A stretch of DNA of 60,844 bases from a virus: positions 1 through 60,844 of IMG/VR virus record IMGVR_UViG_3300025687_006674; one strand, given 5' to 3'. Positions 1-60,844 of the stretch are shown here, in pieces. Each line of letters begins with the position of its first letter. Within the stretch, counting starts at the first letter, position 1. The position numbers and the translations under genes were made by a program. A model generated the notes under the pieces. The model was not told the origin of the DNA. It saw nothing but the letters and a program-made list of their open reading frames with translations, and did no database searches.

Positions 1-205
1 TATTAGTAACCGATGGTGTAGGAGTACTAGTATTAGTTACTGAAGGAGTATCGGTCGGAGTATTTGTAGGTGTTGAGGTATTAGTAACCGATGGTGTAGG
101 AGTACTAGTATTAGTTACTGAAGGAGTATCGGTCGGAGTATTTGTAGGTGTTGAGGTATTAGTAACCGATGGTGTAGGAGTACTAGTATTAGTTACTGAA
201 GGAGT
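1..205. repeat. 78-bp tandem repeat (about 2.6 copies), coding
   Basis: The same string begins at 1, 79 and 157, giving a 78-bp period. It is a multiple of three, in frame with the minus-strand appendage gene, and encodes a 26-residue T-P/S-V-T-N rich unit. The array reaches the window edge, so the true copy number is unknown. Confidence 0.9.
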
Positions 206-1237
206 TGGTGTGGGAGTAACATCAAAAGTAGTGTTAGTATCAACTTGTATTGTCAAACTTGAACCTGTAAATTCATATCTAAAATCACTAAAGTTTGAGA
301 CTTTATTTAATTGTGTGTAATCACCCGGAATTGTATAGTAATTTGTCCCAACACTCGTCCCTGAACTTATTATAACAGAACCACTTAGAGATATTGAAGA
401 ACCGGTTGTTGTACCTAAAGTATCAACAAAGAAAATTTCAACATCTGAATCCAATAATTTATTAGAGGTGGCAGTGTAAAGAATATTAATTGAACCTGGT
501 GAATATTCTCCATCAAGTTCAATAGTGACAGTCCCAACGGTTGGTGTCGGAGTTTGGGTGTTGGTTGGTGTTACAGTTTGAGTTGGTGTAATTGATGGTG
601 TTGATGTACTGTTCGGTGTACTCGTATTAGTTGGCGTTTGACTACTAGTTACTGATGGTGTTGGCGTTTGACTACTAGTTACTGATGGTGTTGGTGTTTG
701 ACTACTAGTTACTGATGGTGTTGGTGTTTGACTACTAGTTACTGATGGTGTTGGTGTTTGACTACTAGTTACTGATGGTGTTGGTGTATTTGATAAAGAT
801 ACTGTCGGAGTAACAGTATTCCTTGGTGTTTCAGTGGGAAATATTATTGGAGATTCACCCCTATTAGGTCTACAACATGTATCACTATCCGCAAAAGAAT
901 CTGACACAGTAATATATAATTTATCTCTTAAAGGTAATTTTATTTCACCCTGATTATTAGTAATTTTAAATTCACCAATATATCTACCTTCTCTTTTTGA
1001 GTCGGTTTTTCTAAATTGATAGTAAACATAATAGTTTGGTGGTGTGTTACCATCCGACATTATACTGGCGGGTCGGTCTAATACTTTGTAAATTTCAGTT
1101 TCTTCATCATACATAGAAAAGGTAATAGTAGATGCCGTCAAAGAATCTGAAAATTCTTTGTAGTCATTTCTACCACTCTTGAAAACTTTCACTTTTATAT
1201 ATGGTAAAGTTGCGTTCTTTTTTATAAAAAATTCCAT
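1..1237 (-). CDS. Pro/Thr/Ser-repeat virion appendage protein, C-terminus off the left edge
   Basis: The frame reads leftward from ATG (complement 1235-1237) and stays open to base 1, so the C-terminus is missing. The first ~135 residues look globular and contain a CC pair. They are followed by a stalk of T-P-T-P-S-V-T-S-S-Q decapeptides, a second globular segment of ~100 residues, and then another T-P-rich stalk with a 26-residue repeat unit. Alternating globular and low-complexity stalk segments are typical of phage fibres or head decorations, but no named family is recognised. The start lies 1 bp from the stop of the upstream gene (1239-3272), so the two are probably co-transcribed and co-translated. 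The many Ser/Thr residues could be glycosylation sites for the sugar enzymes in this window; that is inference. Confidence 0.8.
   Translation of the reverse strand, partial: MEFFIKKNATLPYIKVKVFKSGRNDYKEFSDSLTASTITFSMYDEETEIYKVLDRPASIMSDGNTPPNYYVYYQFRKTDSKREGRYIGEFKITNNQGEIKLPLRDKLYITVSDSFADSDTCCRPNRGESPIIFPTETPRNTVTPTVSLSNTPTPSVTSSQTPTPSVTSSQTPTPSVTSSQTPTPSVTSSQTPTPSVTSSQTPTNTSTPNSTSTPSITPTQTVTPTNTQTPTPTVGTVTIELDGEYSPGSINILYTATSNKLLDSDVEIFFVDTLGTTTGSSISLSGSVIISSGTSVGTNYYTIPGDYTQLNKVSNFSDFRYEFTGSSLTIQVDTNTTFDVTPTPTPSVTNTSTPTPSVTNTSTPTNTPTDTPSVTNTSTPTPSVTNTSTPTNTPTDTPSVTNTSTPTPSVTN
631..780. repeat. 30-bp tandem repeat, five copies, coding
   Basis: Five contiguous 30-bp units start at 631, 661, 691, 721 and 751. 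The first two differ from the last three by one base (ggc versus ggt). Each encodes ten residues of the T-P-T-P-S-V-T-S-S-Q type on the minus strand. Near identity suggests recent slippage or recombination expansion. Confidence 0.93.
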
Positions 1238-1238
1238 A

Positions 1239-3272
1239 TTAGTTAGTAATGTTTACATCAAAGTCACATGTCGGGTCAATAATATTAAACCCAAAGTCAC
1301 AGACAATTTCGTTTATGATAAAGTTATAATCACAAGCCACTTCACCAACGGTAAAGTCAAAGTAACATCCCAATAAACATGGATAACAATTCGAACACCA
1401 AAAATCATAAATATCAAAACGGTCTTTCAATATCCTCGCATTGTGTTGTATTTGTGGACTTGTCAAAGGTTCAGTATACATTCTAAATTGTGACAACCCA
1501 CCCATAAAAGTACCACCAAAGTTTTGTTCCAATAATATATCGGTAGTTAAACCAGTATATGTTGAACCTGATAAAATATTATTTGGTAATAACTCAGGGT
1601 CTTGAATATATGGACCATTTCTTTGTGAACAATTTTTAAATATTAAATGGTCATGTAAACCTTGAGTACCTCCCCCAACTGAAATATTAAAGGGAACTCC
1701 GATTTGTTTTTCTCGTTCTGTGTTTAATTCATGAGGAATAATCTCTTCAAAATCTTCGATTATCATAAAAAGATAACCATTTACATATAATTTTAACAAA
1801 CCTCTTCGGTCGTTAACCTGATTCAACCATTTTTGATTAAACTCAATAATATCTCGTTTTTTCTCTTTTGTTGTTCCACTATGTGTTTGTGGAGGCATTA
1901 TTAAGTTGTAAGCCGCACCATTTATAGATGACGGATATCTTTGTTGTCTAATGTCACCTAAACCACCAACATTTAATAAATCACAATCTTCCAAATATTG
2001 ATATCTCTCAAACACCGCACTTATCATCACCCATCTTTCTTTGGTGTTTGCAGTATAACAAACAACACTATCATACCCACAATCATCGTATATACCACGA
2101 GATGAACATATTTCATTAATAGTATAACCAGTTTCGTATGTTACACCAGTTGTTGTACATGTTCCTGTAGTAACACAATCACCCGTAATTTTAATATACT
2201 TAACACACAATCTTGGATTTTTTGGGTCACCACTTAATCGTAATGACATAGCATTTGATAACACATCAAACTTGGGGTCTTTAGGTGGTACAGGTACAGA
2301 TGTTGTACATGCACCACAACCACATCCCGTATTATGTTGCACTGTAGTTGCTGATGAAGGATAAACATTTATACAATCTGAATTTGTTACACCCGTGTCG
2401 GCACATGCACATGTTTTTAAACACGATAGACTTTCGGTTACTCTTGTATAACCAGTATCTGATTGAGGGCTACCACTAGCAAAGTGATAATACTTATCTT
2501 CGGCTCGAGTACCAAAATAAAAGAATGTACCCGCATTTTCAGGATATATATCATTAAGGTATTGCTCTGATGGTTGTGGATTATATTCATTTCTCTGTCG
2601 AGGTTTTAACATAACCTCAGCAGTCCATCCTTTATTTACTCGTTCAGGAAAAACTTCATAATCCCATCCATGTAATTTATAGAACCCTTGATAGAATCCC
2701 CCATATAATTCGTTATAGTACCCAACATTATCATCTTGTTTTGATACAATATTATATAATGTATCGACTCCACTCCCTGAAAATCTAAAGTTTGGCCAAC
2801 TCATGTATGAAGTAACAGGATGAAACTTCATGTGTCTGTCATAGTAGTGTGGGTGAAACTTATAAAATGGATTAGTCTCAACACCCATCTTATAATAAAG
2901 AGTTTGACCACTCATCTTATTATATAGACCATTATCTGTTGCAACAAGACCTACATCACAAAGACCTGTGTATGCACTAAAACAAGCTAAATCAACGTTA
3001 TTAGGGTTGTAATAGTTTTTTGAAACTAAAGTATTTCCTGAATAGTACTTATTCCAAAGTAAATCTTGTTTAAGATTTGATTCGGCAGAATTTAAATCAA
3101 TATTGATAGGTAAACGATTACCATTGTTTGATGCTATAATATCTGTTGAGAAAACAACCTCCTCGTCATAGTCTTTTTCATCTGACGCTAATGTTAGGTC
3201 AAAATATGAACTATAATCAAGTTTTAAGTCGTATTTATCAAAATAATAATTATTGATATTCTGCGATGCCAT
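1239..3272 (-). CDS. Large virion structural protein with lectin-like (LamG/ConA-type) C-terminal half
   Basis: 677 residues from the ATG at complement 3270-3272, which begins MASQNINNYY. A longer frame exists, but the chosen start follows a late-type motif at 3285-3292 by 12 nt. The C-terminal half contains a laminin-G/concanavalin-like stretch (LYVNGYLF, then FMGGLSQFRMY) as found in phage fibre and baseplate-attached proteins. The last ~40 residues carry four spaced C-x-F/Y-x-F units. Many paired cysteines lie in the middle region. It precedes the repeat-rich appendage gene in the same transcription unit. Specific attachment role is inferred; receptor or glycan binding is possible. Confidence 0.75.
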   Translation of the reverse strand: MASQNINNYYFDKYDLKLDYSSYFDLTLASDEKDYDEEVVFSTDIIASNNGNRLPINIDLNSAESNLKQDLLWNKYYSGNTLVSKNYYNPNNVDLACFSAYTGLCDVGLVATDNGLYNKMSGQTLYYKMGVETNPFYKFHPHYYDRHMKFHPVTSYMSWPNFRFSGSGVDTLYNIVSKQDDNVGYYNELYGGFYQGFYKLHGWDYEVFPERVNKGWTAEVMLKPRQRNEYNPQPSEQYLNDIYPENAGTFFYFGTRAEDKYYHFASGSPQSDTGYTRVTESLSCLKTCACADTGVTNSDCINVYPSSATTVQHNTGCGCGACTTSVPVPPKDPKFDVLSNAMSLRLSGDPKNPRLCVKYIKITGDCVTTGTCTTTGVTYETGYTINEICSSRGIYDDCGYDSVVCYTANTKERWVMISAVFERYQYLEDCDLLNVGGLGDIRQQRYPSSINGAAYNLIMPPQTHSGTTKEKKRDIIEFNQKWLNQVNDRRGLLKLYVNGYLFMIIEDFEEIIPHELNTEREKQIGVPFNISVGGGTQGLHDHLIFKNCSQRNGPYIQDPELLPNNILSGSTYTGLTTDILLEQNFGGTFMGGLSQFRMYTEPLTSPQIQHNARILKDRFDIYDFWCSNCYPCLLGCYFDFTVGEVACDYNFIINEIVCDFGFNIIDPTCDFDVNITN

Positions 3273-3284
3273 CCTCTTTTTTAT

Positions 3285-3292
3285 GATAAATA
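3285..3292 (-). promoter_or_regulatory. Candidate late promoter TATTTATC
   Basis: Reads TATTTATC on the minus strand, 12 nt before the start of the 1239-3272 structural gene. It matches the motif seen before most virion genes in this window. Functional role is inferred. Confidence 0.55.
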
Positions 3293-3304
3293 CTTTCATC
3301 GCAG

Positions 3305-3312
3305 TATTTATA
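3305..3312 (+). promoter_or_regulatory. Candidate late promoter TATTTATA
   Basis: TATTTATA on the plus strand ends 15 nt before the ATG at 3328. It is arranged divergently with the minus-strand copy at 3285-3292. Confidence 0.6.
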
Positions 3313-3327
3313 GTAAAAATCTATTCA

Positions 3328-4092
3328 ATGAAACGCGATTTATTTCCAACAAGACGACAGGCGGAAGCAAGGGCCAAAAAATTAAAAAAGTTTGGATGTG
3401 AAGGAATACACAGTCATAAGATTGACGGTGAGTTTAAATATATGCCCTGTGATTCACATGAGGAGTACGAAAAAGCCATTAAGAAAACTGTTAAAAAGAA
3501 GGAAAAAAATAAAGGAGAAATTGATGAATTGATTGATTTTGATGGTACAATGACAAATTCAAAAATACCAATTTTAGACCCACACCTTCATCCTAAGAAA
3601 ACTACAGACCAAACTGTGGCAGCAACTCGTATAACACAAGACCCGTTATTGAGGGGTTATAGAGTTTATTATGGTGAGAGTACAGTTAAGGAAGAAGATA
3701 TGTCAGATGCCTTTGGATACGAAGAAACTCAGTTTATGGATGCTGAAGATACAATAAAGTATTTAGAAAAAGAATTGGGATTAGAACCTGAAAATGCTGA
3801 AATGAGAGCCGATGAGTTTGGTAAGTCAGAAGACCGAGATGAAAATTCAGAATTTAAAAACAAAAAAGGTTTTGTAGGTAGACCAATTTTAAAAGAAAAA
3901 ATGTTCACTAAAGAAGATATTATAAAAATGTCAGAAGATTTGTTGATAAACAAAAGTGATGACAATGATATTCAGAAAAAAGACTTCAACGCCTCAGAAA
4001 TATTAATGAGAAATATTAAGGTATTAAAAGCACAGGCAGAAGCTGAAGGGGTATCATCATCACAGTTGGTAAAAATGTTAAAAGGTGAATAA
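3328..4092 (+). CDS. Hypothetical phage protein with basic N-terminal domain
   Basis: 254 residues from ATG 3328 (MKRDLFPTRRQAEARAKKL). A longer frame starts upstream but would pass through the candidate promoter at 3305-3312, so 3328 is preferred. The N-terminal ~60 residues are basic, with conserved-looking F-G-C-E-G-I-H-S-H and a C-D-S-H pair that could bind metal. The rest is acidic and coiled, ending in a predicted helix. No function is recognised. The next gene overlaps its stop through a GTG start, which suggests translational coupling. Its placement between late-type motifs and small structural-like genes makes a virion role possible. Confidence 0.75.
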   Translation: MKRDLFPTRRQAEARAKKLKKFGCEGIHSHKIDGEFKYMPCDSHEEYEKAIKKTVKKKEKNKGEIDELIDFDGTMTNSKIPILDPHLHPKKTTDQTVAATRITQDPLLRGYRVYYGESTVKEEDMSDAFGYEETQFMDAEDTIKYLEKELGLEPENAEMRADEFGKSEDRDENSEFKNKKGFVGRPILKEKMFTKEDIIKMSEDLLINKSDDNDIQKKDFNASEILMRNIKVLKAQAEAEGVSSSQLVKMLKGE

Positions 4093-4549
4093 GGATTTAT
4101 ACGATAGAAAAGTAAAATTACCTGAAACTTTAATTAATCATTTGGGAAAAAGTTTCGAAATGGTTGAAGCCGATTCTAACGTTGAGGGATATAATAGGAA
4201 TAAGGATTTAAGAAATGAACCTATTCTGACTTATCAACAACTTAAAAGAATTAAAAATTGGTTTGATTCTTACCAAGGGAAAAAAGAAGACGCTCCTTTT
4301 ATATTAAATGGTGGAGACAGAATGAATAACTGGTGTAATCATGTTCTTGACCATTGGAGAAACACTTTAGAAAGTGGAAAACAAATAAAAATGGACACTG
4401 GAATGGAAAACCAATTTATTAAAAACCATGAAAAAGATGGACTACCACAAACACCTGGACAAAAACACGAAAAGGGTTTAAACAAATATGATGTGGCGGT
4501 AACTGAAAACATAAAACTAATAAATAAACTAATTAAAGATATTTTATAA
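4085..4549 (+). CDS. Hypothetical protein, GTG start
   Basis: 154 residues starting at GTG 4085, which overlaps the last codons of the upstream gene by 8 bp. The sequence has the pattern L-T-Y-Q-Q-L-K-R-I-K-N-W-F-D followed by N-G-G-D-R-M-N-N-W-C-N-H and a short amphipathic C-terminal helix. I do not recognise a family. Tight coupling to both neighbours supports that it is translated. Confidence 0.7.
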   Translation: MNKDLYDRKVKLPETLINHLGKSFEMVEADSNVEGYNRNKDLRNEPILTYQQLKRIKNWFDSYQGKKEDAPFILNGGDRMNNWCNHVLDHWRNTLESGKQIKMDTGMENQFIKNHEKDGLPQTPGQKHEKGLNKYDVAVTENIKLINKLIKDIL

Positions 4550-4878
4550 TGGCAACTCAAAATGACAAATTAAATTTTTCTCAGCCCGAAAATCAGTTAA
4601 GTGCTTATGCTGAGGCTGAAAGAGCAAAATTATTTCCAAGAAATGATTTCTCACCTGATTCTGATAATTATTCACCTCAACATCCTGACGCATTAGCTGA
4701 CGGTGATACTTTAGGTAGAGGTACAGGTTCTTACTTAGACATCTATAACCAAAAGGCTGGTACAAAAGAAGATATTCAATTAAGAAACGAAGAAATAAAA
4801 ATTAATAGATATAGTTCATCTAAACCTTATTACGTAAGTGATGATGGTAATAATGCACGACCAATGGCAAATCTATAA
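4549..4878 (+). CDS. Hypothetical 109-residue protein
   Basis: Starts at an ATG that shares a base with the upstream stop (TAATG, 4547-4551). The protein is hydrophilic, with no membrane segment, and has a Gly/Asp-rich centre (A-D-G-D-T-L-G-R-G-T-G). No function recognised. It ends 2 bp before the WYL-like gene, within the same operon. Confidence 0.65.
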   Translation: MATQNDKLNFSQPENQLSAYAEAERAKLFPRNDFSPDSDNYSPQHPDALADGDTLGRGTGSYLDIYNQKAGTKEDIQLRNEEIKINRYSSSKPYYVSDDGNNARPMANL

Positions 4879-4880
4879 AA

Positions 4881-5273
4881 ATGAAATTATTAACCACCGT
4901 AAAAACTTTAATAACTGAAATTGCTTCTTTGGATTCAATACAGAATTCCATAAGAAACAAAGAAGTTATGACCATATTTTACGATGGTGACGAACCTGGT
5001 GGTAGAGGTTTAAGAACAATAGAACCTGTTTGTGTGGGTATAAGTAAGGCTGGAAACTTAGTTTTGAGAGGGTGGGACCTTACGGGAGCATCCCACACAG
5101 CATATAAAGGAGAACAACCATTACCATCATGGAGACTTTTTAGAGTTGATAAAATCTTTACTTATAAACCTACAGGTGATAACTTTTATACACCTAGACC
5201 GGGATATAATCCTACAGGGGATAAGAGTATGACTAGAGTTATACTGAACGCACAATTTGACACAACAGAATAA
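4881..5273 (+). CDS. WYL-like domain protein
   Basis: 130 residues. After a ~25-residue helix it has a beta-rich stretch resembling the WYL fold: I-F-Y-D-G-D, then R-T-I-E-P-V-C-V-G, S-K-A-G-N-L-V-L-R-G-W-D and W-R-L-F-R-V-D-K-I. WYL domains are ligand- or nucleic acid-binding sensor modules in bacterial regulators. Here the domain stands alone, without a helix-turn-helix, so it is unlikely to be a classical DNA-binding repressor. Stand-alone WYL-like proteins occur in phages, with unknown roles. It is part of the 3328-5864 run of small genes. Confidence 0.6.
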   Translation: MKLLTTVKTLITEIASLDSIQNSIRNKEVMTIFYDGDEPGGRGLRTIEPVCVGISKAGNLVLRGWDLTGASHTAYKGEQPLPSWRLFRVDKIFTYKPTGDNFYTPRPGYNPTGDKSMTRVILNAQFDTTE

Positions 5274-5276
5274 GAC

Positions 5277-5864
5277 ATGAGTGATTTAATGCAAAAATTA
5301 GCAATGTCCAAAAAAATAATGGAAGTACAAGATAGAATTCCAAGAGGACAAGTAAACGGACAACTACCAATGAACGAGAATGTAAACTATAACATTCCAC
5401 AGGATATGGTTCAACAACCAGTACCACAACAAATGCCAACACAAAAAGTACAACAACCTCAACCTGTTACTGAAGACAGAATATCAAACTCAAAATTACC
5501 AGACGAAATTAAAAGATTGATGTTAGAACACCCAATAGAACAACCAAATTTTGGTGCGGGTAGTCCTGTACTTTCTGATGAAATCATAGAAGGTGCTGCA
5601 AGACTTATGGGTAGAAATCAAACAACAAATGAATCAGTAAAAAATAATGTTCAGACACCATCAATAAATAATATTGATACGGATTTAAAACAAATGATTA
5701 GAGATGTTGTTCGTGATACCGTAAGAGATGTCGTTAGAGAAGAATTACAAAATGCCGGTATGATTACCGAATCTGAAAACAAAACTAATGAAATACTATC
5801 ATTACGAGTAGGTAAACACATTTTTGAAGGTAAGGTTCTTAAAATCAAAAAACTAAAACAATAA
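5277..5864 (+). CDS. Hypothetical Gln/Pro-rich protein
   Basis: 195 residues. The first third is Q/P/V-rich and likely disordered. The C-terminal half has a helix with repeated R-D-V-V-R-D-T-V-R-D-V-V-R-E-E heptads, suggesting a coiled coil, then a short beta-like tail (L-R-V-G-K-H-I-F-E-G-K-V-L). This build could suit an oligomeric structural or chaperone protein, but no family is recognised. It is the last gene of the small-gene run and is followed by a 47-bp gap. Confidence 0.65.
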   Translation: MSDLMQKLAMSKKIMEVQDRIPRGQVNGQLPMNENVNYNIPQDMVQQPVPQQMPTQKVQQPQPVTEDRISNSKLPDEIKRLMLEHPIEQPNFGAGSPVLSDEIIEGAARLMGRNQTTNESVKNNVQTPSINNIDTDLKQMIRDVVRDTVRDVVREELQNAGMITESENKTNEILSLRVGKHIFEGKVLKIKKLKQ

Positions 5865-5911
5865 CTTTTCTTATCAGTTAATTTTTACTATACTTTATTA
5901 AAAACTAAAGT

Positions 5912-7123
5912 ATGTCAAAAATTAATGTATTAGTATTACCCTCAGATAGAACAGGTGTTGGTAAATTCCGTTCGGTTGAACCTCACATATTCTTACAAAA
6001 TTTATATCCTGATGATTTTCATGTAGATATCGATTATGAACCAAAAATCGATGATGAAAATTATTGGAAGAATTATCAAATAGTTCATTTCCACCGAAGT
6101 ATTGGTGGTAGAGACGACTCACCTATGATTGTTGAACGACTCAATAAATGGGGTATTGTCACTATCGTAGACTTAGATGATTATTGGTTACCAACCAAAG
6201 AACATCCTGCACATGCTTTAGTTATGGAAAGAGGTATTCACAAAAAGATTTGTGAAAATGTTCGAGCGGCACAATATGTCACAACAACCACATCTATTTA
6301 TGCTGACGAAATTAAAAAATTAAATAAAAATGTATTTGTCATACCTAATGCAATTAATCCCGATGAACCTCAATTTAAGGCCAAAACTGAAAAATCAGAC
6401 ACCTTACGTTTTGGTTGGTTAGGTGGCTCATCTCACTTACATGATATTAAATTATTAGAGGGTAATTTTAGTAAACTTGAAAGTTTAAAAGACAAATTCT
6501 CATTAGTACTTTGTGGTTTTGATACTCGTGGTAGTGTTACAGAAATTAATGCTCAAACTAAAGAACAAAAACAAAGACCTATTAAACCCGAAGAAACGGT
6601 ATGGGCTCGATATGAGGAGATATTCACAAATAATTACAAGTTAGTTAGTGAAGAACAAAAACAATTTTTATTAAAGTTCAGTAACGAACAATACACAGGT
6701 GAGGAAAATCCATTCTATAGTCGTGTATGGACACAACCTGTAACATCTTACGCTAAGAATTATCGTTTATTTGATGTATCTTTGGCACCAATTAAAAATC
6801 ATATTTTTAATAGAATGAAGTCTCAGTTAAAAGTAATCGAAGCAGGTTTTTACAAAAAAGCAATTATCGCGTCTGATGTCGGACCTTACACCATTGATTT
6901 AAAACATTCATTAAAAAATGGAGAATTTGTTGATGGTAATGCACTTTTGGTTGGTGAAAACCGTAATCATGGTGATTGGGCAAAACACATTAAAAAATTA
7001 ATTCAAAACCCAACATGGGCAGAAGATTTAGGTGAAAGACTTTATGAGACTGTAAAAGATACCTATGACCTTAACAATGTAACTAAAACAAGAGCAGAAC
7101 TATATAAATCACTACTAAAATGA
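5912..7123 (+). CDS. GT-B glycosyltransferase (GT4-like)
   Basis: 403 residues with the two-domain GT-B architecture. The N-terminal half starts with a Rossmann-like strand and a glycine turn (T-G-V-G-K-F-R). The second half starts at L-R-F-G-W-L-G-G and contains the C-terminal donor-binding region with the E-A-G-F-Y-K-K-A-I-I-A-S-D-V-G-P segment, equivalent to the E-x7-E region of GT4 enzymes. Donor and acceptor cannot be read from the sequence. It overlaps the exonuclease gene by 4 bp (ATGA). A role in virion or host glycan modification is inferred from the larger sugar cluster that follows. Confidence 0.85.
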   Translation: MSKINVLVLPSDRTGVGKFRSVEPHIFLQNLYPDDFHVDIDYEPKIDDENYWKNYQIVHFHRSIGGRDDSPMIVERLNKWGIVTIVDLDDYWLPTKEHPAHALVMERGIHKKICENVRAAQYVTTTTSIYADEIKKLNKNVFVIPNAINPDEPQFKAKTEKSDTLRFGWLGGSSHLHDIKLLEGNFSKLESLKDKFSLVLCGFDTRGSVTEINAQTKEQKQRPIKPEETVWARYEEIFTNNYKLVSEEQKQFLLKFSNEQYTGEENPFYSRVWTQPVTSYAKNYRLFDVSLAPIKNHIFNRMKSQLKVIEAGFYKKAIIASDVGPYTIDLKHSLKNGEFVDGNALLVGENRNHGDWAKHIKKLIQNPTWAEDLGERLYETVKDTYDLNNVTKTRAELYKSLLK

Positions 7124-7821
7124 TAAGTACACCATTAACTAAGATTTTATTTATTGACATCGAAACTGTAGGTTTAACACCCGACTTTGACACATTAGAA
7201 AAATTTCATCCAGATTTAGCTTACCAATTTGAAAGTTATTTGGATTGGTTTGAAAAACGATTTCCTGAACATAAAGGACAGGGACCGTCTGAAATGTTTT
7301 ATAACAAGGCAGCACTTGTTGCTGAATTTCTTAAAATTGTATGTGTTAGTGTTGGTTTTGTTGACCCTAAGGGTGATATTAAAATGCAAAGTTTTTATGG
7401 TGACGATGAAAATAAACTATTGAAAGACACTCAACATCTTTTGAAGAGAATCGGTAAATTAGATTTTCATCTTTGTGGTCATAATGTGAAGGGTTTTGAT
7501 ATTCCTGTACTTGCAAAGAGAATGGTAATCAACGGATTGCTACCTCCACCTATTTTACCTAACCACGATACTAAACCGTGGGAAATAAAGGCATTAGATA
7601 CAAAAGAATTGTGGCAGTTTGGTAGTTTTGCATCTATCGCGTCTCTTGAACTTATGTGTATTGGTATGGGTGTAGAATCCTCTAAGACAATGGAGGTAAC
7701 AGGTAATAAAGTCCACGAAGCATATTGGAAAGAACAAAAGTTAGAACAAATTAAAGATTATTGTGAGAAGGATGTTGAGGTGTTAATAAATGTAGTAAGC
7801 AAATTTTACGGATTAAAATGA
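7120..7821 (+). CDS. DnaQ-like 3'-5' exonuclease
   Basis: 233 residues with the DEDD-type order: Exo I in L-F-I-D-I-E-T-V near residues 9-17, Exo II in C-G-H-N-V-K-G-F-D-I-P-V-L, and Exo III-like Y-C-E-K-D-V-E-V-L near the end. This matches stand-alone exonucleases related to the family B polymerase proofreading domain, which degrade single-stranded DNA or RNA 3' to 5'. No polymerase domain is attached. It overlaps both neighbours by 4 bp and is coupled to dUTPase, so a nucleic-acid metabolism role is likely. Confidence 0.85.
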   Translation: MISTPLTKILFIDIETVGLTPDFDTLEKFHPDLAYQFESYLDWFEKRFPEHKGQGPSEMFYNKAALVAEFLKIVCVSVGFVDPKGDIKMQSFYGDDENKLLKDTQHLLKRIGKLDFHLCGHNVKGFDIPVLAKRMVINGLLPPPILPNHDTKPWEIKALDTKELWQFGSFASIASLELMCIGMGVESSKTMEVTGNKVHEAYWKEQKLEQIKDYCEKDVEVLINVVSKFYGLK

Positions 7822-8417
7822 TTAAAGGATTAGGAAATTTAAAAACAAACTTAAAAACTCTTAAGGAATTACAGGATTCAATCGAAAACATGGACACAAC
7901 AAGTCCTGAAAAAATGATGGAATCTATGGGTATTGACATGGAACAACTAAACAAAGATTTCATGTCAAGTTATAACCATAAAGTTAAGGTACATTATACA
8001 TACGAATCAGAAAATAAATTACCTGAATACGCATACCCAACCGATTCGGGTTTTGACTTAAGGAGTAATGTAGATTTAGAAATTATGCCCTTCGGTCGAG
8101 AGTTAGTACCAACAGGATTATATGTAAGTATTCCTGAAGGTTATGAAATTCAAGTAAGACCAAAGAGTGGATTAGCTATTAAAAAAGGTTTGAGTGTTCT
8201 CAACACACCTGGCACGGTTGACCAAGGTTATACTGGTGAAATCAAAGTTATATTAGTTAATATGAGTAATGATTTTCAATCAATTAATAAAGGTGACAAG
8301 ATTGCCCAAGCAGTTCTATGTCCTGTAGTTGCAGGAAGATATGTAGAATTAATTAAACAAGATAAAATTCAAGATAATGACAGAGGAAGTAATGGATTCG
8401 GTTCAACAGGAAACTAA
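7818..8417 (+). CDS. dut: dUTPase with N-terminal extension
   Basis: 199 residues. The trimeric dUTPase core begins near residue 54 and shows motif 1 (T-D-S-G-F-D-L-R), motif 3 (P-K-S-G-L-A around 115-120), motif 4 (N-T-P-G-T-V-D-Q-G-Y-T-G-E) and the C-terminal P-loop-like motif 5 (R-G-S-N-G-F-G-S-T-G). It hydrolyses dUTP to dUMP and PPi, keeping uracil out of DNA and feeding dTMP synthesis. The first ~50 residues are a helical extension (repeated M/E/L) not needed for catalysis and absent from typical ~150-residue enzymes. They might mediate oligomer or partner binding. The next gene starts inside its 3' end. Confidence 0.95.
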   Translation: MIKGLGNLKTNLKTLKELQDSIENMDTTSPEKMMESMGIDMEQLNKDFMSSYNHKVKVHYTYESENKLPEYAYPTDSGFDLRSNVDLEIMPFGRELVPTGLYVSIPEGYEIQVRPKSGLAIKKGLSVLNTPGTVDQGYTGEIKVILVNMSNDFQSINKGDKIAQAVLCPVVAGRYVELIKQDKIQDNDRGSNGFGSTGN

Positions 8418-8796
8418 TGTAAGTCCAGTTTTACCTGAAAATGTAAAAAATTATTTGATTGACATTGATGGTACCATAACTGATGATGTTCCAAATGAAG
8501 ACCCTGAAAGAATGAAGGTTATTAAACCATATCAAGGGTCTGTTGAACTTATTAATGCTTGGTATTCTGAAGGACATATTATAACATTTTTCACGTCAAG
8601 AGGAAGTGATTTAAGAGAAATAACAGAAACGTGGTTAAATGATAATGGTTACAAATACCATAATCTTTTAATGGATAAACCACGAGGTGGAAATTACCAT
8701 TGGATAGACAATCATATTGTCAGAGCAACAAGATACAACGGTAAATGGACACCATTAACTACGGTGAATGCTAACATTCAGGTATTTAAAGATTAA
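8377..8796 (+). CDS. HAD-superfamily phosphatase
   Basis: 139 residues. Motif I is D-I-D-G-T (residues 29-33), motif II lies in F-F-T-S-R-G, and a Lys (M-D-K-P) plus W-I-D-N-H follow as motifs III and IV. Size and motifs resemble small phage-encoded HAD phosphatases or nucleotidases. Substrate is unknown; placement after dUTPase suggests nucleotide metabolism, while a sugar phosphate is also possible. An ATG at 8377 overlaps dut by 41 bp. A second ATG at 8392 is equally plausible and removes five residues. Confidence 0.75.
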   Translation: MTEEVMDSVQQETNVSPVLPENVKNYLIDIDGTITDDVPNEDPERMKVIKPYQGSVELINAWYSEGHIITFFTSRGSDLREITETWLNDNGYKYHNLLMDKPRGGNYHWIDNHIVRATRYNGKWTPLTTVNANIQVFKD

Positions 8797-9104
8797 TGTT
8801 TACACGTTATATAGTAGAAGAAGACGATGAAAAAATTGTTTGGATGGATTGGAATTGGAACAAACATCGAGACAATGACTTACCAGCAATAGTGTGGAAA
8901 GATGGTACACTATCTTGGTATAAAAGAGGAGTTAAACATAGAGATAATGGACAACCTGCCGTTATTTTTCCTGACGGACATAAAGAATGGTGGGTTAATG
9001 GAAAATTACATAGAGAAGACGGACCAGCAATAATCAGAGCTGAAGGTTATGTCTTCTATTTTAAAGATGGTATAGAATATGATAACGATAGGTTTCAGCA
9101 GTAA
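8796..9104 (+). CDS. MORN-like repeat protein
   Basis: 102 residues built of three to four copies of a ~22-residue unit: H-R-D-N-x-x-P-A-x-x-x-x-D-G-x-x-x-W-x-x-x-G. Such repeats form beta-sheet ladders resembling MORN or toxin_YwqK-type units and occur in many phage and bacterial proteins without enzymatic activity. It starts at a TAATG junction with the HAD gene and overlaps the next glycosyltransferase by 26 bp. A binding or scaffold role is inferred. Confidence 0.7.
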   Translation: MFTRYIVEEDDEKIVWMDWNWNKHRDNDLPAIVWKDGTLSWYKRGVKHRDNGQPAVIFPDGHKEWWVNGKLHREDGPAIIRAEGYVFYFKDGIEYDNDRFQQ

Positions 9105-10722
9105 AAAAGTAGATGAAAATTTTGTAAACTACATTAAAAAAAGTGTGGGAATACCTAACGCTGAAATTATACCTATTGAAAATCCGGGTAAGTATTCCCT
9201 TACTGAGGCATATAATATTATATTAGAAAAATCTACAAATGATATTGTGGTGTTTTGTCACGATGACATTTATTTTGAAAAAAATAATTGGGGTAACAAA
9301 GTATTAAAACATTTTAAAAGAAATCCTGAATATGGTATTTTAGGTGTTGCGGGTAGTACAAAACTACCAAAATCTGGTATGTGGTGGGAAGATAAAACTC
9401 GAATGAGAGGAATTGTAAATCACGAACATGAAGGTAAGAAATGGGAATCAAAATATTCAAAAAACTTAGGTAATAAAATTGACGATGTGGTGTTAGTTGA
9501 TGGTTTGTTTTTTGCAATAGATAAAAATAAGACTAAGACTAATTTTGATGAAAGTGTAAAAGGTTTCCATTTATATGATGTAGATTTTTGTTTTAGAAAT
9601 TATCTCGAAGATGTTAAAATAGGTGTTATCTATGATATTAGATTAACACACAAATCTATTGGTATGACAAATCAAGAATGGGAAAACAATAGAATAGAAT
9701 TTTCAGAAAAATATCAAGATAAATTACCCGTTAAAATATCACCTGATATAAACATTGATTCAAAAATAAAAGTTTTACTAAGCTCATTATTGTTTAAAAC
9801 ATATACTGGTTCTGAAATGTATGTTTTTGAACTAGCAAAGTCTCTTACAAAACTTAATTGTGATGTGACAGTAATGTCTGACATAGATGGTCCATTATCT
9901 CGACAAGCAAGACAATATGATATTAAAACAATACCGTTTAATGAACCACCTGGTTATAAAATGGGGGATGGAAAATGGGGTATGAACACACCTGAAGGTT
10001 TTCAACCATCACAACCAAATATGTTGTATAAAGTAAGTGAAGTTGATTTTGACATTGTTCACATTCAGCACAAACCTGTCACTGAAAGAATATTACAACT
10101 ATACCCTTCATTACCAAAAATCGCCACAATACATTCAGAAGTAATTGATTTAGAGGACCCGATAAATGATGAAACTATTTTAAAGTATATCACAATACGT
10201 CCTGAAATAAAAGAAAAAATTACAACGATAGATGGTATCTCAGAAGATAAAGTTGAGGTTGTATACAACCCGATTGATACTACAAAATTTAATACCACTA
10301 ACACTAAAGATGAGGGGTATATACTTTTTGTTGGTACTATAGATTATTTAAGAGAAAATACCATAAAAGACATTTCTAATTACGCAAAAGAAAACAAACG
10401 AGATTTATGGTTAGTTGGAGAAAATAAATCGAATTATTTAAGTGATTTATTAAAAGAACCACATGTCAAACATTTTGAACCAACAACCGATGTACAGAAG
10501 TATGTTAAGAATTGTCATGAAACTGCAGGTATATTATTAGGTAGGACCACTATTGAAAGTTGGTTGTGTGGTAAGAATTCGTGGATATATGATGTTGATA
10601 GTTCTGGTATTATTTTGAATAAAGAGTTAACAACACCACCTGATGATGTGTCTAAATTTAGTTCCATAGAAGTTGCTAAAAAAATAAAAGAAAACTATAT
10701 AGAAATTATTAAACAATGGTAA
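9079..10722 (+). CDS. Two-domain glycosyltransferase, GT2-like plus GT4-like fusion
   Basis: 547 residues. Residues 1-215 form a GT-A-like domain with a C-H-D-D (DxD-type) metal site in V-V-F-C-H-D-D-I-Y. Residues ~225-547 form a GT-B domain that begins K-V-L-L-S-S-L-L-F-K-T-Y-T-G-S-E-M-Y and has the donor-binding region R-T-T-I-E-S-W-L-C-G-K near the end. Fusion of two transferases suggests that two successive sugars are added to the same acceptor. Sugars are unknown. It overlaps the upstream and downstream genes, consistent with a coupled operon. Confidence 0.8.
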   Translation: MITIGFSSKKVDENFVNYIKKSVGIPNAEIIPIENPGKYSLTEAYNIILEKSTNDIVVFCHDDIYFEKNNWGNKVLKHFKRNPEYGILGVAGSTKLPKSGMWWEDKTRMRGIVNHEHEGKKWESKYSKNLGNKIDDVVLVDGLFFAIDKNKTKTNFDESVKGFHLYDVDFCFRNYLEDVKIGVIYDIRLTHKSIGMTNQEWENNRIEFSEKYQDKLPVKISPDINIDSKIKVLLSSLLFKTYTGSEMYVFELAKSLTKLNCDVTVMSDIDGPLSRQARQYDIKTIPFNEPPGYKMGDGKWGMNTPEGFQPSQPNMLYKVSEVDFDIVHIQHKPVTERILQLYPSLPKIATIHSEVIDLEDPINDETILKYITIRPEIKEKITTIDGISEDKVEVVYNPIDTTKFNTTNTKDEGYILFVGTIDYLRENTIKDISNYAKENKRDLWLVGENKSNYLSDLLKEPHVKHFEPTTDVQKYVKNCHETAGILLGRTTIESWLCGKNSWIYDVDSSGIILNKELTTPPDDVSKFSSIEVAKKIKENYIEIIKQW

Positions 10723-11429
10723 TCCTAACTACTACATATAATTGTGAAAATTTTGTTGAACGGTCTCTTTTGACAATAATGAGTCAATCATACGGAAATT
10801 TTAAATGTTACATTACTGACGATTTATCTACAGATAATACGGTCAATGTAATTAAGAAAACTATTAAAGGTGATGATAGATTTATTCTCATCGAGAATAA
10901 AGAAAAAATGTATCAACCAGGTAACTATGACCAAGTTATTAGAGATAATGAAGACATTTCAGATTATGAAATCTGTGTTGAAGTCGATGGTGATGATTGG
11001 TTACCCGATAGGTTTACGTTACAGAGAATACACGATTTTTATCAAAACAATGATGTTTGGTTAGCTAATGGTTGTTTTAAATATAATGATGGAAGACCTG
11101 GATTTGCCAAACCACCAATAAAATTTGAGAATGTTAGACAAGAAGTTTTTACTCTTTCTCACATTAGAACGTGGAAAGCATTTCTATGGAGAAAAATTTT
11201 ACAAGAAGATTTAAAAGATGAAAATGGTAAATATTGGTCCGTGGCAGGTGATTTAGCCTTTATGTACCCAATGTTTGAAATGTCAGGAAAAGAACATTAT
11301 GGATTCATGACAGATATTAATTATGTTTACAATGAATCAAACCCACTTAACGACCATAAAGTCAATATGTCAAAGGTACAACAAACAGTGGTAAAAATTA
11401 GAAATAAAAAACCTTATAACAAAATATAA
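10716..11429 (+). CDS. GT2-family glycosyltransferase
   Basis: 237 residues. The N-terminus has the standard GT2 fold (I-L-T-T-T-Y-N-C-E-N-F-V), the nucleotide-binding D-D-L-S-T-D-N-T, and a metal-binding D-G-D-D-W in the middle. It transfers a sugar from a nucleotide donor by inversion; donor and acceptor are unknown. It overlaps the two-domain transferase by 7 bp and is followed after 1 bp by the aminotransferase. Confidence 0.88.
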   Translation: MVILTTTYNCENFVERSLLTIMSQSYGNFKCYITDDLSTDNTVNVIKKTIKGDDRFILIENKEKMYQPGNYDQVIRDNEDISDYEICVEVDGDDWLPDRFTLQRIHDFYQNNDVWLANGCFKYNDGRPGFAKPPIKFENVRQEVFTLSHIRTWKAFLWRKILQEDLKDENGKYWSVAGDLAFMYPMFEMSGKEHYGFMTDINYVYNESNPLNDHKVNMSKVQQTVVKIRNKKPYNKI

Positions 11430-11430
11430 T

Positions 11431-12615
11431 ATGAAAGAAAAAATTAATTTATTCCAAGTTTTTATGTCACCAAATGCAAGTGACGAAGTAACTAAAGTTT
11501 TAAATAGTGGTTATATCGGACAAGGACCTAAAGTTGAGGAGTTTGAAAAAGATTTAAGAAAATTCTTCAATCATGATTACGTATCAACATTAAATTCAGG
11601 TACTTCAGGATTACATTTAGCACTACACTTATTAAAAAAACCAAGTAATAATACGAAAGTTTTTGATGGTCTTGCATCTACGACATCATATTGGCCAGGA
11701 CTAAAAGATGGTGATGAAGTATTAGCAACACCTATGACATGTACCGCATCTAATTGGCCAATCTTAGCTAATGGGCTAAAAATAAAATGGGTTGATATTG
11801 ACCCGACTACATTAAATATGGATTTGGATGATTTAGCAAGAAAAATAACACCAAAGACTAAAGTTATTATGTTAGTTCATTGGGGTGGATATCCTAACGA
11901 TTTAGACAAGATTAAGAAAATTCAACAGGACGCTTACTTGCGTTTTGGATTTAAACCGGCGGTTATTGAGGACGGAGCACATTCATTTGGTTCTGAATAT
12001 AAAAGTAAAAAAATAGGAGGTCATGGTAATTTAACCATGTTCTCATTACAAGCAATTAAACACATAACATCTATAGATGGTGGATTACTTTTGTCACCAC
12101 ATAAAGAATTACATCAAAGAGGTAAGTTATTAAGATGGTATGGTATTGACCGAGATAGTGACCGAAAAGATTTTAGATGTGAAGCCGATGTTGAAGAATG
12201 GGGTTTTAAATTCCACATGAATGATGTGTGTGCAACTGTAGGAATAGAAAATTTAAAACACTTTAAAGACATTGTTGGTAAACATCGTGAGAACGCTAAA
12301 TTTTATGATGAACATTTGTCTGATGTTAAAGGCCTCACATTATTAAAAAGAGAAAAAGGTTTTGATTCAGCTTTTTGGATTTATTCTATGTTAGTCGATG
12401 ATAGAGACGGTTTTTATAAATGGATGGATGAATGTGGTATTGCAGTTTCACAAGTTCATGAAAGAAATGATAAACACACTTGTGTACAAGAGTTTAGAAC
12501 AGCATTACCGTCATTAGATAAAACAATAGGAAAAATTGTTTCTATACCCGTTGGTTGGTGGGTAACAGAAGAACAAAGACAATATATTGTTGATTGTATA
12601 AAAAAAGGTTGGTAA
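11431..12615 (+). CDS. DegT/DnrJ/EryC1/StrS-family PLP aminotransferase
   Basis: 394 residues, typical for sugar aminotransferases. The PLP-binding lysine is Lys210 in S-L-Q-A-I-K-H-I-T-S-I-D-G-G. The preceding E-D-G-A-H-S-F-G supplies the cofactor-stacking region. These enzymes aminate keto-sugars on nucleotide carriers, for example 4-keto-6-deoxyhexoses, to make 4-amino sugars. GDP-4-keto-6-deoxymannose from the Gmd at 18724 is a plausible substrate, which would give a perosamine-like sugar. That is inference. An acetyltransferase domain follows immediately, as expected for an N-acetylated amino sugar. Confidence 0.9.
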   Translation: MKEKINLFQVFMSPNASDEVTKVLNSGYIGQGPKVEEFEKDLRKFFNHDYVSTLNSGTSGLHLALHLLKKPSNNTKVFDGLASTTSYWPGLKDGDEVLATPMTCTASNWPILANGLKIKWVDIDPTTLNMDLDDLARKITPKTKVIMLVHWGGYPNDLDKIKKIQQDAYLRFGFKPAVIEDGAHSFGSEYKSKKIGGHGNLTMFSLQAIKHITSIDGGLLLSPHKELHQRGKLLRWYGIDRDSDRKDFRCEADVEEWGFKFHMNDVCATVGIENLKHFKDIVGKHRENAKFYDEHLSDVKGLTLLKREKGFDSAFWIYSMLVDDRDGFYKWMDECGIAVSQVHERNDKHTCVQEFRTALPSLDKTIGKIVSIPVGWWVTEEQRQYIVDCIKKGW

Positions 12616-13808
12616 TGATTTCATTAAGAAAAATAGAATATAAAGATTTAGAATTTGTATCGGAGGTTAGAAATGAATGTTCTTTTGAATTTTTACATAA
12701 TTCAAGAATATTTACTATTTCAGAAACTATCGAGTGGTTTAAAAATACTAACCCGTATTGGTTTATAATAGAAATTGATAATCATAAGATTGGTTATTTT
12801 AGAACATCTAATTATAAACCTGAAGAAAATTCTATTTACATTGGATGTGACATACACAAAGAATTTAGAGGTAGAGGATATGGTTATGAATCGTATTTAA
12901 CCTTTATTGATTTTTTATATAAAGAAAAAAATATAAACACTATTAATTTAGAAGTTTTATCTACAAACATTGTGGCTAAAAAATTATATCAAAAATTGGG
13001 GTTCAAAAATTTTGAAGAAAAGGATACCATTATTGAAAAAAATGGAAGTTCAGTTAAATCTGAATTTTGGTCTCTAAAGAAATCTAAAGTTTGTTATATT
13101 ATAAATTTTTATTTTGGAAAGAGGAGAAACCGAGTAACACCAATTTACAATGAAGATAAGTTATGTTTTCTTAAAAAACATATAGAATTATTAAACAAAC
13201 TTAAGCACAATATAGATAAAGTAATCTTTAATTTTAATGTAGACCCATCCGATTATTCTACTGTAAACAATGCATTAAAAATAACACCTAAAAAAATTAA
13301 TAAAACTAATATAGAAGTTAAGTTAAGACAAAACTTTGGTATGAGTTATGGTGCATGGTCAGACAATTTTATAGATAATAAAGACAAGTATGATTATTTT
13401 ATTTTTAATGAGGATGATTATTTTTTTATAATAGATTATTTTGACCAAATATTGATTAATAAATTTGAATCTAAAGAAAATGCAGGGTACTTGTGTGGGT
13501 TGGTTTTAGAATCTAAAATTCATCCTTTACATGCAGCACACGCGACTGGTATTTCATCAAATAAAGTCTTATCTGAAGTTGTTAAAAAGTTTGGTGAATT
13601 ACCTCATGATAAAAGTAATAATTATGCTTTAGTAGAAACAAATTCACAGGTTAGACAAACAAATTCTATGGTTGGGATGGGTTATATGTTATATGATTTA
13701 GGTGATGAATATAGAATAAATTTTGACGGTTTGGGAAGAATTAAAAGCTACTACACTGAAAATAATAAACTAATATTAGAACCCTGGATTAATGTCTATC
13801 AACCCTAA
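12615..13808 (+). CDS. GNAT acetyltransferase fused to a glycosyltransferase-like domain
   Basis: 397 residues from the ATG of a TAATG junction with the aminotransferase; an upstream in-frame ATG at 12594 is less likely. Residues 1-155 are a GNAT N-acetyltransferase with the acetyl-CoA loop E-F-R-G-R-G-Y-G and the following K-L-Y-Q-K-L-G-F-K-N-F motif, as in enzymes that acetylate amino sugars. Residues ~160-397 form a second domain with F-N-E-D-D-Y (DxD-like) that resembles a GT-A transferase but is not firmly assigned. The order aminotransferase, acetyltransferase, transferase suggests that an amino sugar is made, acetylated and attached. Confidence 0.75.
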   Translation: MISLRKIEYKDLEFVSEVRNECSFEFLHNSRIFTISETIEWFKNTNPYWFIIEIDNHKIGYFRTSNYKPEENSIYIGCDIHKEFRGRGYGYESYLTFIDFLYKEKNINTINLEVLSTNIVAKKLYQKLGFKNFEEKDTIIEKNGSSVKSEFWSLKKSKVCYIINFYFGKRRNRVTPIYNEDKLCFLKKHIELLNKLKHNIDKVIFNFNVDPSDYSTVNNALKITPKKINKTNIEVKLRQNFGMSYGAWSDNFIDNKDKYDYFIFNEDDYFFIIDYFDQILINKFESKENAGYLCGLVLESKIHPLHAAHATGISSNKVLSEVVKKFGELPHDKSNNYALVETNSQVRQTNSMVGMGYMLYDLGDEYRINFDGLGRIKSYYTENNKLILEPWINVYQP

Positions 13809-14505
13809 AGTATCAATATCTATTGCAACATATGAAGCCGATGGTAAAGGACTTTTTTTTATTAAAAAAAATGTTGAGTCTTTTTTATCACAAACATATG
13901 AGAATTTAGAATTAGTAATTTCAGACCATTCTATAAATTATGACATTAAAAATTATATTGATATACTAAATAATGATAAAATTATTTATGTAAGAAATGA
14001 AAAAGATAGGGGACTCCAAGTAGAAAATATAAATAACGCCATTTTAAATTGTTCAGGTGATTATGTTAAACTAATAAATCATGATGATTATATGGAATCA
14101 CAGAAAACTATTGAATTAATGGTTGATTTATTAGACGATGAACATAAATGGGTGATATCGAGTTGTAAACATCTTAATTATGAAACCAAAGAGATTTACA
14201 ATTTTCACAACCCAAGAATTGAGTCGGATGGTACCCATTTATTATCGGGTTTAAACTATGTAGGTTGCCCAAGTGTGGGTTTAATACCTAATGGTGTTTT
14301 ACTAGACACCAATGTAAAATATATGGGAGATTGTGAATTGTGGTTCCGTTTATTTAAAGATTATGGTATGCCGTCTTTTTTAGGGGGACATAATGTAGTT
14401 ATTGGTATGGGTAACCACACATTGACAAGAAAATTTGCCTCAAAACACTCAGAAATGTTAAGAAATGACATTATATATTGTAAGGAAAAATATAACATAA
14501 CATAA
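13792..14505 (+). CDS. GT2-family glycosyltransferase
   Basis: 237 residues. GT2 features are S-I-S-I-A-T-Y-E-A at the N-terminus, S-F-L-S-Q-T-Y-E-N-L-E-L-V-I-S-D, and the metal site N-H-D-D-Y near residue 100. The acceptor is unknown. It overlaps the GNAT fusion by 17 bp and is followed by the GT10-like gene with a shared base (TAATG). Confidence 0.88.
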   Translation: MSINPKVSISIATYEADGKGLFFIKKNVESFLSQTYENLELVISDHSINYDIKNYIDILNNDKIIYVRNEKDRGLQVENINNAILNCSGDYVKLINHDDYMESQKTIELMVDLLDDEHKWVISSCKHLNYETKEIYNFHNPRIESDGTHLLSGLNYVGCPSVGLIPNGVLLDTNVKYMGDCELWFRLFKDYGMPSFLGGHNVVIGMGNHTLTRKFASKHSEMLRNDIIYCKEKYNIT

Positions 14506-15296
14506 TGGAAAAACTAAAAGTATTTTCGAATTTTGGGTTTGGATTTGATATGGATGTTATTGAACCATGCGAATTGTATGTTGATAAGATACCAACAACA
14601 CCTAAAAATTCAGTTAGATTTTTATGGGTTATTGAACCTGATGAAGTTTCTAAAATGAAACAAAGAATTATAGATAATCACGATAAATATGATTTTATTT
14701 TAGCATACGATACCGATATTCTTTCTAAATGTAAAAATTCAATTCTATTTCCTTATGGAACGACATGGATTAAAGATTTTGATTTTACAAAGGAAAAAGA
14801 ATATTCAATAACCTCTATTGTTGGTGGTAAAAAAATGTGTTCTAATCATCCATTGAGACATTTACTAATTGATAAAGTGAATGATGTTACAAACATACCA
14901 GTTAATTTATATAATAGTGTAAATAAACCATATGTTGGGGTAAAAAACTTAAAGACAATCCAAAGTAAAACATATAAAAATGAAGTTTTTTACTCTCAAT
15001 TTCATATTGCAATAGAAAATACGACACAAGATAATTGGTTTACAGAAAAACTTATTGATTGCTTTCAAAGTAAGACAGTACCTATTTATATCGGTTGTCC
15101 AAACATAGGTGATTTTTTTGATGTTAATGGTATTATTCATGCAACAGATTTAGATGATTTAATAGAAAAATGTAAATCAATTAATGAAAACACCTATTCA
15201 AATATGTTAGAGTCAATAGAAAGAAACTACGAACTTAGTTTTAAGTATTCTGACCATATTAAATCATTAAGTGAGAAAATAACTGAACTGATATGA
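14505..15296 (+). CDS. GT10-like fucosyltransferase
   Basis: 263 residues. The C-terminal half has the GT10 (alpha-1,3/4-fucosyltransferase) signature: F-H-I-A-I-E-N, N-W-F-T-E-K-L-I-D-C-F, then V-P-I-Y-I-G-C-P-N-I. This region binds GDP-fucose in bacterial FucT enzymes. The protein is shorter than Helicobacter FucT and lacks its C-terminal heptad repeats. It lies next to a GT11 gene and near GDP-sugar synthesis genes, so it may use GDP-fucose or GDP-colitose made by the phage. Donor preference is not readable from sequence. Confidence 0.82.
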   Translation: MEKLKVFSNFGFGFDMDVIEPCELYVDKIPTTPKNSVRFLWVIEPDEVSKMKQRIIDNHDKYDFILAYDTDILSKCKNSILFPYGTTWIKDFDFTKEKEYSITSIVGGKKMCSNHPLRHLLIDKVNDVTNIPVNLYNSVNKPYVGVKNLKTIQSKTYKNEVFYSQFHIAIENTTQDNWFTEKLIDCFQSKTVPIYIGCPNIGDFFDVNGIIHATDLDDLIEKCKSINENTYSNMLESIERNYELSFKYSDHIKSLSEKITELI

Positions 15297-16075
15297 TGAA
15301 CACAGTGTCATGTAGAATTATGGGTGGATTAGGTAATTATCTTTTTCAGATTGCCACGGCATTTGCAATAAGTAAAAGAGATAATAAAAAAATGATTATC
15401 GATACATCTGATAATATGGTCCCACATAAACCTTATAAAAATTATATTAATAACATTTTTAGAAATATTGAATTCACTAACAATTATAAAGACTTTGTTA
15501 GAGTAAACCAAAATGGATTTAACTATTCTGACATACCTTTTGTAGAAGGAAATGTAAAACTTTTTGGATATTTTCAGAGTGAAAAATATTTTGAAAATTA
15601 TAGGGACGAAGTATTAGAATTATTTTCGATAGATGAGAATACTAACAACTACATTAAAGAAAAGTACTCCACTTTATTAGAAGGGGATACATGTTCAATA
15701 CACGTTAGACGAGGAGACTATGTAAGATTAAGTCAGTATCATTATTTACAAAATGTTGACTATTATAAATCAGCTTATGAATATATGGGAAAAGAAAAAA
15801 AGTATTTAATTTTTTCTGATGATATTGAGTGGTGTAAGGAAAATTTGAAATTTATTGAAAATTCATATTTTATTGAGGGTAATACTGATTATCAAGATTT
15901 GTATCTTATGTCTTTATGTAAAAATAATATAACATGTAATTCCACTTTTAGTTGGTGGGGTGCATGGTTAAATAAAAATAATAAAATTGTCACAATACCA
16001 TCAAGATGGTTTGGACCTCAAAATTCACATTTACCTACCGAAGATTTGTATTGTGAAGAATGGATAAAAATATAA
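15293..16075 (+). CDS. GT11-family alpha-1,2-fucosyltransferase (or colitosyltransferase)
   Basis: 260 residues with GT11 motifs: G-G-L-G-N-Y-L-F-Q near residues 11-19, H-V-R-R-G-D-Y (137-143), and C-N-S-T-F-S-W-W-G-A-W-L near the end. GT11 enzymes transfer L-fucose from GDP-fucose in alpha-1,2 linkage, and the family also includes colitosyltransferases. The adjacent ColD-like gene makes colitose a real alternative donor. It overlaps the GT10 gene by 4 bp and sits 4 bp before the SDR gene. Confidence 0.92.
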   Translation: MMNTVSCRIMGGLGNYLFQIATAFAISKRDNKKMIIDTSDNMVPHKPYKNYINNIFRNIEFTNNYKDFVRVNQNGFNYSDIPFVEGNVKLFGYFQSEKYFENYRDEVLELFSIDENTNNYIKEKYSTLLEGDTCSIHVRRGDYVRLSQYHYLQNVDYYKSAYEYMGKEKKYLIFSDDIEWCKENLKFIENSYFIEGNTDYQDLYLMSLCKNNITCNSTFSWWGAWLNKNNKIVTIPSRWFGPQNSHLPTEDLYCEEWIKI

Positions 16076-16079
16076 TTAA

Positions 16080-16991
16080 ATGAAAGATAAAATTTTAGTT
16101 ACAGGGGGGTCAGGTATGGTTGGAAATTCCCTCCAAAAATTTTTACCTGATGCGATTTACATATCATCAAAAGATTATGACTTAACAAATGAGTCAGATG
16201 TAATTTCTATGTTTGAAAAATACAAACCTAATATTGTGGTTCACTTAGCAGCAAAGGTTGGGGGTATTATAGATAACATTGAAAAACCATATGAGTATTT
16301 TGTTGAAAACATTAGAATGAACACATATATGGTTGAACACTCATATAAAAATGGTGTAGAACAATTTATAGGAATACTATCAACATGTATATATCCTGAT
16401 ACCGTAGAGAACTATCCAATGAAGGAAGAGGACTTGCATTTGGGTCCACCAACCATGACAAACTTTTCGTATGGTTATGCTAAAAGATGTTTGGCAGTAC
16501 AAATTGATGCATTAAATAAAGAGTACGGGACAAAGTATCAATATCTAACACCTTGTAATCTTTATGGTGAACATGATAAAACAGGACATAATAGTCACTT
16601 CGTTGCGGCATTATTAGAAAAAATATCAATAGCAGATAAAAACAAAAAAGACGAAATACAACTATTTGGTACTGGTACACCATTAAGACAATTTATGCAT
16701 TCGGACGATTTAGCTTGGGTTATACATGAATGTATTGATAAGAAAATTTATGAAAGTTTTAATGTTGCAACTGAAGAAAATTTATCAATAAAACAAATGG
16801 CTGAGATGTCATTAGAAACCCTAAATCTAACACACATTAAATTAAATTTTGACATCACAAAACCTGATGGTCAATATAGAAAAGACGTTTCTATTGATAA
16901 ATTAAAACATTTACTTACAGATTTCAAACCATTACCTTTTAAAGAAGGTATAAAAAGGGTTTATGATAAAATTAGTAAGCGACACGATTGA
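16080..16991 (+). CDS. GDP-L-fucose synthase / GDP-L-colitose synthase-like SDR
   Basis: 303 residues. The NADP-binding G-G-S-G-M-V-G is at 9-15. Ser101 and Cys103 in L-S-T-C-I-Y-P and the Tyr131-x3-Lys135 pair match the epimerase-reductase active site of GDP-fucose synthase (Fcl/WcaG). In the fucose pathway it converts GDP-4-keto-6-deoxymannose to GDP-L-fucose; the homologous ColC acts on the 3-deoxy intermediate to give GDP-L-colitose. With a ColD-like gene overlapping its 3' end by 29 bp, the colitose reaction is at least as likely as the fucose one. I leave the symbol blank for that reason. Confidence 0.9.
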   Translation: MKDKILVTGGSGMVGNSLQKFLPDAIYISSKDYDLTNESDVISMFEKYKPNIVVHLAAKVGGIIDNIEKPYEYFVENIRMNTYMVEHSYKNGVEQFIGILSTCIYPDTVENYPMKEEDLHLGPPTMTNFSYGYAKRCLAVQIDALNKEYGTKYQYLTPCNLYGEHDKTGHNSHFVAALLEKISIADKNKKDEIQLFGTGTPLRQFMHSDDLAWVIHECIDKKIYESFNVATEENLSIKQMAEMSLETLNLTHIKLNFDITKPDGQYRKDVSIDKLKHLLTDFKPLPFKEGIKRVYDKISKRHD

Positions 16992-18114
16992 CAAAAATGA
17001 TATAAATCATTTAGTAGAATGGTTATCTCAAGATGAGATTCCAAGATTAACTAAGGGTGAACTCACATTAGAATTAGAAAAAAAGTGGGCGGAAAAAATA
17101 GGAACAAAGTATTCTGTTTTTGTAAACTCAGGTTCATCATCAATTCTATTGACTTTAGCGGCACTATTAGAATCAGGAAAATTAAAAAACAAGAAAATAG
17201 TTGTTCCTGGTTTAAGTTGGGCTACTGATGTTAGTAGTCCTATGTTATTAGGTTATGAGACATTTTTATGTGATTGTAATTTAGATGATTTATCTTGTGA
17301 CCTAACACATTTAGAACAAATTTTTAAAGAACAAAATCCATCTGTTTTAATTTTAGTTTCACCTTTAGGTTTAGTCCCAAAAATGGATGAAGTAAAAGAA
17401 TTATGTGATAATTACGGTGTTCTTTTATTGGAAGATGTTTGTGAAAGTATGGGTTCAAAATATAAAGAACAATATCTTGGTTCTTTTGGTTTTGCATCTT
17501 TTTATTCAATGTACTTTGGTCATCACCTATCAACTATTGAAGGTGGTTTTATTAATACAAATGATGAGGATTTCTACCACCTTTTATTAATGATGAGAAG
17601 TCACGGATGGGATAGAGATTTACCTAAAGAAGCACAAGAAAAAATTAGAGAAAAATACAAATCAAATAACTTCACATCTCTTTATAATTTTTACGTACCA
17701 GGAATGAATTTACGTTCCACCGATTTACAGGCATTTATTGGGTTAAGAGCAATCGAAAAGTTAGATAAGTACAGTCTTATTCGTAATAATAATTTTACCA
17801 AGTATAAATCACTATTAAGAAACAATGATTTACCACTAACAAGTAGAAAAGATGATTTTGTTTCAAGTTTTGCAATTCCTATAGTGAATAAAAATAGAGA
17901 TTTAATTGTTGAAGAATTATCTAAGAATGGTATTGAAGTACGACCTTTAATTGCTGGTAATATGGCAAATAAACCAATGTGGTTTTTAAAATATGGTAAG
18001 GTATCTCTTAGTAATTGTGAAATGATTGATGAGTATGGATTTTATGTACCGAACCATCAGGATTTAAAAAATGAAGACATTAAAAAGATAACCGATATTA
18101 TTAACAAATATTAG
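16963..18114 (+). CDS. ColD-like GDP-4-keto-6-deoxymannose 3-dehydratase
   Basis: 383 residues of the DegT aminotransferase fold. At the position of the PLP-anchoring lysine it has His187 in Y-F-G-H-H-L-S-T-I-E-G-G. Compare K-H-I-T-S-I-D-G-G in the paralogue at 11431. This F-G-H-H-[ML]-S-T-I-E-G-G signature is characteristic of ColD, which uses PLP and glutamate to remove the C3 hydroxyl of GDP-4-keto-6-deoxymannose. Length matches the family (about 388). RfbH-type 3-dehydrases also carry His but need a flavin/iron-sulfur partner, which is not seen here. Flanking SDR and Gmd genes complete a GDP-colitose route. Confidence 0.88.
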   Translation: MIKLVSDTIDKNDINHLVEWLSQDEIPRLTKGELTLELEKKWAEKIGTKYSVFVNSGSSSILLTLAALLESGKLKNKKIVVPGLSWATDVSSPMLLGYETFLCDCNLDDLSCDLTHLEQIFKEQNPSVLILVSPLGLVPKMDEVKELCDNYGVLLLEDVCESMGSKYKEQYLGSFGFASFYSMYFGHHLSTIEGGFINTNDEDFYHLLLMMRSHGWDRDLPKEAQEKIREKYKSNNFTSLYNFYVPGMNLRSTDLQAFIGLRAIEKLDKYSLIRNNNFTKYKSLLRNNDLPLTSRKDDFVSSFAIPIVNKNRDLIVEELSKNGIEVRPLIAGNMANKPMWFLKYGKVSLSNCEMIDEYGFYVPNHQDLKNEDIKKITDIINKY

Positions 18115-18118
18115 TAAA

Positions 18119-18727
18119 ATGAGTATTGGTTTATATAATGAAAAATTAAACATAGAATTCTATCACATACCAAAAAATGGTATGACTACAATGTTAGTGG
18201 AGTTTAAGTTTTCTTGGAAAGATTATAAGGAAATACCAAACGACAGAAAAATTATTGCGATTATTAGAGAACCTATTGACAGATTTATTTCTTCTTACAT
18301 ACACTTTATAAAACACTATAGAGATGGAAACACTGAACAAACATTTAGAAAAATATCGATGGATAGAAAGTATATAATCGATAAAAATTATAATAACTGC
18401 CAAGGTGTTGAAACATTTTTATCAGAGATTGAAGAAAATGGATTTTTTGATAATCATAATCTACCCCAAATTTCATATTTAGAGGGAACTAATTTACCGG
18501 GTCATATATCATCTAATAGAAGTATTAATAAAATAACAAATTTCATAAAGTTTGATAAGATAAGTGAAGATATATCTGAAGTTTTGAATGAAGATATAAC
18601 TTTACCTGTACGTAATAAAGGAAACGATTCAATACGTACACAAATAGAAAATTGTGTTGAGAAGTTTAGAACTCGTATCGAAAAATTATATGAAGAAGAT
18701 TACAAATTATATAATAAAATATCATGA
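18119..18727 (+). CDS. Sulfotransferase-family protein
   Basis: 202 residues. The N-terminus has H-I-P-K-N-G-M-T-T (residues 16-24), equivalent to the 5'-phosphosulfate loop, and R-E-P-I-D-R-F-I-S-S-Y (50-60), equivalent to the 3'-phosphate-binding motif of carbohydrate sulfotransferases. These enzymes move sulfate from PAPS to a sugar hydroxyl. It lies between ColD-like and Gmd genes, so the acceptor is probably the glycan built by this cluster. The protein is short, keeping the core but little else. PAPS would have to come from the host. Confidence 0.82.
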   Translation: MSIGLYNEKLNIEFYHIPKNGMTTMLVEFKFSWKDYKEIPNDRKIIAIIREPIDRFISSYIHFIKHYRDGNTEQTFRKISMDRKYIIDKNYNNCQGVETFLSEIEENGFFDNHNLPQISYLEGTNLPGHISSNRSINKITNFIKFDKISEDISEVLNEDITLPVRNKGNDSIRTQIENCVEKFRTRIEKLYEEDYKLYNKIS

Positions 18728-19695
18728 AAAAAGCATTAATTACAGGGATAAATGGCCAAGATGGTTCTTACCTTTCTGAATTTCTTATAGAAAAAGGATA
18801 TGAAGTATACGGAATTTTAAAAAGAAATTCAGTTGCCGAAAATCAAACATCTCGTTTAGATAATATTTTTGATAAAATAAAACTTTATTATGCTGATATG
18901 ACAGACTTGTCGTCTCTGATATCTGTCATACAAAAAGTAATGCCTGATGAGATTTATAATTTGGCTGCACAATCACATGTTCGTATTTCTTTTGACCAAC
19001 CTTTATACACCACACAAGTAACTGGTGTAGGTACACTTAACATGTTAGAGGCGGTTAGATTAATAAAACCCGATGCAAAAATATATCAAGCATCGTCATC
19101 AGAAATGTTTGGTAATTCAATCGATAATGATGGGTTTCAAAGAGAAACTACTCCAATGAATCCAGTATCACCTTACGGGTGTGCTAAGGTGTTCTCATAC
19201 AACATTTGTAAAAATTATCGTAATTCTTATGATATGTTTATATCGAATGGAATTTTATTTAATCATGAATCACCACGAAGAGGTACAAACTTTGTAACGA
19301 ATAAAGTAGTAAAAGAAGCCGTTAAAATTAAACTTGGTTTATCTAATGAACTTAGATTAGGTAATTTAGACGCAACACGAGATTGGGGTCATGCCAAAGA
19401 CTACGTTGAAGCCATGTGGTTAATCTTACAACAAGATGAGTCTAATGATTACGTTTGTTCAACAGGAGTATCACACTCAGTTAGAGAACTATGTGAATAC
19501 ACATTTAAAAAACTAAATTTAAATTACGAAGATTATATCACACAAGATGAAAAATATTTACGACCTGAAGAGTTAGAAAATTTAAAAGGAGACTCCTCTA
19601 AATTAAGAAAAGATACTGGATGGTCTCCAAAATATACTTTTGAAAGTATGATTGATGAAATGATTGATTATTGGTTAAATTATTATAAATTATAA
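18724..19695 (+). CDS. gmd: GDP-mannose 4,6-dehydratase
   Basis: 323 residues. The N-terminal G-I-N-G-Q-D-G-S-Y-L is the NADP-binding loop typical of Gmd. The S-S-S-E-M-F-G segment, the P-Y-G-C-A-K catalytic Tyr-x3-Lys and the N-H-E-S-P-R-R-G substrate loop are all present. It converts GDP-mannose to GDP-4-keto-6-deoxymannose, the common precursor of GDP-fucose, GDP-colitose, GDP-perosamine and GDP-rhamnose. It is slightly shorter than E. coli Gmd (373). It overlaps the sulfotransferase gene by 4 bp and ends the main sugar operon, 26 bp before phoH. Confidence 0.95.
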   Translation: MKKALITGINGQDGSYLSEFLIEKGYEVYGILKRNSVAENQTSRLDNIFDKIKLYYADMTDLSSLISVIQKVMPDEIYNLAAQSHVRISFDQPLYTTQVTGVGTLNMLEAVRLIKPDAKIYQASSSEMFGNSIDNDGFQRETTPMNPVSPYGCAKVFSYNICKNYRNSYDMFISNGILFNHESPRRGTNFVTNKVVKEAVKIKLGLSNELRLGNLDATRDWGHAKDYVEAMWLILQQDESNDYVCSTGVSHSVRELCEYTFKKLNLNYEDYITQDEKYLRPEELENLKGDSSKLRKDTGWSPKYTFESMIDEMIDYWLNYYKL

Positions 19696-19721
19696 TAAAT
19701 AAAAAGCATTAGATATTACAT

Positions 19722-20444
19722 ATGCCAGTTAGAAAACAAAAAAGTGATAACGTACCTTCACAAAACAAAATGACCACGAAAGAATATATAAACTCACTAA
19801 TTAAAAAAACACCAAGAAAGAAATTTCTTTCTGATTCTCAAAAAGAATATTTCGACATTTTAGAAAACAATGAAATAACTCTTTGTACAGGACCTGCCGG
19901 TGTGGGTAAGTCGTATATAGCAATGAACGCAGCAGTCCATCTATTAATGGACCCAAACAATTCATATGAAAAAATTATAATTGTTAGACCAGCAGTAGAA
20001 GCTGAAGAAAAATTAGGTTCACTACCAGGAAACGTAGAAGAAAAGTTGGACCCATATATTTTTCCATCATACTACTTGTTAAATAAAATAATCGGAAAAG
20101 ACGCAAGAGAAAGATTAAAAAATACCGATGTTATTGAAGTCTTTGCACTTGCATATATGAGGGGAATGAATATTGATAATTCAATCTTAATATTTGAAGA
20201 AGCTCAAAACTGTACACCTAAACAGATGAAATTACTTTTAACTCGAATAGGGTTTAATTCAAAGTTTTTTATCTCAGGTGATTTAGAACAAACTGACCGA
20301 TATAAAGATAAAACACATTCAGGTCTTTGGGACGCATTACAAAGATTCAGAGGATTAGATGGTGTAGGTATTTTTGAATTTGGTTCACAAGATATTATTA
20401 GAAATCCATTAATTACTAAATTATTAGATAGATACGAAGAATGA
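19722..20444 (+). CDS. phoH: PhoH-like ATPase
   Basis: 240 residues. After a ~35-residue basic leader, the PhoH P-loop domain has Walker A G-P-A-G-V-G-K-S (57-64), Walker B L-I-F-E-E-A-Q-N, and the T-R-I-G-F-N-S-K and G-D-L-E-Q-T-D motifs of the family. PhoH is a predicted RNA/DNA-dependent ATPase found in many marine and jumbo phages; its function in phages is not settled. The 26-bp gap from gmd has no clear promoter. It overlaps the next gene by 4 bp. Confidence 0.93.
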   Translation: MPVRKQKSDNVPSQNKMTTKEYINSLIKKTPRKKFLSDSQKEYFDILENNEITLCTGPAGVGKSYIAMNAAVHLLMDPNNSYEKIIIVRPAVEAEEKLGSLPGNVEEKLDPYIFPSYYLLNKIIGKDARERLKNTDVIEVFALAYMRGMNIDNSILIFEEAQNCTPKQMKLLLTRIGFNSKFFISGDLEQTDRYKDKTHSGLWDALQRFRGLDGVGIFEFGSQDIIRNPLITKLLDRYEE

Positions 20445-21052
20445 GAATTGCGATAGATACTAATGGTGTTTTAAGAGATACTTTAGGCAAAGCTGAACAA
20501 GTTTACCAAAAGTTTTTTATAGACGATTACATCAAAGAAGAAGGGGAGGGAGATTTTGAATATAAATTAAATCTACCTGTCAATAGTATGAATTTAATTG
20601 AACATTTTGTTTTTCCAAAAACAGAGGACTTGTACGATTTTTTTTATGTAGATTTTCCAATGAATATTTTTGGACACGCAGCGTCTATAAGTGGTAATAC
20701 ATTTAATATTGTAAATGAAATTTATGAAGATTTAAGAGATGACCACGAAATATCAATTATATCAGATGAGATTCAAAAATCAAAACCCGCAACTTTGTTC
20801 TTTTTGTCTAAATACGGATGTTTAGTTGAAAATATTAATTTCTATTCTAAAATAACTATGGATAAAGTAATTTCAGATTATGATATAATCGTAACTGCAA
20901 ATCCCGACATTTTGAGTGATGATAGTTTTAAATTATTAAAAGTAAAATTTAACACACCTTACAATCAAAATATAAAATCAGATTATACAATCACTAATTT
21001 AGAAGAGTTTAAAGAATTGTATGAAGAATTAAAATTAAAAGAAAATGTTTAA
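20441..21052 (+). CDS. HAD-like hydrolase, nucleotidase-type
   Basis: 203 residues starting I-A-I-D-T-N-G-V-L-R-D-T, a HAD motif I variant with Asn at the second-Asp position. A later I-S-I-I-S-D-E segment resembles motif II, and V-I-S-D-Y-D-I-I-V-T-A-N resembles motif IV. Replacement of the second motif-I Asp may reduce or alter phosphatase activity. Similar proteins are common in T4-like marine phages. Substrate unknown. It overlaps phoH and the next gene. Confidence 0.6.
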   Translation: MRIAIDTNGVLRDTLGKAEQVYQKFFIDDYIKEEGEGDFEYKLNLPVNSMNLIEHFVFPKTEDLYDFFYVDFPMNIFGHAASISGNTFNIVNEIYEDLRDDHEISIISDEIQKSKPATLFFLSKYGCLVENINFYSKITMDKVISDYDIIVTANPDILSDDSFKLLKVKFNTPYNQNIKSDYTITNLEEFKELYEELKLKENV

Positions 21053-21323
21053 AATATTAGGTGAAAGTTATTATTTAGATTTGAATGAATTAGACAAACA
21101 AATTTCTATAGTAAAAACGGTCAAAGATGACGAAAACGAAGAAAGTGAACATAATGTAAATTTAGTTAAGTTTGAACTATTAAAATTAATGGTCGAGGTA
21201 GTTCTAAGTGAAAGAGAAGATATTGATGAAAATTTAGGTGTTTACTCAGGTAAAGATTTAAGTATTCCCTTTAGAATTGCATTTAATACATTATTAACAC
21301 ATAATATACTTAAAAGTTTATAA
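21045..21323 (+). CDS. Hypothetical 92-residue protein
   Basis: Starts inside the 3' end of the HAD-like gene (8-bp overlap). It is acidic in the first half and helical in the second, without cysteines or membrane segments. No family recognised. Located in the phoH to late-sigma gene run. Confidence 0.65.
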   Translation: MFKILGESYYLDLNELDKQISIVKTVKDDENEESEHNVNLVKFELLKLMVEVVLSEREDIDENLGVYSGKDLSIPFRIAFNTLLTHNILKSL

Positions 21324-21325
21324 AA

Positions 21326-22390
21326 ATGGAAACAGAAAAAATACAAAAAGTTGAGAATTCTATTTTAAATTTAGTTGACAGAAAGTCAAAAATTTATTTT
21401 TTAGTACAGGATACTAAAGGTCACGCCAAAGGGTCTATTAGATTTATATATCAAGTGGCTCAAACATTAAAAGATAACGGGTTCAATCCAATTATTATTC
21501 ATGAAGAAAAAAACTATACAGGTGTTTCTGAATGGTTAGATGAAAAATATATGGAATTACCACACCAATCTATAGAAGGTCAAAGTTTACAAATTTCACC
21601 TGAAGATTTTGTTATTATACCTGAAATTTATGGACACGTATTAGAACAGATTTCAAATTTCCCTTGTGGTAAGATTGTACTTTGTCAAGCATATGACCAT
21701 ATGTTAGAAACACTAACACCAGGTTCAAATTGGGCACAATTTGGATTTAGAAAGGCAATAACCACAAGTGAAGAACAAAAAGAATATGTTGGTAATTTGA
21801 TGAAGGCTACTGATATCGATGTTTTAAAACCACACATTCCTGAATTATTTACGAGAAAAGAAAAACCTTCAAAACCTATCGTATCTATACACAGTAGAGA
21901 ACAGAGAAATACTGCAAAAATCATCAAAGGGTTTTATTTAAAATATCCACAATTTAGATGGATTACTTTCAGAGATATGAAAGGTTTAAATCAAAAAGAA
22001 TTTTCCGAATATTTGAAAGATAGTTTTGTTTCGGTTTGGGTTGATGATGAATCAGGTTTTGGAACATTCCCGTTAGAATCTATGGCTTCGAGAACTCCTG
22101 TTATTGGAAAAGTACCGAACATGAAACCTGAATGGATGACAGACCACAACGGTGTATGGACATATGATATGAATAATATTATAGACATTCTAGCTGAGTT
22201 TGTTCAAAATTGGTTAGAAGATAATATATCGGAATCTTTATATGAAAACTCACTTTTAACTGCACAAAAATATTCAAATAAAGAAGAGTTTGAAAATGGA
22301 GTTTTAAATTTATTTACTAATTATTTTGATGTTAGACGAGAAAGTTTTCAAACTCAATTAGATAAAATGAAAGTAACAGAAGAAAATTAA
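21326..22390 (+). CDS. GT4-like glycosyltransferase
   Basis: 354 residues. The N-terminal domain contains D-T-K-G-H-A-K-G-S-I-R. The C-terminal half contains the GT4-type donor region D-D-E-S-G-F-G-T-F-P-L-E-S-M-A-S-R-T-P-V-I-G. Catalytic details and sugar cannot be read. It is separated from the main sugar cluster by phoH and two small genes, and is paired with the GT2-like gene that follows after 2 bp. Confidence 0.8.
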   Translation: METEKIQKVENSILNLVDRKSKIYFLVQDTKGHAKGSIRFIYQVAQTLKDNGFNPIIIHEEKNYTGVSEWLDEKYMELPHQSIEGQSLQISPEDFVIIPEIYGHVLEQISNFPCGKIVLCQAYDHMLETLTPGSNWAQFGFRKAITTSEEQKEYVGNLMKATDIDVLKPHIPELFTRKEKPSKPIVSIHSREQRNTAKIIKGFYLKYPQFRWITFRDMKGLNQKEFSEYLKDSFVSVWVDDESGFGTFPLESMASRTPVIGKVPNMKPEWMTDHNGVWTYDMNNIIDILAEFVQNWLEDNISESLYENSLLTAQKYSNKEEFENGVLNLFTNYFDVRRESFQTQLDKMKVTEEN

Positions 22391-22392
22391 TT

Positions 22393-23196
22393 ATGGAAAA
22401 TTTTAATGTATCGGTAGTTCTACCAATAGAAAGTTCAAAACACAAAGATTTTTATGACTTATTCTCAAAGTCAATCCAATCTATTTTAAATCAGTCAGTA
22501 CCTGTTAATGAGGTGGTAATTGTACATTCAGATGAAGAGTCTTTAGTTTCAATTATAAATGAGTTTGATTATAGTGGTTTGACAGTAAATAAAGTAATTA
22601 ACAACGGAGACACTGACTTTGCAACTCAAGTTAATTTAGGTGTAGAAAATTCAAATTCAGAATGGATTTCAATATTAGAGTTTGATGATGAATATGCCTC
22701 AATTTGGTTTAAAAATGTTAAAAGGTATGCCGAGGCTTATCCTGACATGCAAGGATTTTTACCTATCGTTGTTGATGTTGATGAAAAAGGTATTTTCGCA
22801 GGATTTACAAATGAAGCAACATTCGCAGCAAGTATGAATAGTGAAATTGGTATTTTAACAAATGAGGTTCTTTTAAATTATCAAAACTTCCAAAGTAGTG
22901 GTTTCGTTTTGAAAAAAGAAGTTTACCAAGATTTCGGAGGATTTAAAAAATCAATGAGATTAACATTCGTTTATGAATTTTTACTTAGATTAACATACAA
23001 TTCTGTAAATATTATGACTATTCCAAGAATTGGTTATAAACATATGAATTTACGATTTGGCTCAATCTTTTGGAACTACAAAAATGGTGAAGATAGAGTT
23101 ACAGAAGACGAAGTTAGGTTTTGGTTAGAATCGGCGAAAAAAGAACACTTCTTCACCAACGATAGAGGTATAAAATATGAAGCTATCGAAGGTTAA
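22393..23196 (+). CDS. GT2-like glycosyltransferase
   Basis: 267 residues. The N-terminus N-V-S-V-V-L-P-I-E and I-L-N-Q-S-V-P-V-N-E-V-V-I-V-H-S fit GT2; the metal site is probably L-E-F-D-D-E. The canonical D-D following the nucleotide-binding strand is H-S-D-E here. It ends with a base shared with the start of the sigma-factor gene (TAATG). Acceptor unknown. Confidence 0.75.
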   Translation: MENFNVSVVLPIESSKHKDFYDLFSKSIQSILNQSVPVNEVVIVHSDEESLVSIINEFDYSGLTVNKVINNGDTDFATQVNLGVENSNSEWISILEFDDEYASIWFKNVKRYAEAYPDMQGFLPIVVDVDEKGIFAGFTNEATFAASMNSEIGILTNEVLLNYQNFQSSGFVLKKEVYQDFGGFKKSMRLTFVYEFLLRLTYNSVNIMTIPRIGYKHMNLRFGSIFWNYKNGEDRVTEDEVRFWLESAKKEHFFTNDRGIKYEAIEG

Positions 23197-23951
23197 TGTT
23201 GACATCCAAAACAAGTGGAAGCTCTGAGAATAATGAAGTAAAAAAAAGAGGTCGTAAACCAAAAACTACGACTAATTATTTTGCTGAAAGAGAAGAACAT
23301 GCGGTTCGCATGTTTTTGTCTGCAAATACAATGTCCGAAAAAAATAGCATTTACAATGAATTTTTAAGAGCTCCTTTGGATAAAATGATTGAATCTATTA
23401 TAAGACGATATAAGCTTTATAGAAAAGATATGGATTTTAGAGAAATTCATCATGATACCCATTCTTTTTTAATTACTAAAGTAGATAAATTCAAACCAGC
23501 TAGAAATAAAAAGGCATATTCTTATTTTGGTACAATATGTAAAAATTATTTAATGGGTCAAATTATAAAAGACCAAAAAGAATTAAATAGAAAAATTTCA
23601 TACGAAGACATATCAAGCTCATTAGAAAACAGACCTGATATGGTATACTATTTAGAATATGAAAAAATAGAACCAGACCAAGTTATAAAAGAATTTTTAA
23701 CAAAATTAAAAAATTTTGTTGAGAATGAAAATTTAAATACTAATGAACAAAAACTTGGGTTTGCGTTAGTTGAGTTATTTGATAACTACGATGATATTTT
23801 TATTGGTACCGATAATAATAAATTTAATAAGAATATTATTTTATTGTCACTAAGAGAAATGACTAATCTATCCACTAAAGAAATTAGAACTTCTATGAAG
23901 AAATATAAAATTCTTTACTACGATATGATGAAAATTATCAATAACCGATAA
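23196..23951 (+). CDS. T4 gp55-like late sigma factor
   Basis: 251 residues. A basic N-terminal segment (K-K-R-G-R-K-P-K) precedes a sigma region 2-like helical part containing F-K-P-A-R-N-K-K-A-Y-S-Y-F-G-T-I-C-K-N-Y-L and Q-I-I-K-D-Q-K-E-L-N-R-K. The C-terminal ~60 residues look like a short region 4-type helix set. This matches the diverged late sigma factors of T4-like phages. It would direct host RNA polymerase to late promoters, here possibly the TATTTAT[A/T] motifs. It lies just before the tail module. Confidence 0.75.
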   Translation: MLTSKTSGSSENNEVKKRGRKPKTTTNYFAEREEHAVRMFLSANTMSEKNSIYNEFLRAPLDKMIESIIRRYKLYRKDMDFREIHHDTHSFLITKVDKFKPARNKKAYSYFGTICKNYLMGQIIKDQKELNRKISYEDISSSLENRPDMVYYLEYEKIEPDQVIKEFLTKLKNFVENENLNTNEQKLGFALVELFDNYDDIFIGTDNNKFNKNIILLSLREMTNLSTKEIRTSMKKYKILYYDMMKIINNR

Positions 23952-23965
23952 AATTTATATTTAGA

Positions 23966-23973
23966 TATTTATA
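23966..23973 (+). promoter_or_regulatory. Candidate late promoter TATTTATA
   Basis: TATTTATA lies only 5 nt before the ATG at 23979. If it works as a -10 element, the transcript would be almost leaderless. Confidence 0.5.
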
Positions 23974-23978
23974 GTATT

Positions 23979-24353
23979 ATGGGTAGACCTAAGAAAAAAG
24001 AAATTGTTTTATCTAAAGATTCTGTTTTGAGTCTGATGCAAGAAATCTACAATGAACTTGTAGAACAAAGAGCAACTGCAATCAGAATCCAAAACAAAAT
24101 GTTGTCTATGTTAAAAGACCCTGAAGATATGACAGTTATTGGTCCTGTAATAAAGGAACAACAAAAAATTATAAATGATACTATTGAAAAGAAATTAACC
24201 CTTTCTAAATTACAATCTTCTATTTGGGAAAAGGCTTCAAATAATGATTCAGAAACCTTTAATCTTTCTGAAATGGATGATGATGTTCTACAAGCGCTAA
24301 TACAAAAAGATTTAGATAAAGATAGTAAAGACGAGGGGTATAAAATAGACTAA
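23979..24353 (+). CDS. Hypothetical protein, possible late-transcription partner or tail protein
   Basis: 124 residues. A basic start (M-G-R-P-K-K-K-E) is followed by long helices and an acidic tail (M-D-D-D-V-L-Q-A-L-I). Small helical proteins with an acidic tail next to a gp55-like gene recall the T4 coactivator gp33, but no diagnostic residues are visible, so this is speculation. It has its own late-type motif at 23966-23973 and is followed 10 bp later by a tail gene. Confidence 0.65.
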   Translation: MGRPKKKEIVLSKDSVLSLMQEIYNELVEQRATAIRIQNKMLSMLKDPEDMTVIGPVIKEQQKIINDTIEKKLTLSKLQSSIWEKASNNDSETFNLSEMDDDVLQALIQKDLDKDSKDEGYKID

Positions 24354-24363
24354 TTATACCATT

Positions 24364-26298
24364 ATGTCGATTGATTTAAGTCAAGATTATTCTACGATAA
24401 AAGCAAAGTTAAGTGCTCTTACCACCGTTTTAGAAAATGATAAGAACGATACGATTCTTAAAAAATCTAGAGATGGTGATGCTCAAGATTTAAATAACCA
24501 AGATATTAATAGACCAATATCTGAATTTACTTCAGGTGTGACTAAAACGATTAAAACTGTCAAATCTCAATTTGAGGAATTGATAGATATTTTCAAATAT
24601 ACTTTACCGAACAACCAAACGAGCGGTTATAATAGTACACTTATTCGAATTTTTTTACAGGCGGCAAATAATACAAAAGAAAAAATATTACAAATATTAG
24701 TTGAGGAAGTATTATCGGCAATAGGTTGTTCTCAAGAACAGACATTTGTAATAAATGAGCCAATATACATTAAGGTTGAGTCTATAGATTTATTTGACCA
24801 ATTAAAAAATAACCCAAATGAAGAACCCAATGCATTTCTATATGAGGAAACACAGACCTCACCAGGAACATTACCGTTCTCAATGAATAGAGAAATATAC
24901 AATCGTATTCAGGACCCTAATGTTAGTTTAAAAGACGATACAGGTTCAAATTATATTGGAGCTTCTAATACAGATATATTTGATTTTGAATATACAAAAC
25001 AAGATGCTCAAGGTAATGTTGGTAACTTTTTAAAAGTCACTTTATTAAAAGATACTGGTGCAGTAAAAAGAATTTCTGATTTTTTAGTAGACTACTATCA
25101 ATCTATCGATATTTTAAATTTTGACATTTTAATTGCGAATGTTATGCAATTAATGACAGGATTTATTTCTATTTCAGGTGGTATATCAGATGGTAAACAA
25201 TTTGACATATCAAGTTGGCAAAAATTATTAACCAGAATTATGGGATTATGTTTTGATGATACTCAAGAAATTGCCGTAAGTGGGAATGCTAAATTATCGG
25301 ACTTAGAATTAATCGATGAATCATTTTTCCAATTAAACCCATTAGATTTAAGAAATATAGAATTAGAGACTGAAAATATAAGACAAGGTGTTGTTGAGTT
25401 TGAAGATTGTGATAATGTAAAATTACCAATCAATGTAGAGTCATTTAATTCGTCTATGAGAAAAATAAGGTCTGAGAATTCAATAAGTAATAAAATATTA
25501 GCTGTAGAATCATTTATATTCGACACCGCAAATAATAAAGAATGGAAAACATTAACCGCACCTAAATTTAATTTAGACGCGGCACTAAAATTAGACTTTA
25601 TTAAGGCATTACCAAGAGCGGTTATGTCAACAATATTATCACCAAAAACCATGTTTGGTATAATGGTAGCGTTAAAAGCTTTAGGTTCGTTAGTGGGAGA
25701 TGGTATTGATAGTTTAATGACTTTTATTAATAGATTTAAAAAATTTACAGTTAATTTGATGAGTAGAACTTTATCTATCTTTATTGAAGAATTATTTGAC
25801 CTAATTAAAAAGAATGCGAAGAATTTAGTACAGGATATCCTAAGAAGAATTGTTCAAGAAAGTAAGAATAAACAAGTTCAAATGTATACATCAATCATAT
25901 ATGCACTTTATTTATTAGGTAGTCTAATTTTAGATTATCGAAGATGTAAAAGTATAGTTGATGAAATATTAGCACTATTAAATTTAGGACTTCAATCTTT
26001 AGGTTTGGGGAATATAACTATACCACTACCCTTATTAGCCGGTAGTGCAGTATTACCTGGTGTTTCCGACACAAGAGCATTTTCAAATATTATTGAACAA
26101 TTACAAAAATCAGGTCTACCAACTGGTGACTTACCAGATGGTTCTCCTAATCTTATGAATATAGGTATTTTTGGTATGGTAAAAGGTATGAATCAAGAAC
26201 AGGCAGAAAATGGAAAAACTGACGTGTTTATACCACCATTAACAATTACACCCGCAGGTTTAACGGTACCGGCAAGAGGGTGGGGTAAATCTTTTTAA
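24364..26298 (+). CDS. Large tail/baseplate structural protein (unassigned)
   Basis: 644 residues. The N-terminal half is mixed helix and strand, with a Q-T-F-V-I-N-E-P-I-Y-I segment. Residues ~420-570 are strongly helical, with hydrophobic stretches (M-F-G-I-M-V-A-L-K-A-L-G, Y-A-L-Y-L-L-G-S-L-I-L). The C-terminus is Pro-rich and ends A-R-G-W-G-K-S-F. Its placement before the gp5-like baseplate gene suggests a baseplate or tail-hub role. Family not recognised. Confidence 0.7.
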   Translation: MSIDLSQDYSTIKAKLSALTTVLENDKNDTILKKSRDGDAQDLNNQDINRPISEFTSGVTKTIKTVKSQFEELIDIFKYTLPNNQTSGYNSTLIRIFLQAANNTKEKILQILVEEVLSAIGCSQEQTFVINEPIYIKVESIDLFDQLKNNPNEEPNAFLYEETQTSPGTLPFSMNREIYNRIQDPNVSLKDDTGSNYIGASNTDIFDFEYTKQDAQGNVGNFLKVTLLKDTGAVKRISDFLVDYYQSIDILNFDILIANVMQLMTGFISISGGISDGKQFDISSWQKLLTRIMGLCFDDTQEIAVSGNAKLSDLELIDESFFQLNPLDLRNIELETENIRQGVVEFEDCDNVKLPINVESFNSSMRKIRSENSISNKILAVESFIFDTANNKEWKTLTAPKFNLDAALKLDFIKALPRAVMSTILSPKTMFGIMVALKALGSLVGDGIDSLMTFINRFKKFTVNLMSRTLSIFIEELFDLIKKNAKNLVQDILRRIVQESKNKQVQMYTSIIYALYLLGSLILDYRRCKSIVDEILALLNLGLQSLGLGNITIPLPLLAGSAVLPGVSDTRAFSNIIEQLQKSGLPTGDLPDGSPNLMNIGIFGMVKGMNQEQAENGKTDVFIPPLTITPAGLTVPARGWGKSF

Positions 26299-26300
26299 TT

Positions 26301-26501
26301 ATGGATGAGAATAAAATAAAAAACGTACTATTAGATTATAAAAATAAGTCAAATAAAGAATTGACTGAAGCCTTGGATTTTCTAAATGATGATTTTGAAA
26401 AAACAAAAGAATATATTGTTAAAATGACATATCATTTAGACGGTGTCGAAAGAGCATATCATAAACTTTTAGAAGAATATCAAAAAAGAAATAAAAAATG
26501 A
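26301..26501 (+). CDS. Small coiled-coil protein
   Basis: 66 residues, nearly all predicted helix, charged, with heptad-like L spacing. It begins 2 bp after the large tail gene and overlaps the gp5-like gene by 4 bp, so it is probably translated with them. Function unknown; a small assembly factor is possible. Confidence 0.65.
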   Translation: MDENKIKNVLLDYKNKSNKELTEALDFLNDDFEKTKEYIVKMTYHLDGVERAYHKLLEEYQKRNKK

Positions 26502-28132
26502 GTATTGTTGATAATATAATAAACACTCAAATATTTTCTTCGGGAAGAGTTATTGATGTCAATGACCCATTAATGTTGGGTAGATTAAGAATTTTACCTG
26601 AAAACGATAATGATGAAGAATTAAAAAAATCATCAAAGGGGTTTGACCCTAATAGTCCCACGCCAGATAAGAACGGTCCGTGGTCCACTAAAGACCCTTT
26701 TTTGTTTCTTCCTTTATTACCTTTATTTATTAATCCTGTCCCCAAAAAAGATGAATATGTACATTTGTTTTACCAACATAGGGGTTCGAGAACATCAAAG
26801 AATAAATACTACATACAGGGACCATTTGCGACACCAATAAATTTAAATAATGAAGAATTTGAAAACGCTAAAACTCATTTAGATTCAGGTTCACGTATAA
26901 ATCAACCAACAAATATAAAGGTTAATTTATCAACACAAGGTGCTCAAAGATTACAAGAGGCCAGAAATAACTTAGGTCAAAATGAAGATAAAGTTAATCT
27001 TGGGTACACAAATGATAAAACAAAAGGTATCTTTCCCGAACCTGGTGACAATGCACTATTAGGTAGAGGTAGTGCTGACCTCGTTATAAAAGAAAATGAA
27101 GTTTTATTAAGAGCCGGTAAATACAAAAATTTACAACCACCAAACATGCCAGACGCCAATGGTAGACGAGCATTTTTACAATTAAGTAATTTTGATTTTA
27201 GAAAAACTTTAGGTGCAGAACAAAAGAGAAAAAGATTAGTAAAAAACGATACTTTCATAAAGTATCTTATAGAATATAACATTTACAATCCTGAGAATAC
27301 CCAAAATAAGTTTAGAGGTGATGTGACACTATATGGACTACCTAGTCAAGTCCCTCAAATAAACACTGCAAATTTTGATGTTGATACAGTTTTAGATAAT
27401 AATCTTAAATCGAGTAAAGTTATCTCTTCATTTGAAAATAAATCTTTAAATGAAGTTGTTAATATAATTAATAATTTTCTTGTTGAGTTTAAAACTGGTG
27501 AACTAACAGATGTGTTTGGTTTTAATGGGTTCCTTAAAAATGGAGAACAATACCCATTTTACTTTAGACCTAAGAATTCTCTTTTAGACATTACAAATCA
27601 AACGAGTTCAAATAGTGATAGTAACGCCCTAAAAAATGTAGGAGATATTTTAAATGATGTTAAAATAAATCAATTAGATGTCACACCAGGATATAGTTTA
27701 GTATATAACGTAAAAGGAGATGATTCGGTACCTTATGAATTTGTAGACGATTCTTATTTTAATGAAGAAATTAATTCTGTTGATGATAGTGTGGCATTGA
27801 TGGGTGGGAGAAAATTATACCTTTTATCTAATCAAACTTTAGGTACAGGTACCTCCAAAAAAGTAATAGACTTTTCAGATTTTGATGTTTACGGAATAAG
27901 TCAAGATAAAATATTTAGTGATATTGAACCTAATACATCTTCATTAGTGAGGGGTGAAGAGTTGATGGAACTATTAAATCTCATTGTAAAGTTTTTAATT
28001 ACCCACGTACACCCTTACCCTGGATTACCACCAGTTCCTGTTTCTCAAGACGGTACAAGTAGTCAAGACTTACTTAAATCAATACTTGAGGCACAACAAA
28101 AAATCTTAAATGGCAATATTAGGATTAATTGA
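26498..28132 (+). CDS. Baseplate hub/spike protein with gp5-like OB-fold N-terminus
   Basis: 544 residues. The N-terminus (S-S-G-R-V-I-D-V-N-D-P-L-M-L-G-R-L-R-I) matches the OB-fold domain of T4 gp5 and VgrG-like spike proteins; the P-V-P-K-K-D-E-Y-V-H-L-F-Y-Q continuation is its second part. No lysozyme motif is visible. The C-terminus contains T-H-V-H-P-Y-P-G-L-P-P-V-P and a short helix. T4 gp5 has a C-terminal beta-helix needle; here such repeats are not evident. It likely sits at the centre of the baseplate. A 23-bp gap with a late-type motif follows. Confidence 0.8.
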   Translation: MSIVDNIINTQIFSSGRVIDVNDPLMLGRLRILPENDNDEELKKSSKGFDPNSPTPDKNGPWSTKDPFLFLPLLPLFINPVPKKDEYVHLFYQHRGSRTSKNKYYIQGPFATPINLNNEEFENAKTHLDSGSRINQPTNIKVNLSTQGAQRLQEARNNLGQNEDKVNLGYTNDKTKGIFPEPGDNALLGRGSADLVIKENEVLLRAGKYKNLQPPNMPDANGRRAFLQLSNFDFRKTLGAEQKRKRLVKNDTFIKYLIEYNIYNPENTQNKFRGDVTLYGLPSQVPQINTANFDVDTVLDNNLKSSKVISSFENKSLNEVVNIINNFLVEFKTGELTDVFGFNGFLKNGEQYPFYFRPKNSLLDITNQTSSNSDSNALKNVGDILNDVKINQLDVTPGYSLVYNVKGDDSVPYEFVDDSYFNEEINSVDDSVALMGGRKLYLLSNQTLGTGTSKKVIDFSDFDVYGISQDKIFSDIEPNTSSLVRGEELMELLNLIVKFLITHVHPYPGLPPVPVSQDGTSSQDLLKSILEAQQKILNGNIRIN

Positions 28133-28140
28133 TATTTATA
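28133..28140 (+). promoter_or_regulatory. Candidate late promoter TATTTATA
   Basis: TATTTATA, 15 nt before ATG 28156. Between it and the start is AAAAGGAACAG, one of the few purine-rich sites that could act as a ribosome binding site. Confidence 0.6.
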
Positions 28141-28155
28141 ATTTAAAAGGAACAG

Positions 28156-29670
28156 ATGTCAATTCACAAATCTTATTTTAGTAAAAGTAATACGATAATT
28201 TACAACTCTTATACCAATACAGGTCAAAACCCTATTGTGGAATTATTTTATGGTAGAGTTGATGATGTTATTGCACCTAAAGGGTATAGTAGATATTTGT
28301 TTGATATTGATACTACGACATTACAAGAAAAATTTAATGATGGTGTGATTTCTACGGGTTGTACAACAACGGGAATTACACATACATTAAGAATGACTAA
28401 TACTTCGGCTTTTGATACTGATTTATTAAACACAAAAACTTCACAAGGTAGAAGAAGAGCCACATCATTTGACTTAGTTTTATTTAAAATTCCAAAAGTA
28501 TCAGGAACAACTGGTGATAACCAAACTTGGGATTCAGGTGTTGGTTATGATTATTACGATAACTCAAGGGCACTTAACACCAGTAATGCCATGAGTATTC
28601 CTGATTCTATTGCTACCGATAAGAGTTTTTCTAATAGACCTTCTAATTGGTTTCAAAGAAGTACCATAGATAATTGGTCAGTTGCTGGTTTATATGACAA
28701 TACAAATTCACAAACAGGTTCAACTGTGGGTTTAAATTATTCTGCAATAACTATCATTGATACTCAACACTTTGAATTTGGTAATGAAGACATTGAATTT
28801 GATATGACAAACGAAATAAACTCATTACTTACAGGTGGTACTACAACCGCAGGTTATGGTGTGGCATTCTTACCTCAAGTTGAAAATATTAGTGGGTTAA
28901 CAGAAAATTATTCTGTTGGATTCTTTTCTCCTCACACTCAAACTTTCTATGAGCCTTATTTAGAAACAAATTATAATGATTTAATATTAGATGATAGAAA
29001 TGTTTTCTATCAAGGTAAAACAAATTATCTATATCTATATTCTTATATCAATGGTAACCCAACTAACTTTGACACACCACCAACTGTTGATATTTTAGAC
29101 GGTAATGGTTACGAGGTTTCAGGATTTACAGGATTAACGAGTTGTTTAGTCACTGAAGGAGTTTACAGAGTTGAGGTTAGTGGATTAACTGCAACGACAG
29201 TACCATGTTTTTATTATGATAAATGGGATGGATTATTAATAAATGGAGACTCAATAAGTGCAGTAGAAAATGAATTTGTACTTAAATCTTCTGACGGTTA
29301 TTACCAAATAGGTACAAGAACAGAACAACCAAAATTATATGGTTTTGATTATAGTGGAATCAAACAAGATGAAAAAATATTAAATACTGATGTTAGAAAT
29401 GTTAGTGTATATATTAAAAAGGCATATTCAGTAAATGAGGTTGTCAATAATATAGAGGCATTCTATAGAATTTATGTCATGGAAGGAACGACTGAAGTAC
29501 AAGTACAAGATTGGACTCAGATTAATAGAACTCCTGACGGATATTACTTTGTATTCGATACCAGAGACAAGATACCAAATGAATATTTTATAGACATGAA
29601 GGTGAATAGTGATAGAAATATAGATACTTATAAAAGAACACTTAAATTCCAAATCGTAAACAAAAAATAA
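28156..29670 (+). CDS. Tail/baseplate structural protein (unassigned)
   Basis: 504 residues, rich in Thr, Ser, Tyr and Gly with alternating strand pattern. Two or three beta domains are suggested: residues ~1-280, with repeated Y-D-N and F-E-F-G, and ~290-504, with L-Y-L-Y-S-Y-I-N-G-N-P-T-N-F and Ig-like V-D-I-L-D-G-N-G-Y-E-V-S-G. It follows the spike gene, so it is probably a baseplate-associated or fibre protein. The ATG of the next gene shares a base with its stop (TAATG). Confidence 0.7.
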   Translation: MSIHKSYFSKSNTIIYNSYTNTGQNPIVELFYGRVDDVIAPKGYSRYLFDIDTTTLQEKFNDGVISTGCTTTGITHTLRMTNTSAFDTDLLNTKTSQGRRRATSFDLVLFKIPKVSGTTGDNQTWDSGVGYDYYDNSRALNTSNAMSIPDSIATDKSFSNRPSNWFQRSTIDNWSVAGLYDNTNSQTGSTVGLNYSAITIIDTQHFEFGNEDIEFDMTNEINSLLTGGTTTAGYGVAFLPQVENISGLTENYSVGFFSPHTQTFYEPYLETNYNDLILDDRNVFYQGKTNYLYLYSYINGNPTNFDTPPTVDILDGNGYEVSGFTGLTSCLVTEGVYRVEVSGLTATTVPCFYYDKWDGLLINGDSISAVENEFVLKSSDGYYQIGTRTEQPKLYGFDYSGIKQDEKILNTDVRNVSVYIKKAYSVNEVVNNIEAFYRIYVMEGTTEVQVQDWTQINRTPDGYYFVFDTRDKIPNEYFIDMKVNSDRNIDTYKRTLKFQIVNKK

Positions 29671-30149
29671 TGAGAAGCGAAAGATATATGTTTTTTAGTA
29701 ATCTACAACAGATGAGAAGACAATGTGATTTGTTGTTAGATTTAGATGAAAATATGGTAGAATCTATTTTAGATGGTGGTCATGATTGGGCTCAAGACCA
29801 CATTGCAGAAGCCAAAAACAATTTAGACCAAGTTTTTGATTTCATGATGAATGAAACAAAAAAAGATGGTATGGAACTCTCTATGAATATAGATGATGTT
29901 GACATGATTGAAGAAAGAAAATTACTTGAACAAATTATACGTAGAGTTATTGACGAAAAGAAAAAGAAATCAAAGAAGAAAAAAGACACAACACTTTGTG
30001 CACGAGGTAAATCGGCAGCTAAAGCTAAGTTTGAAGTTTACCCTTCAGCTTATGCTAATGGGTATGCAGTGCAAGTGTGTAAAGGAACGATGCCAGGTTT
30101 AGACGGAAAAAAAAGATGCTCAGGAAAATATTGTTCAGGTAAAAAATAA
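29670..30149 (+). CDS. Virion-type protein with Cys-containing basic C-terminal module
   Basis: 159 residues. A helical first part (F-F-S-N-L-Q-Q-M-R-R-Q-C) leads to a lysine run and then a compact module (T-L-C-A-R-G-K-S-A-A-K-A-K-F, Y-P-S-A-Y-A-N-G-Y-A, V-C-K-G) that recurs at the C-termini of otherwise unrelated phage proteins. Function unknown; DNA or core binding inside the head would fit the charge. It ends the tail module, before a host-type promoter. Confidence 0.7.
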   Translation: MRSERYMFFSNLQQMRRQCDLLLDLDENMVESILDGGHDWAQDHIAEAKNNLDQVFDFMMNETKKDGMELSMNIDDVDMIEERKLLEQIIRRVIDEKKKKSKKKKDTTLCARGKSAAKAKFEVYPSAYANGYAVQVCKGTMPGLDGKKRCSGKYCSGKK

Positions 30150-30161
30150 TTCATATATTTG
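30131..30161 (+). promoter_or_regulatory. Bacteroidota-type promoter
   Basis: TTG at 30131-30133, 20-bp spacer, TATATTTG at 30154-30161. This fits the Bacteroidota primary-sigma consensus (TTG, 19-21 bp, TAnnTTTG). It would start transcription ~20 nt before the small gene at 30189. Confidence 0.8.
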
Positions 30162-30188
30162 AATCAACTTTTTTAACCTTCAACAAAA

Positions 30189-30356
30189 ATGTCACACACA
30201 ACCTATCAATTAACAAAGGATGAGGAAATAGTTATGGAAACTCAAGCAGTTGATGCTGAAAGAGCCATTGACTATTTTTATTTAGACCATCCTGAAATGT
30301 TTACAGAACAAGGGTATTCTGTAAAGATTAAAAGAAAAGAAAAAGAGGGTGTTTAA
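30189..30356 (+). CDS. Small protein (55 residues) with its own host-type promoter
   Basis: ATG 30189 to TAA 30354-30356, starting M-S-H-T-T-Y-Q-L-T-K-D-E. It is acidic/basic mixed with no membrane segment. A strong promoter upstream and a terminator overlapping its stop codon make a monocistronic unit, which supports it being real despite its length. Function unknown; an early or accessory role is inferred from the promoter type. Confidence 0.75.
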   Translation: MSHTTYQLTKDEEIVMETQAVDAERAIDYFYLDHPEMFTEQGYSVKIKRKEKEGV

Positions 30357-30368
30357 ACCCTCTTTTTT
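30341..30368. terminator. Bidirectional terminator
   Basis: Ten-base stem AAAAGAGGGT/ACCCTCTTTT with a 6-base loop, T-rich on both sides. It ends the small plus-strand gene and the convergent minus-strand gene whose stop is at 30353. Confidence 0.85.
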
Positions 30369-30910
30369 ATTTCACGTAATACCCAATTATATCCGGCATT
30401 TCCACCCCTCAATAACCACTCAACATATTTGCGGTCTTCGTGTGGTTTACCCTTTTTAGATTCACTTAACACAACATTAGTTTTGTGTGAATCAAAAAAT
30501 TGTTTAAACTCTTTTAATACTTCAATGTTTACAGAATCTGAATTAGAGATTCTCTCAAACATATGATAAGATTTTCTATTATTTCTGAGGTACTTTAAAC
30601 CCTTTTTAATGTTGTTTTTAACAGATTCAGGGATACGTACCTTACCAATACTTTCGTCAATAACAATTTTAAGGTCACCAGTCCCTTTAATTACTCTATG
30701 GTATGTCATCTTAGGGATGAAATATTTAAGTCCCTCCTGCAACACCACAGGTATGTCATTGTCCATTTGTAACATCCAATTAGACCCTGACTCCACAAAA
30801 ACAATGCGGTCTTCACGGTCACGGTGCCAAATCAACTCTTCAGAATCCACGTTTTCTTTAAAAACTCTTCTGAACTTATCCTTACCTAATTCTTCGTTAC
30901 TATAAATCAT
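30353..30910 (-). CDS. Cupin-like hypothetical protein
   Basis: 185 residues from the ATG of a TAATG junction (complement 30908-30910); an upstream TTG is possible but less likely. The first ~90 residues look like a small beta-barrel: E-E-L-I-W-H-R-D-R-E-D-R, S-G-S-N-W-M-L-Q-M-D-N, Y-F-I-P-K-M-T-Y-H-R-V-I-K-G. The His residues could be metal ligands as in cupins. The C-terminal part is helical and basic, ending in W-L-L-R-G-G-N-A-G-Y-N-W. Enzymatic function is not established. Coupled to the 30910 gene. Confidence 0.65.
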   Translation of the reverse strand: MIYSNEELGKDKFRRVFKENVDSEELIWHRDREDRIVFVESGSNWMLQMDNDIPVVLQEGLKYFIPKMTYHRVIKGTGDLKIVIDESIGKVRIPESVKNNIKKGLKYLRNNRKSYHMFERISNSDSVNIEVLKEFKQFFDSHKTNVVLSESKKGKPHEDRKYVEWLLRGGNAGYNWVLREIKKRV

Positions 30911-32463
30911 TACCAAAATCTTCCTGGTACATTCTTACCAAAATCTTTATGTGCTCTACACGCCCAATATCCTGCTTTAGTTTTGTCCTTTTTCTTATCA
31001 CATTGATGTCTTGCGGCGAATGACTTGCGAGCTGCAGGGTCATTCCACTTGGCAGTCATAACAGGGGAACCGTAACTTACCTTTTTAATCTTACCTGTCT
31101 TAGGGTTACGAACATAAACATACCATTTTTTTGGACCCCCACTTTTAGGTTTTCCTAATTCAACTTTCTTACCCTGATATTCGGCTTCGTTAATCATAGG
31201 GAAATCTAATGGTAATCTCTCACCTTCATAAATGAAGAATTTACCCAAGTCACTTTCCAATAATTCAACATCTTCTTCGTTATTGTATTGACCTTCTTTA
31301 TAAAGTTCTCTGGCTTCTTTAATCACCTCAAAGTATTTTTCACTTCCCACTCGATATACATTCTCAGACAATGGGATTTTATTATCTATGTGGTATTGTA
31401 ACCCTTCAGATATTTGTGGTCTATTTTTAAGTTTGTTAAGTTCTTTAATTATACTTTCTTTCATAGTTGTAGGTTTTTTCTTTTTAATTTGTTCACCATT
31501 TTCAGAAATAAACTTATAAAAGTAATCTACCATCTTTTCACGTTTAGGATGCTTCATTCTCAATGACAAATAAGTCCTTAATAGATTGTCATTCATATAA
31601 CCATCCCACATCACATCAAAGATGTCGGCATGTAAAGCAAAGGGTTTGACATCAAAACCTTTAAGTTGTTCTTTTATTGACGGTTTTTCTCTGTTTTGAG
31701 AGGGTTTATCCATTTTTTGGTAATAGTCATTGTAATACCTCATTAACATGTGGTAATCACCATCTCTGTCAACTTTCTCAAACTCATTTGATAACCACTG
31801 CTCACCGTTTAAATATTCTTTGTTTAATTCATCGTAAACCAACAACCTACCAGGTCCTTCACCCCATCCACGATACAATCCAAATTTAGAATTACCCATT
31901 TTTTCAGCCAATTCTTTATCTCTAATAATAAGATAAACCAAAACACCACCAATGATGTGTTCTTCAAACATATCATCACTATCTCTATTTGTTGTACACC
32001 ACTTTGTACCTGCACCATACTTACATGATGCATTGTGTGTTAAAGGTGCAATCAACAAATACTTCTCATCTCTAAATAAATCATCGTATTCCTTTGAGTC
32101 TACTTTGAATTTCTCAGTAACTAAATTAACCAATTTATCTATCGACTCTTTCTTATAATTTTTGATTTTGATTCTTGTAGGTTTTTGACCTTTTCCTGAT
32201 TGGGGGTCTTTCTTTTCTTTTTCTCTTTTTCTTCTACACGCAGAATCTTTCTCGGCTTGTGTCATCTTACCCGCAACACCGGCACCACGACAAACAGGAT
32301 ATGAACCTTTATCAGCATCACTCCTTCCACATGGGGGGTGTCCTCCACCTTCTTTTTTCTTACAGATATTGACCCATGGTCCTTTGGGTTGGGACGAACC
32401 TTTTTTCTTTTTTTTCTTTCCAAACCAAACGGCTAAATCTTCACTTAAAATATATTTCGACAT
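30910..32463 (-). CDS. Virion-type multi-domain protein, DUF5872-like N-terminus
   Basis: 517 residues from ATG at complement 32461-32463 (M-S-K-Y-I-L-S-E-D-L); a longer frame begins upstream but would start with a spurious hydrophobic segment. N-terminal ~110 residues are basic and Cys-containing (K-G-P-W-V-N-I-C-K-K-K, C-G-R-S-D), resembling DUF5872. A middle domain has the G-T-K-W-C-T-T motif. The last ~70 residues (S-F-A-A-R-H-Q-C-D-K-K, Y-W-A-C-R-A-H) form a Cys/His module seen at the ends of other phage proteins. Role unknown; basic charge suggests nucleic-acid contact. Confidence 0.7.
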   Translation of the reverse strand: MSKYILSEDLAVWFGKKKKKKGSSQPKGPWVNICKKKEGGGHPPCGRSDADKGSYPVCRGAGVAGKMTQAEKDSACRRKREKEKKDPQSGKGQKPTRIKIKNYKKESIDKLVNLVTEKFKVDSKEYDDLFRDEKYLLIAPLTHNASCKYGAGTKWCTTNRDSDDMFEEHIIGGVLVYLIIRDKELAEKMGNSKFGLYRGWGEGPGRLLVYDELNKEYLNGEQWLSNEFEKVDRDGDYHMLMRYYNDYYQKMDKPSQNREKPSIKEQLKGFDVKPFALHADIFDVMWDGYMNDNLLRTYLSLRMKHPKREKMVDYFYKFISENGEQIKKKKPTTMKESIIKELNKLKNRPQISEGLQYHIDNKIPLSENVYRVGSEKYFEVIKEARELYKEGQYNNEEDVELLESDLGKFFIYEGERLPLDFPMINEAEYQGKKVELGKPKSGGPKKWYVYVRNPKTGKIKKVSYGSPVMTAKWNDPAARKSFAARHQCDKKKDKTKAGYWACRAHKDFGKNVPGRFW

Positions 32464-32496
32464 ACTTGATTTTTTTGTGTCTTTTGTTATATATAT

Positions 32497-32504
32497 TATA
32501 AATA
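32497..32504 (-). promoter_or_regulatory. Candidate late promoter TATTTATA
   Basis: TATTTATA on the minus strand, 33 nt before the start at 32463. The spacing is longer than at most other sites. Confidence 0.45.
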
Positions 32505-32520
32505 TCAACGAAAAGAGATT

Positions 32521-32802
32521 ATGGAAGATAACAAAGAACAAATTCAAGAACAACCACAACCCGCAGGTACCTTGTTTGAAATTATCAATTACTATTCAAA
32601 TGACGACTTAACCAAGTTTATTGATTTGATGAATCAAGAACAAGCATTATACACTGTAATTCAAGCAGCACGTTCAGGTCACCGTAGAGGTGTTTATAAT
32701 ATGGAGGAAGCTGAAGTTATTTCTAAAGCTATTAGAATTTTAACTACCCCACCACCATTGGAAAACGATTTACCTGAACCTGAAATTCACAAATCGGAAT
32801 AA
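32521..32802 (+). CDS. Hypothetical 93-residue protein
   Basis: ATG 32521. Q/P-rich start, then a helical core (T-L-F-E-I-I-N-Y-Y-S-N-D-D-L) with A-R-S-G-H-R-R-G-V-Y-N, and a Pro-rich acidic tail. It has a clear terminator 13 bp downstream. No family recognised; divergent from the 30910 gene. Confidence 0.7.
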   Translation: MEDNKEQIQEQPQPAGTLFEIINYYSNDDLTKFIDLMNQEQALYTVIQAARSGHRRGVYNMEEAEVISKAIRILTTPPPLENDLPEPEIHKSE

Positions 32803-32815
32803 TATATTTTTAATT

Positions 32816-32840
32816 GAGGACTTATTAGTCCTCTTTTTTT
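32816..32840 (+). terminator. Rho-independent terminator
   Basis: GAGGACT/AGTCCTC stem with TATT loop, followed by seven or more T. It ends the 32521 gene. Confidence 0.88.
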
Positions 32841-32888
32841 TGCCCTATAAACAATAAATAAACATAAATAAAAACAAAAAAACAAAAA

Positions 32889-33719
32889 ATGAAAAACACA
32901 AAAACTTACAACGAGTTAGTGCAGAAGATGAGAGAATTCTTCTTAAACAAAAACTTCAAAGAGGTTCCTACACAAAGTAGATTATCCATTTTGGCGGCAT
33001 GTGAAAATCCACATTCAGTAAAAACGTTTGAATATAGTGGTGAAGTATGGCCATTACCACAAACAGGTCAAATGTGGTTAGAGTATGAATTACTTAAAAA
33101 TCCTGAATGGGAAGGAGTATTCTGTGTCTCTACATCGTATAGAGAAGAAAAGAATCCTATACCAGGTAGACACGAATTAATATTCCCTATGTTTGAATTT
33201 GAATCTAAAGGTACTGTTGAAGATATGTTAAAATTAGAATCTGAACTTTTAGAGTGGTTAGGGTTCAACACACCTGTAAATGCAAAATATAATGAAGTGT
33301 GTGAAGAATATGGAGGTGTAAGTATCTTAGAAGATGAACATGAACAAAAAATGTGGAATGAAAAGGGTTCGGTAGTGTCTCTACAACAGTTCCCATTAAG
33401 GACAAACCCTTTTTGGAATATGAAACATAGAGAAGATGGTATCTTTAATAAAGTTGATGTTATTCTTTACGGACAAGAAACAATAGGTTCAGCAGAACGT
33501 TCATGTAATGTTGAAGAAATGAGAGAAATGTTCTATAAAATCGAAGATGGTGGATACTCACAAAAGTTGTTTGACTTATTTGGTAAAGAAAGAGTTGAAA
33601 AAGAATTAGAAGAGTTTTTATCTTTTGATTTCTTCCCACGATTTGGTGGTGGTATAGGTATGACTCGTCTTGCAAGAGCTTATGAATTAATGAAAGAAGA
33701 GAGTTTAGCTGTAGTTTAA
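32889..33719 (+). CDS. Class II aminoacyl-tRNA synthetase catalytic core, AspRS/AsnRS-like, no anticodon domain
   Basis: 276 residues. Motif 2 is Y-R-E-E-K-N-P-I-P-G-R-H-E-L-I-F-P-M-F-E (residues 84-103), and motif 3 is F-G-G-G-I-G-M-T-R (252-260), with Arg260. The layout resembles AspRS/AsnRS and AsnA-type paralogues. The ~100-residue N-terminal OB anticodon-binding domain is absent. Such cores can make asparagine, modify a protein, or charge non-tRNA substrates; the product is not predictable. It is flanked by terminators, so it is transcribed alone. Confidence 0.8.
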   Translation: MKNTKTYNELVQKMREFFLNKNFKEVPTQSRLSILAACENPHSVKTFEYSGEVWPLPQTGQMWLEYELLKNPEWEGVFCVSTSYREEKNPIPGRHELIFPMFEFESKGTVEDMLKLESELLEWLGFNTPVNAKYNEVCEEYGGVSILEDEHEQKMWNEKGSVVSLQQFPLRTNPFWNMKHREDGIFNKVDVILYGQETIGSAERSCNVEEMREMFYKIEDGGYSQKLFDLFGKERVEKELEEFLSFDFFPRFGGGIGMTRLARAYELMKEESLAVV

Positions 33720-33742
33720 AAAATAAAATACAGACAAATAAA

Positions 33743-33766
33743 AAAGGGGACCAATCGGTCCCCTTT
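33743..33766. terminator. Bidirectional terminator
   Basis: Ten-base stem AAAGGGGACC/GGTCCCCTTT with AATC loop. It separates the convergent synthetase-like gene and the major capsid gene. Confidence 0.88.
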
Positions 33767-33789
33767 CTATTTATTCAGTTTGAGTTAAA

Positions 33790-35589
33790 TTATCTCAATT
33801 CTCTCAAGTCGAATGTTCTAACACCATCAACGATGATTCTACCATAGAAACGGTTGTTAACCATTTTCTTAGCGTATCTTGTCATGATACCCTTGATAGG
33901 TGTAAAGTTGAATGGGTTATACATTGTTGGAGTTAACTGTAGAGGTACATATGGTGCGTAAACGTAACCTGTATCCAACAAAGAGTTACCTTTGTGTCCT
34001 AACAATACTGTGTTAGGTGGGAAGTAAGGGTCACGATATACTTGATATCTACCTGATAAAGTACCAACTCTCTCAATACCCATGTTGTACTGGTCTTGGT
34101 CAGGAGCTGCGTTTGATACGTGGAAGTACTCCAAGTCATCAAAGATAGCACTGATTTCAGAAGAAACAACAATCCAGTTAGCTCCACCTCTCAACGTAGA
34201 CTTGTGAATCTGAGCTGAGATTTGGTTGATTGCTGTAATCAACGTTTGGTTCCAATCCTTTTGAGTGTACTGAGTTAATGGATTAGCTGCAGTTCCTCTT
34301 TTCCATCCGTTGTAATCCCAACGTAATGTCCAAGCTGCACCTTTTCTCAAGTCTCTTAAGATTTCACGGTCAATTTCTGCCGCCACCTGCTCTGATAATA
34401 AAGCTGTCAATTCAGCTTCAGCATCAATGTTGTGGAATGCAGAAACGTCCTGTGCTAATTCAGGAGACCACTGAGCTCTCAACTTTCTTTCTGTAACCGA
34501 TACAGTTACTGATTCTAAGTCGAAAGAAACCTCACCAATTCTGTCTTCGAATTCTAAATCTTCGTATACTCTGTAAGTTGCAGTAAACTGAGTATTAACA
34601 GCACCTGAACCAGCGATAGTTGTAGTTAAACCTGAGTAACCATCGATTGAACCTGAACCGATTGATGCTGGTACTTGTAAATCAACTTCTAAGTAAATCT
34701 TACCTTCAGCGTCACAGATATTTTGATATTCACCACCATTACCAATAGTTGGGAATGTTGCAGTTGATTTTGAACCATATTCTACGATACCTTTACCGTA
34801 TTTCTGTGTTACAACTCTGAAAATTAAGTTACCTGAACCTGCTCCTGAGAATGCACCACCAGCAGTAGTAACAGCGTTAATTGTTAAATCTGATAAGAAT
34901 GCTTCAGTGTCAACAACAGCACCATCAGGACCTTGTAACTTACCGTAAGAACCTGCGTTAGTGAAACCTGTCATAACAAGTAATACTTTTCTGTACTCAT
35001 CAGCACCATAACCTGAAGTAATGATATCACTACCTGACCATACTGCAGTACCTACATCACCTGTAACAGCCGTGTATGCACCTTTAGAGTAGTCAAATAA
35101 TCCTGGTGGGTCTAATGATGCTTCATTACCTTCGTAGAAACGGTCATACAAGTTTTTACCTGAATTGTAAGCTGCAGATGCTGCCGCTTGTGTTGGTCCG
35201 TTAGGTGCTCCGATAGGTGCAAAGTGGTCGTAAGAACCTGATTGTTCGTTATACCCTTGAATTTTAGGTACGAAGTAGAACAATTTACCGATTGGTAAGT
35301 TCATAGCTTGTACTGATACGATGTCGTTAGCTAACAATTTAGAGAATACTCTTCTCACGATTGGGAAAACTACAGTTTCGAATGAACCTGAGTTATCTGA
35401 CGCTGCCGCCTCGTTGATTAAATGTGACGCTTGGTTTTCATACAACTGCGCCATGTTTTCTTTAACGTGACCTTTAAGACCCTCTAAGAATCCTAATTTG
35501 TCCCATTTGTTGATTGTGTCTTCTTTGATAACTTTCAAGTGTTTTAAACCGATGTTACCAACAAGACCTGATTCTAATAATGCTCCCAT
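33790..35589 (-). CDS. Major capsid protein, T4 gp23-like
   Basis: 599 residues. The N-terminus (M-G-A-L-L-E-S-G-L-V-G-N) and the early segment A-S-H-L-I-N-E-A-A with F-P-I-V-R-R-V-F match T4-type gp23. The N-terminal ~65 residues up to about L-I-N-E probably form the propeptide cut by the prohead protease. The C-terminal P-domain (G-I-M-T-R-Y-A-K-K-M-V-N-N-R-F-Y-G) is well conserved. It is longer than T4 gp23 (521), with an insertion rich in Gly/Thr at ~150-330. Codon use is more balanced than its neighbours, as expected for a highly expressed gene. It is last in the head operon. Confidence 0.93.
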   Translation of the reverse strand: MGALLESGLVGNIGLKHLKVIKEDTINKWDKLGFLEGLKGHVKENMAQLYENQASHLINEAAASDNSGSFETVVFPIVRRVFSKLLANDIVSVQAMNLPIGKLFYFVPKIQGYNEQSGSYDHFAPIGAPNGPTQAAASAAYNSGKNLYDRFYEGNEASLDPPGLFDYSKGAYTAVTGDVGTAVWSGSDIITSGYGADEYRKVLLVMTGFTNAGSYGKLQGPDGAVVDTEAFLSDLTINAVTTAGGAFSGAGSGNLIFRVVTQKYGKGIVEYGSKSTATFPTIGNGGEYQNICDAEGKIYLEVDLQVPASIGSGSIDGYSGLTTTIAGSGAVNTQFTATYRVYEDLEFEDRIGEVSFDLESVTVSVTERKLRAQWSPELAQDVSAFHNIDAEAELTALLSEQVAAEIDREILRDLRKGAAWTLRWDYNGWKRGTAANPLTQYTQKDWNQTLITAINQISAQIHKSTLRGGANWIVVSSEISAIFDDLEYFHVSNAAPDQDQYNMGIERVGTLSGRYQVYRDPYFPPNTVLLGHKGNSLLDTGYVYAPYVPLQLTPTMYNPFNFTPIKGIMTRYAKKMVNNRFYGRIIVDGVRTFDLRELR

Positions 35590-35613
35590 TTTAGTATTTT
35601 TTAATTTTAATTT

Positions 35614-37059
35614 TTATTTTGTGATTTTTGTCATCAAATCCTTCATTCTTAAGAATTGTGGATTTTCATACGTTTTAGACTCAATAAGGTTTGTAGCAGA
35701 ACCTTTAGATGGTGATTTTTGTACTTTAGACTCAACTGACTCTTTAACTACATTTTCTTTACCATCAAATTCTTCTTTCAAATTCTTATATAAAGTCTTA
35801 GATTCCTTCAATGTTTCAACAGAGTCAAAACGTCTTAGGATGTTTATTTTTTCTTGCTTAGTTGTTGAATGTTCAGTGAACAGACGAGTAGCGTAAGCTA
35901 AGTTTGAATTAAATACAGCAACTTCATTTAACTTTTCTCTAAAGATGTTTAATGCTTTTCTGTACTCTTCGTTTTTAGCTCTTAAAGAAGTAACTTCAGC
36001 TTTTAATTCACTTTCATTAACTGACTTGTTAGGTTCTACCTTCATTTTTGGTAAACCTTTTCTCTTAGGATAGTTTCTTGTACCATTTCCTAATGTACGT
36101 GCAGCTTCTGATGTTTCAGCGTCATTCATGTAATCTTTGTGAGATTTAGAATCATCACCTTTCTTACCTCCATATTCTTCTGATTTTTCAGCGTCATTCA
36201 TGTAATCTTTGTGAGATTTAGAATCATCACCTTTCTTACCTCCATATTCTTCTGATGTTTCAGCGTCATTCATGTAATCTTTGTGAGATTTAGAATCATC
36301 ACCTTTCTTACCTCCATATTCTTCGTCCATTTCTTCTTCATTGTAACCTTCATCAACCATTTCTGATTTCTCTTCATCCTCCTCATCAACGTCCATCTCA
36401 ATTTCAAAAACAACTTCTTCATCCATTTCTTCAACAGATGCGTCAGCGAATGGGTCAGTGTTTTCTTCACCTTCGTCAACTTCAGTCATTTTATCTTCTT
36501 CCGATTCAGTTTGAATAATGTACTCAACATCTTCTTCATCATCACTTAGGTGAATTTCACTACCGTCTTGTTTAACGATAATTCCATCTTCATCACCCAT
36601 AGCTTTGAAAACCTTTAAGATTTCCTCGTCTGATGCTCCTGTTAAGTCAAGAGGAAGTAAAACTTCTTCTTCATCGTCAACTTCAAACTCATCACCAGGT
36701 AAATCGATACCTAACATGTCTTCCATGTCAATCTCATCACCCATGTCTTCGTCTTCCATTTCAGAATCTTCATCCGCATCCATGTCACCCATTTCAGGTT
36801 CCATTTCAACTTCTTCCTCGTCTTCCATGTCAATTTCCTGTTCAGTTACTTCTTCAGCAACTTCTTCAGTCGTTTCCATTTCGACTTCCGTGTCAACCAT
36901 TTCATCTTCTTCAGATAATGATTCTTTTACTAACTCACTGATTTCTTCCTTCATAGTAGAAGCAAGTATTCCTTTTGCATTCTCAGTTACGGCTTCTTCC
37001 AAATTTTTCATTTGTAATAGTGCCTCTTCAACTAATGATTTTTTAGTATTTTCTGCCAT
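35614..37059 (-). CDS. Prohead core/scaffold protein, gp22-like
   Basis: 481 residues from ATG at complement 37057-37059 (M-A-E-N-T-K-K-S). It is extremely acidic in the middle, with long E/D runs. Residues ~250-320 hold three copies of a 24-residue unit (G-G-K-K-G-D-D-S-K-S-H-K-D-Y-M-N-D-A-E). The C-terminal third is a helical coiled region, as in gp22. Position between the protease and capsid genes follows T4 order 21-22-23. It would form the internal scaffold and be degraded on maturation. Length exceeds T4 gp22 (269) because of the acidic region. Confidence 0.85.
   Translation of the reverse strand: MAENTKKSLVEEALLQMKNLEEAVTENAKGILASTMKEEISELVKESLSEEDEMVDTEVEMETTEEVAEEVTEQEIDMEDEEEVEMEPEMGDMDADEDSEMEDEDMGDEIDMEDMLGIDLPGDEFEVDDEEEVLLPLDLTGASDEEILKVFKAMGDEDGIIVKQDGSEIHLSDDEEDVEYIIQTESEEDKMTEVDEGEENTDPFADASVEEMDEEVVFEIEMDVDEEDEEKSEMVDEGYNEEEMDEEYGGKKGDDSKSHKDYMNDAETSEEYGGKKGDDSKSHKDYMNDAEKSEEYGGKKGDDSKSHKDYMNDAETSEAARTLGNGTRNYPKRKGLPKMKVEPNKSVNESELKAEVTSLRAKNEEYRKALNIFREKLNEVAVFNSNLAYATRLFTEHSTTKQEKINILRRFDSVETLKESKTLYKNLKEEFDGKENVVKESVESKVQKSPSKGSATNLIESKTYENPQFLRMKDLMTKITK
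36117..36332. repeat. 72-bp tandem repeat, three copies, coding
   Basis: The string cagcgtcattcatg recurs at 36117, 36189 and 36261, giving a 72-bp period. Each unit encodes 24 residues of the scaffold protein, and copies differ by only one or two bases. Confidence 0.88.
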
Positions 37060-37089
37060 TTTGTTATTACGCAAGCGTTTATTTTACTA

Positions 37090-37097
37090 TATAAATA
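37090..37097 (-). promoter_or_regulatory. Candidate late promoter TATTTATA
   Basis: TATTTATA on the minus strand, 30 nt before the scaffold start at 37059. Confidence 0.5.
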
Positions 37098-37141
37098 TTC
37101 AGATATTAGAAAAAAGTTAATTTTAATAGTAATAGCAAAAA

Positions 37142-37165
37142 AAAATCGGGTATTAACCCGATTTT
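37142..37165 (-). terminator. Terminator for the 37192 gene
   Basis: AAAATCGGGT/ACCCGATTTT stem with 4-base loop, followed on the minus strand by a T run. It may partly isolate the scaffold and capsid genes from upstream transcription. Confidence 0.8.
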
Positions 37166-37191
37166 AAAAATTATCTGATAAGTAACCGATA

Positions 37192-37401
37192 TTACTCGTA
37201 AACCTCATCGATTTTACTCTCAGCACATGCTGTGATTCTCCAATCGTGTGGAAAACCTTCGAATTTTTTAGTCACTTTAGATTCAACCTCAGTAACGTTA
37301 TAACCCCTTACAAGTTTTTCTTCTCTAATTTTTTTGATTTTACCACTATTCTCATCGGGTAAATCGTACTGAATTTTTGCTACAAAATATTTCTCGTCCA
37401 T
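37192..37401 (-). CDS. Hypothetical 69-residue protein
   Basis: Starts at complement 37399-37401, 11 bp after the protease stop. Mixed charge; the pattern Y-F-V-A-K-I-Q-Y-D-L-P and R-G-Y-N-V-T-E-V-E-S-K-V suggests a small alpha/beta fold. It is found between protease and scaffold, a place T4-like phages use for small core proteins. Function unknown. Confidence 0.65.
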   Translation of the reverse strand: MDEKYFVAKIQYDLPDENSGKIKKIREEKLVRGYNVTEVESKVTKKFEGFPHDWRITACAESKIDEVYE

Positions 37402-37412
37402 AATAAAAAGTT

Positions 37413-38141
37413 TTAATATCCTAAATAATCGGATAACTTCTTCATTAAGTCAAGCGATTTGTTCAAACCTTGTCCTCCATCGATTCTTGGTTCTTGAGCT
37501 CTTAACTTAGTTTCTTCCTCAAGATTCTCTTCGTACTTGTTTTTATCTTCTTTATTTAAGAACAAATAAGCACCTGGTGTAGATGGTGATGATACTAAGT
37601 CAAAACAAATTAATTCAAAATCGTCTTGTACTTCGTTACGTTCACCTTTTTTAACTAATGAACCCACACCACGAGATGACACACCCATAGTAACACCTTG
37701 TCTCATAAGGTTTGCTGCCATATCACCAGGACATGAAACAACACCTCTTTCGTGGAAACCTGGTGAAGTAAGTAATTTAATTTTACCCATCAACACATTT
37801 CCTTCCCACCACATATCAGTGATAAGGTGAGACACACGGTCTAAATCAATAAGTGATGATTCAGGGTGATTTAATTCTGAAATAGATAAACCTTTATCAA
37901 TGGCCTTTTTATAATTTTCAGCTTCTCTACGTAATATTTTTTCAGGATAGATACGACCGTTTCTGTTTGGTGTATCAAACTTTTGAAGTACGGCATAAAA
38001 AACGAATGGTTTTGAGTGGTCTAATTGACCGTATGATTCTTTAATAACTTCTGCGTTTCTTGAATCTTTCGGTGATATATAACCAGCATCCCATTCTACT
38101 AATATTCCTTTTCCTGAATCGTTTGGACCTAATATCTTCAT
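37413..38141 (-). CDS. Prohead maturation protease, gp21-like
   Basis: 242 residues. His92 in S-E-L-N-H-P-E and the serine pair 155/156 in T-M-G-V-S-S-R-G-V-G-S match the catalytic motifs of T4 gp21-type (herpesvirus assemblin-like) proteases. The fold starts after ~45 residues with F-V-F-Y-A-V-L-Q-K-F-D-T-P-N-R-N-G-R. It would cut capsid and core proteins after a Glu. Position next to the scaffold gene agrees. The C-terminal ~40 residues are charged and probably removed by self-cleavage. Confidence 0.92.
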   Translation of the reverse strand: MKILGPNDSGKGILVEWDAGYISPKDSRNAEVIKESYGQLDHSKPFVFYAVLQKFDTPNRNGRIYPEKILRREAENYKKAIDKGLSISELNHPESSLIDLDRVSHLITDMWWEGNVLMGKIKLLTSPGFHERGVVSCPGDMAANLMRQGVTMGVSSRGVGSLVKKGERNEVQDDFELICFDLVSSPSTPGAYLFLNKEDKNKYEENLEEETKLRAQEPRIDGGQGLNKSLDLMKKLSDYLGY

Positions 38142-38153
38142 GGTATTTTATTT

Positions 38154-38161
38154 TATAAATA
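38154..38161 (-). promoter_or_regulatory. Candidate late promoter TATTTATA
   Basis: TATTTATA on the minus strand, 12 nt before the protease start. Confidence 0.6.
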
Positions 38162-38172
38162 TGTAGTATTAC

Positions 38173-38559
38173 TTAATATAGATGTAAAACAACATCATAT
38201 TCATTTAAATTTTGAGGTAATGATTTCTTTACCATATTATCTATATTGTCAACAATAAACATTTTTGTTAACATACCTAATGGTAAATCGTCAGAAGTAT
38301 ATCCATCAATTATTGAATATATTTTAGCGAATTCACTAACATCCACATCTCCATGAATTATTTTATCTACTTTTGCTTCTATAGATACATCATCAATTTC
38401 TCCAACTAACTCAATATCTTTTAAATAGATTTTCGTATCACCGTGTTTATATACCAATTCATTTGGTACATACTTATTTAAAACCCCTAACTGGTCTTTT
38501 TCTTCAGTTAGGGATTTTTGTATATTTTTTAATTGTTTTTCAGAGATGACTATTTTCAC
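38173..38559 (-). CDS. Hypothetical protein with leader-like N-terminus, GTG start
   Basis: 128 residues from a GTG at complement 38557-38559. The start is supported by a late-type motif 13 nt upstream. N-terminus M-K-I-V-I-S-E-K-Q-L-K-N-I-Q resembles the short helical leader on several other proteins here (see findings). The rest is acidic with hydrophobic strands. Its place in the head operon suggests an internal head protein. Confidence 0.65.
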   Translation of the reverse strand: MKIVISEKQLKNIQKSLTEEKDQLGVLNKYVPNELVYKHGDTKIYLKDIELVGEIDDVSIEAKVDKIIHGDVDVSEFAKIYSIIDGYTSDDLPLGMLTKMFIVDNIDNMVKKSLPQNLNEYDVVLHLY

Positions 38560-38572
38560 AACAAAGTTTAAT

Positions 38573-38580
38573 AATAAATA
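38573..38580 (-). promoter_or_regulatory. Candidate late promoter TATTTATT
   Basis: TATTTATT on the minus strand, 13 nt before the GTG start at 38559. Confidence 0.5.
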
Positions 38581-39021
38581 TTACACTTTCTTTGTTTTGG
38601 TTTTTGATAATCTAAAATAAGGGGAATTGTATAATTCATCATTATAAACAGATGTTACAATCTTTCTAATCTTTTCTCTTAATAGTGGTGATTTAAAATC
38701 TTCATTTTGATTTTTAACGAATAAAGTCATTTCAAGATTCATAAATGAACGCTTATCCATTTGGATTCCGCTTGTTCTTAAATCTAAGTCTATTATTGAA
38801 TTCCTATCAAACGTGAGTAAGTCTACACATTCTAATAAATTATGTTGTATTTGTCTTTTTAAATTTCCTGCAACTCGGTCCCAATTTAAAGCCTCTTTTT
38901 TGGGTTCAACCCATGATTGTATTACAATGTAAATTGATTTTAATTCTTTTGAATCTACCGTACCATAAAAACACTTAGCATTTTCGAAAACATTTAATTT
39001 CGAAGTCTTTCCTTTCTTCAT
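38581..39021 (-). CDS. Hypothetical 146-residue protein
   Basis: Starts M-K-K-G-K-T-S-K. A mixed alpha/beta pattern with Y-I-V-I-Q-S-W-V-E-P and a basic C-terminus (S-K-T-K-T-K-K-V). No family recognised. Within the head operon, between portal and protease as in T4 (gp67/gp68 region), but similarity to those is not visible. Confidence 0.65.
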   Translation of the reverse strand: MKKGKTSKLNVFENAKCFYGTVDSKELKSIYIVIQSWVEPKKEALNWDRVAGNLKRQIQHNLLECVDLLTFDRNSIIDLDLRTSGIQMDKRSFMNLEMTLFVKNQNEDFKSPLLREKIRKIVTSVYNDELYNSPYFRLSKTKTKKV

Positions 39022-39101
39022 TCATTTTTAAATTTCTTTAGTTTATTTATAGTAATAATAAAATATTTTTCCTTATAAGTCAAAACTTGAATTAATTGTG
39101 A

Positions 39102-39109
39102 TATTTATT
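39102..39109 (+). promoter_or_regulatory. Candidate late promoter TATTTATT
   Basis: TATTTATT on the plus strand, 16 nt before the bS21 start. No host-type promoter is clear here, so the gene may be expressed late. Confidence 0.5.
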
Positions 39110-39125
39110 ATCATAAGTTTTATAT

Positions 39126-39323
39126 ATGATAATAATAGAAGTAGGAAAAAGAGAAAATATCGATAAAGCCCTAAAAAGGTACAAGTACAAAGTCATTAAG
39201 TCAAAACAAATGGACGAGGTACGTCAAAGACAAGAGTTTACAAAAAAATCTCAAAAAAGAAGAAAGAAATTAGAAAAGGCCAAATATATTCAGAAACTAC
39301 GAGACCAAGAATATGATAAATAA
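39126..39323 (+). CDS. rpsU: Ribosomal protein bS21 homologue
   Basis: 65 residues, the usual bS21 length. N-terminal I-I-I-E-V-G-K-R-E-N-I-D-K-A-L-K-R-Y-K matches the family, followed by a long basic helix (V-R-Q-R-Q-E-F, K-R-R-K-K). Tyr54 is present (A-K-Y-I-Q). From memory, Tyr54 of Bacteroidota bS21 helps hide the 16S anti-Shine-Dalgarno tail. bS21 sits on the 30S platform and affects initiation; phage copies are thought to replace the host protein and favour phage mRNAs. It is the only plus-strand gene in the head region and has its own terminator. Confidence 0.92.
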   Translation: MIIIEVGKRENIDKALKRYKYKVIKSKQMDEVRQRQEFTKKSQKRRKKLEKAKYIQKLRDQEYDK

Positions 39324-39353
39324 AAAAGTCCCCGATTGGGGACTTTTTCTTTT
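39323..39353. terminator. Bidirectional terminator
   Basis: Eleven-base stem AAAAAGTCCCC/GGGGACTTTTT with GATT loop. It ends bS21 and could act on the minus-strand 39370 gene. Confidence 0.9.
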
Positions 39354-39369
39354 TTAAAGTTTTTTATTA

Positions 39370-39582
39370 TTACTTATTTAATTTTGATGAAACCCAAGCT
39401 TTAACAATGTCCCAGTTTCTTGTTGCAAATACACCGAAACAAAATCCAGCCCAAATTTTAAAGTTCATAATCCAAAGTACTAACCCTACAATAAGACCTA
39501 ATACACCTTCAACACCGTTAGCTTTAATCCAATCCTTAACTACATTATAAACTTTTTTAATAAATTCTAATACCTTTTTCAT
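39370..39582 (-). CDS. Small membrane protein
   Basis: 70 residues. An amphipathic N-terminal helix (K-K-V-L-E-F-I-K-K-V-Y) is followed by two hydrophobic segments (G-V-L-G-L-I-V-G-L-V-L-W-I-M, then W-A-G-F-C-F-G-V-F-A). This could be a holin-like or other membrane protein. Holin identity is not supported by context, since the endolysin is 17 kb away. It overlaps the 39579 gene by 4 bp. Confidence 0.65.
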   Translation of the reverse strand: MKKVLEFIKKVYNVVKDWIKANGVEGVLGLIVGLVLWIMNFKIWAGFCFGVFATRNWDIVKAWVSSKLNK

Positions 39583-40316
39583 AATCCTTGATTTAATTGT
39601 GTTAGTTTATAAAGTGACATCAAATCACTTTTAGACTCTGAAATTTTTTCGATTGTTAAATTTATCTTTTCAGTTATTTCAGAATCTGTCGATTCATTTA
39701 AATTAGTTTTAAGTTTATTCAAAACAGACTCTTTCAATTCTTGATGTTTTGTTTTAACCTCTTCTTTTGTTAATGACAAAAGTTCTTTTAATTCTTTTTT
39801 CTCTGACTCACTAATATTTTCAAACTCTTTATTAAAAGAATTTGAAGCTATTTTCAACATAGATGAAAGAGGTATGTTGATGGACTCTTTTACTATTACA
39901 TTTTGTTTTTCAGAAGTAATAAGATTTTTAATATTTCTTTTTGACTCTAAAACATTTTCCAAATTTTTTATAGATTTGTTGTTATAAACAACATTATCAA
40001 TATCGGTATAATCACTATCAATTTCTTCAGATAATACACCATCAATCCATTTAGATAATGACGTTATTTTATCAGTATTTTTTTCTATTAATTTTTGTAA
40101 TTCTTCAATAGATTCATTTACGTAGTCTGAAGCGATTTCTTTGTCTAATCCTTTTTTTGCAGATAAGTCATCATAGATATAGAAAATCTTAGATATTTCT
40201 TTGTTCTCTAAAATATTTTTTTTGAAGTTTTTCATATGATTCTTAAACTCTTTTTTACCGTAGAGTTTAATCATAGAATTTTCAATTTTGGTTTTAATTT
40301 TTCCGAAAGGTTTCAT
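39579..40316 (-). CDS. Helical hypothetical protein between portal and protease
   Basis: 245 residues, rich in K, E, L and I, almost entirely predicted helix or coiled coil. The start ATG follows a late-type motif by 12 nt. Such proteins in this place can be prohead core components (T4 gp67/gp68), but no motif confirms this. Confidence 0.65.
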   Translation of the reverse strand: MKPFGKIKTKIENSMIKLYGKKEFKNHMKNFKKNILENKEISKIFYIYDDLSAKKGLDKEIASDYVNESIEELQKLIEKNTDKITSLSKWIDGVLSEEIDSDYTDIDNVVYNNKSIKNLENVLESKRNIKNLITSEKQNVIVKESINIPLSSMLKIASNSFNKEFENISESEKKELKELLSLTKEEVKTKHQELKESVLNKLKTNLNESTDSEITEKINLTIEKISESKSDLMSLYKLTQLNQGL

Positions 40317-40328
40317 GATATTTTATTT

Positions 40329-40336
40329 TATAAATA
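40329..40336 (-). promoter_or_regulatory. Candidate late promoter TATTTATA
   Basis: TATTTATA on the minus strand, 12 nt before the 39579-40316 gene, followed by AAATAAAAT as at 38154. Confidence 0.6.
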
Positions 40337-40339
40337 TTA

Positions 40340-42202
40340 CTATTTTAGTAACTCGCCTAATTTATCATCCATTTCACTTAATGACTTTTTACCTTTTGAT
40401 AAATCTATCATATCTAAACCGGTAATCATATCGTCTTCTAAAATTAGATTTAAGTCATTCATATTTCTCGATTCAGGTGCCAATTCAGGTTCAGGTGTTG
40501 CTGCCGCTTCTCCTCCACCAATATCTGGTGTTTCACCCCCCAAGTCACCCCCCAAGTCTCCACCACCTAAGTCTCCACCACCTAAGTCACCGAATCCTGT
40601 GTCAGCTGGTTCTGTTACTTCACCCTCAGGAGTTGCACTACCACCTTCACCAGGTTTGTTACCGTATAACTTATCAATATTAGCGAATATACCTGTCTTA
40701 GTGATAACCTCAGCTGTCTTTTCAAGTTCAGCCGCAACTGCTTTTTCAATTCTTTGTTGTTGAATGTCTAACTTAATTTCTTCATCGGAGAATCCAAGAA
40801 TATGTTTCTTAGCCCAAGATGATGAAACAGGTAAGATACCGTTACCGGGGTCTGTTGTTGCATCACGATAAAGTTGAATCTTAGATTGCCATTGTTCAAC
40901 CTTAAGAAGGTCTGCTTGTGTTGATGGATTAGTAAGTCCTAATGTGAAATTGTTAAGTTCATCCTCAAACCCTAAAAGGTAAAGGTGAATAATAGCAATT
41001 TTATTTAACTCTTGAATCATAGATTTTTGTATTCTATTGATTGTACGAGCAAATCTAATGTCCTGTAAAGACAGGTTCTTACCATCACCAACAACTTCTT
41101 CAAATCCTAAAAAGGCTTTAGGTACACGAAGTGCTGTAAGTAGTTTTTTCTGAATGTACTCAATGTCCGCAATCTCCGCCAAGTTTTGTGCTCCTGGTAA
41201 AGTGTCGATTGGGTTGGGTGCGTTAGGGTCACGAACAGGAATAAAATAGTCTTGGTCGACAGCCATCTGATTATATCTTAAATCGACATTACCATTTGAT
41301 GGGTCAACAATCTGGTCTCTTTTAAACTTGTTGGCAACTCGGTTTACGTATGGTTCGACATCTTTGTCATCCATGTTACCCACAAATATCTTAAACACCC
41401 TTCTTTCAGGTGCTCTTGATGTTCTGTAAATTAACATCGCATCTTCAGCCAATAATAATTGTTTCCAAATCCTTCTCGCTTTTTCTAACATAGAAGTACC
41501 ATAAGGAAGTTTTCGGTCATCACCTAATAATCTAAAGTGGGCGATTTCCCAGGTGTTGAAATTCATATCTTTATCTTTCCATACGAATTTCAAGGCATCG
41601 TTTTCAGTTGTGGTTGTGGTTTTACTGTTAGGTGAGTATTTCATACCTCGTTCCAAACGTTCAATTTGAATATTAGGTAATTGTTGTCCGCCCATAACAC
41701 CCTTTTCAGGGTCAAGTTTTAAGTAGACGAAATTGTCTCCAAACTTACAAGTATTTCTTGTCCACATAGGTAAGTTAGTATTAATATCGAGTCTATTGTT
41801 GAATAGGTCACCAAGTACTGATTTAATACGTTTACTTTCTGAATAAATTTGTAATATATATCCATCTTCATTTGTTGTTGTTGATTCTTCTGCGTAGATA
41901 TCAAGAGCTGCCGATATTTCAGGAGTATATTCCATACTCTCATAGTCATAATAAGAAGCCAACCTTGTTGGTTCATAATATACGGCTTGAGTATATAAAT
42001 TATTTTCTATCTTAGTCCATTGTTGTCCTAAGTATAGAGATTGTTGGGCTTGAAGTTTTTCTTTTTCATACTCTTGTTTGTTAGGTGTTTTAAGAAGTTC
42101 TTTCTTATCAAACCTATACACAGGAGATTGTTGGTCCAATGTTGAATCAGGACCAAATACTTGACCTAACCTCTGCCATATTGTTAAATTGTTATTTGCC
42201 AT
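40340..42202 (-). CDS. Portal vertex protein, gp20-like
   Basis: 620 residues. Portal signatures of the T4 group include Y-E-S-M-E-Y-T-P-E-I-S-A-A-L-D-I-Y-A-E-E, W-T-R-N-T-C-K-F-G-D-N-F, R-A-P-E-R-R-V-F and L-R-V-P-K-A-F-L-G-F. It forms the dodecameric ring through which DNA is packaged. The C-terminal ~110 residues are Gly/Asp/Pro-rich with G-D-L-G-G-G repeats, not found in T4 gp20, and end in an acidic helix. Gene order TerL then portal agrees with T4, but the sheath and tube genes normally between them are missing here. Confidence 0.93.
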   Translation of the reverse strand: MANNNLTIWQRLGQVFGPDSTLDQQSPVYRFDKKELLKTPNKQEYEKEKLQAQQSLYLGQQWTKIENNLYTQAVYYEPTRLASYYDYESMEYTPEISAALDIYAEESTTTNEDGYILQIYSESKRIKSVLGDLFNNRLDINTNLPMWTRNTCKFGDNFVYLKLDPEKGVMGGQQLPNIQIERLERGMKYSPNSKTTTTTENDALKFVWKDKDMNFNTWEIAHFRLLGDDRKLPYGTSMLEKARRIWKQLLLAEDAMLIYRTSRAPERRVFKIFVGNMDDKDVEPYVNRVANKFKRDQIVDPSNGNVDLRYNQMAVDQDYFIPVRDPNAPNPIDTLPGAQNLAEIADIEYIQKKLLTALRVPKAFLGFEEVVGDGKNLSLQDIRFARTINRIQKSMIQELNKIAIIHLYLLGFEDELNNFTLGLTNPSTQADLLKVEQWQSKIQLYRDATTDPGNGILPVSSSWAKKHILGFSDEEIKLDIQQQRIEKAVAAELEKTAEVITKTGIFANIDKLYGNKPGEGGSATPEGEVTEPADTGFGDLGGGDLGGGDLGGDLGGETPDIGGGEAAATPEPELAPESRNMNDLNLILEDDMITGLDMIDLSKGKKSLSEMDDKLGELLK

Positions 42203-42216
42203 TCAAATACTTTTTA

Positions 42217-42224
42217 CATAAATA
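42217..42224 (-). promoter_or_regulatory. Candidate late promoter TATTTATG
   Basis: TATTTATG on the minus strand, 14 nt before the portal start. Confidence 0.5.
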
Positions 42225-42251
42225 GTATTAAATATTTAATTAAATTAAATA

Positions 42252-44021
42252 TCACTTACCGAATAACCATAAATACTTCTCATAGTCATTTCTATTAATA
42301 CTATTATTCATACCACGATAATTGTTCCCATTTGGCATCACAGGTAATGATGGGTTAAAATCTTGTGATTTATCTTTATAATCATTTGTAGATACCGACC
42401 AACTATCTAACATTGCTTTGGTCTGTTCTGTCACCTTTTCTAATTGACTAAATGAACTCTCACCAACATATATAGCCATAGCCATTGCCATAATAAGGTC
42501 ATCGTGTTGTCCTTTTTGGTGGTCAGGTCTACCATTAACATAAACAAAGGTCCCCAACTCATTAAATAACCTCATAGAACGTACTCTAAAGTCGTGTCTT
42601 AACGCCTCTTCAAAGGATGCGATAATCTGTACACGTTTAGAATTAAAGTTCAAACCAGGTATCTTCTCGTGTATCTTTGGGTTATACTTCCATTTGTCCG
42701 CAGCATTTAAACCATCAACATATAAGTTTTTATACCCCATCTCTTGTAGTTTACGTGATGTGGATACTCCCATACCTCCAGTAATATCAATTACAATAAA
42801 TGCCGAATACATCGTAGCCCACTTAAATGCCACCTCAGCAGCAACATCTGGTGGTATCTTTCCAATGTATTCCAATACCTGTTCTCTTTCATCAAAGTCT
42901 ATAATAATAAATGTAGTGAAGTCTTCACTATCACCACGAGAAACGTCAATACCCATAATATATTTGTGACCCTCTATAGGTTCTTTCCACTGCCATATAG
43001 CACCACCCATAAATTTATTTTCTGGTTCACATATATCATTATTCTTCATACGGTCCATAGTATCCTGAGGTATAACATTATCACCTGAACCCAAGAAGTT
43101 ACACTCCAATTCCTGAGCAATTTTTCGTCTGTCAAATTTTAATTTTTTTGACATCTTTTCAAACCAAGTAGAATATGGTTTGTAACCCTCTTCAAATCTT
43201 TTACTTATTTCGTTAAAGTCCCTTTTCATAGGGTCAATATGTGAATAGTCTAAGATAATTTCATCATCATTATATTCTTCACGATTTAACATATAATGAA
43301 CAATGTCTTTAACATTAATAAGTTTTAAATCATCAGCATAACGAGGGTCACGGTACCAATACATTTCAGTAATTTTGAAATCGTTCATACCCTTCATGGC
43401 TTGATTATAAATTGAATAATAGATTGGGTCGAATCCGTTAGGGGTAGAAATTACAATTACTTTACCACCCGTAGAAAGAGATGCCATACAGGCAGACCAG
43501 AAGTCGTTATCGGCCTCAATAAACGCAGCCTCGTCAAATATTAGAATAGTTGGAGTATAACCACGAAGTGCATCCTTCGATGTTGCCACGGCTTTTACCT
43601 CACACCCATTAGATAATTTAAAATGTCTTTGTGAATTCTTTTCAACTGAAAAATTAATACCAAACCATGAGGGCCATTGGTCAACAAAAGAACGAATCTT
43701 ATTTGCCATTTCTTGAGATGTGTCAAGTTTGTTGGCAATAATAAGAATCTTTTCTGGTTTTGTTTTAGGAGCGGTTACTAATCGTTTTGAAACCCAGGCT
43801 GAGGTAACTGTAGATACACCTGCCTGACGATACTTTAAGGCAATGTTTTCCTCATGTGTATCATAATCATTAATAAGACTAACTTGGTCGGGGAATAGTT
43901 CTAATGGAACGTATTTGGACTGAGTGTTATCGTAGGTCTGTAGATAGGTCTTTAAAGCGTATGGGGTATCTTTTACGCAACGTGCATATTCGAGTATTGC
44001 CTGTTCTCTTGATAAACCCAT
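42252..44021 (-). CDS. terL: Terminase large subunit, gp17-like
   Basis: 589 residues. The ATPase has a deviant Walker A, Y-R-Q-A-G-V-S-T (64-71), without the usual lysine before Ser/Thr, and a Walker B I-L-I-F-D-E-A (D163, E164). The RNase H-like nuclease has Asp359 in M-G-I-D-V-S-R-G-D, a second acidic site in V-I-D-I-T-G-G-M-G, and H-D-D-L-I-M-A-M-A near residue 530. It packages DNA into proheads and cuts the concatemer. Size is close to T4 gp17 (610). It sits 19 bp from the upstream 44041 gene, in an operon with portal. Confidence 0.95.
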   Translation of the reverse strand: MGLSREQAILEYARCVKDTPYALKTYLQTYDNTQSKYVPLELFPDQVSLINDYDTHEENIALKYRQAGVSTVTSAWVSKRLVTAPKTKPEKILIIANKLDTSQEMANKIRSFVDQWPSWFGINFSVEKNSQRHFKLSNGCEVKAVATSKDALRGYTPTILIFDEAAFIEADNDFWSACMASLSTGGKVIVISTPNGFDPIYYSIYNQAMKGMNDFKITEMYWYRDPRYADDLKLINVKDIVHYMLNREEYNDDEIILDYSHIDPMKRDFNEISKRFEEGYKPYSTWFEKMSKKLKFDRRKIAQELECNFLGSGDNVIPQDTMDRMKNNDICEPENKFMGGAIWQWKEPIEGHKYIMGIDVSRGDSEDFTTFIIIDFDEREQVLEYIGKIPPDVAAEVAFKWATMYSAFIVIDITGGMGVSTSRKLQEMGYKNLYVDGLNAADKWKYNPKIHEKIPGLNFNSKRVQIIASFEEALRHDFRVRSMRLFNELGTFVYVNGRPDHQKGQHDDLIMAMAMAIYVGESSFSQLEKVTEQTKAMLDSWSVSTNDYKDKSQDFNPSLPVMPNGNNYRGMNNSINRNDYEKYLWLFGK

Positions 44022-44040
44022 ATTCTCATCACTTTATTTT

Positions 44041-45318
44041 TTATTCGGCAGGACCAATACCTAAACCATCTAAGAAATCGTCTAAATCAAAACCTTCATC
44101 CTCATCGTCATCTCTAAACTGACCCATTGATTCTTCGTATTCCTCGTCTTTAATTTCTTGTATGATTTCATCAACCATGGCTCTAACCGCCTTTTTACCA
44201 TCTTCACTACCTGAAAGTATTTCTTTAGCTAATTCAAAGAATTGTTCAGTACTTAATGCTGAGAAACGAGAGAATAAATAGTTTTGAATTACTCTCATAT
44301 CATCTTCAAATAACTCATCAGGATATACCTCTAAGAATTTTTCCCAAATAACAGGACCTAATCTTAAATCCCATATTTCGTATGGTAAGGTATCTTGTGA
44401 TGCCATAACCATTTCAGCTTGTTTTGGGTCATCAGGTAATCCGTGAGTTCCCATAATCTCATATACACCTTTTAATAACTCATGTATTAATACAGGGAAG
44501 AACATACCCTTAGCTTTAATTGTCGGTGGGTCTGTACTATCATCAATCTCTTCTGAACCTGCAACACCTTGACCTGAATCGGCCATCATTTGTGCAGCCT
44601 CATCGGGCATAACCCAATAAATTAAATCATTGATTGACATTAACACACCATATAAGTTTAATAATTCAGGATTCAAACGGTTTAATTCTTCTTCAACTAA
44701 ATTAAACATGTAGTGACCTTTTTTAGACGCACCTTGTATAAGTGAATTAATAAATCTTCTTTTGGCTTTCTCCATATCAAACTTATCGAATGCAGCCATG
44801 AAGTTGTCCAAATCTTCTTCAGCCTCATCTTCACTCACTCCAAACATTTGTTCAATATCTTCTGAAGATGGTTCTTCTGATTGTTTTCTCATTTTTGATG
44901 TATCCATTTGTGATGGAGAACCTATTAGTTCAACATCAAATAGGAAACTACCCTCAGGAATAGACATTTCTTTTTTAACTAAATCTACTGCTAAATTTTC
45001 CAAATACTCCTCATTACCATTTTCAATGGACTTTACCTTTTGTACTGCTTGCATCAACATCATTTGAAGTTGCATAAAAGCATTTTGACCTGACACATTT
45101 GTTAAACCAGTATATTGTTTGACTTTATTAACAACATCTTTAAATCTTTTAGATGCAATCAACTCCTCAAATCTATCTTCACCTTCCTGTTCAGGAAATG
45201 CGGGTGAATCAGATAAAGGTGTTTCTCCTTTTTCTATTTTACTCTGTATGTCTGGTGCCATTCTTTCAGGACTGTCACCATAACTAATTGGTGCTTCTTT
45301 AAGATTTTTTTTCATCAC
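44041..45318 (-). CDS. Hypothetical virion-operon protein upstream of terL
   Basis: 425 residues. N-terminal M-M-K-K-N-L-K-E-A-P-I-S; a helical middle (G-L-T-N-V-S-G-Q-N-A-F-M-Q-L-Q) and an acidic end (D-D-D-E-D-E-G-F-D-L-D-D-F-L-D). Most of the protein is predicted helical and acidic. It overlaps the 45299 gene by 20 bp. Its place next to terL could mark a small-terminase or head-core component, but it is much larger than known small terminases and no such motif is seen. Confidence 0.7.
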   Translation of the reverse strand: MMKKNLKEAPISYGDSPERMAPDIQSKIEKGETPLSDSPAFPEQEGEDRFEELIASKRFKDVVNKVKQYTGLTNVSGQNAFMQLQMMLMQAVQKVKSIENGNEEYLENLAVDLVKKEMSIPEGSFLFDVELIGSPSQMDTSKMRKQSEEPSSEDIEQMFGVSEDEAEEDLDNFMAAFDKFDMEKAKRRFINSLIQGASKKGHYMFNLVEEELNRLNPELLNLYGVLMSINDLIYWVMPDEAAQMMADSGQGVAGSEEIDDSTDPPTIKAKGMFFPVLIHELLKGVYEIMGTHGLPDDPKQAEMVMASQDTLPYEIWDLRLGPVIWEKFLEVYPDELFEDDMRVIQNYLFSRFSALSTEQFFELAKEILSGSEDGKKAVRAMVDEIIQEIKDEEYEESMGQFRDDDEDEGFDLDDFLDGLGIGPAE

Positions 45319-46144
45319 TAAATGTTATATCTAAATTATCAAACTTTAAAAATGATGGTAATTGCATCGCGAATGTTTCATCATCTTTTTTAGCCTTTGG
45401 TGCTGGTTTGTGTTTTGGTTGGTTCCATCTTTTTTTACCAGGATTTTCTTTAGTACCTGGTTTTACCTTTGGTGGTGCTTCCTTTGTACCCGGACCCTGT
45501 TCTACTAAATTCAATAAATCTTTCTTTGTCATACTTGGTGTAATGTGTTTTTGAACTAACTTAATCAACGACTCTTCAATCATCTTTACATTACGAATAT
45601 AACTTTCTTTTTTTGTTTTTTCAACTTTTTTTGGTAAACCCTTATGTTTAGTACCTGCGAAGTCTTCTAATTCTTTTTCAGTCATACTATCAACCATATC
45701 TAAAACTGCTTTAGAAACTTCACTTTTAGGAGTTTCACCTCTTTTTACCGATAGTGCTAAACCCATAATTTTTTGTTGTTGTTTAGAAACTGATTTTTCT
45801 TCAATTTCACCCTCATCCATACCGTCTTGGTAATTACCCATACCATCATTAGTACTTGGACCTACTTGTTTTGGGTCTTGTGTTTGTTGACCTTTGTAGG
45901 GTTTTAAGGGAGCAACATCATCTTCAGAAACTTCACCTTCTTCGGATACTTGTACATTAGCTCCTGTTTTTGCAATATCAGCAATTTTACTTGGTTCAGT
46001 ATCTTTAGGTACAGTAACAGTACCCTGTTCTTTAATAATTCTTTTATAAAGAATATTAATTTGGCCTTCATTTAAATTACGAAGGGTTTCAAACGCAAAA
46101 CCCTCTTTCATCAATTTTATTACTCTTATATCATTAGTTTTCAT
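45299..46144 (-). CDS. Hypothetical protein, basic C-terminus
   Basis: 281 residues. N-terminal ~45 residues form helices (L-M-K-E-G-F-A-F-E-T-L-R-N-L-N-E-G) that end with a Glu-containing site before a flexible region. The C-terminal part is rich in K, P and G. Internal head protein is possible. It overlaps both neighbours, so it is certainly part of the same transcript. Confidence 0.65.
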   Translation of the reverse strand: MKTNDIRVIKLMKEGFAFETLRNLNEGQINILYKRIIKEQGTVTVPKDTEPSKIADIAKTGANVQVSEEGEVSEDDVAPLKPYKGQQTQDPKQVGPSTNDGMGNYQDGMDEGEIEEKSVSKQQQKIMGLALSVKRGETPKSEVSKAVLDMVDSMTEKELEDFAGTKHKGLPKKVEKTKKESYIRNVKMIEESLIKLVQKHITPSMTKKDLLNLVEQGPGTKEAPPKVKPGTKENPGKKRWNQPKHKPAPKAKKDDETFAMQLPSFLKFDNLDITFSDEKKS

Positions 46145-46542
46145 TCTACTAAACTTTTATCCCATTTGAGAATTATATCTCTTTCATATAATTTATCTGC
46201 AACTGATTTTTCACTTTCCCCGTAATGAAAAACCAAACGGGTATATTTTTTGTCAGTTACGGCTTCGCTGTCAGAATCTTCCCATCCGAGAGCAATAACT
46301 CCTTCAACAGAGTCAAACACTGAAAAGAAATCAGAATTTTGAATTAAGTTTAACTCTATACCTGAGTTTTTCAAAACTCCCACCTTTTCTATAAAATTAA
46401 TATGGGGTGGTGTTGGTCTCCCTGAAGCTGGTTCAACGTCCCAATCATCACCCCATACATCTTCTTGTGTGGAGAAGATAAATTCGTATACGTTATCTCC
46501 CTTGAAATTAGGTCCGAGTTCGTTAACGTAAATTAGTTTCAT
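46141..46542 (-). CDS. Hypothetical 133-residue protein
   Basis: A single alpha/beta domain starting M-K-L-I-Y-V-N-E-L-G-P-N, with V-W-G-D-D-W-D-V-E-P-A-S-G-R-P-T-P-P. Similar proteins occur in the head operons of T4-like jumbo phages, function unknown. Overlaps by 4 bp on each side. Confidence 0.65.
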   Translation of the reverse strand: MKLIYVNELGPNFKGDNVYEFIFSTQEDVWGDDWDVEPASGRPTPPHINFIEKVGVLKNSGIELNLIQNSDFFSVFDSVEGVIALGWEDSDSEAVTDKKYTRLVFHYGESEKSVADKLYERDIILKWDKSLVE

Positions 46543-47939
46543 AGGATTTTACCATTAGAAGAAACTTTAATTGTTTTTCCATCAGCTTCAAAAACCAAAT
46601 TACCTTTGTTTGTTTTTCCGATGAACTTAACAGTGTTGTGTTCTTTAATGATAAAATCTGAAGTTAATTCTTGTTCTACTGATTCTGAAAGATTTTTGAT
46701 TTCTTTTCTTACCAAAGAATTCTTAACTCTTTCAGTGATGTATTTTTTTACATCTCTATCTTTATTGATTTTTTGTTCTTCTTCAGAAACTACAAAGTAT
46801 TTTGATAATACCTTTTCAATTTTTGATTCTGAAAAAATTTCATCCATTGTTTGTTCATATGGTTTCTTTTCTAAACCATCCTCATCAGAATTGTTTGAAT
46901 ACACACCGATAACTTTTGATATCATATCATCAAACTTACTTCTTTCGCTGTGGTCTTCTGTTTCATAACCACCACGTTCGAAGTGACTTTTTTCACCGTT
47001 ACCTAAATCCATGTCGTCATAGAAGTATTCTTTCATTTCACCCATTTCAGGTTCAACGTCTGATTCAATGTCCATATCTAAGTCCATCATTTCGTCATCA
47101 GCTTCTACATCGATGTCCGCTTCGTCATCAACACCATAGTCGATTTCGTCTTCATCTTCTTCAAACTTAGCCATAATATCATCGTAATCTTCTTCAGTAA
47201 GTTTTGATAAATCCAAGGCAGATAAAACTGAATTTAAAACATACTTAATATTTTCTGATGATAATCCTTGTGCAGATTCAAAAGTTCTTAATTTTTGACC
47301 TAACTTTCCTGTTAATTTTTGAATGGTTTTAAATGACAATTCTTCATCGTCACCTTCAGGTGCTTCCATGTCCATATCTAAGTCCATTTCTTCACCACCT
47401 TCAGGAGTTTCCATACCCATATCTAAGTCTAATTCTTCACCACCTTCAGGAGCTGCGTCCATACTCATATCCATACTCATATCTTCACCACCCTCAGGTG
47501 ATGCGTCAGGAGCAGGTGCAGGTACATCCATTTCAACAGAAGCGTCAACTTCAGGTTCTGCTGGTTTTGGTGTTTTCAAAACAAATTTCTTTTGTTCACC
47601 AATAAGGTTAATACCTTCAACATTTTCATGAAGTCTATTTAATTCACCAGCAATCAAATTGATTTTCTTCATTGCTTGTGAATATGAATTATGATACTTT
47701 CTGTTTTTCATTGGGTCAATGTAGTCTAATTCTGACTCATTGATACCACTTTTAACTATGTATCCTGATTTTTCTTTTACGATTCCGTAATAGTTTCCAT
47801 CAGCTAATTGAATAGTGTACTCTGATGAAGATGATTCGTTAAGATTAGAAGATTGACCATATTTGGCTATTTCCATTATACGTCTTAATTTATCTGAACC
47901 TTCTAATTTTTCACTTCCGATAGGTCTTAAATCTGCCAT
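46539..47939 (-). CDS. Acidic repeat protein, possible head-core protein
   Basis: 466 residues. A leader-like start (M-A-D-L-R-P-I-G-S-E-K-L-E-G) and helical region precede a strongly acidic middle with imperfect repeats of E-G-G-E-E-[LM]-D-L-D-M. The C-terminal third is helical and more basic. Composition parallels the gp22-like scaffold at 35614, so a second core protein or capsid-internal protein is plausible. No direct similarity is visible. Confidence 0.65.
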   Translation of the reverse strand: MADLRPIGSEKLEGSDKLRRIMEIAKYGQSSNLNESSSSEYTIQLADGNYYGIVKEKSGYIVKSGINESELDYIDPMKNRKYHNSYSQAMKKINLIAGELNRLHENVEGINLIGEQKKFVLKTPKPAEPEVDASVEMDVPAPAPDASPEGGEDMSMDMSMDAAPEGGEELDLDMGMETPEGGEEMDLDMDMEAPEGDDEELSFKTIQKLTGKLGQKLRTFESAQGLSSENIKYVLNSVLSALDLSKLTEEDYDDIMAKFEEDEDEIDYGVDDEADIDVEADDEMMDLDMDIESDVEPEMGEMKEYFYDDMDLGNGEKSHFERGGYETEDHSERSKFDDMISKVIGVYSNNSDEDGLEKKPYEQTMDEIFSESKIEKVLSKYFVVSEEEQKINKDRDVKKYITERVKNSLVRKEIKNLSESVEQELTSDFIIKEHNTVKFIGKTNKGNLVFEADGKTIKVSSNGKIL

Positions 47940-47961
47940 TTTATTTTTTATTTAATTTTTT

Positions 47962-48135
47962 TTAATTGTTTAAACCGTTAAAACCACCTAACGTAACTGC
48001 ATTACATTGTTGAGCTCCAACATCTTGATTATCTCCGTCCGTAAATATCGGATGTGGAGGTGTTACCGTATCACCACTTGCATTCCATGGTATTTCATAC
48101 GCATAATAATTGTCTGTACATCCAGTGATTGCCAT
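47962..48135 (-). CDS. Small virion-operon protein (57 residues)
   Basis: From ATG at complement 48133-48135 to TAA at 47962-47964. It reads M-A-I-T-G-C-T-D-N-Y-Y-A-Y and ends G-G-F-N-G-L-N-N. It has two cysteines and is Gly/Asn/Thr-rich, with no membrane helix. A late-type motif 14 nt upstream and a snug fit between neighbours support a real gene. Function unknown. Confidence 0.65.
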   Translation of the reverse strand: MAITGCTDNYYAYEIPWNASGDTVTPPHPIFTDGDNQDVGAQQCNAVTLGGFNGLNN

Positions 48136-48149
48136 AACTATTTTTTATT

Positions 48150-48157
48150 AATAAATA
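48150..48157 (-). promoter_or_regulatory. Candidate late promoter TATTTATT
   Basis: TATTTATT on the minus strand, 14 nt before the 57-residue gene. Confidence 0.5.
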
Positions 48158-48204
48158 TACGAATTATTGTGTTTTTCCAAATTTCTTTATATTTAAGATA
48201 TTTC

Positions 48205-48963
48205 TTAAATGATTTCTTCTCCTTCTAAGGATAGGCGTTTATCCATAATCTCATTTTGGAAGTCAAAAAGTTTCTGAATATATCCATTTCTTCTTAAGAA
48301 CTTAAACACTAAATTCTCATATGAATATTCACCATCTTTTTCTAAACCACAACTCCTATATTTCTTAAGTTTGTCTTTTACTTTATCGATTTTAGATATT
48401 GCAATATCTAAGTCTTCATCACCTTCTTCAACATCTTCAATAACCAAATCTATAATATCTTTCCATTGGTCGACTTTTCCTTTTAATTTGTTTTCATCAA
48501 TGGTTACCTCTTCAGGTGATGGTTCTTTAATCCACTCATTATACATAACAGAATAAACACCTGTCGATATATGAGGTTCATTGGTATCTTGAACATATAA
48601 TTCAACATCGTATCCCTTTACGGTAATATCGTGTGTTGAATTAAATAAAGTTTTTTTGATTTTAAATAATTCTTGGACTAATTCTTTTTTTTCACCTGAT
48701 TCGTTAAAATCATACATGATATGTAAATCAACATCAGAAAATTCTGACCAATTATAGTTTGCTAGTGACCCTGTCATTGTCACATCTTGTACGAAAATTT
48801 CCAAACCCAAAAAGTTCACAAACTCAAATGCAATCTCCATCAATCTCATTCTGATGTCTTCTTTCATTTTCGCATCAGATGGATTTTCGGGATTGTCCCA
48901 TATTTTTGGATTGAGTTCGTCTTTAACGTAAAAACTCTTAATTATTTTATCGAAATTTTCCAT
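48205..48963 (-). CDS. Nucleotidyltransferase-fold protein
   Basis: 252 residues. M-T-G-S-L-A-N-Y-N-W-S-E-F-S-D-V-D-L-H-I carries the G-S and D-x-D metal motif of the Pol-beta-like nucleotidyltransferase superfamily, with the third carboxylate probably in V-E-L-Y-V. Such proteins in jumbo phages are often annotated as predicted nucleotidyltransferases; targets are unknown and may include tRNA ends or proteins. Placed at the head of the virion operon. Confidence 0.75.
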   Translation of the reverse strand: MENFDKIIKSFYVKDELNPKIWDNPENPSDAKMKEDIRMRLMEIAFEFVNFLGLEIFVQDVTMTGSLANYNWSEFSDVDLHIMYDFNESGEKKELVQELFKIKKTLFNSTHDITVKGYDVELYVQDTNEPHISTGVYSVMYNEWIKEPSPEEVTIDENKLKGKVDQWKDIIDLVIEDVEEGDEDLDIAISKIDKVKDKLKKYRSCGLEKDGEYSYENLVFKFLRRNGYIQKLFDFQNEIMDKRLSLEGEEII

Positions 48964-48968
48964 TACTA

Positions 48969-48976
48969 TATAAATA
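48969..48976 (-). promoter_or_regulatory. Candidate late promoter TATTTATA
   Basis: TATTTATA on the minus strand, 5 nt before the nucleotidyltransferase start, like the near-leaderless site at 23966. Confidence 0.45.
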
Positions 48977-48986
48977 GTATAGAATA

Positions 48987-49235
48987 TTACTTTGTTATTT
49001 TTTTAAATTTGTATTTCTTAGATATCTCTTTGTTAAAGAAACTTCCCTGAGATTCTGCCATTCTAAATTTTGTATATGTGGAATGTGGAACTTCTTCATA
49101 AAGATATTCAGCACCGTTTTTAAATGTAACGGTTAATGTTTTTTCACCTGTATCATAAACGGTTTTAGTAAGATTACTAGATTCAATCTCATTGATAATT
49201 TGTTTACCTTCGATTTTTTCACTTTTTACTGCCAT
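48987..49235 (-). CDS. KTSC-domain protein
   Basis: 82 residues. Residues ~20-80 match the KTSC domain: T-L-T-V-T-F-K-N-G-A-E-Y-L-Y-E-E-V-P, then A-E-S-Q-G-S-F-F-N-K-E-I-S-K-K-Y. KTSC domains are small beta modules found alone or next to nucleic acid-related enzymes; the function is unresolved. It precedes the head operon. Confidence 0.82.
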   Translation of the reverse strand: MAVKSEKIEGKQIINEIESSNLTKTVYDTGEKTLTVTFKNGAEYLYEEVPHSTYTKFRMAESQGSFFNKEISKKYKFKKITK

Positions 49236-49278
49236 AACTGTACTTTTTTATTAAGTATAATAAATGTGTTAAAATAAA

Positions 49279-49303
49279 AAACCCCTCTTTTTGGGAGGGG
49301 TTT
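49279..49303 (-). terminator. Terminator for the UVR protein gene
   Basis: AAACCCCTC/GAGGGGTTT stem with 7-base loop, followed by a T run on the minus strand. Confidence 0.85.
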
Positions 49304-49308
49304 GTTAA

Positions 49309-49758
49309 TTAACCTTTTAACTTACTTATTTGGTCTCGTAGTTTAATAGCTTCTTCAAAGTTCTGTTCTTCAATCGCACTATTAAGTTTATTTTGTAACT
49401 CAACAATTTTGTCTTGATTTTCTTCTATCTTTTTAATTTGGTCTCTGAGTTCCGCAGCTCTTTCAAAGTTTTGTTCTTCAACGCAACGGTCAAGTTCTCT
49501 TTTTAGAGAATCAACTTCATTAGATGACGATTTTCTTTTTTGTGTGAAGTTTGGTTCCCCTCCGTATGTTCTTACAATACTGGTAACTGAAAACATTCCG
49601 TCTTCTGAAACAAAACTTTCTTTATGCCAATCACCATTTTCATCGGTACCCTTTTCAGAGTTTGTTTTTCCTTTTACGAAAAAGGGTTGATTAAACATTG
49701 AGTCCATGTCGTTGAACATGTTAAATAGGTCATTAAAATTTCTTCTTTTTCCAAACAT
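49309..49758 (-). CDS. Double UVR-motif protein, McsA-like partner candidate
   Basis: 149 residues. The N-terminal ~75 residues are Phe/Asn/Met-rich (F-N-D-L-F-N-M-F-N-D-M-D). Two UVR motifs follow: L-D-R-C-V-E-E-Q-N-F-E-R-A-A-E-L-R-D (about 84-113) and L-N-S-A-I-E-E-Q-N-F-E-E-A-I-K-L-R-D (about 119-148). UVR motifs occur in UvrB/UvrC, in the ClpC middle region, and in the ClpC activator McsA. The next gene, read divergently, is a ClpC-like ATPase with its own UVR segment. No zinc-finger cysteines of McsA are present. An adaptor role is inferred. Confidence 0.75.
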   Translation of the reverse strand: MFGKRRNFNDLFNMFNDMDSMFNQPFFVKGKTNSEKGTDENGDWHKESFVSEDGMFSVTSIVRTYGGEPNFTQKRKSSSNEVDSLKRELDRCVEEQNFERAAELRDQIKKIEENQDKIVELQNKLNSAIEEQNFEEAIKLRDQISKLKG

Positions 49759-49854
49759 AGTTTTTTTATTTAAAAATAGTTTATTATATTTGTAATGTTT
49801 ATTTGTTCACACTATTTCGAAAAGTGTGCCATTATTAATAATAAATATAATAAA

Positions 49855-49867
49855 TGACAAAATGTCA
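49855..49867. promoter_or_regulatory. Possible operator (inverted repeat)
   Basis: TGACA AAA TGTCA, with further TGACA copies near 49886 and 49894 that reach the -33 box. A second imperfect palindrome, CACACT...AGTGTG, lies near 49808-49828. A regulator cannot be named. Confidence 0.35.
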
Positions 49868-49902
49868 GTAGTAGAAAAAAATGTATGACAATTTGACAAA
49901 TA

Positions 49903-49933
49903 TTGAATTATACCACAATTTTTGTTACCTTTG
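49903..49933 (+). promoter_or_regulatory. Bacteroidota-type promoter of clpC-like gene
   Basis: TTG at 49903-49905, 20-bp spacer, TACCTTTG at 49926-49933, 26 nt before ATG 49960. Inverted repeats just upstream (TGACA-AAA-TGTCA at 49855-49867) may be an operator. Confidence 0.75.
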
Positions 49934-49959
49934 TAAAGTAAAACTTTAATAGAAAGAAT

Positions 49960-51978
49960 ATGATTGAAGAAGTAGACCCAAATGAAAAAGGAGGACGTAA
50001 AGGAAGACCTGAAGTAACTACAACAGGAACTCCCGTACTTGATAATTTCTCCAGAGATTTAATTAAACTCGCAGAGCAGGGAAAATTAGACCCTGTTATT
50101 GGTCGAGACCGCGAAATTTCTCGCATTGCTCAGATTCTTTCACGTAGAAAGAAAAATAACCCAATCATCATTGGTGAACCTGGATGTGGTAAAACCGCAA
50201 TCGTTGAAGGTTTGGCTATGAAGATTTTTAATGGTGACTGTCCAACCAATCTATCAGATAAACGTATCGTATCTTTGGATATGACCTCTATTGTTGCTGG
50301 CACAAAGTATCGTGGACAGTTTGAAGAACGTCTAAAAGTGATTTTGGATGAGCTTCACGATAATCCTGATATCATCGTTTTTATTGATGAGATTCATACC
50401 ATTATAGGTGCAGGTAATTCATCGGGTTCGTTGGATGCATCAAACATCTTCAAACCCGCACTTGCTCGTGGTGAACTCCAATGTATCGGAGCGACCACAT
50501 TGGATGAGTATCGTGAGAACATCGAAAAGGATGGTGCATTGGAACGTAGATTCCAAAAGGTTATGGTAGACGGTGCAACACCTGAGGAAACCTTAGAGAT
50601 TCTTAAGAGGTTAAAACCATTCTACGAGAAACATCACAAAGTAAACTACACCGACGCTGCGTTAGATGCTTGTGTTACTTTAGCTGGTCGTTACATCACA
50701 GACCGTGAATTTCCCGATAAGGCGATTGACGTATTAGATGAAGTTGGAGCGAAAAGTCAAATTAATGTACAACTACCTGAAATTATCGAAGATTTGAAGG
50801 CTGAGGCTTCTCAAATCAAAGAAGACAAGATTAAGGTAGTTAAACAACAAAAGTATGAGGAGGCTGCTCAACTACGTGACCGTGAAAAGAAACTTCTAAA
50901 GAAACTCGAAGATGAAAAGAAGAAGTTTGAGGAAGAACAAAACACAAACCGTAGAGACGTTACTGAGGATATGGTGTACGAAGTGGTATCGACCATGACA
51001 AAAATTCCAGTATCCAAACTCAACACCGATGAAGTTGAGTCTCTATTAAACTTGGAAAATAGTCTTAATCAGTCGGTTATTGGTCAGAAAGAGGCTGTAA
51101 CAAAGATTTCAAAGGCAATCCGTAGAAATCGTGTGGGTATCAAAGACCCAAACCGTCCAATCGGCTCATTTATCTTCTTGGGTTCAACGGGTATCGGTAA
51201 AACACACTTAGCTAAACGTCTCGCAGAAGAAATCTTCGGAGATGAAGAAGCACTAATCCGTGTGGATATGTCTGAATACCAAGAAAAGTACTCAATGAGT
51301 AGATTGATTGGTTCCCCTCCAGGATATGTGGGTTACAACGAAGGTGGACAGCTAACAGAAGCAGTGAAAAACAAACCTTACTCAGTGGTATTGTTCGATG
51401 AGATTGAAAAGGCAAACAAAGACATCTTCTCACTCTTACTACAACTGTTAGACGATGGTCACCTTACCGATAGTTTTGGTAGAAAAATTAACTTCAGAAA
51501 CTGTTTGATTATCATGACATCAAACTTAGGAGTTAAGAAACTTCAAGACTTCGGAACAGGAATCGGATTTGACACCACAACAAAAATGTCAAAAGACGAA
51601 GAACTTAAAAAGGTATTGTTGGAGAAAGAACTTAAAAACTTCTTCACCCCTGAGTTCCTAAATCGTGTTGACGAAGTGGTAGTGTTTAATCCTCTTAAAG
51701 AACTACAAGTTCAACAAATTGTTGAAATCGAGGTAACTAAACTTTTAAAGAGAATTCAAAAAATTGGTTATGACATCACAATCACCAAAGGTGTTAAAGA
51801 TTTTATCTCCAAAGTTGGATTTGATGAAAAGTTTGGAGCACGTCCTATCAAACGAGCAATTCAAGAAAAACTTGAGGACCTCATCTCTGAAGAGATTCTT
51901 AAAAAGAATATAATAATGGGTAAGAAATACTCCCTTCAGATGAAAGGACAAGAAGAAATCATTGTTAAGGGGAAATAA
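49960..51978 (+). CDS. ClpC-like AAA+ unfoldase lacking the N-terminal Clp_N domain
   Basis: 672 residues. Two AAA+ modules: Walker A1 G-E-P-G-C-G-K-T (72-79) and Walker A2 G-S-T-G-I-G-K-T (408-415), with both Walker B sites. A UVR-like middle segment ([13 protein letters not shown]) lies near 290-305, as in ClpC, not the long ClpB middle domain. Ile-Gly-Phe at 535-537 matches the loop that docks on ClpP. The ~140-residue Clp_N substrate domain is replaced by a 25-residue charged leader. It is host-derived in appearance, with many CGT and ACC codons unlike nearby genes. It would unfold proteins for host ClpP. Confidence 0.93.
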
Positions 51979-51986
51979 TTCCCCTT
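51967..51986 (+). terminator. Weak hairpin over the clpC-like stop codon
   Basis: AAGGGGAA/TTCCCCTT with ATAA loop. There is no U tract after it, so termination would be partial at most. Confidence 0.35.
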
Positions 51987-51991
51987 GACAT

Positions 51992-52022
51992 TTGGTGAAT
52001 TAAAATATTTGTTTTATATTTG
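51992..52022 (+). promoter_or_regulatory. Bacteroidota-type promoter of M20 peptidase gene
   Basis: TTG at 51992-51994 (preceded by T), 20-bp spacer, TATATTTG at 52015-52022, 18 nt before ATG 52041. A full match to consensus. Confidence 0.88.
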
Positions 52023-52040
52023 TAGTTCAAATTAACAGAC

Positions 52041-53111
52041 ATGGATAAACTAACGAAAGACAATTTTATTAACCTTCTCTCAGTACCGTCAAAAACGTAC
52101 CAAGAAGAAATGATGGTAGAACACATCTGTTCAGTATTGGACACGATGCCAGGGGTAACTTATTACCGAGATGAGATGATGAACATTTACGCAAAGAAAG
52201 GTGAATTGTCTGAAGGGAATTATTTTCCAATGTTTGTTGCACACACCGATACCGTACACAACATTGTCGAAGACAAAATCGTTGTGAAAGAAACACAGTT
52301 GAGTAAACCAAAAACCTTCGGTATGACGTTCGATGGGACACAACATGAAGCGTTGATTGGACAAACCTCAACGGGACATCCAACAGGTATTGGTGGGGAT
52401 GATAAGTGTGGGGTCTTCATTTGTTTAGAACTTCTACGAGTACTCTCGAATGTTAAAGTAGGGTTTTTTGTATCTGAAGAGACTGGTTGCCATGGTTCTA
52501 GCAAGTGTGACCCCACCTTTCTTCACGATGTAGGTTACATCATTCAATATGATGCACCAGGGAATCAACTAATTACCGAGGTTTGCTCGGGAATTCGTTT
52601 GTTCGAAAAAGATGGTGACTTCATTACACGTACCAAGAAACTATTTACACAAACAATGGGTGTAGAACCACTTTTACAATCACATCCATACACAGATGTA
52701 TCACAACTCAAGAAAAAGATTGATGTGTCTTGTATTAACTTCTCATGTGGTTATTACAACATGCACACCACCAGTGAATTTATTGTGTTGGACGATGTGG
52801 ACCGAGCCATTAGTTTGGGATTATCAATGGTGAGTGAGTTTGGTTACGAAAAACAAGAGTACCAATACGAGGTACCTTCATACAAAAATTTCTCAGATTA
52901 CAGTAACTTGTTTAATACTGTAGATGATGAGGATGATTACGAAGATTTTGATGAAGAAGTGGTAATCGATAATGAATTTACAAAAGTTGTCGAAGACGTT
53001 ACAGGACTCTTGATTCAGGATAAGTTCTACGGTACCGAAGTGTATTTGGATGAGGATGATATATTCACCCTTTATGAACACCTACAGAAAAGGTACATTC
53101 AACAGTACTAA
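52041..53111 (+). CDS. M20-type metallopeptidase (PepT/carboxypeptidase-like)
   Basis: 356 residues. Di-zinc ligands are visible: His68 and Asp70 in V-A-H-T-D-T-V, the bridging Asp in G-G-D-D-K-C-G (118-124), Glu146/147 in S-E-E-T-G, Asp in Q-Y-D-A-P-G and His in Y-Y-N-M-H-T-T-S-E. These follow the M20/PepT pattern. The family cleaves short peptides. The central lid domain is shortened, and ~70 acidic residues (D-D-E-D-D-Y-E-D-F) follow the catalytic part. It has its own host-type promoter. It overlaps the convergent 53108 gene by 4 bp. Confidence 0.85.
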   Translation: MDKLTKDNFINLLSVPSKTYQEEMMVEHICSVLDTMPGVTYYRDEMMNIYAKKGELSEGNYFPMFVAHTDTVHNIVEDKIVVKETQLSKPKTFGMTFDGTQHEALIGQTSTGHPTGIGGDDKCGVFICLELLRVLSNVKVGFFVSEETGCHGSSKCDPTFLHDVGYIIQYDAPGNQLITEVCSGIRLFEKDGDFITRTKKLFTQTMGVEPLLQSHPYTDVSQLKKKIDVSCINFSCGYYNMHTTSEFIVLDDVDRAISLGLSMVSEFGYEKQEYQYEVPSYKNFSDYSNLFNTVDDEDDYEDFDEEVVIDNEFTKVVEDVTGLLIQDKFYGTEVYLDEDDIFTLYEHLQKRYIQQY

Positions 53112-54208
53112 TCAAAGATATCAAACAGTTGATGATTGTTAATTAAATTACCGAGAGTCGACTGTTTGATTTTTCCTTTTTTGAAATCTATATTAGACCA
53201 AGTATTCGGGTTTTCTTTTTTTCTAAATTCAACATTTATTTTACCATTATCAGGTTCAACATCTATAACTTTTAACATTGTGTAAGTACCATCAGGATTT
53301 TTTCCTAAGTTCTTTTCTTTATTAAATCCAATGACTTTGTTGACGAACTTAATAATTTCGGCATACTTTTTATAATTCTCCAACGTTTCTTCATCATCTT
53401 CTAAATCAGATATTGTCTTTTCAATATCCCAAGACGATTCTTTATGAAACTCATTGTTAAAATATTCACCGTCCTCATAATTATAGTAATCCTCTCTCGG
53501 ATTACCAGGTAACATCTTATGTCCTCTTGTTGACATATATCTTTCTAAGACATCATCTATACTGTCATTTAAAGAACCTGAAAATGAATAGATTAACATA
53601 AGCTGTGATAAAGGCATTTTAAGTTTTTTGAAACTATCACCCCAACTCTCAAGTTTTAATGGTCTATACAAATCTTCAAGAAACTGACCCTTCATGTAAT
53701 CTTCAATACCATTAGAAATAGCACCGTCTTTAGCATAATAATATCTCTCAGTTAGTTTTTCAGCCAATCCAGGAAACACATTTGAAATCAGACCGCTCAT
53801 TTCTCTAGCTGTTTCATCGGAACCCGACTCGACATCTACATCCATGTCAATTAGGTTAAATAATTTTTTTATTTCTTTCTTACTCTCAGGACTTAAACTA
53901 TACCAAACATACCCCTCTTTCCAATCTTCTTCAGCAGAATAGTAATCCGTAAATTCATAATTGTGTGGGTCGTGATACAACCAAAGGATGTCTTTGGCTT
54001 CATATTCATCAAAATCACCAAACTTTTCTAAAAAGTCTTCATCTTCATCAAACCAAAAAAGAAGATACCCATCTTTTACTCCGTAGATATAATCGGCATC
54101 AAACTCAACTTCATTATCAGATAATCTACCCTTAGATAGTGCCAATAGTTTCATGAAATCACTATCTTCATTCGCCTGTTCAACAAGTATTTTTCCTAAC
54201 CTTCTCAA
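53108..54208 (-). CDS. Hypothetical protein with leader-like N-terminus, TTG start
   Basis: 366 residues from TTG at complement 54206-54208 (M-R-R-L-G-K-I-L-V-E-Q). The next in-frame Met is ~18 residues later. A late-type motif 15 nt upstream supports the TTG start. The body is acidic and aromatic (Y-G-V-K-D-G-Y-L-L-F-W-F-D-E-D), with no named domain. The leader ending E-Q resembles those of other candidate internal proteins in this window. Confidence 0.65.
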   Translation of the reverse strand: MRRLGKILVEQANEDSDFMKLLALSKGRLSDNEVEFDADYIYGVKDGYLLFWFDEDEDFLEKFGDFDEYEAKDILWLYHDPHNYEFTDYYSAEEDWKEGYVWYSLSPESKKEIKKLFNLIDMDVDVESGSDETAREMSGLISNVFPGLAEKLTERYYYAKDGAISNGIEDYMKGQFLEDLYRPLKLESWGDSFKKLKMPLSQLMLIYSFSGSLNDSIDDVLERYMSTRGHKMLPGNPREDYYNYEDGEYFNNEFHKESSWDIEKTISDLEDDEETLENYKKYAEIIKFVNKVIGFNKEKNLGKNPDGTYTMLKVIDVEPDNGKINVEFRKKENPNTWSNIDFKKGKIKQSTLGNLINNHQLFDIFD

Positions 54209-54223
54209 CGTAATTGATTTTAT

Positions 54224-54231
54224 TATAAATA
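54224..54231 (-). promoter_or_regulatory. Candidate late promoter TATTTATA
   Basis: TATTTATA on the minus strand, 15 nt before the TTG start at 54208, and followed by ATAAAAT. Confidence 0.55.
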
Positions 54232-54252
54232 TAAGATTAGATATAAAATAAA

Positions 54253-54274
54253 AAACCCCCTGAAGAGGGGGTTT
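54253..54274 (-). terminator. Terminator of the secreted-protein gene
   Basis: AAACCCCCT/AGGGGGTTT stem with GAAG loop, followed by a T-rich tract on the minus strand. Confidence 0.87.
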
Positions 54275-54277
54275 ATC

Positions 54278-54715
54278 TTATTGTCTTACAACTGATTGGT
54301 AACCGAGTTTTCTATCGTCAAGTTCAGTCCAAAAACAGTATACATTAACAACTGTTGGAGATTGACGACTGTATACGTATGAAAAAAGTCCATTTGGCCC
54401 TTCCATCAAAAAACTAACGTAATTTTCAGACATTTGATTTTTTTGTAGGATACGGTAGGTTTTAATTCCGTCAGCGTAAGGATTGTCCACTCTTACAAAA
54501 CCACTGTCTTCATTGACGGTCATGATGATTTCTTTTCCATCCTCACTAACACCGCCCGTTAATTCTTTTTCACGGTTCTCGGCAAATTCAACAAATGGGT
54601 TTTTACCTTTTTCAGTTTCAAAGTTGTAAAGTTCTTTTAACTTATAAGTTGTTACTTGTGCGTTCAAGTTAAAAGCTCCGATAATAAGTCCGATGGTTAA
54701 TACGATATTTTTCAT
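54278..54715 (-). CDS. Small secreted protein with signal peptide
   Basis: 145 residues from ATG at complement 54713-54715 (M-K-N-I-V-L-T-I-G-L). A hydrophobic stretch and N-L-N-A-Q give a typical signal peptide cut near residue 20. The mature ~125 residues have no recognised domain. Its own host-type promoter puts the -7 box 4 bp from the ATG, so the mRNA is nearly leaderless. It may act in the periplasm or surface of the infected cell, for example in superinfection exclusion; that is speculation. Confidence 0.75.
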   Translation of the reverse strand: MKNIVLTIGLIIGAFNLNAQVTTYKLKELYNFETEKGKNPFVEFAENREKELTGGVSEDGKEIIMTVNEDSGFVRVDNPYADGIKTYRILQKNQMSENYVSFLMEGPNGLFSYVYSRQSPTVVNVYCFWTELDDRKLGYQSVVRQ

Positions 54716-54719
54716 ACAA

Positions 54720-54751
54720 CAAATATAGGTATAAAAACTTATAAAAACAAA
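54720..54751 (-). promoter_or_regulatory. Bacteroidota-type promoter of secreted-protein gene
   Basis: TTTG (complement 54748-54751), 20-bp spacer, TATATTTG (complement 54720-54727). It starts transcription at or just before the ATG and abuts the terminator of the upstream gene. Confidence 0.82.
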
Positions 54752-54775
54752 AAACCCTCTAAAAAAGAGGGTTTT
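54751..54775 (-). terminator. Terminator of the 54802 gene
   Basis: AAAACCCTCT/AGAGGGTTTT stem with 5-base loop, followed by TTTTTTG on the minus strand. Its T run overlaps the next promoter's -33 box. Confidence 0.85.
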
Positions 54776-54801
54776 CAATATAATTTTTTTAATATATTAG
54801 A

Positions 54802-55413
54802 TTACGCAGTTTTCCATTTTGGCCCCAACTCAACAAAATCTTGAATACTTGCTAAATACTGAAGATTTTTGTAATTGGTTCTAGTTTCAATCTCCTTCCA
54901 ATCTTCATATACCTTACCCTGTTTACAGTATTGGTCTGTTTGTGCAATCTTACTTAATCTAGGTGTTGATGATTCCACACACTTTCTTAAATTTGCATCA
55001 TTACTATTTTTTAAACCTTTCCAATAAGCAAAAAGTTCTTTAAACGCCTCGTCTCTCTTTTGTTTAGCACCTGCGTAGTTCTGACCATTATACTCTTTCC
55101 ACGCAAAGTACTTATATTCGTTAGTTCCTTCAGGTACCCACATAACATAACCCTTGTTACCAATGTCTGAAAATTTTAAATTTCTTAAGTTAATGTTATT
55201 TTTATTAGCTAACTCCACAAACTTAGGATTTTGTCCTAAAATCTTTCCATTTACATCTTGTTTAACATAAGAGTTATTTAACTCAACACCTTTATTAACG
55301 TTTCCACCTGGTTGTGGTTCACCTTGCTCACTCAAGTATTGTCTTTTAGTGGCTGATTCATGCATCGAAAGGATTCTACTTCTTTCGTCTTCTGAGATTA
55401 TAAATTTTTTCAT
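54802..55413 (-). CDS. Hypothetical protein with leader-like N-terminus
   Basis: 203 residues starting M-K-K-F-I-I-S-E-D-E-R-S-R-I-L-S-M-H and running through Y-L-S-E-Q, then a ~170-residue body with A-W-K-E-Y-N-G-Q-N-Y and a pair of cysteines. The helical, Glu-ended leader is the best example of the proposed head-targeting leader in this window. Function unknown. A late-type motif is 17 nt upstream. Confidence 0.68.
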   Translation of the reverse strand: MKKFIISEDERSRILSMHESATKRQYLSEQGEPQPGGNVNKGVELNNSYVKQDVNGKILGQNPKFVELANKNNINLRNLKFSDIGNKGYVMWVPEGTNEYKYFAWKEYNGQNYAGAKQKRDEAFKELFAYWKGLKNSNDANLRKCVESSTPRLSKIAQTDQYCKQGKVYEDWKEIETRTNYKNLQYLASIQDFVELGPKWKTA

Positions 55414-55430
55414 AATTAAATTATTTTATA

Positions 55431-55438
55431 TATAAATA
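55431..55438 (-). promoter_or_regulatory. Candidate late promoter TATTTATA
   Basis: TATTTATA on the minus strand, 17 nt before the 54802 gene and directly beside the tmRNA promoter facing the other way. Confidence 0.55.
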
Positions 55439-55440
55439 TG

Positions 55441-55471
55441 TTGTCAGAATAAAAAAATCTATTTATATTTG
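55441..55471 (+). promoter_or_regulatory. Bacteroidota-type promoter of tmRNA
   Basis: TTG at 55441-55443, 20-bp spacer, TATATTTG at 55464-55471, 20 nt before the mature tmRNA 5' end. Five-prime trimming by RNase P is expected. Confidence 0.9.
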
Positions 55472-55491
55472 TATTAGTTCTTTGAAATAAT

Positions 55492-55885
55492 GGGGGTGAC
55501 CGGTATTGATTGGCAGGGTTAGTCATACGGGGCATGCAGTGAGAGGTTTCCTATCACTTTAATCTATGGAGGCAATTTTTAGGTGGCAACACTTTCGCAA
55601 AACTTCAGGCTGTAGGTCTTCTACGCACTGAAGAAGTAACTGTAGCGTAAGACGCAACAGTGAATCGGGTCGGTGGACATATAACCTATGAACAGAAGTC
55701 TGTATATGGGAGTCACAGGTCAGAGCTCTCTTAAATAACTCTGAGACCAGGTTGTTTATTGGTTTGTTTCCCACACACATCAAACCATTTATTTCGGAAT
55801 GTTGAGAATCAACATTGACCTAAGCATGTAGTCCTTTATGGGTAGACTGAGCAAGACGCGGGTTCGATTCCCGCCACCTCCACCA
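55492..55885 (+). ncRNA. ssrA: Transfer-messenger RNA (tmRNA)
   Basis: 394 nt. The 7-bp acceptor stem pairs 55492-55498 with 55875-55881 and keeps G3.U at the third pair, the alanine identity element. A discriminator and encoded CCA follow at 55882-55885. The T-arm GCGGG-TTCGATT-CCCGC and the upstream CTAAGCATGTAGT match conserved tmRNA sequence. The tag frame is read from GGC 55585 to TAA 55648-55650. The preceding A at -4 and G at -3 fit a resume site, so the tag would be 21 residues ending T-V-A. A hairpin CTTCAG...CTGAAG lies inside the tag, before the usual P5 helix that holds the stop. Confidence 0.93.
55585..55650 (+). other. Predicted tmRNA proteolysis tag reading frame (21 residues)
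   Basis: Begins G-N-T-F-A-K-L-Q and ends R-T-E-E-V-T-V-A followed by TAA. Bacteroidota host tags are usually about nine to eleven residues ending L-A-A. The resume codon is inferred from the upstream A(-4)G(-3), not proved. Confidence 0.65.
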
Positions 55886-55890
55886 TTACA

Positions 55891-55928
55891 TGCCGATTAA
55901 AGTTTGATATTTTAATCGGCATTTTTTT
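55891..55928 (+). terminator. tmRNA terminator
   Basis: Eleven-base stem TGCCGATTAAA/TTTAATCGGCA with 9-base loop and a run of seven T. The T run carries the -33 box of the next promoter. Confidence 0.93.
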
Positions 55929-55956
55929 GTGCAATAAACTTTTTTGCTTATCTTTG
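55927..55956 (+). promoter_or_regulatory. Bacteroidota-type promoter of zinc-motif gene
   Basis: TTG at 55927-55929, 19-bp spacer, TATCTTTG at 55949-55956, 30 nt before ATG 55987. It excludes an upstream GTG as the start. Confidence 0.82.
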
Positions 55957-55986
55957 TATTGTAATCATTTAATCATCACCATCATC

Positions 55987-56739
55987 ATGACAGTAACAGG
56001 AATCAACATCGAAGAAAAAGTAAGAAACTACGAAGGAAACAACGACTTCATCAAAGGTTTAAAACCAGGTCTTATGAAGTACGGTCGTCTAACCCCAAAA
56101 CAATTTGCAGTGGCTGAGAAACTCATCATCCAAGAAGAACGTCAAACGGAGATTAACGTAGAAGAACTACCTACTAACCTTCGAGCTATCGTTGAATACA
56201 AAGGTGAATCTAAATTCGTATTGGACCTTCAAGAGAAATACAAGAAATACCGCAGACTAACCGAAAAACAAGTTCAGGCAGGTTATAAAGCAGTTGACCG
56301 TGAGATTCAAAAGAACTCTCAAAAAGAGGTGAACATCAAATTGGTAGGAAACACCATCAAGTTGGGTCGCAACATCGCTCGTGACATCAAAGAAGAAAAC
56401 AACTTGGAATTCCACCCAATTTTGGTTGACGTTACCGAAATCGTAACCATGTCAAACAGAGCGATGAAACTAAAGGCAAAACTCACAAAAGAGAACGGTG
56501 GTATCTGTCGTTGTTGTGGAAAGACCCTAACCGACTACATGTCTCAAGTAACAGGTATCGGTCCCGTATGTGCAAAATACGTAGGTGTTGAACACCCAAA
56601 GACAAAAAACGATGTTGAACAGTTCAAAGCCGACATGTCCAAAAAGATTGACGAAATCGGTGAATTTGAATTTTGGATTCCAAAACGTCAAATCGTACAA
56701 TGGAATGGTTCAGCTTCACTTATCATGAAGGTTAAATAA
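55987..56739 (+). CDS. DUF6011-like zinc-motif protein
   Basis: 250 residues from ATG 55987, chosen because transcription starts after the earlier GTG. The first ~110 residues have two similar K-Y-G-R-L-T-P-K-Q and K-Y-R-R-L-T-E-K-Q segments. The C-terminal part has a cysteine cluster: C174, C176, C177 (I-C-R-C-C-G-K-T-L-T-D) and C195 (G-I-G-P-V-C-A), as in DUF6011. Likely zinc and nucleic-acid binding. Codons (CGT, ACC, ATC) resemble those of the clpC-like gene. Transcribed alone from a host-type promoter. Confidence 0.75.
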   Translation: MTVTGINIEEKVRNYEGNNDFIKGLKPGLMKYGRLTPKQFAVAEKLIIQEERQTEINVEELPTNLRAIVEYKGESKFVLDLQEKYKKYRRLTEKQVQAGYKAVDREIQKNSQKEVNIKLVGNTIKLGRNIARDIKEENNLEFHPILVDVTEIVTMSNRAMKLKAKLTKENGGICRCCGKTLTDYMSQVTGIGPVCAKYVGVEHPKTKNDVEQFKADMSKKIDEIGEFEFWIPKRQIVQWNGSASLIMKVK

Positions 56740-56768
56740 AAAATGGGGTCACTGACCCCATTTTCTTT
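56740..56768. terminator. Bidirectional terminator
   Basis: AAAATGGGGTC/GACCCCATTTT with a 3-base loop. It serves the zinc-motif gene and the convergent endolysin gene. Confidence 0.9.
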
Positions 56769-57712
56769 TATAAACTAAGTAACATATCCATTAACTCTTG
56801 TTGTGGGAACATATCCACCTTATCCTTTCGAACATTAGTGTGTGACAATAGTCCTCGAATCTTACCATTTCTAGCATCTGAAGAATATTCAAAAGCATCT
56901 GCACCTTTTTCTCTAATCCATTTAGGTAAACCTTCAGTAATATTAATATTATCTCTATTTGCAATATAAAGGATGTTCTCCTTCAACGAATACAACGATT
57001 GCTCAGAATACTTATGCCAATATAGATGTCCTCTAAATTCTTTGTCTAACTTAACAATTTGTGATTCTGCAGCCTCAACTCCAACATAAGTGTAAAACTT
57101 ACCTGGTGTTTTTTCAATCCACACTTTCTTTCTTTTTACATCATCCCATTTGTGGTAACCCCCCTCTTCAAGGTATCCAAAGTTACAAACCTCAATACCA
57201 ACAGAGTTTCTATGCATATAACTGTTACCTGTTCCCAAATGCCAACCATAACCACCGTGAGGAAATGCTTGAACAATCTCACCATCATATTTGTCGTCAT
57301 TACCTTTTACAGATTGACCACCGATAACAAACTCTGTTGCTATTTTACCTCTACTATCATTAGCCCAATTACGTATGGTATTATAAGGGTTGTTCCAACC
57401 AGCAGTATGATGGATAAACAAATATTCAGGGGTCACAGGACCCGTAAAATATTCACTCTTAGGTAGGTAATCTTTATGGATAATTAATCCCTCTGGCGTT
57501 GTCTGTGTCGTTTCTGTAATGTCAGTGCTAACAATACCCATAACGTTCCAAGTGGCAGGACCCACAATACCATCGGCCAATAAACCGTTTTCCCTTTGCC
57601 AATTTTTGACAGCCCTTTCCGTACCCGGTCCGAAAATACCATCGTTTTCAATTCCAAGAAATTCTTGGATAAGTTTAACCTCATTTCCTTTTGAACCTTT
57701 TTTTAAAATCAT
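56768..57712 (-). CDS. Endolysin: peptidoglycan-binding domain plus N-acetylmuramoyl-L-alanine amidase
   Basis: 314 residues. Residues 1-60 are a PG_binding_1 domain (G-S-K-G-N-E-V-K-L-I-Q, D-G-I-F-G-P-G-T). Residues ~90-305 are an Amidase_2 (PGRP-like) domain with His101/102 (F-I-H-H-T-A-G) and late S-H-T-N-V-R-K-D-K-V-D, giving the zinc ligands. It cleaves the amide between muramic acid and the stem peptide. No signal peptide, so it needs a holin. A late-type motif lies 17 nt upstream. Confidence 0.93.
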   Translation of the reverse strand: MILKKGSKGNEVKLIQEFLGIENDGIFGPGTERAVKNWQRENGLLADGIVGPATWNVMGIVSTDITETTQTTPEGLIIHKDYLPKSEYFTGPVTPEYLFIHHTAGWNNPYNTIRNWANDSRGKIATEFVIGGQSVKGNDDKYDGEIVQAFPHGGYGWHLGTGNSYMHRNSVGIEVCNFGYLEEGGYHKWDDVKRKKVWIEKTPGKFYTYVGVEAAESQIVKLDKEFRGHLYWHKYSEQSLYSLKENILYIANRDNINITEGLPKWIREKGADAFEYSSDARNGKIRGLLSHTNVRKDKVDMFPQQELMDMLLSL

Positions 57713-57729
57713 AATTTAAGTTATTTATA

Positions 57730-57737
57730 TATAAATA
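57730..57737 (-). promoter_or_regulatory. Candidate late promoter TATTTATA
   Basis: TATTTATA on the minus strand, 17 nt before the endolysin start. A lysis gene is expected to be late. Confidence 0.6.
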
Positions 57738-57792
57738 TACATTTGACTAACAAGATAAAATAAGTTAAATTTAATCGATATAATTAAACTAT

Positions 57793-58296
57793 ATGGAAAC
57801 AGTTCTTGTATTAAATTCAGATTATTCACCATTAAACGTAACCACCCTACGAAGAGGTTTTGTTTTAGTTGATAAGGGTAAGGCTGAAATATTAAAAAAA
57901 GGTGATGAAGATATTATTACCACTATTGGTAACTTTGTTCGTCCTTTAGTTATTAGATTACTAAACTACGTTAGATACCGTTCAAAAGGTGTTAAAGTAA
58001 GTAGAAAACGTGTATTTAGACGTGACGGCCATCAGTGTGGATATTGTGGCTCTAAAAAGAATCTCACATTGGACCATATATTACCTAAATCTCGTGGCGG
58101 GCTTAATACGTGGGAGAATATGGTTACTTGTTGTAGTAGGTGTAATAGTTTAAAAGATAATAGAACACCTGAAGAAGCTGGTATGAAATTAAAAATCAAA
58201 CCTTACAAACCAACAGTATTTTCTGTTGTTGTAAGTGAAACTGTTGAAAATATTTGGGAAGATTTCCAACAGGACTTGTCAAAGAGTTTTTTGTAA
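57793..58296 (+). CDS. HNH endonuclease
   Basis: 167 residues. After ~70 residues with V-L-N-S-D-Y-S-P-L-N-V, the HNH domain has C82-x2-C85, D94-H95 (L-T-L-D-H-I-L-P-K-S), an Asn/Glu pair (W-E-N-M-V) and C114-x2-C117. This matches the class of HNH proteins common as free-standing phage nucleases. Targets unknown; homing or packaging-related roles both occur. The 3' end contains the tRNA-Leu promoter. Confidence 0.88.
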   Translation: METVLVLNSDYSPLNVTTLRRGFVLVDKGKAEILKKGDEDIITTIGNFVRPLVIRLLNYVRYRSKGVKVSRKRVFRRDGHQCGYCGSKKNLTLDHILPKSRGGLNTWENMVTCCSRCNSLKDNRTPEEAGMKLKIKPYKPTVFSVVVSETVENIWEDFQQDLSKSFL

Positions 58297-58306
58297 CATA
58301 TATTTG
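58276..58306 (+). promoter_or_regulatory. Bacteroidota-type promoter of tRNA-Leu
   Basis: TTG at 58276-58278, 20-bp spacer, TATATTTG at 58299-58306, 14 nt before the tRNA. It overlaps the HNH gene's 3' end. Confidence 0.87.
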
Positions 58307-58320
58307 TATAAGAAATAAAT

Positions 58321-58406
58321 GCCTCGGTGGTGGAATAGGTAGACACGCCGGACTTAAAATCCTGTGGACAGTAATGTCCGTGCCGGTTCGACCCCGGCCC
58401 GAGGTA
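58321..58406 (+). tRNA. tRNA-Leu, anticodon UAA
   Basis: 86 nt. Seven-pair acceptor (with one G.U at the first pair), anticodon TAA at 58355-58357 in a C-T-T-A-A-A-A loop, long variable arm GGACAGTAATGTCC, and T-arm GCCGG-TTCGACC-CCGGC. CCA is not encoded. It reads UUA, a very common Leu codon in this genome. Confidence 0.93.
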
Positions 58407-58417
58407 CTAATAAAAAA

Positions 58418-58439
58418 AAGGTGTACTCTCGTACACCTT
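58418..58439 (-). terminator. Terminator for the 58475 gene
   Basis: AAGGTGTAC/GTACACCTT with TCTC loop. The T run is on the minus-strand exit, so it stops leftward transcription before the tRNA. Confidence 0.8.
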
Positions 58440-58474
58440 CCTTAGATAAGAACCCCTCCTTTCTGTTAGAAAGT

Positions 58475-59125
58475 TTATGAGAACATCGTTTTCTTGAAGT
58501 CCTCAAGTTTGTTTGCCATGTTTTGGTTGATTTGCCCCATGGCAGGACAAACGACAGTAGTGAAAGAGTCTTCCAAATTCTTTCTAAAGTCGTCACCTCC
58601 AACGACATTATCAAGAGATTGTCTGAATATACCAGGAACTGTATTGCTACCTCCTTCTACAGGTATATTCTCATTAAACCCTTCCATGGCTGCATCTGTA
58701 ATTTTCTGTACTAAGAATCTACAGTCTGTAAATAATAAAGGAATTTCATCAATTTCAACATTTCCGATACCTTCAATCATTTTATCTCTCATCCAGTTAT
58801 CAACACCAAATTTTGATGAGATGTAATCTGATAGTTTTGTTTTTACGCTATCCCAAAATTGTGGACCTTCGTTATTGAATAAATCAGACATAACTTCTAA
58901 GAACCCTTCGTTGATTAAAGATTCGTTGTATCCTTGTTTTTTAAGGTAGTTACATTCTGATAAAATCTTATCAAAGGTCTTTTTTGTTTGAATCTTAGAT
59001 TTTGTGTTTACACCTTCACCGATTATCTTAAATCGTGAAGAAATAATCTTTGACTCTTGTAAAAGACTTTTTTTCTTTGTTTCTACTTCCAATAAATTTT
59101 CTCTGATTGTCTTTCTTATACTCAT
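58475..59125 (-). CDS. Hypothetical protein with leader-like N-terminus
   Basis: 216 residues. Starts M-S-I-R-K-T-I-R-E-N-L-L-E-V-E-T-K-K; helical throughout, with W-D-S-V-K-T-K-L and two cysteines. No family recognised. It follows the 59130 gene after 4 bp and ends at a terminator. Internal head protein is possible because of the leader. Confidence 0.65.
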   Translation of the reverse strand: MSIRKTIRENLLEVETKKKSLLQESKIISSRFKIIGEGVNTKSKIQTKKTFDKILSECNYLKKQGYNESLINEGFLEVMSDLFNNEGPQFWDSVKTKLSDYISSKFGVDNWMRDKMIEGIGNVEIDEIPLLFTDCRFLVQKITDAAMEGFNENIPVEGGSNTVPGIFRQSLDNVVGGDDFRKNLEDSFTTVVCPAMGQINQNMANKLEDFKKTMFS

Positions 59126-59129
59126 AACC

Positions 59130-59888
59130 TTATTTTTTTGGTTCCCATACGTTGAATGACTCTGTAAACTCTTTTGAGGTAACTTTCTTTTTTGTATACC
59201 CTTCTGTGTTCTCAGGTCTTTTCAATAAATATCCCTCACCTTTCAATTTTTCCAAAACTTTCTTTTGTCTTTTTGTAAAATCGTTTGAAACTTCATCCGT
59301 ATCCAATAATGTAGCTAAACCTTTCTTTTCTTTTAACTTCATTTCTTCTTCAAATGGTTGTTCAGGTTCCTTCGATACGGGTTCTTGGACTTCAACATCT
59401 GTTTCTACTTCATCCTTTTCCATATCAGAACTTGTGTTTTTTAAATCTTCAGGACCAACCTTTACTAATGTGAAATGTTTATCGTTGTCACCTTTTGATT
59501 CAACTTTAAAATAATCATATTCACTATCACCATCATAATCACCATTAAATTCTGTTTCTAATCTTACGTCTAAAACTGCGGATGGGAATGAACCACCAAC
59601 GATATGATATTCTTCGTCTTTATTACCTTTAGATGCAATAACTGCTTTAATAAGTGAAGTATCTTCATTATTACCTAATCGTTTGAATGAATCAATATTA
59701 TCATTGATATTATCAATCTCATCAAAATTAACACTTACTTCTTTTCCTTTTTTATCGTTAAATTTTATAAACTTAAATTTATCTTTCAAAGTAAGTTCAG
59801 GTTTAGGTTTACCCATATCCTCTTCTTGTTCATTTATACCAAAAAGGCTTATAATTCTTTGTTTTTCTTCTTGTATTCTTTTTTTCAT
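59130..59888 (-). CDS. Hypothetical protein with leader-like N-terminus
   Basis: 252 residues. M-K-K-R-I-Q-E-E-K-Q-R-I-I-S-L-F-G-I-N-E-Q-E-E begins it, closely parallel to the leader at 54802. The body is charged with a central beta region and an acidic linker; the C-terminus is basic (F-T-K-R-Q-K-K-V-L-E-K-L). No enzymatic motif is seen. Confidence 0.65.
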   Translation of the reverse strand: MKKRIQEEKQRIISLFGINEQEEDMGKPKPELTLKDKFKFIKFNDKKGKEVSVNFDEIDNINDNIDSFKRLGNNEDTSLIKAVIASKGNKDEEYHIVGGSFPSAVLDVRLETEFNGDYDGDSEYDYFKVESKGDNDKHFTLVKVGPEDLKNTSSDMEKDEVETDVEVQEPVSKEPEQPFEEEMKLKEKKGLATLLDTDEVSNDFTKRQKKVLEKLKGEGYLLKRPENTEGYTKKKVTSKEFTESFNVWEPKK

Positions 59889-59892
59889 AATA

Positions 59893-60844
59893 TTAAAACT
59901 TTACAAATTTGTTGTTTTCAAGTTTATATCTATCTCCACCATAATTAGGTTCTGTATAATAAATATTTACATTACCAACAGGTTTTATTGACCCGTTCGG
60001 GTATTGTTGTTTCCATAAATCTTGAGGTGTCGATGCTTGACTACTTGGTGTAGTGGTATTTTGTGTTTGTGAGTTATCTGATGCTTGACTACTTGGTGTA
60101 GTGGTATTTTGTGTTTGTGAGTTATCTGATGTACGTAATATTTCTCTTGCTTTTTTTGTTAATTTTTCCCATTCATTACCATCAGTTACATAATACTCAC
60201 CACCTATAATATAATCACCATCGGTATCTTTCAGATTAAAATAGTCTTGGTCAGCCTCCTTTATTCTATATGCATTACCGTCATTAACTAAGTATGTAAA
60301 TTTATCCTCTTCAGTACCCTGTACTGTAATACTCCCATCTTTATTTCTCGTTATATCATCCTCACTATAAAATCCATAGGTCTGTAAATACTTTGAAGGT
60401 AAATTGATACCTTCATCTAATAAGTATTTTTTAATTGGTGTTAATAAATCAACTAAATTAGGATTGTGTACACCTATTAAAGTACTAAGTTGACTATTTT
60501 TTGTACTACTACCTCTTCCATCCCATTTTATTTCTTCTGGCCAAAATTGTACAAAATTTTTATTTGTTGGTTGTTCTGAAACAGGTTTGTAATCAGGTAA
60601 GAATCTATTAAACTTATCGTTAAATATATCTTTTATCTTTATCTGAACTTTTTGACCTTCAGGATTTACTGCAGTTATATAAGAGTTTTGTCCTTCACCT
60701 TCTATTTTGAAAGCCCCATTATTTGCAACATACCATAATTCCTTATTTTTATCAACAACAAATTGGTTTATACCTGAACTTGTTGGTAGTCCGTATAGTA
60801 AGTCGGCATAATTTTTATTTTCACCTATTCCTGTAAATGTTTTA
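59893..60844 (-). CDS. Hypothetical virion-type protein, N-terminus off the right edge
   Basis: The frame is open from base 60844 to a TAA at complement 59893-59895, ~316 residues visible. It has Y-R-I-K-E-A-D-Q-D-Y-F-N-L, W-P-E-E-I-K-W-D-G-R-G, and a 16-residue Ser/Thr/Gln linker repeated twice near the C-terminus. No family recognised. It is 4 bp upstream of the 59130 gene and probably co-transcribed. Confidence 0.7.
   Translation of the reverse strand, partial: KTFTGIGENKNYADLLYGLPTSSGINQFVVDKNKELWYVANNGAFKIEGEGQNSYITAVNPEGQKVQIKIKDIFNDKFNRFLPDYKPVSEQPTNKNFVQFWPEEIKWDGRGSSTKNSQLSTLIGVHNPNLVDLLTPIKKYLLDEGINLPSKYLQTYGFYSEDDITRNKDGSITVQGTEEDKFTYLVNDGNAYRIKEADQDYFNLKDTDGDYIIGGEYYVTDGNEWEKLTKKAREILRTSDNSQTQNTTTPSSQASDNSQTQNTTTPSSQASTPQDLWKQQYPNGSIKPVGNVNIYYTEPNYGGDRYKLENNKFVKF
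60032..60127. repeat. 48-bp tandem repeat, two copies, coding
   Basis: gatgcttgac begins at 60032 and 60080, giving two identical 48-bp units. They encode a D-N-S-Q-T-Q-N-T-T-T-P-S-S-Q-A-S linker. Confidence 0.9.

Follow-up and report, generated by a model that had tools for sequence, protein, structure and literature searches.

The window, meaning the whole 60.8-kb virus contig that was analysed, belongs to a T4-like phage, with genes for the portal, gp23 and the terminase present. It contains a one-piece tmRNA gene (ssrA), and a gene for a ClpC-like unfoldase lies upstream on the same strand. The features of this region are given below with coordinates, strand and basis.

49309-49758, minus strand: small double-UVR-motif protein (Pfam UVR 1.5e-22, two stretches; synteny).
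49960-51978, plus strand: ClpC-like AAA+ unfoldase with no N-domain and with the ClpP loop IGF at residues 535-537 (Pfam; alignment with S. aureus ClpC).
52041-53111, plus strand: M42/PepT-like metallopeptidase, a conserved neighbour (PHROG 4191, E 6.8e-39; Pfam M42; synteny).
55441-55471, plus strand: Bacteroidota-type promoter, TTG (55441), 20 nt, TATATTTG (55464-55471) (sequence).
55492-55885, plus strand: tmRNA (ssrA), one-piece, CCA encoded (ARAGORN; Rfam RF00023).
55585-55650, plus strand: tag reading frame GNTFAKLQAVGLLRTEEVTVA and stop TAA (ARAGORN; RF00023; family consensus).
55603-55633, plus strand: hairpin within the tag-coding message, pairing CTTCAG with CTGAAG and GTAG with CTAC (sequence; synonymous-resampling tests).
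55639-55661, plus strand: P5 helix, its loop containing the stop of the tag frame (sequence; covariance model).
55820-55832, plus strand: CTAAGCATGTAGT segment, preceding the tRNA-like 3' part (sequence; intact).
55890-55922, plus strand: intrinsic terminator, a 14-bp stem followed by a T run.

ARAGORN and RF00023 independently gave identical boundaries for the tmRNA. The match to RF00023 scored 89.9 bits (E 1.3e-33, model positions 1-374), the gathering score being 47. The acceptor stem GGGGGTG/CACCTCC contains the pair G3.U70 of alanine identity, its 3' side with the encoded CCA reads CACCTCCACCA, and the T-arm is intact. An earlier note on this DNA had described a complete tmRNA with G3.U, CCA, T-arm and the CTAAGCATGTAGT segment, and all of these were found by ARAGORN, RF00023 and inspection of the sequence. 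Its claim of charging with alanine was supported in the sense that the RNA looks chargeable, judging from G3.U70 and CCA. The note had also read a long tag of 21 residues ending TVA, from GGC 55585 to TAA 55650, and had proposed a covariance model and ARAGORN as a check on the resume codon. Both methods placed it at GGC 55585, with the stop TAA at 55648-55650 (coding part 94-159 in ARAGORN), and returned the same frame. ARAGORN additionally found a tRNA-Leu (taa) downstream of the tmRNA, at 58321-58407 of the window.

Relatives were gathered from viral contigs by four routes, namely the neighbouring gene, ClpC, a tmRNA pattern and a tag pattern. A DNA profile search gave 200 near-full-length locus matches, some of them overlapping, corresponding to 138 distinct sequences. 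These tmRNAs, all from T4-like phage contigs, were 55-93% identical to that of the window (median 61%) and fell into 75 clusters at 90%. Tag length was 21-22 residues in every one of the 138. The family consensus was xK[LM]xx[VIL]GL[ILV]R...EVxVA with a G[NED] start in nearly all, conservation at the positions of the tag pattern being partly built in for loci found by that route alone; the ClpC- and neighbour-anchored loci, gathered without the tag pattern, had the same tags. The terminal alanine was invariant (138/138), and no sequence ended in LAA or MAA (0/138). Endings were TVA, AVA, SVA, VVA, YAA, NVA, VLA, VAA and VIA, with VA in most. The long tag is shared and conserved throughout the family. 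A tblastn search of the tag against 50,697 named phage records gave no match. Upstream of the tmRNA, a TAnnTTTG box was present in 113 of 136 distinct family stretches compared to 16.6 in shuffles, and TTG at promoter spacing was present in 107.

The promoter and the start of the tag suggest that the phage host is a Bacteroidota; the start G-[NE] of the phage family is also seen in many Bacteroidota host tags. A tmRNA scored over the cut-off in 189 of 198 Bacteroidota genomes. In 51 Bacteroidota tmRNA loci examined with ARAGORN the tags were of 9-10 residues, apart from one of 19 (ANNTPVYAMNSVPVYSLAA), and all 51 ended LAA or MAA. The earlier note had stated that host tags are shorter and end L-A-A; the first part stood, and the ending had to be widened to LAA or MAA. 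The phage tag pattern was found in 0 of 395 Bacteroidota genomes, a count for the exact pattern, which would miss variants. A captured host gene was rejected as an origin on these grounds, given the short [LM]AA tags of the hosts. Compared with the Bacteroidota one-piece ssrA of RF00023, the phage RNA agrees in fold, in the G3.U70 pair and CCA of its tRNA-like part, in the context of the resume codon and in a P5 that holds the stop codon, but its message has a conserved extra hairpin and encodes a tag of 21-22 residues that mostly ends VA.

The tag message appears to be under selection as a reading frame. Pairwise differences at codon positions 1, 2 and 3 were 0.376, 0.175 and 0.495, respectively. 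Frame 0 was open in 77 of 77 sequences, while stops occurred in frame +1 in 73 and in frame +2 in 71 of the 77, and frame 0 translations had a higher BLOSUM score than those of the other frames. pN was lowest in the last four tag codons (0.18 compared to 0.29-0.32 elsewhere). The nested hairpin that the earlier note had placed before P5 was also recovered, with the refinement that it falls within the tag-coding frame. CDS nt 16-54 were stabler than synonymous recodings (mean z -2.33, phage codon usage null). Against a GC-matched null drawn from the tag codon pool, the hairpin segment had a mean z of -1.62 across the family, with p <= 0.05 in 42% of 60 peptide representatives, and the signal over 30 nt peaked at nt 19-48; since the sequences share ancestry, the observations in the hairpin and peptide tests are not independent of one another. 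The loop centre was at CDS nt 34-36 in 59 of 60 loops found in the 60 peptide representatives. The pairing register differs between clades, and conservation of the window's exact pairing throughout the family was rejected (mean 5.2 of 10 pairs); what persists is a hairpin in the same place. Both layers, the peptide and the RNA hairpin, look selected.

One explanation for this double conservation is a bioactive or targeting peptide, which would dock truncated chains on a partner encoded by the phage or the host, while the hairpin times translation of the tag. It would account for the conserved mid-tag motif K[LM]xx[VIL]GL[ILV]R and for the conserved hairpin over the same codons. The tag had no likeness to any PDB chain, its motif was absent from the ORFs and proteins of the window, and constraint on the tag is strongest at its end, so that such a function is regarded as very unlikely.

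The earlier note had also pointed to a ClpC-like unfoldase of the phage, to which the unusual ending could redirect tagged proteins, or else divert them from host ClpXP. The unfoldase was located at 49960-51978 on the plus strand, and the note's interpretation is partly supported. The protein has two AAA+ modules, and its IGF aligns close to the position of the ClpP loop in ClpC from S. aureus. No Pfam match to Clp_N, the adaptor-binding N-terminal domain, was found, and the alignment begins at residue 154 of S. aureus ClpC. The ClpP-docking loop [VIML]GF and the pore motifs KYRG and GY[VI]G were each present in 122 of 122 aligned ClpC sequences. The two AAA+ modules, docking loop and pore motifs are common to ClpC/ClpA-class unfoldases; the absence of the N-domain and the linkage to a tmRNA distinguish the phage protein from these and from the ClpA, ClpX, ClpP and ClpS carried by jumbo phages (PMC7824862). 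Each of the 45 ClpC-anchored loci that extend 6 kb or more downstream has this tmRNA on the same strand, and the gap between the two genes was 1.1-6.5 kb over all loci. ClpC was missing from the fetched stretch in 25 tag-tmRNA loci, of which 15 were among 18 long-tag records that were re-searched and the other 10 were outside them. Seventeen of the 18 contained ClpC, the exception being a 7.6-kb fragment. ClpC and tmRNA occur together within a single phage lineage, and their joint presence therefore does not represent many independent events. A ClpC-linked tmRNA was sought in the huge uncultured phages LR745206, LR756502 and LR756508 and rejected, as ARAGORN found none within 12 kb of ClpC; in LR756508 a tmRNA was matched over its full length at another place in the record.

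The linkage bears on the possibility that the tag is protective. The phage tmRNA would then compete with that of the host, so that ribosomes are freed and tagged chains escape fast degradation by host ClpXP. The complete lack of [LM]AA endings in the phages, set beside the uniform host tags, is in favour of such a role. Constraint is highest at the C-terminal residues and the alanine never varies, which fits reading of the tag better than mere avoidance, and ClpC co-occurs with the tmRNA. Protection is considered unlikely.

Several neighbouring genes may belong to the same pathway. The metallopeptidase at 52041-53111 is a possible peptide recycler. The double-UVR protein, which adjoins ClpC in many relatives and matches NCBIfam McsA at 5.8e-11, below the cut-off, is a possible adaptor. 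No ClpP was found in the window. Phage ClpP was present in 8 of 25 records (G003, G006, G009, G010, G011, G012, G017 and G019) and was located roughly 42-48 kb from ClpC in G006, G010, G011 and G019. Six ClpP loci were translated, and an apparent S-H-D triad was seen in them. Phage SmpB was found in 1 of 25 large records; in L236 and L238 (near-identical), L225 and L264 it lies about 0.1-0.9 kb from the tmRNA on the opposite strand. With SmpB and ClpP at these frequencies, the module depends on the host. In another part of the window, 9079-19695, genes were found for a GDP-mannose dehydratase, an NAD-dependent epimerase, GT10 and GT11 fucosyltransferases, DegT aminotransferases and a sulfotransferase, which may allow the phage to synthesise a fucose-like sugar and attach it.

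The rarity of SmpB in these phages would suit a decoy RNA that titrates SmpB and lowers host trans-translation. There is a precedent in mycobacteriophage DS6A, which has a tRNA-like-only tmRNA, and DS6A-like RNA inhibits tmRNA (PMC4131195). A pure decoy would need neither the full message, the selected frame nor the P5 stop helix, all of which are kept here, and this explanation is considered extremely improbable.

Other tags were found in Bacteroidota or candidate Bacteroidota phages with no ClpC match (Calle_1, L579 and G423; two are incomplete contigs). The cultured Cellulophaga phage Calle_1 (L570) has a tmRNA at 42950-43311 of its record. Its tag in the covariance-model frame, GNNTNAVNAQIEANMEAVNAILNLEVAVGV, is roughly 30 residues long and ends VGV, which sets it apart from host tags; ARAGORN placed the start later in the same frame. 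A comparison of this tag with the family tags gave p = 0.02, a borderline value for homology. Here a long non-LAA tag occurs in a phage with no ClpC match, and ClpC is therefore not needed for such a tag. The tmRNA of L579 is homologous (nhmmer 1.7e-22) and encodes the tag GEEKSSFTFEDAMSFVGADYAVAA, and that of G423 encodes GEEQFALAA; ClpC was not matched in the 66 kb of the former or the 18 kb of the latter. Among viral tmRNA calls sampled more generally, 72 of 98 ended [LM]AA. Tags ending VAA or QVA occur outside the family in viral contigs and in phage G (AKLNITNNELQVA). A search with a mycobacteriophage tag gave no match.

Such endings raise the possibility of an ordinary variant tag, diverged but still read by host ClpXP or Lon, with the tmRNA supplementing rescue and ClpC an unrelated chaperone. 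The retained terminal alanine agrees with this, as does the reading of the E. coli tag by ClpXP, ClpAP and Lon (PMC8012679). Since that alanine is kept in all 138 sequences, host ClpX may recognise the tag, and endings in V-A or A-A could serve as signals for ClpX or Lon of the host. An internal 21-residue consensus at a median tmRNA identity of 61% exceeds what would be expected had an [LM]AA tag merely drifted under relaxed constraint, and we doubt that the tag is such a variant.

There is good support for a functional tmRNA whose C-terminal tag is conserved and specific to the phages; expression, charging and tagging by this RNA we infer. The explanation preferred here is a phage tag-and-destroy module, in which the tag is a C-degron read by phage ClpC together with ClpP. 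It is given an even chance of being correct, and the pairing of tag and reader is suggested by the linkage of their genes. A working tmRNA would be made during infection and served by host alanyl-tRNA synthetase and by SmpB, presumably that of the host and in a few relatives that of the phage. It would enter ribosomes stalled on broken mRNA, and translation would move to the tag message at GGC 55585, so that the 21-residue tag, plus the charged alanine, is added to the unfinished chain. The tag end EVxVA with its invariant alanine would act as a C-terminal degron, unlike the [LM]AA of the host. The N-domain-less ClpC encoded a few kb upstream would most likely recognise it and feed tagged chains into ClpP, either that of the host or, in some relatives, the phage's own, and the neighbouring metallopeptidase may finish the peptides.

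Parts of this arrangement are already known, namely phage tmRNAs, long tags and phage Clp genes. Phage tmRNAs have been reported in mycobacteriophages, phage G, Melnitz and other marine phages (PMC4131195, PMC9004378). These too are complete tmRNAs in phage genomes, and the phage G tag likewise ends VA, but the family of 21-22-residue tags and the linkage to ClpC are not described there. The long SsrA tag of Mesoplasma/Mycoplasma ends NYAFA and is read by Lon (PMC9382460). Both tags are long and diverged from the usual one, and each goes, in the phage by proposal, with a different AAA+ protease; theirs is cellular and matched to Lon, whereas the present one is phage-encoded with ClpC as the proposed reader. 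No description of the tag family or of its linkage to ClpC was found in a limited literature search.

A stricter form of the proposal is an orthogonal pathway, in which the tag is read only by phage ClpC with host or phage ClpP, separate from the host ClpXP route. This form is possible, but we would not call it probable. If true, the disposal of stalled products in the infected cell would be split from the ClpXP of the host. With a tag family outside the ALAA class and an unfoldase to go with it, the gain that a phage has from its own tmRNA becomes directly testable, and the tag with ClpC becomes a naturally occurring candidate pair of orthogonal degron and reader.
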